This document shows positions 1 to 26,421 of a DNA stretch of 26,421 nt, piece after piece. Source of the stretch: a virus; the IMG/VR virus record IMGVR_UViG_3300034177_000027, positions 1-26,421 of that record; one strand, written 5' to 3'. The notes beneath the pieces were generated by a model, which made no database searches, was not told the DNA's origin, and saw only the letters and a list, made by a program, of their open reading frames with translations. Numbering within the stretch: position 1 is the stretch's first letter; the number at the start of each line of letters is the position of its first letter. The translations under genes and the position numbers were made by a program.

Positions 1-132
1 GGAGGCCAGCGCGAGGGCCACGGTGCGGGTCTGACCGTCCAGCAGGCGGCCCCGGGCCGCCGCCTGGAAGCGGTCACGGAACGAGGCCGGTGCAGGGCGG
101 CGGCGGGGCACATGGTTCGGGGTAGGAGGCAT
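1..132 (-). CDS. Hypothetical protein, N-terminal 44 residues only
   Basis: Reading leftward from an ATG at 132, an open frame runs off the window edge, so only 44 residues are visible. A good ribosome binding site (GGAG in GAGAGGAGAAACGCCG) sits just upstream of the ATG. The visible part is basic and Arg/Pro-rich at the start and then looks helical (FRDRFQAAARGRLLDGQ). I do not recognise the family. It is the last visible member of the leftward accessory arm and lies 73 bp after the end of the small membrane protein gene. Its function is unknown. Confidence 0.6.
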   Translation of the reverse strand, partial: MPPTPNHVPRRRPAPASFRDRFQAAARGRLLDGQTRTVALALAS

Positions 133-205
133 CGGCGTTTCTCCTCTCGGATGTGAAGGGGGTGGCGGCCCGCCCCGGCAGGGAGGTCCGGGGCGGGCCG
201 CGGGC

Positions 206-403
206 TCAGGACGGGGAGACGTCGCAGGCGGTACGCGCGGCCAACTCGGCGGCCGCGCGGCGGTCCCGCCGCCCGCGCACCGCGTCGACTACGACGTGGA
301 CCAGGGCGACCGGGATCAGGACCACGGCCAGCGCCCACACCACGGCACCCGTGAAGAACATCCCGAGGGCCACGTAGGCGATCCATTCAGGCACCGCCGC
401 CAC
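206..403 (-). CDS. Small membrane protein, 65 aa
   Basis: The frame encodes a short hydrophobic protein. Residues about 6-41 (from EWIAYVALGMFF through VVWALAVVLIPVALVHVV) form one long or two closely packed membrane segments. A basic tail (RGRRDRR) follows and suggests a cytoplasmic C-terminus. A GTG at 403 follows GGAGAG closely, and a second GTG at 394 overlaps the stop of the upstream gene; either would couple translation to that gene. A longer reading to 568 runs through the upstream gene in another frame with shadow-like Arg/Pro composition, so I reject it. The family is not recognised. Together with the 77-aa protein at 1191-1424, the arm encodes two tiny membrane proteins. Confidence 0.65.
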   Translation of the reverse strand: MAAVPEWIAYVALGMFFTGAVVWALAVVLIPVALVHVVVDAVRGRRDRRAAAELAARTACDVSPS

Positions 404-1115
404 CGGCCTCTCCGGCCGCGGACTGCCTGGCGGCCGCCTCCGCCGCCGCCTGCCCGGCGGCACGCTCCCGGGCGTACTCGGCCTTCGGGCCGAGCAGCGC
501 GCAGTGCACGGCCCGTTCGGCCTGCACGCCGTACGCATAGGCGGCGTCGGCGATGCCCTCGGCGACATGCCAGGCGGCCTCCATCTCGGCCTCCTCGTGG
601 TCGTTGATGTGCCGCTGCGACGCGATGTCAGCGCCGTACTCCTCCGCGGCCAGCTTGTTCGTCAGGGCCTCGTAGGCCGCGGCCAGCGGCCCGGCCACGG
701 TGAAGCCGTCCAGGCCCTCGATCCGCAGACCGCCCGGCACCAGGCCGCCGCCCTCGTCGACGGCGAAGACCGCGCGCTGCGGGCGGCGGCCCTCCTGCAG
801 CTCCCGCACCGCCCACGCCGCGCCGGACGCGTAGAGCATGGCCGCCTCCTCGTACAGCCGGGCCACCTGGTGCTGGTGCTGCAGGTAGAGGTCGCCGAGC
901 GTGAACAGTGCCGTGTCGTGCGGCCTGCGGCCCGCGGAGAACGGATTGACGGTGGCGATCTCCCCGTCGCGCGGGAGGCGGCGGTCCAGCTCGACGCCGT
1001 TGCGGGTCACCACCGCGGCACGGTAGGCGTGCCGGTACTCGCGGGCCGCCTCACCCAGCGCGAACACACTGTCGGTCAGCTGGTCGTACCAGGGCAGCTT
1101 GGTCTGGTCACGCAT
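387..1115 (-). CDS. Hypothetical protein, 242 aa
   Basis: A full-length protein starts at an ATG preceded by GAAGGAGC. It is soluble and mostly helical by composition. An aromatic N-terminus (KLPWYDQLTDSVFALGEAAR) leads to a middle region with a His/Gln cluster (YLQHQHQVARLYEE). The final 50 residues are Ala-rich, end in a Gly-rich tail, and may be coiled coil. I see no catalytic motif, membrane segment or metal site that names a family. It lies in the leftward accessory arm between two small membrane-protein genes and overlaps the next start by a few bases. It is most likely an early or accessory phage protein of unknown function. Confidence 0.75.
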   Translation of the reverse strand: MRDQTKLPWYDQLTDSVFALGEAAREYRHAYRAAVVTRNGVELDRRLPRDGEIATVNPFSAGRRPHDTALFTLGDLYLQHQHQVARLYEEAAMLYASGAAWAVRELQEGRRPQRAVFAVDEGGGLVPGGLRIEGLDGFTVAGPLAAAYEALTNKLAAEEYGADIASQRHINDHEEAEMEAAWHVAEGIADAAYAYGVQAERAVHCALLGPKAEYARERAAGQAAAEAAARQSAAGEAGGGGA

Positions 1116-1190
1116 CGTGCGTGCTCCTTCGTCTTGTGGTTGGGTGGCGTCCCGCCCCGGCGGGGGTCCAGGGGCGGGACGCCGGTCTCA

Positions 1191-1424
1191 TCACGCCGCG
1201 GCGTCGCCGACGGCGTCCTCATCCGGCCGGACCGCGGGCTGCGGCCGCTGCCGGACGTACCGGATCCCGGACACGGGCCCGGGCCGCCGCCCGGCCACGG
1301 TCACGGTGAACGTCAGCCGCGCCCCCGCCCCCATCCGGCGGTCCGCGTGCCAGGCCACACCGATGACCGCCCAGATGGCGACGCCGAAACCCACGACGAA
1401 CCACAGGGCGGCCTCGGCCATCAC
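1191..1424 (-). CDS. Small single-pass membrane protein, 77 aa
   Basis: The protein has one clear hydrophobic segment at residues about 4-24 (ALWFVVGFGVAIWAVIGVAW), then a basic stretch (HADRRMGAGAR) and a soluble tail of about 45 residues. The start is a GTG at 1424 that overlaps the upstream stop (GTGA); an ATG follows immediately and could serve instead. By the positive-inside rule the tail would be cytoplasmic. The family is not recognised. Small membrane proteins in actinophage accessory arms are sometimes superinfection-exclusion or prophage-defence factors. That is only a possibility here, because nothing in the sequence identifies the role. Confidence 0.7.
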   Translation of the reverse strand: MMAEAALWFVVGFGVAIWAVIGVAWHADRRMGAGARLTFTVTVAGRRPGPVSGIRYVRQRPQPAVRPDEDAVGDAAA

Positions 1425-2302
1425 CGGTCACCGGCCCCGGAGGCCTCGACGCCGGCCCGGGTGGACTCGCCAGCGCGCGGCTGACTGCCGGTGCGGGTGT
1501 CCTTCCCGGGCTGTCCACCGGGGGCCGGAATGGTGTCGTCAGCCAAGGCCGCCGGGTACCGGTGGCCGGCGGCCGCGAGCTCGGCGCCCGCCATGCCGAT
1601 CGCGGCGGCCGCGCACGCGGCGGAGCACCACCAGCGCACCGGCGCGCCATGGCCGGCCACGTGGGCCACAACCCAGCCCCACGTGGAGGGGTCGACGCCG
1701 TCCGCGTCGACGGCCACCCGCCCGCAGCCGGGCGTACGGCACGGCGGCGGTTCGGGCTGGCCGCCGACGGCGACCCAGCCGCGGGCCCACTGCTCGGGGC
1801 GGCCCTCGTCCGAATGCCACGGCGCATCCGGACCGTTCCGGTAGAAGCCCGACGCCCACGGCAGCCCGTCGTACGGGTGCAGAGCCGCCGCCACGCACCA
1901 GAACCGCGGCCGGAAATCCGGCGGCACCAAGGGGTCGTTCAGCGCGTACTGCACGCCGGGCCGGAAGAAAGCCGCCATCCATGGCGGCACCGGAACCGTC
2001 CGGGCCTGCAACTTCTCGCGCTCCAGACGGGCCGCCAGCCCCGCGATGTGACCCTGCAGCTCCCGGACCTCCGCCCGGTGCTCGTCGTCGGCCTGGGCGC
2101 GGGCCGCCGACGCGATCGCCTCCACCGCCGCCGGGTCGAACAGGATGCCCGCGGCCTCCTCGGCGGCGGCCAGCTCGGCCGGGCTGGTGTCACCGTGCTC
2201 CATCGCCGCACGCAGGACACCCTCCGCGCAACGCCGCGGTCTTGACGCGTCCGACGAATGCGCCAGCGTCTCCCCGCCCTCACGCGTCGTAGAATCACTC
2301 AA
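1421..2302 (-). CDS. Hypothetical protein with two Cys pairs, 293 aa
   Basis: The N-terminal third is helical and may form a coiled coil (residues about 60-100, rich in Ala, Glu and Arg). The middle is aromatic-rich (PPWMAAFFRPGVQY, WCVAAALHPYDGLPW). The C-terminal part has two Cys pairs, C188/C193 and C226/C230 (CRTPGC and CSAAC), separated by a Trp-rich segment; this spacing could hold one zinc ion. The start chosen is a TTG at 2302, preceded by GAGG; an internal ATG at residue 34 is an alternative. The protein is coupled to the 77-aa membrane protein downstream. I cannot name the family. A nucleic-acid-binding or structural zinc knuckle would fit the Cys pattern. Confidence 0.7.
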   Translation of the reverse strand: MSDSTTREGGETLAHSSDASRPRRCAEGVLRAAMEHGDTSPAELAAAEEAAGILFDPAAVEAIASAARAQADDEHRAEVRELQGHIAGLAARLEREKLQARTVPVPPWMAAFFRPGVQYALNDPLVPPDFRPRFWCVAAALHPYDGLPWASGFYRNGPDAPWHSDEGRPEQWARGWVAVGGQPEPPPCRTPGCGRVAVDADGVDPSTWGWVVAHVAGHGAPVRWWCSAACAAAAIGMAGAELAAAGHRYPAALADDTIPAPGGQPGKDTRTGSQPRAGESTRAGVEASGAGDR

Positions 2303-2391
2303 CGTCTTGCCTCACTCTCTGATCAGTGGGTCAGTCGCCAGGGGTCGTAGTCCGGGGTCCAGCCGGCGCGGCCCCGTCTCCATGTGGTGGG

Positions 2392-2595
2392 TCAGGCGGC
2401 GCCGGAGGCGTCGCGTACGGGGCGCAGATACGGGCGGTGCAGGATCGCCAGACGCCCGATCTCCGCATCCGTCAGGCGGCACCTGGGGCACTGCGTCGGG
2501 TCCGGCACACCGCACTCACACGGCGCATCCCAACCCGCCTGGAACGCCTCATCCGGAGTCCGGCAGATACGCGACCGGAGGACGTCGGCGCTCAC
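2392..2595 (-). CDS. Small putative zinc-ribbon protein, 67 aa
   Basis: This very small protein has a CxC and a CxxC pair (C26, C28, C36, C39 in PCECG and QCPRC), consistent with a compact zinc ribbon or knuckle. The start is a GTG at 2595 that overlaps the stop of the upstream XRE regulator (GCGTGAGC), indicating translational coupling and co-regulation. A longer frame reaching 2652 would run into the regulator gene with shadow-like composition. The C-terminal half is helical (LTDAEIGRLAILHRPYL). The family is unrecognised. Because it sits directly behind a Cro-like regulator, it should be made early. Confidence 0.7.
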   Translation of the reverse strand: MSADVLRSRICRTPDEAFQAGWDAPCECGVPDPTQCPRCRLTDAEIGRLAILHRPYLRPVRDASGAA

Positions 2596-2852
2596 GCGGC
2601 GTCGCTCGCGGTGGCGGACTGCCCGGGGCGGCGGCGCGGCAGAGTCCCGCACGTGATGTCAGCGATGTCGCAGCCCAGAATCTGAGCCGCCTCCCGCAGA
2701 AAGCGCGGGCCACCGTTGCTGATGCCCCGCTCGACCTGGCTCACATGGGTCACCGAGAAGGCCATCCGTCGGGCGAGGTCCTCCTGCGTCATCCCCTTCA
2801 GTTCGCGTAGCTCACGGATCTTCAATCCGTCCGTCTTCAGTGCCATAGCCAC
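2592..2852 (-). CDS. XRE/Cro-family transcriptional regulator, 86 aa
   Basis: Residues about 10-65 form a textbook XRE-type helix-turn-helix: LRELKGMTQEDLARRM for helices 1-2, then the recognition segment VTHVSQVERG and a closing helix (FLREAAQILGC). The protein is essentially one DNA-binding domain plus a short basic tail, as in phage Cro-like proteins. The start is a GTG at 2852, or an ATG two codons later; the upstream Shine-Dalgarno is weak, so the mRNA may be leaderless. The gene heads the leftward arm and is divergent from a second XRE regulator at 2992. The region between them is AT-rich and full of inverted repeats. This is the classic position for one half of a lysis-lysogeny switch. 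Which of the two is the repressor cannot be decided from sequence alone. Confidence 0.85.
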   Translation of the reverse strand: MAMALKTDGLKIRELRELKGMTQEDLARRMAFSVTHVSQVERGISNGGPRFLREAAQILGCDIADITCGTLPRRRPGQSATASDAA

Positions 2853-2867
2853 ATCAAAACAGCATCT

Positions 2868-2882
2868 CTAGAAGTTTTCTAG
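2868..2882. promoter_or_regulatory. Operator-like inverted repeat CTAGAA-N3-TTCTAG
   Basis: This is a perfect 6-bp inverted repeat with a 3-bp spacer, 16 bp upstream of the leftward XRE gene. It shares the CTAG core with the CTCTAGAG palindrome at 2900-2907 and with CTAGAG at 2943-2948. CTAG is rare in high-GC DNA, so three copies in about 80 bp suggest binding sites for one of the two flanking XRE regulators. Confidence 0.55.
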
Positions 2883-2899
2883 GTCTAGCCCCAGGGAAC

Positions 2900-2907
2900 C
2901 TCTAGAG
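2900..2907. promoter_or_regulatory. CTCTAGAG palindrome, likely operator half-set
   Basis: This 8-bp perfect palindrome lies in the divergent region between the two XRE genes and shares its CTAGA core with the repeat at 2868-2882. It is probably part of the same operator array. Confidence 0.4.
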
Positions 2908-2922
2908 ATTTTCCATACGCGA

Positions 2923-2939
2923 TCCACAGTGTCAGTGGA
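2923..2939. promoter_or_regulatory. Inverted repeat TCCAC-N7-GTGGA
   Basis: This is a perfect 5-bp inverted repeat with a 7-bp spacer in the middle of the divergent control region. Its geometry (7-bp spacer) matches the repeat at 2951-2971, although the arm sequences differ. It may be an operator for a dimeric regulator. Confidence 0.35.
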
Positions 2940-2950
2940 CTACTAGAGGA

Positions 2951-2971
2951 GTTGTAGACATCTGCTACAAC
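2951..2971. promoter_or_regulatory. Inverted repeat GTTGTAG-N7-CTACAAC upstream of the rightward regulator
   Basis: This is a perfect 7-bp inverted repeat with a 7-bp spacer, ending 20 bp before the GTG of the gene at 2992. That position overlaps where the promoter of the rightward gene should lie, so occupancy would be expected to block transcription. A role as operator for one or both flanking XRE proteins is inferred. Confidence 0.55.
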
Positions 2972-2991
2972 TTGAGAGACCATCTCGTTAC

Positions 2992-3396
2992 GTGACCCCC
3001 GACGACCTCCCCCCACTGATTGGGCAGCAGCTCGCCAAGCGCCGCGAGGAACTGGATCTGACCCAGGAACTACTGGCGCGCAGCATCGGCATCACGTCCA
3101 CCACGGTCAGCACCTCCGAGCGAGGCCGCACGGTCATCAGCCGGGCGAAGCGCCCTCTCTGGGAACAGGCACTTCAGCTCAAGGCGGGCACGATTAGCCG
3201 CGCCTACCGGGACGGCACCCCGATCGAGCTGCTCGATGTGCCCGCCGAGGCCGAGCCTGCGCCCTACGCGGACATGTCGGACCGGCTGGAGCGGGCCGTC
3301 TGGGAGATGAACCTGGACGAGGCGGACCGGCGGGACCTGGTCGACATGCTGCGCAAGGACAAGGCGGAGCGGCAGGGGCGTCGAGACTCGGCGTAG
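2992..3396 (+). CDS. XRE-family regulator, candidate immunity repressor, 134 aa
   Basis: Residues about 7-65 form an XRE helix-turn-helix (LAKRREELDLTQELLARSIG, then TSTTVSTSERGRT). A linker rich in Pro/Glu/Ala follows, and then a charged helical C-terminal region of about 45 residues (RLERAVWEMNLDEADRRDL) that could mediate dimerisation. The extra C-terminal domain, the orientation toward the integrase, and the divergent Cro-like partner make it the better candidate for lysogeny repressor. The start is a GTG at 2992 with only a weak GAGAG about 13 bases upstream, so leaderless initiation is possible. I see no LexA-type peptidase domain, so RecA-stimulated self-cleavage is not expected. Confidence 0.8.
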   Translation: MTPDDLPPLIGQQLAKRREELDLTQELLARSIGITSTTVSTSERGRTVISRAKRPLWEQALQLKAGTISRAYRDGTPIELLDVPAEAEPAPYADMSDRLERAVWEMNLDEADRRDLVDMLRKDKAERQGRRDSA

Positions 3397-3401
3397 CGGG
3401 C

Positions 3402-3467
3402 TCACTGACCGGCGGTTGGCTGCCCATGCACGTCCACACGTGTGGGTGTTTTCTCGGCAGTCAGTGA
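3402..3467. other. Nested inverted repeats beside integrase, possible attP or integrase operator
   Basis: Three symmetric elements are stacked in the 105-bp gap before the integrase gene: TCACTGAC at 3402-3409 against GTCAGTGA at 3460-3467, CTGCC at 3420-3424 against GGCAG at 3456-3460, and the palindrome CCACACGTGTGG at 3434-3445. The inner two share a centre near 3440; the outermost pair is centred about 5 bp to the left. Large serine integrases recombine at attP sites of roughly 50 bp with imperfect inverted repeats, often next to int. The fully palindromic centre argues against this being the crossover core, because its central dinucleotide would carry no direction. The assignment is tentative. 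Confidence 0.35.
3423..3453 (+). terminator. Hairpin plus T-rich tail after the XRE gene
   Basis: CCCA-(TG)-CACG pairs with CGTG-TGGG around a 6-base loop (TCCACA), giving an 8-bp stem with a 2-base bulge, and TGTTTTC follows directly. That fits an intrinsic terminator for the regulator gene. The same bases can also be read as the palindrome CCACACGTGTGG (3434-3445), so an operator or recombination-site role is an alternative. Confidence 0.5.
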
Positions 3468-3494
3468 CCTAAATACCCGGTAAACACCTACACT
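3465..3494 (+). promoter_or_regulatory. Candidate integrase promoter
   Basis: TACACT at 3489-3494 resembles a -10 box. TGACCT at 3465-3470, 18 bp upstream, is a partial match to a -35 box. Transcription would begin near 3501, essentially at the GTG start codon (3502), so the mRNA would be leaderless. The -35 region overlaps the right arm of the outer inverted repeat (3460-3467). Confidence 0.4.
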
Positions 3495-3501
3495 ACGGGG
3501 C

Positions 3502-4986
3502 GTGATGAAACCCCCGAAGAGTGCTGGTATCTACTGCCGTCTGTCGTACGCCCCAGACGGCAGTCTCGAGAAGGTCGAGCGTCAGGAGTCGGACTGCCGG
3601 CAGCTCGCGGAGCGGCTGGACTGGCCGGTCTCGGATGCGCACGTCTACCCGGACAACTCGAGGTCGGCGTGGCAGAGGAACCGGAAGCGGCCGCAGTGGG
3701 ACAGGATGCTGGCTGCGGTCGACGCCGGCGAGATCGACGCGATCATCGTCTACCACGGTGACCGGCTGATCCGGCAGCCGTACGACCTCGAGCGGCTCAT
3801 CGGTATCGCGGACGCTCGGGGTGTGCGGATCGCCTCCCCGTCCGGCACCAGGGATTTGGACAGCCCCGACGACCGGTTTGTGCTGCGGATCGAGGCGGCC
3901 CAGGCCTGCCGGGAGTCGGACAACACCAGCCGCCGAGTCCTGCGGGGCGTCGCCGCGCGGGCCGCCAGAGGTGCGAGCCACCAAGGCGGCCGTCGCCCGT
4001 ATGGCTACGGCCTGCAGACCGGCACCCGGCCGCATATCGACCCACTCGCCGGCGAGGAGACCCGCGTGCCGGTCCGTGACAGGACCCTGCAGGTGCCGGA
4101 GGAGGCCGCGCTCCTGGCGGACGCGGTCGACCGGCTTCTGGCCGGGCAGTCCCAGGGCGGGGTCGTCCGGTGGCTGACCACCGAGGGCGCCGTGACCACC
4201 GAGGGTGGCCCGTTCACAGCCAAGTGCCTGCGGAACCTGGTGCTGTCCCCCCGGATAGCCGGGCTGATCGACCACCAGGGCGCCCTGTACGAGGGAGCCT
4301 GGGATCCGATCATCTCCCGGGAGACGTGGGAGGACGTCAAGGCTCTGTACCGGCGCAACGCCGAGGAGCATCCACACGCGGGCCGGTCCCGCGTGCACCT
4401 TCTGTCGGGAGTGGGCGGCGCCGAGTGCGGGCTGTGCAGGGCCACGGTCGGCGTCAAACCCAGCGGCGGCCGCAACCGGAAGACCTCCCGCATTTACCAC
4501 TGCCCCGCGTGCCGGGGTATCGGGCGCAGCGTGGAGCTCCTGGACGCGCACGTTGAGGGCCGGGTGTTGCGGCTGTTGAACGACCGCCGGTTCTCGACCG
4601 AGCTGGACGCTGGCGATGACGGGGCCCCGGGCGTCGGAGCGGAGATCGCCGAGCTGGAGCGCCGCAAGGCAGAGACCAGGCGCACGCTGGAAAACCTCGT
4701 TGACCACCCGGACGTCGACCCCGGCCTGCTCGCCGTATCGCTCGGCAGCTTTGACCGGCGGATCGCCGAGGCGCGCAGCCGGATGACGACGTCGGCCGCC
4801 CGTCGGCTGCTGCTCCGCATGAGGGGTATGACCCGGGAGGGGTGGGCGGAGGAGCCGGTCGACGTGCGGGCCGCGACGGTCCGGGCGCTGTACCGGGTGG
4901 TGATCCTGCCGACGACCCGGCGCGGGCCGGGCTTCGACGTGGACGCCGTACGACTGGAGCGCAGGCCGCTGCCGGGCATCACATAG
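3502..4986 (+). CDS. int: Large serine recombinase (phage integrase), 494 aa
   Basis: This enzyme catalyses site-specific integration of the phage genome through a 5'-phosphoserine intermediate. The resolvase-type catalytic domain covers residues about 7-155, with nucleophile S15 in the YCRLS motif, R13, the NSRSA segment near 52-56, and the DRLIR motif at 87-91. A recombinase domain follows (about 160-290, beginning RRPYGYG). A zinc-ribbon domain carries C309/C312 and C334/C337, and a coiled-coil segment lies at about 379-430. The length is typical of large serine integrases. The start is GTG at 3502, with an ATG as the second codon. The 3' end overlaps the convergent minus-strand gene by 8 bp. 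A recombination directionality factor is needed for excision in this family, but none can be recognised. Confidence 0.95.
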   Translation: MMKPPKSAGIYCRLSYAPDGSLEKVERQESDCRQLAERLDWPVSDAHVYPDNSRSAWQRNRKRPQWDRMLAAVDAGEIDAIIVYHGDRLIRQPYDLERLIGIADARGVRIASPSGTRDLDSPDDRFVLRIEAAQACRESDNTSRRVLRGVAARAARGASHQGGRRPYGYGLQTGTRPHIDPLAGEETRVPVRDRTLQVPEEAALLADAVDRLLAGQSQGGVVRWLTTEGAVTTEGGPFTAKCLRNLVLSPRIAGLIDHQGALYEGAWDPIISRETWEDVKALYRRNAEEHPHAGRSRVHLLSGVGGAECGLCRATVGVKPSGGRNRKTSRIYHCPACRGIGRSVELLDAHVEGRVLRLLNDRRFSTELDAGDDGAPGVGAEIAELERRKAETRRTLENLVDHPDVDPGLLAVSLGSFDRRIAEARSRMTTSAARRLLLRMRGMTREGWAEEPVDVRAATVRALYRVVILPTTRRGPGFDVDAVRLERRPLPGIT

Positions 4987-5296
4987 ACCGGAAGCGGTCC
5001 GCCGTCGAGGCGCGGCCCTGCGGGAACACTGGGGGCGTCGCAGGCGTCGCCGGGGGCATGGGCACCAGCCGGAGCTGCGGACGCTTCTCGACGGCGGCAG
5101 CGGCCTGACTGTACTCACCGTCGGCTGCGTCCACAGCGCGGCGCACGACGGTCAGCCACCGGTCCCGGACCGCCCCCTCCGGTTGCCGGCACGCCGCGTT
5201 CAGCGCTGCCGCGATGGCGTCGAGCCGATGGCCCAGGCGGTCGAGGTCGGCGGCTGTCCCCCCGGGAGGCTGCGGTCTGGCGCCCGCGGGTATCAC
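4979..5296 (-). CDS. Hypothetical protein, 105 aa, convergent with integrase
   Basis: The start is a GTG at 5296 that overlaps the upstream stop (GTGA), so the two genes are translationally coupled. Residues about 15-65 look like a helical domain (ADLDRLGHRLDAIAAALNAAC, then RDRWLTVVRRAVDAADGEY). After that comes a Pro/Ala-rich low-complexity tail. The 3' end overlaps the last codons of the integrase gene on the opposite strand. I recognise no family. Because it is adjacent to int and shares the divergent control region at 5479-5629, a role in controlling integration or excision is conceivable but not shown by any motif. Confidence 0.7.
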   Translation of the reverse strand: MIPAGARPQPPGGTAADLDRLGHRLDAIAAALNAACRQPEGAVRDRWLTVVRRAVDAADGEYSQAAAAVEKRPQLRLVPMPPATPATPPVFPQGRASTADRFRSM

Positions 5297-5478
5297 AGCC
5301 GGGCGGCCTGCCTCGCGGCGGCGGCCTCCCGTTCCTGGCAGCGGGGAGCCTGCGGGCACGCGCACAGCGGCAGGCGGCTGGTGTGGTCGGAGATGCCGGC
5401 GGCCTTCACCTGCCGGGTCTCCTTGAGCACGGTCCTCTCGCCGGTCCGCGGGTTGATTCTGTAGACCCCGAGCGTCAT
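5293..5478 (-). CDS. Small Cys-containing hypothetical protein, 61 aa
   Basis: The start is ATG at 5478, preceded by GGAGGGA at good spacing; a GTG one codon earlier is possible. The N-terminal half looks like short beta strands (MTLGVYRINPRTGERTVL). The C-terminal half has a CxCx5C pattern (C39, C41, C47) and an Ala/Arg-rich helix. With three rather than four Cys, full zinc coordination would need a His or a partner chain. It is the first gene of a two-gene leftward unit divergent from the GntR regulator, so the operator-like boxes at 5548-5611 lie directly upstream of it. Function unknown. Confidence 0.7.
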   Translation of the reverse strand: MTLGVYRINPRTGERTVLKETRQVKAAGISDHTSRLPLCACPQAPRCQEREAAAARQAARL

Positions 5479-5547
5479 CACGTCGGTCCCTCCGTCGCTA
5501 CTGGCCGATGGCAGCACTCACCGCCGCGTAACAGCCACGGCGTGTGA

Positions 5548-5561
5548 GTGAATTAGTTCAC
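5548..5561. promoter_or_regulatory. GntR operator-like box 1 (GTGAATTAGTTCAC)
   Basis: This is a 5-bp inverted repeat GTGAA-N4-TTCAC, the first of three similar boxes in the divergent gap. The 12-mer TGAGTGAATTAG covering its left part (5545-5556) recurs exactly at 5595-5606, 50 bp away. Confidence 0.6.
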
Positions 5562-5573
5562 AGTAGAAGGGTG

Positions 5574-5587
5574 GTGAGTTAACTCGC
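5574..5587. promoter_or_regulatory. GntR operator-like box 2 (GTGAGTTAACTCGC)
   Basis: The box contains the perfect 10-bp palindrome GAGTTAACTC (5576-5585) and matches the other two boxes at GTGA-N-TTA. Its centre lies 26 bp from box 1 and 24 bp from box 3, so the array could place dimers on nearly the same DNA face. Confidence 0.6.
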
Positions 5588-5597
5588 AAGGACTTGA

Positions 5598-5611
5598 GTG
5601 AATTAGCTCAT
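5598..5611. promoter_or_regulatory. GntR operator-like box 3 (GTGAATTAGCTCAT)
   Basis: This third copy lies 18 bp before the GntR start codon. TGAG at 5595-5598 pairs with CTCA at 5607-5610. Its position over the expected promoter fits autorepression by the adjacent GntR protein. Confidence 0.6.
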
Positions 5612-5629
5612 TAGTGGGACGCTGGCCCC

Positions 5630-6370
5630 ATGCATCCCTACGAGCAGATCGCCGACCACTACCGGCGACAGATCCGCGACGGCGCCCTCGCGCCCGGCGA
5701 GCGCCTCCCCACCGTCAAGGACCTCGCCGCCGAATACCACGTGTCCACGGCCACCGCCCGGCACGCCCTGTCCTGGCTGCAGGTCGAGGGCTACATCGTC
5801 ACCACCCAGCGCGGCAGCTTCGTCGCCCAGGAGCCGAACGCCGGCCCCAGCTCCCGCGACCGCCTGCTGCGCACCCACCGCACCGGATCGTTCCTGGCCG
5901 TCGGCGAGACCAAGCGGGTGACGTCCGCGGACGAGGTCGTGCCGCCGCTTTACGTGGCGCAGCTGTTCGACCTGGACCCGGGCGACCGGGTCATCCGCCG
6001 TGAGTACGTCACCGGCAAAGGCAGCCAGCGCCTCATGCTGGCCGTCGACTGGTATCCCGCGGACTTCGCCCGGCACGTCCCCGGCCTGCTGGGTACCGAG
6101 CCGGGCCAGCGCACTCCCGCACACCCCGGCTCGGGAAACGACCTGCTGGTGCAGATCGAGACCATCATGGGCCGCCGGGTGTCCAGTGGCCGTGACGCCA
6201 TGCACGGCCGTGACGCCGACGAACGCGAGGCCCGCCTCCTGGGCGTGCCGGTCGGCTCCCCGATCCTCGCCGGCGCACACGAGTGGTCCGACGACCAGGG
6301 CCTCATCGTCTACGGCGAATGGTGCCTGCCCTACCGCTTCGCCATCGGCTACGAGTACACCGTCGACTGA
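5630..6370 (+). CDS. GntR-family (HutC/UTRA-type) transcriptional regulator, 246 aa
   Basis: The N-terminal winged helix spans residues about 3-68: YEQIADHYRRQIRDG, then the GntR signature LPTVKDLAAEYHVSTATARH, the wing, and RGSFVA. The C-terminal half (about 90-240) fits a UTRA effector-binding domain: a FDLDPGDRVIRREYV-type strand region, and a closing GEWCLPYRFAIGYEY. HutC-type regulators bind DNA as dimers and release it when a small ligand binds the UTRA domain. The start is ATG at 5630 without a clear Shine-Dalgarno, so the mRNA may be leaderless. Three operator-like boxes lie directly upstream and also face the leftward gene pair. The ligand is unknown. A complete effector-domain GntR protein next to a phage integrase is less usual than an XRE repressor and may act as a second switch. 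Confidence 0.88.
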   Translation: MHPYEQIADHYRRQIRDGALAPGERLPTVKDLAAEYHVSTATARHALSWLQVEGYIVTTQRGSFVAQEPNAGPSSRDRLLRTHRTGSFLAVGETKRVTSADEVVPPLYVAQLFDLDPGDRVIRREYVTGKGSQRLMLAVDWYPADFARHVPGLLGTEPGQRTPAHPGSGNDLLVQIETIMGRRVSSGRDAMHGRDADEREARLLGVPVGSPILAGAHEWSDDQGLIVYGEWCLPYRFAIGYEYTVD

Positions 6371-6387
6371 TCCCGGGCATGACGAAG

Positions 6388-6425
6388 GCGCCCCCCGTCC
6401 CGGCGTAGGCCGGGACGGGGGGCGC
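6388..6425. terminator. Perfect 17-bp hairpin between convergent units
   Basis: GCGCCCCCCGTCCCGGC at 6388-6404 pairs perfectly with 6409-6425 around a GTAG loop. It lies between the 3' end of the GntR gene and the 3' end of the late operon, so it can stop transcription from both sides. No U tract follows on either strand, which is common for terminators in high-GC actinobacteria. Confidence 0.8.
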
Positions 6426-6444
6426 AGTGCTGTGCGGGGCTCGG

Positions 6445-8229
6445 TCAGGCGGTGGTGCTGTCCGTGATAAGTCCGAGGGTGGCCAGCCCGGTGAGGAGCG
6501 AGGCCAGGGCGGCGTTGCCGCCGCGCGATCCGGTGACGGCGGGCTTGGTCGTCGCGGTGGCGCCGTAGAAACCCAGCGTGGTGCCGAGGTGCCGCAGTGC
6601 CAGGGACACGATGACCGCGTCGTCCGTCGTCCACTCGTTGGCGGCTGAGCGGCGCCAGTTCGTATCGCGGCCCGCGCTGCCCGGCCCCACTTCGAGCAGG
6701 CCGGACTCCAGGATGCGGAACCGGTCGAAGGCGTCACCGGTCACGCCGCCGGCGAACGCGGTGTCCGTGGACGCGGCACCGGCCGAGGTGACAGCCCCGG
6801 TGAATATCGCGCCTGAGAGCAGGGCATACAGGGCCAGCGACTCGGCGCCCCTGGACAGGCCCGAGCCGAACATTCCCGCCATGAAGATCTCGGCCTGCGA
6901 GGTGTCTGACAGGTCCGTCGCGGTGCGCGTCACGACCAGGACCGCCAGCAGGGCCCCCGCCCCGGGAAACAGCGGGTTGACCACGTAGGGGTCCATGGCC
7001 AGGGCGGCCACCGCGGCCGCCTTGGTGCTGTAGACGGTCTGCCCGTACTGGATGGCCAGCTGCCCGTCGGTGGTGTTCGTGGGGAAGACCCAGATGCGCT
7101 GGATCGTGGACCGGCCCACGCCGCCGCCCACCGGGGTGACCACCCCGCCCAGGTCGTAGTTCGCAGGGTCCACGACGGTGACCGCCGCGGGGAACACCGT
7201 GGTGGAGCTGGTCCCGTAGCGGAAATTGGCGGGCGCCTGGGCGATGGTGGTGTGGATATGCGGGTCGTTGGTCTGGACGGCGCCCACGTAGTGGGAGAAC
7301 GCCCTAGCGAACAGCCGGCCCGAGGCCTGGGCCAGCTGCAGGTTCGCCCCGTTGGCCGTGACCTGATTGCCGTCCACGACAAACGGGCCGAGCGCGTCCA
7401 TCAGGTCGATCAGCTGGTTTCCCAGCTGGGACAGGATCTGCGGCGTCGACTGGTCCACGAAAATCGTGGCGGTCCCGATGTCATACGCCGTGACGCCCAG
7501 CACGATATGGGTGCGCCGCTGCGCATTGGTGGGCTTGCCGGCCTGCTGGACCACCGTCCCGGCGGAGCTCACCAGCCAGTACGTCGCCGACCGGGCCAGC
7601 GCCCCGGCGTCCAGCGCCACGGTCTGCGCGGCGGTCGACACCTGCGTCACCACGGGGTCGGTGGCGTCGGTGACGTAGTCCACGATGTACCCGGTCATGG
7701 CGCCGATGTCGACGGCGCTGGGGGTCGCCGAGGCGTCCAGTGTGCCGCCGGACATCACGCCGGTGGACAGGGCCGTGGAGAGGGCTTCCTGGACGTCGAC
7801 GTCGACGCCGCCGGCGGTCAGGGCCAGCGGGCCGGACATGGTCCCGCCGGCCAGTGGCAGGAACGCGTCGGCGAACACCGGGGTGATCGGGTCCGGCACC
7901 AGGACGTCCGCGAGGATGACCGCCGGGGTGGCCTTCAGCAGCTGCACGTACCGGACCCAGTCCGGCGCGTTGGCGAACCGGCCCTTCACCTGATACGTCC
8001 CGCCGGACGGGTTGATATCCGTCGCGTCGTTGGCGATGAGCGTGACCGTGAACTCGCCGCCGACCAGGCGCACCAGCTTGCCGCCGCCGAACGTCAGGTC
8101 ATCGCTCGGGATCACTCCCAGGTCCGGGCCGATGAACGTCAGGGTGCCCTGGATCAGCGTCCCGTCGGGCAGCGTCAACGGCTCACCCGAGGTGAGCGTG
8201 ACGGTTTCCACGCCAACAGGCAACGGCAT
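6445..8229 (-). CDS. Tail fibre / receptor-binding minor tail protein, 594 aa
   Basis: This is probably a trimeric fibre at the tail tip that contacts the host surface. The N-terminal domain (about 1-105) is beta-rich. It is followed by the fibre motif FLPLAGGTMSGPLAL near residues 124-138, a repeat type common in phage tail fibres. The middle is Ala/Thr/Val-rich beta structure, including HIHTTIAQAPANFRYGT. The extreme C-terminus (LGTTLGFYGATATTKPAV, then TGSRGGNAALASLLTGL and LGLITDSTT) resembles an end motif I recall from other actinophage structural proteins. The start ATG follows GGGAGGAAACGC. It is the last gene of the late operon, placed after the lysis cassette, and ends just before the bidirectional hairpin. 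Confidence 0.8.
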   Translation of the reverse strand: MPLPVGVETVTLTSGEPLTLPDGTLIQGTLTFIGPDLGVIPSDDLTFGGGKLVRLVGGEFTVTLIANDATDINPSGGTYQVKGRFANAPDWVRYVQLLKATPAVILADVLVPDPITPVFADAFLPLAGGTMSGPLALTAGGVDVDVQEALSTALSTGVMSGGTLDASATPSAVDIGAMTGYIVDYVTDATDPVVTQVSTAAQTVALDAGALARSATYWLVSSAGTVVQQAGKPTNAQRRTHIVLGVTAYDIGTATIFVDQSTPQILSQLGNQLIDLMDALGPFVVDGNQVTANGANLQLAQASGRLFARAFSHYVGAVQTNDPHIHTTIAQAPANFRYGTSSTTVFPAAVTVVDPANYDLGGVVTPVGGGVGRSTIQRIWVFPTNTTDGQLAIQYGQTVYSTKAAAVAALAMDPYVVNPLFPGAGALLAVLVVTRTATDLSDTSQAEIFMAGMFGSGLSRGAESLALYALLSGAIFTGAVTSAGAASTDTAFAGGVTGDAFDRFRILESGLLEVGPGSAGRDTNWRRSAANEWTTDDAVIVSLALRHLGTTLGFYGATATTKPAVTGSRGGNAALASLLTGLATLGLITDSTTA

Positions 8230-8254
8230 GCGTTTCCTCCCGGAGGTGCGGTGC

Positions 8255-8273
8255 TGCTACTAATCCGGTAGCA
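8255..8273 (-). repeat. Short inverted repeat between membrane-protein and fibre genes
   Basis: TGCTAC at 8255-8260 pairs with GTAGCA at 8268-8273 across 7 bases, in the 73-bp gap upstream of the tail-fibre gene. There is no T tract. It is weak as a terminator and could be an RNA processing or attenuation element. Confidence 0.3.
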
Positions 8274-8302
8274 ACTGGTAGATGGCCTGGTAGTTCTGGG
8301 AG

Positions 8303-8629
8303 TCAGCCGCCCTCGGCCTCGTCGATCCACCGGGTGCGCCGGTCGATCCGGTCGACCACGGCCGCCAGGATCTGGACGGTGCTCTCCAAGCCGCTCATGC
8401 GCTGGATCAGGCCGGGCCTGCCGGGTACCCCGGGCCGGTCGGGCACCCCGGCCCAGTCCTCGGCGATCTGGTCCAGGACCCGCAGCAGGGGAAGGATCTG
8501 GTCCAGGACCCGCGCCACGCGCAGGCCGAACCGTACGATCCGCCACACCAGGGCGCTGGCGGCCGCGGCCGCGACGATGAGGCCACACCACAGCATCACC
8601 GTGTCGGCGGCCGGCTGTCCGGTGGTCAC
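8303..8629 (-). CDS. Membrane-anchored coiled protein of the lysis region, 108 aa
   Basis: The start is a GTG at 8629 that overlaps the holin stop (GTGA). One membrane segment lies at residues about 11-31 (VMLWCGLIVAAAAASALVWRI). A helical region then contains the duplicated motif RVLDQI, a Pro/Gly-rich stretch (DRPGVPGRPG), and a final helix. A small membrane protein with a cytoplasmic or periplasmic coil next to a holin is typical of actinophage lysis cassettes. It could be a second holin, an antiholin or a spanin-like accessory; the sequence does not decide. The longer reading to 8692 overlaps the holin gene and looks like shadow. The stop context (TGA followed by C) and an open +1 frame beyond it are noted as a finding. 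Confidence 0.75.
   Translation of the reverse strand: MTTGQPAADTVMLWCGLIVAAAAASALVWRIVRFGLRVARVLDQILPLLRVLDQIAEDWAGVPDRPGVPGRPGLIQRMSGLESTVQILAAVVDRIDRRTRWIDEAEGG
8465..8513 (-). repeat. Tandem 19-bp repeat inside the lysis membrane-protein gene
   Basis: GATCTGGTCCAGGACCCGC at 8465-8483 recurs exactly at 8495-8513, 30 bp apart and in frame. The offset of 10 codons duplicates RVLDQI, so the copy lengthens a helix without a frameshift. Confidence 0.8.
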
Positions 8630-8871
8630 CGGTTTCTCCGGGCCAGGGCCTCCAGGCCGTCCGGGGCGTCGGTACGGAGGAAGCCGAGCCACCGCTGGAC
8701 GCTGGGCAGGGCCATGACGCGGGCCAGGCCGCCCGCGGCCGCGAGGCCCCCGCTCACCCAGGGCAGCGTCTCGGGTATGCCGCTCGCGCCGACGATCGCG
8801 GGGAGCGCGACGGCGAATGCCAGCACGCCCTGCAGGACCGTACGGATCGCGCGCTTGGTGTCGTTGGACAT
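8626..8871 (-). CDS. Putative holin, 81 aa
   Basis: A short charged N-terminus (MSNDTKRAIRTVLQ) precedes a first hydrophobic segment at about 14-30 (GVLAFAVALPAIVGASG). A second, weaker segment (VSGGLAAAGGLARVMAL) and a polar basic C-terminal tail follow. Two segments, small size and position between the amidase and another small membrane protein fit a class II-type phage holin. Such proteins form membrane lesions that let the endolysin reach peptidoglycan or that trigger lysis. The start is ATG at 8871, 24 bp after the amidase stop, and the next gene is coupled by GTGA overlap. Holins are too diverse for a firm family call by eye. Confidence 0.75.
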   Translation of the reverse strand: MSNDTKRAIRTVLQGVLAFAVALPAIVGASGIPETLPWVSGGLAAAGGLARVMALPSVQRWLGFLRTDAPDGLEALARRNR

Positions 8872-8894
8872 GGGAGATCCGTTTCCGCGAGGGG

Positions 8895-9770
8895 TCAGGC
8901 GTTGGGAACGTCGAGGCGGACGGTGACCTGCTCGATCGCGGCGGTGATGCGTGCGATCAGCGCATCGGCATCGATCTGCTCATCGTGGGCGGCGAGCGCG
9001 GTCGCGAGCTGGGCGATGACGGCCTGCAGCGCGGCGACCGTCGTCTTGATCTCCGCCACCCACCCGTTGGTGGCGGCCACGTGCTGGCCCATGGAGTAGG
9101 CGACGCCGGAGTCCGAGGCACGGGTGACGAGGGTCTTGTCGACGGTCGCCGTCTTCACCGCCTTGATCGCGGCAAGTACGTCGGCAAGCTGCTGGGCCTG
9201 GGCGGTGGTCAGGGACACGTCGTCCTCCGTGGGGGTGGTCTTGCCGGTGGTAAGCGCGACGATGCCGGGGAAGACGCGCTCGGTGAACTGCTTGACCCGG
9301 GCATCACCGGGGCAGGCAGTGCCGCCCAGGGACCATTCGGCGTGCAGCCGGTGGTAGCCGTAGCCGGGGTCGGCGGCGGTGCCGCAGATCCGCAGGGGGA
9401 TGCCGTGCTGCTCGTGGAGCCAGGCGCCGAGCTTGACGAGCGCGGCGATCTGCTCGCCGGTCCACGGGTCGGTGTGCTCCAGGTTGCTGGCGGTCTCGAT
9501 GCTCACCGCGCCGGTGCCGTCCGACCGCAGGTTCGCGGCGTAATTGGCGTCCGCGCGGGTCTGCGTGCCGATGAACTGGCCGAGATCCCCGTCGTAAGCC
9601 AGGCCGAAGTGGCTCTCCAGGTTGGTGGAGTCCCGCCAGTATTCGTAGATGCGCTGCTCAGTCCACGGGGCGGCGATGCTGTGCATGATGAACTGCGTCG
9701 GAACGATCGCCGCCTGCGCGTCAGACTCCGGCTGCAGCTCCATCTTCACGGCGCCCGGATACCAGGCCAT
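8895..9770 (-). CDS. Endolysin, N-acetylmuramoyl-L-alanine amidase (amidase_2/PGRP type), 291 aa
   Basis: This enzyme cleaves the bond between N-acetylmuramic acid and L-alanine in peptidoglycan. The amidase domain covers about residues 20-165. Likely zinc ligands are H30 (QFIMHSIAAP), H143 (RLHAEWS) and C153 (GGTACPGD), with the usual spacing of about 10 residues between the last two. The second half (about 185-291) is a long Ala/Thr-rich helical region with no recognisable LysM or peptidoglycan-binding repeat, so cell-wall targeting or oligomerisation may rely on this coil. The start is ATG at 9770 after GAGGAGGACCC. An upstream in-frame extension to 9890 lacks a ribosome site and has shadow composition. 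It is followed by the holin. Confidence 0.9.
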   Translation of the reverse strand: MAWYPGAVKMELQPESDAQAAIVPTQFIMHSIAAPWTEQRIYEYWRDSTNLESHFGLAYDGDLGQFIGTQTRADANYAANLRSDGTGAVSIETASNLEHTDPWTGEQIAALVKLGAWLHEQHGIPLRICGTAADPGYGYHRLHAEWSLGGTACPGDARVKQFTERVFPGIVALTTGKTTPTEDDVSLTTAQAQQLADVLAAIKAVKTATVDKTLVTRASDSGVAYSMGQHVAATNGWVAEIKTTVAALQAVIAQLATALAAHDEQIDADALIARITAAIEQVTVRLDVPNA

Positions 9771-9794
9771 GGGTCCTCCTCGGGGCAGCAGAAA

Positions 9795-9808
9795 GCCCCG
9801 GCCGGGGC
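9795..9808 (-). terminator. GCCCCGGCCGGGGC palindrome with T-rich tail before the amidase
   Basis: This perfect 14-bp palindrome lies in the 67-bp gap between the minor tail gene and the amidase. On the minus strand TTTCTG follows. It could be a partial terminator or attenuator that lowers lysis-gene expression relative to tail genes. Confidence 0.35.
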
Positions 9809-9837
9809 GGCTCGGGGCGGCGGCGTGGTGGGGCAGG

Positions 9838-10305
9838 TCAGGTGGCGGGCGCCACGATGAGTTCGCGTCCGGCGATGTCGCAGGTGGCATTGGCGCCGAA
9901 GCGCAGGTACACCGCCAAGACGTAGTACGTCGCCCCTGCTGTGAGGCCGGTCTGCAGGAAAGTCCGGCCGTAGGAGCAGTAGTCCCCGGGCGACGCGATG
10001 CCGTCGCCCACCACCGCCCGGAACACGGAGGCGTCGGTGATGAGCGTCCCGGTCGCGTCGGTGCCGAGGTACAGCTTCCACGTGACGGACAACCGGTCGG
10101 TGTTGGCGGCGTTGTTGCGGATGTTGGCGTTGATCGTGATGAGCGCCCGGCCGGTCGTGGCCGCCACGAACGTGGTCGCGACGACCGGCGTACCCGGGAC
10201 GTAGGTCGCGTCGGAGATGTTGCTGATGGTCGTGATGTCGGTCGCGGTCACGGTGGGCGGGAAGTCGGCGGCCAGGACGACGCTGCCGGCGAGGAGGTCG
10301 GGCAC
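9838..10305 (-). CDS. Minor tail / virion-associated protein, 155 aa
   Basis: The protein looks entirely beta-rich. The N-terminal part (LLAGSVVLAADFPPTVTATD) leads into strands such as GRALITINANIRNNAAN and VTWKLYLGTDATGTLI, and it ends in GRELIVAPAT. The pattern suggests a jelly-roll or carbohydrate-binding-like fold, as seen in small baseplate or tail-decoration proteins. The start is a GTG at 10305 preceded by AAGGAAGG, 14 bp after the large tail protein stop. No enzymatic motif is visible. Its position between the large distal tail protein and the endolysin supports a virion role. The family is unnamed. Confidence 0.7.
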   Translation of the reverse strand: MPDLLAGSVVLAADFPPTVTATDITTISNISDATYVPGTPVVATTFVAATTGRALITINANIRNNAANTDRLSVTWKLYLGTDATGTLITDASVFRAVVGDGIASPGDYCSYGRTFLQTGLTAGATYYVLAVYLRFGANATCDIAGRELIVAPAT

Positions 10306-10318
10306 GGTGGAGCCTTCC

Positions 10319-13300
10319 TTACAGGGCCCGGTGGGGCGTCTGGAACAGCCGGACCGGGGCCCCGGTGGAGTGGGTCTTGACGATGCCGTTGACGGAGCGG
10401 ACGACCGTGGCGGTCTGGGGTGAGGTGGCGCCGGTGATCGCGGTGACGGTCATCCGCTCGCCGCCGATCATGATGTCGAATCCGCCGCCGACGCTGGTGG
10501 TCCACAGCGGCCCGGAGGCGACCGCGATGTCCACGGCGGTCTCGGTGGTCGTGAGGTCCTCGTTCAGGGTGGTGGTGGCGCTGTCGTACCGGTCGGTGCC
10601 GTAGACGGCGACCTGGCGGGCCGCGTCGGGCATGCAGTAGAAGTCGATGGCGTGGGTGAACTGGTCGAAGGTCTCGCGGTAGCCGATGACCTGCTGTTCG
10701 ATCAGCTCGGGCGGGATCCGGGCCGGCATGCCGGACACCGTGACCAGGTCGCCCTGGTCCATCGCGAGGGCCGCCTCGGTGAGGGCGGAGTCGGCGGTGA
10801 AACGCGGGTTTTCCAGGGCGATGCGGATGACCTTGTACCGGGCCTCGTTGACGGTGCCCTGGAACACCCGCCACCCCGCCTGGTCGGGGCAGTCAAGGTC
10901 CCGGTAGAGCGACAGGGACGGCGCGTCGTCGTAGCGGCCGATACCGTCCGGCGGGGGCTGCACCGACATCGGCCCGGTTTCCTGGACGACGCGGGCCGAG
11001 GATCCGCCGTCCCTGGTCACGGTCACGTCGTTGCGGGCGGCCGGGTCGTCCTCGGCGGGCCACAGGTCCCCGGAGATGTGCCCGGCGTCGTACTCCAGAG
11101 CGAGGAGGGCCGTGTTGTTGTACTGCGACTTGCGGTCGCGGTAGCCCAGGCCGAGGACATCGCGCGGCTCGTAGACGAAGCCGCCGCCGTCGGAGGCCTC
11201 GCACTCCGCGAGGAGGGCCAGGAACGCCTTCTGGCCCTGGGGTCCCATCTTGGTGCCGTCGTTGAGGTTGCCGATGGACCGGAATTCGATGCCCTCTTCC
11301 AGGCACAGGCGCCGGACCCGGTCCCCGGCGGACTCGTTGGCGAACGCGGCCAGTTCCTGGCCGAGGTCGGAGATGTTGCGGGTGGCGTCGGCCTGCACGG
11401 AGATATGGCCGAACACGGTGCCGAGGTCGGCTGCGGTGGGGTTGACGATGACGCCGGTGACGCGGCCGAAGGTGATGCCGGTGAAGGTGTCGCCGCTCGC
11501 CTCGTAGACCCCCGCGTTGGGCTCGAGGGTGGCCAGCACCACATCGACGTCCGCGCCGTTCTGCACCATCTCCAGGGAGGCCCGCACCGGCAGGCCGTCG
11601 ATGCCGAAGCCGATCGGTCCTGTCTGGTCCAGCTCGACGCCGTCACGGTCCCGGACGCTGACGTAGAGCGAGCCGCCGGTGGCGTAGACCATGTCCCACC
11701 AGATGCCGGTACCGCCCGTGCACACCACCCGCAGCAGGATGTCGTTGTCGGCCTCCCCGCCTGGCGGGAGGCTCATCAGCCAGCGGGTCTGGTACTCGGT
11801 GGTGGCGGTGTGGGCCGGGACGAGGCCCTTGAAGATGGCCGTGCCGGGGACCGGCAGGGGGGAGGAGCAGTCGAACACGGAGGACGACGCGAGCTCGGGT
11901 GTCCCGGTGATGCGCATGAACGTGCCGTCGCCCAGCCCGCCGGCCAGGAACGTGGAGCCGTCCACGTCCTCGCATGACCAGTAGGCCACCGCCGGGGACG
12001 CCAGGGAGCCGCCGGAGGTGATGGCCCGGAACATGGCCGACTTCAGCGGGGTCTTGCCCTGCTCCAGTCGCCGCCGCATACCGGCCGCCTCGGCCTCCAC
12101 GTAGGCGTAGGCGTCGGTGGAGTCCCACTTCTCCTTGTACTCGGACATCTCGCCGTGCATCCGGTAGCGCCGGTTGGAGATGACGGCGTTCCCGGCGGCG
12201 ATCCACAGGTTGTCGTTCTCGGTGACCGCGTAGGTGCCGGTGGCCTGCGTGGTGAAGTCGACGTCGGACACGAGCGTCCCGGCGATGCCGCTGCGCAGCT
12301 CGAAGTGGTGGACGGCGCCGTGCAGCGGGTTGAAGCTGCCGTCGTAGCCGGGGACGGCCGCGCCGATGGACAAGCTCCGGACGGAGGCGTCGATGGTGGT
12401 GGTGCCCGCCGTGACGACCGGGTCACCGAGCTGGGTCCAGGCGCCGGCGATGGTGTCGGAGGTGTAGAAGACGACGGTGTTCCCGCTCGCCCCGTTGTCG
12501 ACGTCGAGCGTGAACCGTAGTGCCTGCCGTCCGCCCTGCGGGACGGGCCGGGTGCTGGTGATGACGTGTGAGGCGTTGGCGGGGTCGAACCACAACAAAC
12601 TGAGGCATCCGTTGCCCTCCAGCCGGCAGGCCCAGGCGTTGTCCAGGTCGATGGCCGCCCGGTACCGGCCGGCCAGCCATGCCTTCTGGCGCCACGACTC
12701 CGGCTGGAGGTCCAGGCGGATGTCGATGTCGCCGGGGATCTCCAGGGCGGCCCGCGCGACCGTGGTGATGCGGTCCCCGACGAGGGTCTCGCCGACGCGT
12801 GCGCCCTGCAGCCGCAGGGCGATCGTGCCGTGCGCCTTCGAGATCCGCACGGGAGTGTTGCGGCCGATCAGCCCGTAGTAGTCCCCGGTGGGGTTGCGGG
12901 GAGAGAACCGGCCGCTGCGGTTGTCCAGGGTGAACGACGCCTGTGACGGGCTGGACGCGGAACCTTCGGAGGACTTCCCGCGGGAGGTCTCCACGGCAGG
13001 CTCGGCCTTGCGGTAGCCGGTGATGTCCGTCCAGCCGCCGAGGTCCATCTCGAGGGCGAAGCCGCTGCTGTCCCAGTCCTCGGCGGCCGGGGCGGCATCC
13101 CCGACGGCGAACGACCAGTGGATGCCGCGCTCGACGCTGTTGGTGGGGTTGGCGGTGTTGGCGGTGATGACCTCACCGGGCCCGTTGTTCGCGTCGTGGT
13201 AGGCGCCGGACTGGCCGCGCACGATGGTACCGGCGTCGATGGCCTGCACGTCGAACGCCTCGGTGCCGATGGACCACGTGACCGCGTCGGCGGTGGTGTC

Positions 13301-13726
13301 CCGCCAGCAGTAGACCGCATACCGCATGGCGGTGCGGGCCGGTGTGAGGGCGGTGCCGGCGCTGGGGTCAGTGGTGGAGGTGACGGCGACGTCCCAGCTG
13401 TCGAGGCCGGACGCGGAGGAGAACGAGCTGATGGACACCCCGATGGCGCCGCCGCCCGGGGTGGGCTGGAACTGCCACAGGTAGGAGGCGCCCTCGGCGG
13501 CGGCGACCTTGGTGTAGCAGCGGCTGCGCAGCCCGGTGCTGTCGTCCACCGCGCTGACGAACGTCCACCCCGACGGGGCGGCGAACGTCGTGTCACCGGT
13601 GTAGCCGTGGGTGACGGCCACCATCAGGTCGTCGTTCACGGTGCCGGCCGGTTTGGTGACGGTGACGGCGATCCCGTCGGCGCCGCCGGTGTTGGTGGCT
13701 GTGGCGGAGGAGCGGAACGCGACCAT
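10319..13726 (-). CDS. Large distal tail / tail-associated protein, 1,135 aa
   Basis: This appears to fuse several tail-tip functions. Residues about 1-210 are a beta-rich domain of lectin-like character. A segment near 230-300 (WTDITGYRKAEPAVETSRGK, then TLDNRSGRFSPRNPTGDYYG and GRNTPVRI) resembles the distal-tail (Dit-like) module of Streptomyces siphophages. A beta-sandwich region of LamG-like character lies at about 320-500, followed by a long tail-hub region. The C-terminal 90 residues (GGFDIMIGGERMTVTAITG, then TATVVRSVNGIVKTHSTGA) match a recurring tail-protein end module. The start is ATG at 13726 after GGGAGG, overlapping the tape-measure stop by one base; a TTG one codon upstream is possible. 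No separate Dit gene is present, consistent with fusion. Confidence 0.8.
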   Translation of the reverse strand: MVAFRSSATATNTGGADGIAVTVTKPAGTVNDDLMVAVTHGYTGDTTFAAPSGWTFVSAVDDSTGLRSRCYTKVAAAEGASYLWQFQPTPGGGAIGVSISSFSSASGLDSWDVAVTSTTDPSAGTALTPARTAMRYAVYCWRDTTADAVTWSIGTEAFDVQAIDAGTIVRGQSGAYHDANNGPGEVITANTANPTNSVERGIHWSFAVGDAAPAAEDWDSSGFALEMDLGGWTDITGYRKAEPAVETSRGKSSEGSASSPSQASFTLDNRSGRFSPRNPTGDYYGLIGRNTPVRISKAHGTIALRLQGARVGETLVGDRITTVARAALEIPGDIDIRLDLQPESWRQKAWLAGRYRAAIDLDNAWACRLEGNGCLSLLWFDPANASHVITSTRPVPQGGRQALRFTLDVDNGASGNTVVFYTSDTIAGAWTQLGDPVVTAGTTTIDASVRSLSIGAAVPGYDGSFNPLHGAVHHFELRSGIAGTLVSDVDFTTQATGTYAVTENDNLWIAAGNAVISNRRYRMHGEMSEYKEKWDSTDAYAYVEAEAAGMRRRLEQGKTPLKSAMFRAITSGGSLASPAVAYWSCEDVDGSTFLAGGLGDGTFMRITGTPELASSSVFDCSSPLPVPGTAIFKGLVPAHTATTEYQTRWLMSLPPGGEADNDILLRVVCTGGTGIWWDMVYATGGSLYVSVRDRDGVELDQTGPIGFGIDGLPVRASLEMVQNGADVDVVLATLEPNAGVYEASGDTFTGITFGRVTGVIVNPTAADLGTVFGHISVQADATRNISDLGQELAAFANESAGDRVRRLCLEEGIEFRSIGNLNDGTKMGPQGQKAFLALLAECEASDGGGFVYEPRDVLGLGYRDRKSQYNNTALLALEYDAGHISGDLWPAEDDPAARNDVTVTRDGGSSARVVQETGPMSVQPPPDGIGRYDDAPSLSLYRDLDCPDQAGWRVFQGTVNEARYKVIRIALENPRFTADSALTEAALAMDQGDLVTVSGMPARIPPELIEQQVIGYRETFDQFTHAIDFYCMPDAARQVAVYGTDRYDSATTTLNEDLTTTETAVDIAVASGPLWTTSVGGGFDIMIGGERMTVTAITGATSPQTATVVRSVNGIVKTHSTGAPVRLFQTPHRAL

Positions 13727-15780
13727 CAATTGCCTCCCAGGAATCCCTGGACGTCGCCGCCGCCGAGGGTGCGTACCGCGTTCTTCAGCGGGTCGACGAT
13801 GAGGTCCGCCACCTTCTTCTCACCCATCCGGATGGTGATCGTCATGGGACCGCCCGCCTGCATCTTCCCGAGGGACGGGGCGGACGAGCCGGCCATCGCG
13901 GGCAGGCCGGCGGTGAGGGAGCCGAGCTGCTTGCGCAGCGCCGGGGCCTGGTTGTCCACGCCGGCCATGAAGCCGCCCATGACGGCCTCGCCGGACGGGG
14001 TGAGGAGCCGCATGTCCAGCGTCATCGGGCCCTTCCAGTCGGGGATCATCGCCGTGATGGAGTTGAACCGCTCCCGCAGCGACCCGATCATGCCGGTGAC
14101 GCCCTTGATCAGACCCCGGATGATGTTGGCCCCGGCGTTGATCAGCAGGTTGTTGAGGTTGCCGAGCGCCCCGGTGATGCGGCCCGGCAGGCCGCGGACC
14201 ATGGCGACGAGCTCGGTCACCTTCTTGGACGCAGCCGATCCCATCTGGCCGAAGAACGTGCCGACCCGGCCGGGCAGCTTCGACAGCCACTCGATCGCGG
14301 ACAGCACCATGTTGATGCTGCCGCGGACCTTGCCGACCACCCAGTCGTTAGCGGCGCCGACGGTCTTCTTGATGGTGTCCCAGTGCTTGATGAACAGGCC
14401 CGGCCCGGTGAAGTTGAGGAACAGGTTCACCAGCATGTTCCAGCCCGCTTTGAGCAGGCCCCAGAACCAGTTCCACGCGGCGATGGCGGCCTTGGTCATG
14501 ATCTTCCAGGCGTCCTGGAAGAACGTCGTCTTCGTGGCGACCAGCACAATGATCGCGATCAGCGCGACGATGCCGAGGATGATCCAGGTGGTCGGGCTGG
14601 CCAGCAGCGCGCTGTTGAGGACCCACTGCACGGCGGCCCAGACGCCGAGCGCGGCCGCGACGGCCAGGACGACGGGGACGATGAACTCCATCAGGCCCTT
14701 GTTCTCCGAGATGAACCCGGCCACCGCGCTCAGGGCGGGGGCGAGGAGCTCGCCGAGCGTCGTGGAGACCGTCCGCATGATCTGGTCGAACGCCTGCCCC
14801 GGCGACTGCTCCATGCCGTCCGTCAGGGCCTTGGCGGACCCGCCCGCCTTGTCCAGGCCGCTGGCGGCGGCGGCGCCGGACGCGTCCAGGGTCAGGAGGC
14901 TGTTGCCGAGGTCCTCGCCGGGGCCGCCGAACAGGGCGGCCTGCAGGGCGGTGCGCTTGGTCTGGTCCTCGACGCCCTTGAGTGCGCCGATGACCTGGTC
15001 GAAGGCCTGCGTGCCCTTGCCCTCGTTGACCAGGCCCTGGATCTCCTTGACGTCCAGGCCGAGATCCTTCAGCGGCCCCTTGACGGCCTCGGTGTCGGCC
15101 AGCAGCAGGGTGAATTCCTTGACGGCGTCGCCGAGCTTGTCGAGCTCGAACGTCGGGTCCTTGGCCGCCTGGGTGAGCAGGCCGAACATTTGCGGGCCGG
15201 TGAAGCCGAGCTGGTCGAAGAACCCGGCGTACTCGTTGGTGAGGGCCGGGATTTCCTCGCGCAGCTTGGCGGGAAGTTTCTGGGCGGAGGCGGTGAGCAG
15301 GTCGAACGCCTCGGTGCCGTCCTTGGCCAGCCCCGACTTGATCAGGTTGCCCACGGCCTGGGTGGACTCGCCCACGTCGAACTCGAAGGTGTCGGCCAGC
15401 CCGAGGGCACTCTTGCTCATCGACTGCAGCTCAGCGTCGGTGAAGTCCCCCAGGTCGCCGATCGAGGAGACGACGCTGCCCACGGCGGCGCTGGCGTCCG
15501 CCATGGAACCGCCGAACCCGGCGGAGAACACGTCCCCGGCGATACCGCCCGCGCGCTGGGCCTCGGCCTCGGTCAGGCCCAGCTGGTTCTGCAGGCTGGT
15601 CTGCGCCGCGGTGATGTCCATGGCCGAGTCGAGCGCCAGGGCGAACGCCCCGCCCGCCAGGCCGCCCGCCGCCGCCGCCGGGGCGGACAGGCCGCCCATG
15701 CTCCGCTCGACCTGGCCCAGGCCCTCCTGGGTGTCGTCGCCGACCCCGATGCGGACCAGCAGTTCGTCCAGGATGGTCAT
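13726..15780 (-). CDS. Tail tape measure protein, 684 aa
   Basis: It sets tail length and probably helps DNA cross the membrane. The N-terminal region (about 1-340) is helical with Gly/Ala-rich segments typical of phage minor tail/TP901 proteins (MTILDELLVRIGVGDD, then GEDLGNSLLTLDASGAAAAS). Two strong hydrophobic segments lie at about 365-388 and 392-418 (VPVVLAVAAALGVWAAVQW; WIILGIVALIAIIVLVA). A Trp-rich amphipathic stretch (WNWFWGLLKAGWNMLVNL) follows, and then a second helical half. The ATG at 15780 overlaps the stop of the chaperone extension (ATGA). The family rule of about 0.15 nm per residue predicts a tail near 100 nm, a short-to-medium siphovirus tail. A longer reading to 15936 is shadow. 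Confidence 0.92.
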   Translation of the reverse strand: MTILDELLVRIGVGDDTQEGLGQVERSMGGLSAPAAAAGGLAGGAFALALDSAMDITAAQTSLQNQLGLTEAEAQRAGGIAGDVFSAGFGGSMADASAAVGSVVSSIGDLGDFTDAELQSMSKSALGLADTFEFDVGESTQAVGNLIKSGLAKDGTEAFDLLTASAQKLPAKLREEIPALTNEYAGFFDQLGFTGPQMFGLLTQAAKDPTFELDKLGDAVKEFTLLLADTEAVKGPLKDLGLDVKEIQGLVNEGKGTQAFDQVIGALKGVEDQTKRTALQAALFGGPGEDLGNSLLTLDASGAAAASGLDKAGGSAKALTDGMEQSPGQAFDQIMRTVSTTLGELLAPALSAVAGFISENKGLMEFIVPVVLAVAAALGVWAAVQWVLNSALLASPTTWIILGIVALIAIIVLVATKTTFFQDAWKIMTKAAIAAWNWFWGLLKAGWNMLVNLFLNFTGPGLFIKHWDTIKKTVGAANDWVVGKVRGSINMVLSAIEWLSKLPGRVGTFFGQMGSAASKKVTELVAMVRGLPGRITGALGNLNNLLINAGANIIRGLIKGVTGMIGSLRERFNSITAMIPDWKGPMTLDMRLLTPSGEAVMGGFMAGVDNQAPALRKQLGSLTAGLPAMAGSSAPSLGKMQAGGPMTITIRMGEKKVADLIVDPLKNAVRTLGGGDVQGFLGGN

Positions 15781-16178
15781 CGGTCCCGCCCTCTCCGTCG
15801 ACGCGTGCTCGGCCGCAGCGCGGGCGGCCCGGCCCGCCTGCCGGGCTGGTCGTCTTCGCTGTCGTATGCGGCCTGGATTCCCTTGACCATGTCGAGCAGC
15901 TGCTCGCCCGTCTTGCGCCGGGTCTTGCGGCTCCACTGGATCAGGTGGTCCAGGAATTTGGGCTTCTTGCCCTTCTTCATGTGCGGGGCCGCCACGTCCA
16001 TCGCGAGGCGGGCGGCGACCAGGTCGAGGCGGGCCGGGGTGATGGGCCCGTAGAGGTTCTGATACGCCACCAGGCGGATCATCTCCTCCTCCGCGAATCG
16101 CTCCAGCACCTCACCCGGGGTGATCCGGAACGCGACGGCCAGGTCGTACTGGAGCTTCAGCTCTGGCCGTCGGAGAAA
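15777..16178 (-). CDS. Tail assembly chaperone, -1 frameshift extension (gpT-like), about 133 codons
   Basis: This segment has coding composition (LKLQYDLAVAFRITPGEVLERF, MIRLVAYQNLYG, KPKFLDHLIQW) but no convincing start or Shine-Dalgarno of its own. It is in the -1 frame relative to the upstream chaperone, whose frame stops at 16157. Frames before about 16175 on this reading look like shadow. In most long-tailed phages the gene before the tape measure makes a short product and a longer fusion by programmed -1 frameshift, with the two products together forming the tail-assembly chaperone on the tape measure. The candidate slip site is GAATTTC at 16175-16181. The fusion would be about 264 residues. 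The end overlaps the tape-measure ATG. Confidence 0.8.
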   Translation of the reverse strand, partial: FLRRPELKLQYDLAVAFRITPGEVLERFAEEEMIRLVAYQNLYGPITPARLDLVAARLAMDVAAPHMKKGKKPKFLDHLIQWSRKTRRKTGEQLLDMVKGIQAAYDSEDDQPGRRAGPPALRPSTRRRRGRDR

Positions 16179-16570
16179 TTCTCTTCGGCGTCCTTGACCT
16201 TCTGGGTGAAGTCCTTGTCGTCGTCGGACAGGTGCCGGACCAGGTTGAACAGGCCGTTGACGATGCCCGCGTTGCGCTTGGCCAGGATGGCGATGCCCTC
16301 GCGCAGATCGGGGAAGACCAGCGTGTCCGTCTCCTGCTCGTACAGGGCCTTGGCGACGATCTCGGACCGGTTGGAGCGGATGGCCATCTCCGCGCCGGCC
16401 TTCTTGGCCTCCACGGTCATCCGGGACAATTTGTTCTGGTACGCCTCCCAGTCCGCCGAGGGCAGGCCCTTGACGCGGAACATCACCCCGGGGGCCCACT
16501 CGGGGATCTCCACGTCGTCCTGGCTCTTGATGTCGTCGGCCGAGCGGATGAGGTCCTTCAGGCTTGCCAT
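16157..16570 (-). CDS. Tail assembly chaperone, short form (gpG-like), 137 aa
   Basis: This is a soluble protein encoded directly between the tail tube and tape-measure genes, the conserved place of gpG-type chaperones. It begins MASLKDLIRSADDIKSQ and contains a VEIPEWAPGVMFRVKGL segment typical of this family. A helical body follows, and it ends in a charged tail (DDKDFTQKVKDAEENFSD). It is not expected in the mature virion. The start is ATG at 16570 after GAGGAG. Near its 3' end the -1 frame is open and continues as the coding segment 15777-16178, so a fraction of ribosomes should make a longer fusion. Confidence 0.88.
   Translation of the reverse strand: MASLKDLIRSADDIKSQDDVEIPEWAPGVMFRVKGLPSADWEAYQNKLSRMTVEAKKAGAEMAIRSNRSEIVAKALYEQETDTLVFPDLREGIAILAKRNAGIVNGLFNLVRHLSDDDKDFTQKVKDAEENFSDGQS
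16175..16181 (-). promoter_or_regulatory. Candidate -1 ribosomal slip site GAATTTC
   Basis: In the chaperone frame it reads G-AAT-TTC. After a -1 slip the A site changes from TTC to TTT with good pairing, while the P site (AAT to GAA) pairs poorly, so it is an imperfect heptamer. It is the only reasonable homopolymer-like site close to where coding character switches frame. Confidence 0.45.
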
Positions 16571-16584
16571 GGCGCTACTCCTCC

Positions 16585-17016
16585 TCAGCCGGTCGCGGTC
16601 AGGGTCGGCATCCCGGAGATCTTCACGGTGACTTCCCGTTCCATCTTGTCGTCGACCGGGAACGCGTCACTGATGCCGGTGATCAGGGCGGTGAATTCCC
16701 AGGTGTGCTCGTTGGCGTCGCCGGGCAGGATGACGACCTGGTAGTCCCGCAGGCCCTTCTCCTCGAAGTCGGCATCCAGCGCCGAATGCGTGGTGTCGCC
16801 GGGGTCGTAGTTGATCGTGACGCCCACCTCACCGCCGTCCTTGAGGCCCTTCACGAACTCGCGGTACTGGTTCGGCGAATCGTGCGCGGTGACCTCGATG
16901 GCCTCCCGCGAGCGGTCCGGGCCGGACAGGTCCGAGACGTTCGCGACCACGGCGAAGGCGCCGCCGCCGGTGGTGTCCCGGAGGAACTGTGTACCGAATG
17001 CGTCCTCACCGGCCAT
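16585..17016 (-). CDS. Major tail (tube) protein, 143 aa
   Basis: This would form the stacked hexameric rings of the non-contractile tail tube. The sequence has the tail-tube pattern: an N-terminal strand region (FAVVANVSDLSGPDRSREAI), the segment VTAHDSPNQYREFVKGLKDG, then GEVGVTINYDPGD and VILPGDANEHTWEFTALI, and a final strand (REVTVKISGMPTL). The length is close to the usual minimal tail-tube size, with no appended Ig-like domain. The start is ATG at 17016 after GGAGGACTGATCC, which overlaps the upstream stop. It lies immediately upstream of the chaperone gene, as in lambda-like tails. It is likely the most abundant tail protein. Confidence 0.92.
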   Translation of the reverse strand: MAGEDAFGTQFLRDTTGGGAFAVVANVSDLSGPDRSREAIEVTAHDSPNQYREFVKGLKDGGEVGVTINYDPGDTTHSALDADFEEKGLRDYQVVILPGDANEHTWEFTALITGISDAFPVDDKMEREVTVKISGMPTLTATG

Positions 17017-17019
17017 GGA

Positions 17020-17358
17020 TCAGTCCTCCAGCTTGAAGACGGCGACGGTCACCGAGGTGACCGCGCTGTAGGTGATCGTCGCCCGGCCGGTGGCGCCCCG
17101 GAACACGGAGTCCAGCGGGATGATCCCGGCCGACGTCGCGGGGACGACGAGCGTGGCGTCGGCGATCGCCAGGCCCTTCTCCGTGCCGGCGGTGGCCAGG
17201 GTGACGGTCTTGGACGACGCGTCGCCGTTCGCCACGTACAGGAAGTGCCCGGGGCCGATGGCGGCGGTGTCGCCGGTCGAGGTGGCGGCGGTGTCCACCG
17301 CCGCCACCTCCGGGACGCCCCCGACGATCGGGACGGAAACGGTTGCGAGGTCGGCCAT
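17020..17358 (-). CDS. Small beta-rich structural protein, 112 aa
   Basis: The start is ATG at 17358 (MADLATVSVPIVGG), after GGAG at good spacing; an upstream extension to 17397 is unlikely. The protein is Ala/Thr/Val-rich and predicted to be beta structure throughout (AAIGPGHFLYVANGDASSKT, TLATAGTEKGLAIADATLVV). It is similar in character, though not obviously in sequence, to the 122-aa head protein at 19677, with which it shares the motif of a substituted residue inside repeated short strands. Position between the tail-completion and tail-tube genes suggests a tail or neck component. The family is not recognised. Confidence 0.7.
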   Translation of the reverse strand: MADLATVSVPIVGGVPEVAAVDTAATSTGDTAAIGPGHFLYVANGDASSKTVTLATAGTEKGLAIADATLVVPATSAGIIPLDSVFRGATGRATITYSAVTSVTVAVFKLED

Positions 17359-17424
17359 GGTGATCTCCAGTTCCTGTGCAGGGGAAAGCCCGGACATCGC
17401 GGCCCGGGCGGATTGTCGGATGGG

Positions 17425-17841
17425 TCAGACGGTCTGCTCGGTGACCACCATGTAGCGGAGCACCACGTGCCGGATGTCCCCGGGTGGTTCCGGATCGGTG
17501 AGCGTCTGGGAGAACTCGAACCGGGTCACGACGTGATGCAGGCCGGTGATGGTCAGCGGCTGGTGGTCGAGCAGCGCCGTGACTTTCGCGGCGATGGCGA
17601 GGCCCTGGGCGTGGCCGCGGTACTGCGACCACACGTGCAGGGTGATGACGGTCTGGCGGCCGAATCGGTCGTGGCTGTTGTCCGGCGTCTCGGTCGCCTC
17701 GCCGATCACGACGTACGGATAGGCGACGTCCTCCGGGACGTAGTCGAACACGCCGCTGATCGTGGCCATCAGTGCCGCGTTCCCGGTCAGCCGGTCGTGG
17801 ATGGCCTGCTGTACCGGGAGCATCGGGGCGGGCGCGGTCAC
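17425..17841 (-). CDS. Tail completion / tail terminator-like protein (DUF3168-like), 138 aa
   Basis: The protein begins with a helix (MLPVQQAIHDRLTGNAALMA) and then has the characteristic YVPEDVAYPYVVIGEATETP segment and TVITLHVWSQYRGHAQGLAI. It ends in strands (VVTRFEFSQTLTDPE, IRHVVLRYMVV). This is the pattern of DUF3168 proteins, which act like SPP1 gp17 in joining tail to head or capping the tail. The GTG at 17841 overlaps the stop of the gp10-like gene (GTGA). Its place just after the HK97 gp10-like gene and before the tail tube agrees with that role. Confidence 0.85.
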   Translation of the reverse strand: MTAPAPMLPVQQAIHDRLTGNAALMATISGVFDYVPEDVAYPYVVIGEATETPDNSHDRFGRQTVITLHVWSQYRGHAQGLAIAAKVTALLDHQPLTITGLHHVVTRFEFSQTLTDPEPPGDIRHVVLRYMVVTEQTV

Positions 17842-18215
17842 GGCAGGACCCTTCGCAGCTCTGCGGCGATCCGGTCCGGGAGCTTGGTCCGCTCCGCTTC
17901 CAGGGCCGGTCCGAGGACGGGGTTGGCGGGGATACGCCGGGTGCCGTGCTCGTGCAGGCTGGCGTACTGGTCGTCCCGGTCCCGCCAGCCGACCTCGGCC
18001 TGCAGCCCGCTGTTCTCGTACTTGATGTCGATGCTGTCGCGCAGATTGCCGGAGTCCACGCGGACGTTCTGTTTGGTGCCGGCCTTGACCGCCTCGGCGG
18101 ATTCCTTCACGGCCTTCGCTGCGGCGGCTTCGATCTGCGGGGCCAGCTCGGCGAGGCGTGCCCGCAACCGGTCCATGCCCACGATCTCCACGCGGGTAGT
18201 GGAGCGTCCCGCCAT
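17838..18215 (-). CDS. HK97 gp10-like head-tail joining protein, 125 aa
   Basis: The sequence follows the HK97 gp10 pattern. An N-terminal strand and helix (VEIVGMDRLRARLAELAPQI) precede a long helix (AAKAVKESAEAVKAGTKQN). The signature VRVDSGNLRDSIDIKYE comes next, then the AEVGWRDRDDQYASLHEHGT segment and ANPVLGPALEAE. Proteins of this family finish the neck or proximal tail of siphophages. The start is ATG at 18215, four bases after the stop of the 56-aa gene. The frame extending upstream to 18395 is the shadow of that gene and is rejected. Confidence 0.88.
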   Translation of the reverse strand: MAGRSTTRVEIVGMDRLRARLAELAPQIEAAAAKAVKESAEAVKAGTKQNVRVDSGNLRDSIDIKYENSGLQAEVGWRDRDDQYASLHEHGTRRIPANPVLGPALEAERTKLPDRIAAELRRVLP

Positions 18216-18219
18216 CGGG

Positions 18220-18390
18220 TCACCTCTTCTTGGTCTGCTGGTGCAGGTCGCGGCGGATTGTCGCGAGCTCCCCGGCGATGGCCAGCAGCGCGAACCCGAT
18301 GGCGCGCGGCACGTCCGCGTCCGCCTCGCCCAGGCCCAGGAACTCCTCGGCGCGTTGCCGGAGTTCCAGCGGCTCGCGCGGCAATGGCAT
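18220..18390 (-). CDS. Small hypothetical protein, 56 aa, within the neck module
   Basis: An intact frame starts at ATG 18390 with a very strong ribosome binding site (GAAGGAGGTTGAC) and ends TGA at 18220, exactly filling the space between the adaptor and gp10-like genes. The protein begins MPLPREPLELRQRAEEFLG and continues GLGEADADVPRAIGFALLAI, then ends in a basic tail (RRDLHQQTKKR). It is helical with one mildly hydrophobic helix. Small proteins at this site occur in other actinophages, but I do not recognise a family. The strong SD and exact fit support translation. Confidence 0.8.
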   Translation of the reverse strand: MPLPREPLELRQRAEEFLGLGEADADVPRAIGFALLAIAGELATIRRDLHQQTKKR

Positions 18391-18391
18391 G

Positions 18392-18742
18392 TCAACCTCC
18401 TTCGGATTGGATCAACTCGACCAGAGCCTTCGAGTAGACGGGCCGGGACGGTTGCACGACGGACTGGACCCGGAACACCTGGGCGGTGCCGAGCCCGTCC
18501 GTGCCGCGCAGCTGGTCGCCCCGCAGGACGTCCGCGGACGGCAGCAGGAAGACGTCGTGCGAGTGCTTGGAGTCCGCCTGCTGGGCGATGAGCCGCTCAG
18601 TGGGAGACGGCTGGTCGACCTTCGCCCGCACCTCGGCGGGTTGCTGCGTATAGGTGGTGGCCTGCCCGCCCGCCCCGTCGTCGACGGTCGTTGGCCGCCA
18701 CACCTGAAGCCGCCGGTTCAGGTGCCGGCCGGGGCCGCTCAC
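18392..18742 (-). CDS. Head-tail adaptor / head closure-like protein, 116 aa
   Basis: The start is a GTG at 18742 overlapping the upstream connector stop (GTGA); the longer frame to 19054 has shadow composition. After a short basic start (GPGRHLNRRLQVWRPT), the central part TTYTQQPAEVRAKVDQPSPT and the region TERLIAQQADSKHSHDVFLL match SPP1 gp16-type head-completion proteins. Those carry a conserved ERxxAxQ...H-type segment and a final SVVQPSRPVYSKALVEL strand and helix. They seal the connector after DNA packaging. The position directly after the connector gene fits. Confidence 0.8.
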   Translation of the reverse strand: MSGPGRHLNRRLQVWRPTTVDDGAGGQATTYTQQPAEVRAKVDQPSPTERLIAQQADSKHSHDVFLLPSADVLRGDQLRGTDGLGTAQVFRVQSVVQPSRPVYSKALVELIQSEGG

Positions 18743-19332
18743 CTGGACCTCAGCAGGCTCATGCCGCCGCCGAAGCGGGCGGCCAGGCGCTCGCGCAGGT
18801 AGTCCGGCAGTTCCATCTCCGTGATGAGGCCGTCGCCGCCGTAGGTCACGCTGTAGTCTCCGATCCGCTCGGCCCGGATGTTCTTGGCGGCCAGGCCCTG
18901 CCCGCCGTCCTCGGCCCGGTAGGCGACCAGCGCTGCGGCCACCATGCGGCACACCAGGTCGACGATGTCCGCGGGCACCGTTGCCAGGCCGTGCGTTTGG
19001 GTGACCTCCGCTTCGGACGGGCCGTCGCATCCCGTCCAGCCGGCTGCGCGCCACAGCCGATGTGAGCGCAGCCGCCAGTCCGTCACCGCGACGCCGTCCA
19101 GCTCAACCGTGGCCACCGCGGAGATCGGCAGGCCGGGCAGTGTCAGCCACTGGCCCGGCTCGCCCTCCAGCGTCACCGTCGATGTTGTCTCGGAGATCGG
19201 CGTTCCGGCCGCCTCGCGTACTGCGGCCGACGCCACGTCGAGGTACGTCTCGACGATCGCGGTCTCCGCGACGTCCACGGTCAGACCACGGGCGGCCAGA
19301 TCGGCCACCGTCGCCAGCGCTGCCAGTGCCAC
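18739..19332 (-). CDS. Head-tail connector protein (gp6/gp15-like), 197 aa
   Basis: The N-terminal half is helical (DLAARGLTVDVAETAIVETY, then LDVASAAVREAAGTPIS), as in phage connector proteins that ring the portal. It is followed by a beta segment (STVTLEGEPGQWLTLPGLPI) and VELDGVAVTDWRL. A helical region near 125-145 (DIVDLVCRMVAAALVAYR) precedes a C-terminal part with YSVTYGGDG, which recalls the conserved ending of connector proteins. The start is GTG at 19332 after GGAGGAATCACC. It lies between small head genes and the closure protein, the standard place for a connector. Confidence 0.85.
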   Translation of the reverse strand: MALAALATVADLAARGLTVDVAETAIVETYLDVASAAVREAAGTPISETTSTVTLEGEPGQWLTLPGLPISAVATVELDGVAVTDWRLRSHRLWRAAGWTGCDGPSEAEVTQTHGLATVPADIVDLVCRMVAAALVAYRAEDGGQGLAAKNIRAERIGDYSVTYGGDGLITEMELPDYLRERLAARFGGGMSLLRSR

Positions 19333-19347
19333 GGTGATTCCTCCCCG

Positions 19348-19677
19348 TCAGCTGACCAGGTCGATCAGGTCGGCCTTCGTGTAGACCGCCGCGTCGTCGG
19401 CCGACATGAGCCCCCGGCCGACGACGTGGGCGATCCACTCGGACTTGGACGCGTTCACGCCAGGGCGCGGGGATCGCCCCGCGGTCAGGTCGCTGCCGCC
19501 GTCCGGATCGACCGGGGCCTCCGGCGCCGGCGCGGGCGCGGCCGTGTACGGCGCGCCGTCGGGGTGTACGCGCCTCAGGAGCCCTTGCTCGTAGCGTTCT
19601 GCGATGCCCTCGGGGAGGGGGAGGTCCATCGCGATGATGGCCCCGCCCTCGCCCCGGACATGGATCGTCTCGGCCAT
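19348..19677 (-). CDS. Small head-region protein with SAP/Rho-N-like end, 109 aa
   Basis: The start is ATG at 19677 overlapping the upstream stop (ATGA). The protein starts with a short beta segment (AETIHVRGEGGAIIAMDLPL) and has a Pro/Ala-rich linker (about 44-66). It ends with KSEWIAHVVGRGLMSADDAA and YTKADLIDLVS. The terminal TKADLIDL resembles the helix-extended-helix end seen in SAP/Rho-N-like motifs and recurs in small head proteins of actinophages. It may help hold the head or connector together. Function is inferred only from position and this motif. Confidence 0.75.
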   Translation of the reverse strand: MAETIHVRGEGGAIIAMDLPLPEGIAERYEQGLLRRVHPDGAPYTAAPAPAPEAPVDPDGGSDLTAGRSPRPGVNASKSEWIAHVVGRGLMSADDAAVYTKADLIDLVS

Positions 19678-20045
19678 CAGGTGTTCCTCGGGACCTTCAG
19701 GGCGGTGATCGTGGCGTTCACGGTCTCCGCCTCGATGAGCATGCTGCCGTCGGACTGGACGAACCGGCCGGACTCGAACGGGCCGATGAACTGCACGCCG
19801 GTCGTCGCGGCGACCGTGACGTCCAGGTCGCCCTGGCCGGCGGCGAGCGCCGGCGGGTGGTCGCCCGCCTTGATGGTGATGACCTGCTCGATGCCGGTGT
19901 TCGCCACCCGCAGCACGGTCAGCTCCGGGAACGCGGCGGAGATCTGCATGTTGTTCGTCGGCGCGACGACCGTGGTCGTCCCGGCCGGCTGCGCCAGGTT
20001 CGAGTTCGGAACCAGATTCGAGTAGGGGATTTGCGTGGTTGCCAT
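19677..20045 (-). CDS. Small head/decoration-like protein, 122 aa
   Basis: The gene lies 15 bp after the coat protein gene. The protein is beta-rich (SAAFPELTVLRVANTGIEQV; QFIGPFESGRFVQSDGSMLI) with a Pro/Asn-rich N-terminus (IPYSNLVPNSNLAQPAG). Proteins of this size directly downstream of the coat gene are often capsid decoration or stabilisation proteins. The start is ATG at 20045 after GGAG at nine bases. No specific family motif is recognised, so the decoration role is inferred from gene order. Confidence 0.7.
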   Translation of the reverse strand: MATTQIPYSNLVPNSNLAQPAGTTTVVAPTNNMQISAAFPELTVLRVANTGIEQVITIKAGDHPPALAAGQGDLDVTVAATTGVQFIGPFESGRFVQSDGSMLIEAETVNATITALKVPRNT

Positions 20046-20060
20046 GGGTCATGTCTCCGA

Positions 20061-20921
20061 TCAGGCGGGGTTGATGAACGCGGCGGCCAGGTGGTCCGGA
20101 CGGATGACCTTCGCGCCGTACAGGGCGAGGCCCTTGACCGCGTCCTCGAACCCGTTCTCCGGGCGGTAGGCCTCGGTCTTGTTGATCTGCTCCGCGAAGG
20201 TGACGGCCTCCTTGACCCCGGCCTGGACCACTGTGGTGTCGCCGGTCGGGACGGGGCAGTTGTTCGACTCGTAGATGTCGAACCCGGCCGCCCGGCCGAC
20301 CAGGGCATTGCGCAGCCCCTGGTCAGTGCCCGCGTTGTCGGCCTTGATGAAGCGGTCATCCTTGAGCAGCGAGGCGTAGAACTCCGGGGGGACGACGACG
20401 TACCGGCCCATCTTCGGCACGTTCGCCTTCGACAGCTTCGTGCGCAGCGGCACCAGCACGTCGTCGTAGGCATCCGTCGCAGTGGTGAACGTGTCGATCG
20501 GAGAGCCGACCACATTCAGGAAGTTCGCGGTCTGGATCTGCGTGTACAGCCCGGCCACGTACTGGTCGACGGTGTCGGCCAGCCCGTAGGCCGCCTCGGA
20601 CATGGCCTGCGGGATCAGGTTGGACTTCACCTGACGCTTGTCCACGTCGTCGATGGAGAACGCCCAGTACTTCGACTGGTCGACCACCAGAGTGCGCTGG
20701 CCGGTGGTCAGGGCCTCCGGGGTGATCGTGGTCGACCCCGGGGTGTAGGTGCCGATCGTCGGCCGGGACACCGACGTGATGCGGACGGTGTCGCCCGCCT
20801 CGGCGATCTCGCCCTCGTAGTCGCGGTTGACCACGGTCGGCGAGGCGTAGATGAGCTCCTTGCGCGTCGCGACGAGCAGTCGCGCGCTCCAGATCTCGGG
20901 AACGAAGTTCCGCACGGTCAT
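20061..20921 (-). CDS. Major capsid protein (P22 coat / HK97-fold type), 286 aa
   Basis: The sequence has the pattern of actinophage coat proteins of the P22 gp5-like group. These features are MTVRNFVPEIWSARLLVATR at the start, VNRDYEGEIAEAGDTVRIT, the strand SKYWAFSIDDVDKRQVKSN, a long spine-type helix (QAMSEAAYGLADTVDQYVAG), and GRYVVVPPEFYASLLKDD. It ends with YGAKVIRPDHLAAAFINPA. It would form the icosahedral shell. The length is typical for HK97-fold coat proteins without an N-terminal delta domain, consistent with a separate scaffold gene upstream. The start is ATG at 20921 after AGGAGG. It is expected to be the most abundant virion protein. Confidence 0.93.
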   Translation of the reverse strand: MTVRNFVPEIWSARLLVATRKELIYASPTVVNRDYEGEIAEAGDTVRITSVSRPTIGTYTPGSTTITPEALTTGQRTLVVDQSKYWAFSIDDVDKRQVKSNLIPQAMSEAAYGLADTVDQYVAGLYTQIQTANFLNVVGSPIDTFTTATDAYDDVLVPLRTKLSKANVPKMGRYVVVPPEFYASLLKDDRFIKADNAGTDQGLRNALVGRAAGFDIYESNNCPVPTGDTTVVQAGVKEAVTFAEQINKTEAYRPENGFEDAVKGLALYGAKVIRPDHLAAAFINPA

Positions 20922-20935
20922 GGGGTTCCTCCTGG

Positions 20936-21688
20936 TTACTTGCCGCCCATGAGGTCGTCGAGCCGGCCGTCGATACGGGCCTTATCGATCGCCTCGGCGG
21001 ACATGGTCTTGAGGTCCTGCTGAGTGAGCTGCTTCGGGCGGCCCGCCTTGCGCGCTGCTCCGCCGTCGCCGGTGCCCTGGAACCTCTTCGCCGTTGCGGC
21101 AGCCAGGTAGGGCTTGTTCTTCACGAGGTCGTCGATCGCGTCGGCGATCTCGTCCTCGTCGACCTGGCCGTCCTCGTCGACCTCGAACTGATCGAGGTCG
21201 AGGAACGTCAGGGCGTCCTTGGGATCGGCCAGCTTCCCGGCCGCCGCCGCCCGCACCTCGGAGCGCACGATGCGAGTGTTCGCGCGGGCGGTCGCCGCCC
21301 GGTCCGCCTCGGCCCGGATCTGCTCCGCGCCCTCCGCGCCGTCCTCGCCTGCGGGCTTGGCCTTCAGCCGGTCACGCTCGGACTCCGCTGTCCGGCGGCG
21401 CTCGCGCTCCGCCCTCAGCTTGGTCTTCATGGAGTCCAGGGCCTTCTTGCCCTTGTCGCCCAGATCGTCGGCGCCCTCCGGGTCCGGGTCGCCGTCGGGG
21501 TCGGTGTCGGGATCCGGGTCGCCGTCGCCGGCGGGATCCGCGTCCGGGTCCGGGCCGCCCTCGGGGTCGGCGTCCGGGTCGGGGTCGCCGTCGCCGTAGA
21601 ACACCGGCGAGAACAGCCCGGTGCTGTACGGGTGGGACCAGCCGGGCGCCTGCGCGCGGCCGCGGCGGGGCAGGGTGCTGCGGTTCAT
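20936..21688 (-). CDS. Capsid scaffold protein, 250 aa
   Basis: The gene sits immediately before the coat gene. The N-terminal region (about 33-72) is an acidic DPDP-type repeat. The middle (about 75-165) is a charged coiled coil (MKTKLRAERERRRTAESER, then AEADRAATARANTRIVRSEV). The C-terminal end is a helix-rich coat-binding-type region (LTQQDLKTMSAEAIDKARID). Scaffold proteins guide coat assembly and leave or are degraded before maturation. No protease motif is visible, so exit rather than self-cleavage is likely. The start is ATG at 21688 after GGGAGA. The acidic N-terminus is longer than usual. Confidence 0.88.
   Translation of the reverse strand: MNRSTLPRRGRAQAPGWSHPYSTGLFSPVFYGDGDPDPDADPEGGPDPDADPAGDGDPDPDTDPDGDPDPEGADDLGDKGKKALDSMKTKLRAERERRRTAESERDRLKAKPAGEDGAEGAEQIRAEADRAATARANTRIVRSEVRAAAAGKLADPKDALTFLDLDQFEVDEDGQVDEDEIADAIDDLVKNKPYLAAATAKRFQGTGDGGAARKAGRPKQLTQQDLKTMSAEAIDKARIDGRLDDLMGGK
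21475..21595 (-). repeat. Tandem short repeat encoding Asp-Pro/Gly-Asp stretch of the scaffold
   Basis: About 120 bp of degenerate CGGGTCC/GGGTCGGG-type tandem repeats encode the scaffold's DPDPDADP-type block. Units of 6-18 bp differ slightly, so the block is likely prone to length change by slippage. Confidence 0.7.
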
Positions 21689-21739
21689 GGTTCTCCCGTT
21701 GCGGGGTGTGGGCCCGCGCGTTGCGCGCGGGCAGGGCGA

Positions 21740-22705
21740 TCAGACGATGAAGGCGTGCTGCCGGAGCAGGCTGATCGCGTGCTCGCGGTCGTCGGCGATC
21801 CGGAAGATCTCCTCGGGCATCAGGCGGGGGGTGCGCGAGACGGACAGCCGGCGGCCGGGCTGCTTCTGGAAATCCTGCAAGCGGCGGCCCGCGATGCCGC
21901 GCTTGGTGACGCCCTCGGTGGTGATCTGCAGGCGGCGCCCGAACACTGTCGCCGACGCCATGCCGCGCCGCGCGTTGACGACCTGGCCGATGTCCGCGCC
22001 GGCGTCGATCGCCTTGACCGCGGCCTGGCCGAACGTCTTCTTCTTCTGCGCGTCGGACATCTGGTTGAAGACGTCGGACGCGTCGACCGGTGTGGGCCGG
22101 TGCTCGCGGGTGACCGGCTCCATCGAACAGTGACACCGGGGATGCCGGGCGAAAGCCGAGCTGACCCCGTACTCCCGGCCGGCCAGGATCACGCAGCGCG
22201 AGCACGCCCCGCTCTCGACGACCCGCACGTAGGACGTCACCGCCGGGCGGGTGATCATGCCCACCGAGTCGGCGGCGCGGCCGGTGTCGGTAACGGCCGT
22301 TCTCACCACCACGTCGAGCAGGACCTGGCCGCGCGCCATGGCCTGCACGACGGGCGCCCCGCCGGTGACCATCCGCAGCGCAACCCACATGGGGGCCATG
22401 AGTACCTCGGCCATCGGGCGGCCGCTGCCATCCACGCCGAGCAGGGCGGCCGGGATCAGGCGGTCCGAGTCCGGCTGGTCCGGGTCGGCGCCCAGGAGCG
22501 CCTCCAACCATGCCTCCGTGCTCTGCCCGGCCGCCAGCTGCCCGCCCGCCACGATCGCCAGCACGCTGCCCAGCAATCCCAGCCACGACGGGCGGATGTT
22601 GTCCCGATCGACCCGCAGCCATGCCGCACGCGCCGCGCGGGCGGTAGCCGCGGCCAGGCGCCGCCGCGCCTCGTTGTGGGCGACCGCCGCCGGGGACGGG
22701 CTCAC
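21740..22705 (-). CDS. MuF-like minor head protein, 321 aa
   Basis: The start is a GTG at 22705 overlapping the portal stop (GTGA); the longer frame to 23287 is a shadow of the portal gene. The central motif carries C168 and C171, then H188, C191 and C193 (GACSRCVILAG and ARHPRCHCSMEP). It is the conserved Cys/His segment of MuF/SPP1 gp7-type proteins, which bind the portal and are ejected or help DNA exit. The N-terminal half is helical with a hydrophobic segment (LLGSVLAIVAGGQLAAG). The C-terminal about 100 residues (VFNQMSDAQKKKTFGQAAVK, then TKRGIAGRRL) are basic. Some MuF proteins carry toxin or enzyme domains after this motif; none is recognisable here. Confidence 0.85.
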   Translation of the reverse strand: MSPSPAAVAHNEARRRLAAATARAARAAWLRVDRDNIRPSWLGLLGSVLAIVAGGQLAAGQSTEAWLEALLGADPDQPDSDRLIPAALLGVDGSGRPMAEVLMAPMWVALRMVTGGAPVVQAMARGQVLLDVVVRTAVTDTGRAADSVGMITRPAVTSYVRVVESGACSRCVILAGREYGVSSAFARHPRCHCSMEPVTREHRPTPVDASDVFNQMSDAQKKKTFGQAAVKAIDAGADIGQVVNARRGMASATVFGRRLQITTEGVTKRGIAGRRLQDFQKQPGRRLSVSRTPRLMPEEIFRIADDREHAISLLRQHAFIV

Positions 22706-24195
22706 GGACCGGGCTCCGGGCCAGGCTCGTCCTCGGCCGGCATGTCCTCGGGCGGCATGTCCTCGGCCGGGGCAGGGCCGGCGCCCTGGGTCATCATGCG
22801 GGTGATCTCCGAGACCGGGTCGGCCTCCAGCTCCCGCTCCCGCATTGTGACCACGTCGGCGACCTCCGTCGGGGTGAGGCCGTAGCGCAGGGCCAGCCAT
22901 TCGAAGGGGAAGCCGAGCTGCTTCAGCTTCAGCAGCGCGTCGGCCATCTGCGCGTGGCTGCGGGATTCCGAATCCGCCCACAGCACCCGCCCCGACCGCA
23001 GTGCCTGCGCCTTCGCGGCCTGCCCCTTGGCGAGCGCAATGAGCGTCGCCATCTCCCGCAGGCCCTGCCCGGACCACAGCTTCTTCTCGTCGACCCGCTT
23101 CACCAGGCCGGTCTCCGCCGCGAGCAGGGCGCCCTCGGCGAGGTTGGCCATCTTCCCGATCAGGTAATGCTGCGGGGTGCGGGTCTGGGCGGCGAGGTGG
23201 CCGACGGCGACCTCGATCATGCCGGTGTAGGCGGCGAGGTTCGCGGCCTGCCACTCCGCGATCTTCGCGTCCTTGCCGGTGATCCACGCGACCCGGTCCA
23301 CCTGGAACTTGTCCAGGTCAACGGGCGTCTTCCCGATGACCTCCCCGGCGCTGTTGAGCTTGGGGATCATCGGCCGCTCGGCGCCCATGACGACGCGCTG
23401 CGGGAAGCTGGCGTAGTCCGAGGCGGTGAACATCTGCGCCCACAGCAGGTTGATCGCGTCCTGCATGGCGGTCACCCCGGCCACGTCGCTGATCGGCTCG
23501 TCCACCAGCATCGGCTTGTTCGGGAGCTCCACCATCGGCACCACGCCCATCGGGTTGGGCTGTGGGTTCGGCTCGTCCTCGAGCTCGCGCGGCTTCCACC
23601 GCTTCAGCTCCTCGTCGACGTCCGCCATCTGCGGGGACTTGTCCTGCTGCGCGAGCGGGCGGCAGAACTTCCACACCTCGTCCTTCAGGTACAGCGTCGC
23701 AAAGTCCTCGTTGCCGTCCTGCCACCGCTTCAACGCCGCGCGGCGCAGCCGGCGCGATCCGGGCTCGTAGGCGACGATGCACTGCGAGGCGTCCTCGAAG
23801 GTGACGACGGGCATATCCGGGTCGTCCGGGTTGCCCCACACCAGCACGAAGCAGCGGGCGCCGGTGACCGCGCCGAGGAACCCCAACTGCGAGTCCGCGT
23901 CGAGGCCGTTGACCTGCCACACCTCCCACAGGTCCTTGTCGGCCGAGATGTCCCCGGCCGCCTGGAAACCGGTCACCGTGAGGCGCTCCACGGGGCTGTC
24001 GGCGACGACCTGGACCCAGTTGTCGGAGAAGTCGCGGTACCGGTCGCCGTGGAACTTGGCGAACTCCGCCGAGGCGAATTTCAGCGGGTGCTCGCCCCGG
24101 TAGTAGGCGTTGTGCCGGTCGATGTCGCCGCGCCGCCGGACCAGCTCGCTCTCCAGCAGCGCGACCAGCTGGAGAGCCTGCCCCTCTGTAGCCAT
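22702..24195 (-). CDS. Portal protein (SPP1 gp6-like), 497 aa
   Basis: This protein would form the dodecameric ring through which DNA enters and leaves the capsid. Supporting features are the N-terminal YYRGEHPLKFASAEFAKF, the strand FSDNWVQVVADSPVERLTVT, a wing region with CFVLVWGNPDDPDMPVVTFE, and the central YASFPQRVVMGAERPMI. The long helices near AQTRTPQHYLIGKMANLAEG and GLTPTEVADVVTMRERELE are typical of the family. The C-terminal end is a Pro/Glu/Asp repeat (DMPPEDMPAEDEPGPE). The start is ATG at 24195 after GAGGAGGGTCC, which overlaps the terminase stop region. The length is usual for portal proteins. Confidence 0.93.
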   Translation of the reverse strand: MATEGQALQLVALLESELVRRRGDIDRHNAYYRGEHPLKFASAEFAKFHGDRYRDFSDNWVQVVADSPVERLTVTGFQAAGDISADKDLWEVWQVNGLDADSQLGFLGAVTGARCFVLVWGNPDDPDMPVVTFEDASQCIVAYEPGSRRLRRAALKRWQDGNEDFATLYLKDEVWKFCRPLAQQDKSPQMADVDEELKRWKPRELEDEPNPQPNPMGVVPMVELPNKPMLVDEPISDVAGVTAMQDAINLLWAQMFTASDYASFPQRVVMGAERPMIPKLNSAGEVIGKTPVDLDKFQVDRVAWITGKDAKIAEWQAANLAAYTGMIEVAVGHLAAQTRTPQHYLIGKMANLAEGALLAAETGLVKRVDEKKLWSGQGLREMATLIALAKGQAAKAQALRSGRVLWADSESRSHAQMADALLKLKQLGFPFEWLALRYGLTPTEVADVVTMRERELEADPVSEITRMMTQGAGPAPAEDMPPEDMPAEDEPGPEPGP

Positions 24196-24204
24196 GGACC
24201 CTCC

Positions 24205-25839
24205 TCAACTGCCGTAGTAGTAGGACGTCTCCGGCTCGGCCAGGCCGGCGGCGATGACGTCGCCGAGCGCCTCGTGGGCGAGGATGCTCGGAATCGTGGC
24301 GTCGATCTTCTGCGGCGGGCTCGCCTTCCGCAGGACGTACCGGTCCATGGGCCGGGCCGCCTGGCGCGTGTTCGCGATGTGCGACTCGGTGATCGGACAG
24401 CCGTCGTGCGTGAACGCGGTCCCGTCCGAGCCCCGCTTGAGGACGTCGGTCTTCAGGCGCTCGCATGCCGCGTGCATCTGCACGATGCGGCGGGTGTGCC
24501 AGCGGATGATGCACTCCTCCCCGTACTCATCCACCCAGTCGTCTATCTCGGTCTCCCAGTACGGCGGATCCATGTAGGCCCGGACCACGTCGTAGCGGCG
24601 CATCACCTGGCCCATCGCCGCCCGGACTTCGGCCCGGGGGACCTGGCCGCCGTAGTCGGCCGGATTCCAGATCGTCGGCTCGTCGTTGTCCCCGTACAGG
24701 GGGGTGAACTGGTAGCCGTCCATCGTCTCGGCACGGATCGCCGTCCAGTCGTCGACGTCCGAGCCGTCGAAGCCCAGCACGATCCGTGTCATCGGCCGCA
24801 CCCGCCGCGGCTTGGCCTTCGCCGACCACTTCGCCACGTCCAGCCACGACGCGGTACCGGCCACGCACCGGTTGCCGAAGAACCGCTCAGCCTGCGCCGG
24901 ATCCTTCTCCATGATCTCTGCGGTCTCCGCCTCGATCGCGTCCAGGTCGACATGCGCCGACCCGGCGTACACGTGCCGGTGGATCCGCCGGCGCTGCCGC
25001 TTGTCGCCGTACGACAGCGACCTGGGAGCCTGCGGGTGGTAGCGGAAGATATCCCGGGCCTTCGCCTCGGATGTCGTCTGCGCCACCGAGCTCTCCGACG
25101 GATCCCACGCGTTCGTGGTCTCCATCGACCGGCCGCCCATCCCGGCCGTGCCGCGGCGCTGCGTCTCGGCGACACGGCGCAGCTTGTTCGCCGTGGTGTA
25201 CAGGCCCGTCTCGTCCTGCATCGCGAAGACGATCGGGTTTCCGAGCCTGGACAGCGCCGACGAGGTCACGATCTCGATCAGGCCCTCGTCGCGCACGCGG
25301 GTGAACTCCTCGCCCACCCGCATGAAGTCCTTCAGCCAGCTCTGCTTCACCATCGATTGCAGCGGCCGGTAGACGTTGGCGACCTGGTCCTCGGAGGTGG
25401 CCGTCAGCTGGATCAGGGGCGTCGGCCACGGCACGCCCATCGGCTCGCCCGGCTCGTACCGGTACCACCAGCCGCACCGGCAGCCGTGATCCGAACACCG
25501 GTAGGTCTCCCCGCCGCCGGCCCACCCGTCGAAGACGACCGGACCGGCCGCCTCCGCGAGGACGATCGCCGCGGACCACGGGCCCTTGCCGGTCTTCTGC
25601 GGCGCGACGATCTGGCTGCGGCGGTACTGGAACGCGGGCGCCAGCTGCCCCGCGCGCGCCGTGGGCTTGACCCGGTAGTGGTTGACCGTGCACCACAGCT
25701 GCCACGGATACAGCTGCAGGTCCTCGCCCTTGCGGAAGCCGTCCGGGACCGGACAGTGCGCCTCGATCCAGTCCGGCACGACCCACAGCGTGGGGAAGTC
25801 GACGACGAACTCCGGCCCGGTGTCAGGCCCCCGGGCCAC
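24205..25839 (-). CDS. terL: Terminase large subunit, 544 aa
   Basis: This ATP-driven motor packages and cuts phage DNA. The ATPase half has a Walker A-like motif APQKTGKG (79-86) and a Walker B with catalytic DE (IVFAMQDE, D209-E210), plus a coupling segment near QLTATSEDQVANVYRP. The nuclease half shows the RNase H-like acids D358 (VLGFDGSD), D424 (AYMDPPYWE) and D513 (KIDATIP). An insertion after the Walker A region holds C115, C120 and C122 (YRCSDHGCRCGWW), a possible metal knuckle. The C-terminal tail (ETSYYYGS) may dock on the portal. A GTG start at 25839 overlaps terS by 17 bp. The length is typical. Confidence 0.93.
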   Translation of the reverse strand: MARGPDTGPEFVVDFPTLWVVPDWIEAHCPVPDGFRKGEDLQLYPWQLWCTVNHYRVKPTARAGQLAPAFQYRRSQIVAPQKTGKGPWSAAIVLAEAAGPVVFDGWAGGGETYRCSDHGCRCGWWYRYEPGEPMGVPWPTPLIQLTATSEDQVANVYRPLQSMVKQSWLKDFMRVGEEFTRVRDEGLIEIVTSSALSRLGNPIVFAMQDETGLYTTANKLRRVAETQRRGTAGMGGRSMETTNAWDPSESSVAQTTSEAKARDIFRYHPQAPRSLSYGDKRQRRRIHRHVYAGSAHVDLDAIEAETAEIMEKDPAQAERFFGNRCVAGTASWLDVAKWSAKAKPRRVRPMTRIVLGFDGSDVDDWTAIRAETMDGYQFTPLYGDNDEPTIWNPADYGGQVPRAEVRAAMGQVMRRYDVVRAYMDPPYWETEIDDWVDEYGEECIIRWHTRRIVQMHAACERLKTDVLKRGSDGTAFTHDGCPITESHIANTRQAARPMDRYVLRKASPPQKIDATIPSILAHEALGDVIAAGLAEPETSYYYGS

Positions 25840-26326
25840 GGAACGGCACGACCTTCATGCGGTCCCGGGCCGACGTCCGGCGCGGCGGCTCCGGGGCCTG
25901 CTCCGTCTCCTCGGGCTGGCCGGGCCCGTCGTACTCGGGCACCGCGCGGACGGCGGTGATCTTCCACCGGTTCCGCAGCATGCCCTGCACGCTCAGCCCC
26001 AGCGAGTCGAGGTACTGCCGGACCACCTTCTTCAGGTCCGTCTTGGACTCCGGCTGCTCCGCCTCGGCGACGGTGCGGACGAACAGCGCGACCTCCAGGT
26101 CCTGGCCCAGCTGCTCCCACATCACCGCCTGGGGCTTGGCCCACAGGTCGTCCCACAGGTCCAGTTCGCGCTCGGTGGCCGTGGTCAGCGGCCACTCGGG
26201 CGGCTCGCCAGGGCGGCCTTCCGCCGGCAGCATCGACCATCCGGACTGGTCCGAGGGCCGGTTGCGCCGCAGGGCGTTCGGGTCCGGTGCCGGGCCGGAG
26301 ACAACGCGGGCTCCACCACGGGCCAT
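25823..26326 (-). CDS. terS: Terminase small subunit, 167 aa
   Basis: This would recognise the packaging site and deliver DNA to the large subunit. The protein begins MARGGARVVSGPAPDPNALR, then has a Trp-rich region (DLWDDLWAKPQAVMWEQLG), a helix-rich core (ESKTDLKKVVRQYLDSLGLS) and RNRWKI. That arrangement is like P27-type small terminases of actinophages. A charged Pro-rich tail overlaps the terL start. The start is ATG at 26326 after GGGAGTG. It is the first late gene visible. A perfect hairpin lies 40 bp upstream. The exact family is less sure than for terL, but gene order supports the call. Confidence 0.85.
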   Translation of the reverse strand: MARGGARVVSGPAPDPNALRRNRPSDQSGWSMLPAEGRPGEPPEWPLTTATERELDLWDDLWAKPQAVMWEQLGQDLEVALFVRTVAEAEQPESKTDLKKVVRQYLDSLGLSVQGMLRNRWKITAVRAVPEYDGPGQPEETEQAPEPPRRTSARDRMKVVPFRGPGA

Positions 26327-26421
26327 TTTCGATCACTCCCTCGGCCGCCTTGCGCGGCATCGGATGCCGTCACGTTGCGTGACGGCGGGATCCTTTGAAC
26401 TTGACGGACCTCCTCGCGCCC
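26327..26421 (-). other. Late-operon leader region
   Basis: The stretch before terS holds the hairpin at 26366-26386 and, further upstream on the minus strand, a strong AGGAGG (near 26410) with no convincing start after it. A frame starting ATG at 26360 runs out of frame into terS and looks like a shadow. The upstream gene, often an HNH endonuclease in such phages, is outside the window. Confidence 0.4.
26366..26386. repeat. Perfect inverted repeat upstream of terS
   Basis: GCCGTCACG pairs with CGTGACGGC around TTG (26366-26386). It lies 40 bp before the small terminase gene. It could be a terminator of an upstream unit, an RNA hairpin in the late-operon leader, or part of the packaging (cos/pac) site, which lies near terS in many phages. 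Confidence 0.5.

Follow-up and report, generated by a model that had tools for sequence, protein, structure and literature searches.

A predicted triple operator between a GntR/UTRA regulator gene and an integrase-side gene pair in a temperate phage

The window examined here, 26,421 bases in length, represents an entire IMG/VR virus record. Leftward terminase, portal, tape-measure, tail, endolysin, and tail-fiber genes are followed by a GntR-family regulator gene, two small leftward genes (g1 and g2), a large serine integrase gene, and two XRE-type regulator genes; the terminase, portal, and tape-measure genes were identified by eye and by weak matches to reading frames of the prophage region L132. 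Since the closest relatives of the window are Streptomyces-family genomes and phage contigs, the virus host is probably Streptomyces or close kin. No DNA-level match to the region was found among known phages. A phage integrase had been placed beside the box array by an earlier, first-pass annotation, and such a gene is indeed present (3502 to 4986, plus strand), its type being that of the large serine recombinases; it is convergent with g2, with overlapping stop codons. Upstream of the integrase lies one XRE-type regulator gene (2992 to 3396, plus strand), and a second (2592 to 2852, minus strand) is divergent from it. In the window and in L007 the XRE pair comes before the integrase, but in L004 and L005 it is found beyond g2, so the lysogeny module has been rearranged. 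A strong hairpin of 17 pairs (approximately 6388 to 6425; -59.1 kcal/mol, z -5.7) separates the GntR gene from the convergent tail-fiber gene, and the regulator therefore appears to form a unit of its own. This hairpin is a probable bidirectional terminator and, having no T-run, was missing from the terminator scan list.

The regulator gene (5630 to 6370, plus strand) encodes a GntR-family protein of the HutC/UTRA type, 246 aa in length. Both an N-terminal GntR winged helix-turn-helix (Pfam PF00392, 1.3e-16; 60.4 bits against a cut-off of 27) and a C-terminal UTRA domain of chorismate-lyase-like fold (Pfam PF07702, 7.6e-8; 32.7 bits against a cut-off of 23.8) were detected. The best PDB match of the protein was 1v4r (E 3e-10), deposited as 'Transcriptional Repressor' and which we take to be TraR of plasmid pSN22, while identity to plasmid GntR proteins was 31-58%. 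A maximum-likelihood tree grouped the window protein with those of L002, L067, L068, L098, and L099 at moderate support (86/84), within a well-supported wider set (97/99) that also contained L003 and the regulator of a plasmid bearing tra genes. The match to 1v4r, the identity to plasmid GntR proteins, and the inclusion among the tree neighbors of a plasmid regulator divergent from traA-traB show a sequence relationship to the KorSA/TraR group. The predicted fold (mean pLDDT 71, moderate confidence) matches DasR, PhnF, and YvoA, including their effector domains. The protein has a complete UTRA domain, conserved (59-77% among phage-side relatives) to the same degree as its DNA-binding domain. 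Given this conservation and the matching model, the UTRA domain may sense a ligand. The metabolite-sensing input proposed by the first-pass annotation advanced no further than that, as the domain is intact and conserved, yet no effector is known for KorSA-type regulators, that of KorSA itself not having been identified according to the study of SCO3932 (PMC8584621).

Gene g1 (5293 to 5478, minus strand), a putative target of the GntR protein, encodes 61 aa starting with MTLGVYRINPRTG, with a Cys-containing C-terminal half and 44% identity to its L002 counterpart. The most likely start is the ATG at 5478, where the homology to L002 begins and upstream of which lies GGAGGG, and the two proteins have the start MTLxVYRINPxTG in common. 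Gene g2 (4979 to 5296, minus strand; about 105 aa) begins with a GTG at 5296 that overlaps the g1 stop (GTGA), which points to one translationally coupled operon. Neither gene had a match in Pfam, PHROGs, or NCBIfam, and no tra-like gene was recognized beside the regulator. Peptide-pattern searches of viral contigs yielded no relatives of g1 or g2; direct comparison with the fetched loci did. Relatives of g2 adjoin the integrase gene in L002, L004, L005, and L007; those of L004 and L005 follow an XRE gene of the same orientation. A weaker, partial resemblance to g2 was seen in L086. In the window, a gene that usually accompanies the XRE/integrase module thus appears to stand under a putatively GntR-controlled promoter. 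Judged by eye, g2 of L002 (L002:6416-7135), L004, and L005 carries a membrane-like segment and a long tail, and the window g2 ends after the common N-terminal part.

Three boxes begin at 5548, 5574, and 5598 between these divergent genes, with centers 26 and 24 bp apart, exactly as first described. Box 1 (5548 to 5561, GTGAATTAGTTCAC) and box 2 (5574 to 5587, GTGAGTTAACTCGC), both predicted operators, are self-complementary at 12 of 14 positions, and predicted operator box 3 (5598 to 5611, GTGAATTAGCTCAT) at 8 of 14. The inverted symmetry originally ascribed to all three is thus strong in boxes 1 and 2 and weak in box 3 of the window, being stronger at the corresponding L002 site. The reported 12-mer TGAGTGAATTAG was likewise recovered as an exact repeat at 5545 and 5595, 50 bp apart, within a 16-nt repeat of 15/16 identity. 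To avoid circularity, a scan motif was derived from L002 and L003 only, with the window left out. The three boxes were the top three places in 26 kb (scores of 20.4, 23.7, and 17.7 for boxes 1, 2, and 3, respectively); the next-best score, 9.3, was at 5594 in a register overlapping box 3, and away from the boxes the highest score was 8.4, at 5105. Dinucleotide shuffles of the window (300) gave a mean of 0.01 matches at that threshold versus the 3 observed, and when the 151-bp intergenic region was shuffled 3,000 times the number of matches never exceeded one. A chance repeat as the origin of the boxes is ruled out by the scan and the shuffles.

The boxes fall on two predicted promoters. The leftward one (5560 to 5589, minus strand) consists of the -35 element TTGCGA (5589-5584), an 18-bp spacer, and the -10 element TACTGT (5565-5560), and by prediction is a good actinobacterial promoter. 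The rightward one (5594 to 5623, plus strand), a presumed promoter with a weak -10, combines TTGAGT (5594-5599), an 18-bp spacer, and the -10-like GACGCT (5618-5623). The promoters stand back to back, with their -35 elements 4 bp apart. Box 1 covers the last part of the leftward -10 together with the predicted leftward start (near 5553); box 2, which has a matching place in L002, L067, L068, L098, and L099, overlaps the leftward -35 and spacer; box 3 extends from the last part of the rightward -35 into its spacer. A simple sigma-70 promoter scan detected no promoter. The pattern TTGnnn-17/18-TAnnnT was present at the corresponding place in six of seven loci (window counted), with a box in the spacer every time; it occurs in 0.2-2.5% of shuffled regions, giving P of about 8e-11 for six of seven when the loci, though partly related, are taken as independent. 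GACGCT ends only 6 nt ahead of the GntR ATG, an arrangement common to L002, suggesting that the gntR transcript is probably leaderless. In L002, box 3 has moved 4 bp with respect to the promoter but keeps its palindrome, which fits a site retained for binding. This displacement is part of the reason why a simple identity comparison between the window and L002 (31/42 in the boxes, 66/109 in the rest of the intergenic region) is uninformative. The g1 leader also contains a seven-codon frame, GTGAGTGCTGCCATCGGCCAGTAG (MSAAIGQ; 5498-5521, minus strand), possibly a remnant, or else a leader peptide; the same MSAA- start opens a full-length divergent gene in L003, L067, and L098.

The same GntR/UTRA gene is preceded by two to three boxes of the family TGAnnTAnnTCA in another phage, in prophages of Streptomyces, and in one Streptomyces chromosome. 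The first-pass annotation had suggested looking for the box in related phages with the same gene order, and phage contig L002 bore this out: its GntR protein is 76% and its integrase 61% identical to those of the window, the counterparts of g1 and g2 stand in the same order with one additional small gene between, and the GntR gene is preceded by three boxes, of which two differ from the consensus GTGAGTTAACTCAC at one position. Streptomyces sp. JJ66 (L003; GntR 60%) has two boxes. Of 395 sampled genomes of the Streptomyces family, 35 had a match at the strict cut-off. TGAnCTAGnTCA-type boxes were found in three copies in L098 (67%), in two copies each in L099 (65%) and L067 (61%), and in three degenerate copies in L068 (60%). 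Most of the more distant homologs (50-57%) also have TGAnCTAGnTCA-like boxes ahead of the gene, e.g. TGACCTAGGACA or TGAACTAGTTCA, and a few lack them. The predicted operator family is TGA-N2-TA-N2-TCA, with the window in a branch whose centers lean to TTAA. The recognition-helix residue after Arg is His in the window, L002, and L003, which have TTAA-type centers, and the centers are CTAG in the others; this correlation was not taken as independent evidence because the His rows are few and related. Box spacings vary among relatives (26/24, 28/21, 22/27, and 23/27), an argument against a cooperative complex of fixed geometry. In L086, a gene divergent from the GntR homolog (L086:1432-1854, plus strand) resembles, by eye, a short serine-recombinase N-terminal domain.

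A GntR domain above the family cut-off was absent from all 14 further phage records that have a related integrase, and the array was found at none of these 14 GntR-less loci (9-17 kb in length, some records being fragments), several of which retain related XRE genes and a g2 relative. No further array copy was present in the 26.4 kb of the window or the 38.7 kb of the L002 contig. Together these results tie the boxes to the GntR gene and, as far as seen, make the regulon a local one. The link to the integrase is looser than had been claimed, as most phages with a related integrase are without the GntR gene. Moreover, in the regions around L098 and L099 (L132 and L133, respectively), the GntR gene adjoins lysis and tail genes, i.e. 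lies near the prophage end, and in L133 a probable tyrosine integrase (by eye) is located about 40 kb off at the opposite end.

Closest in kind to the window are KorSA/SCO3932 and TraR. These HutC regulators belong to mobile elements of Streptomyces and bind both their own promoter region and the one of a neighboring gene of the element. KorSA of pSAM2 and SCO3932 of an AICE remnant in S. coelicolor, GntR/HutC repressors of AICEs, combine GntR and UTRA domains as does the window protein. SCO3932, a KorSA homolog, is divergent from its neighbor, resides in an element with a serine integrase, and binds the promoter region shared by kor and pra, as shown by gel shift and footprint; of the two sites there, one contains a repeated motif (PMC8584621). 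The window has the same type of layout, with the predicted operators between gntR and g1 and on both promoters. The SCO3932 motif, however, is AC[TC]T[AG]TT[GC][TG][GT]ACG as compared to TGAnnTAnnTCA, and the neighbors of SCO3932 and KorSA are pra, tra, and rep genes, whereas those of the window are small uncharacterized genes in a tailed phage. A TraR-like regulator with 58% identity, on the linear plasmid NZ_CP109424, is divergent from traA-traB, but the palindromes of its control region differ from the window boxes. DasR, NagR (YvoA), and PhnF share the two-domain fold with UTRA at about 20% identity to the window protein, which, unlike metabolite-responsive HutC regulators, is without nearby metabolic genes. 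HutC operators mostly have a GT-N4-AC core, with known exceptions in the subfamily, and divergons of GntR/HutC regulators with more than one site are common (PMC4494728). The window boxes have TGA-N6-TCA in place of that core, which, given these exceptions, does not strictly define HutC membership. The best reading of these comparisons is that the window regulator represents a phage-borne branch of plasmid/AICE TraR-KorSA-like repressors, the type of protein that restrains conjugative plasmids.

The boxes are in all likelihood the operators of the adjacent, autoregulated HutC-type repressor, which would occlude both promoters and so silence its own gene and g1-g2. With three sites on two back-to-back promoters, the protein very probably shuts off itself and the two small integrase-side genes, and the repression of both sides first proposed for this control region is well supported by the comparative evidence. 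The rightward promoter would drive gntR and the leftward promoter the coupled g1-g2 operon, which ends against the integrase gene. Protein dimers would occupy box 3 in the spacer of their own promoter, box 2 on the leftward -35 and spacer, and box 1 on the leftward start site, excluding RNA polymerase from both promoters by steric repression. The regulator would in this way cap its own level and keep g1-g2 silent, probably during the prophage state. Both promoters would be released if the UTRA domain read a signal, or on infection, when the protein would be missing. In this scheme the boxes with their conservation, the promoter-like elements in register with them, and their association with the gene are what we observe; binding, repression, ligand, and time of expression are what we infer.

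The same protein might instead bind the array and activate the leftward operon, or repress one side and activate the other, as overproduced SCO3932 raised the activity of target promoters (PMC8584621); the boxes lie on the leftward promoter spacer and start site, the usual position for repression, rather than upstream, and activation is considered improbable. A slightly lower probability still is given to the operators belonging to a phage XRE protein in a CI/Cro-like switch, with the GntR gene a bystander. Lambda-type OR1-OR3 also places three palindromic operators between divergent promoters of a temperate phage, and the window has two XRE genes 2-3 kb from the boxes. An exact 14-mer scan of viral contigs returned 47 loci, nearly all single matches and mostly in AT-richer contigs, and an array only in L039, an unrelated phage contig of 40% GC. 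There, the exact consensus GTGAGTTAACTCAC and two variants, GTGATTTAACTAAC and GTGAGTTAAATCAC, follow each other at 22-bp steps (1982-2039). On one side of them is the gene of a CI-like repressor whose C-terminal domain looks LexA-type by eye, and on the other a small Cro-like gene; hence the palindrome alone cannot name its protein. The array was assigned to the window GntR protein because of gene association and position. Lambda-type arrays differ in being bound by XRE/CI proteins, in their regular spacing, and in the lack of a GntR gene. Against an XRE role, L004, L005, and L007 retain related XRE and integrase genes without the GntR gene and without boxes, whereas the boxes accompany GntR homologs into loci that do not have these XRE genes, e.g. 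L003. Being palindromic and no more than about 600 bp from the serine integrase gene, the repeats might be taken for recombination sites (attP, or sites of the integrase or a directionality factor). This reading is very improbable, as the boxes are also found with GntR homologs at chromosomal positions away from this integrase, are missing beside related integrases, and coincide with promoter elements.

Repression by the adjacent GntR protein through a three-site switch is thus well supported and fairly ordinary in kind; its phage setting beside an integrase-side operon is the less usual part. No experimental work on this phage regulator group was found in the literature searched, and the analysis supplies predicted operators and promoters for the group with exact coordinates. 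The compact divergent promoter pair could also be used as an expression tool. More broadly, the locus connects temperate phages of Streptomyces to the plasmid and AICE regulators of the Kor/TraR type. A tentative extension, which we consider rather unlikely as it stands, is that Streptomyces temperate phages hold a kil-kor repressor branch as a second, ligand-gated lysogeny control, in which the triple operator would restrain an operon containing g2 of the XRE/integrase module. The physiological state of the host, acting through UTRA, would then shift the balance of lysogeny or excision in a way that does not depend on the XRE switch. If the UTRA domain does read a host signal, the site would provide a handle on host sensing by Streptomyces prophages.
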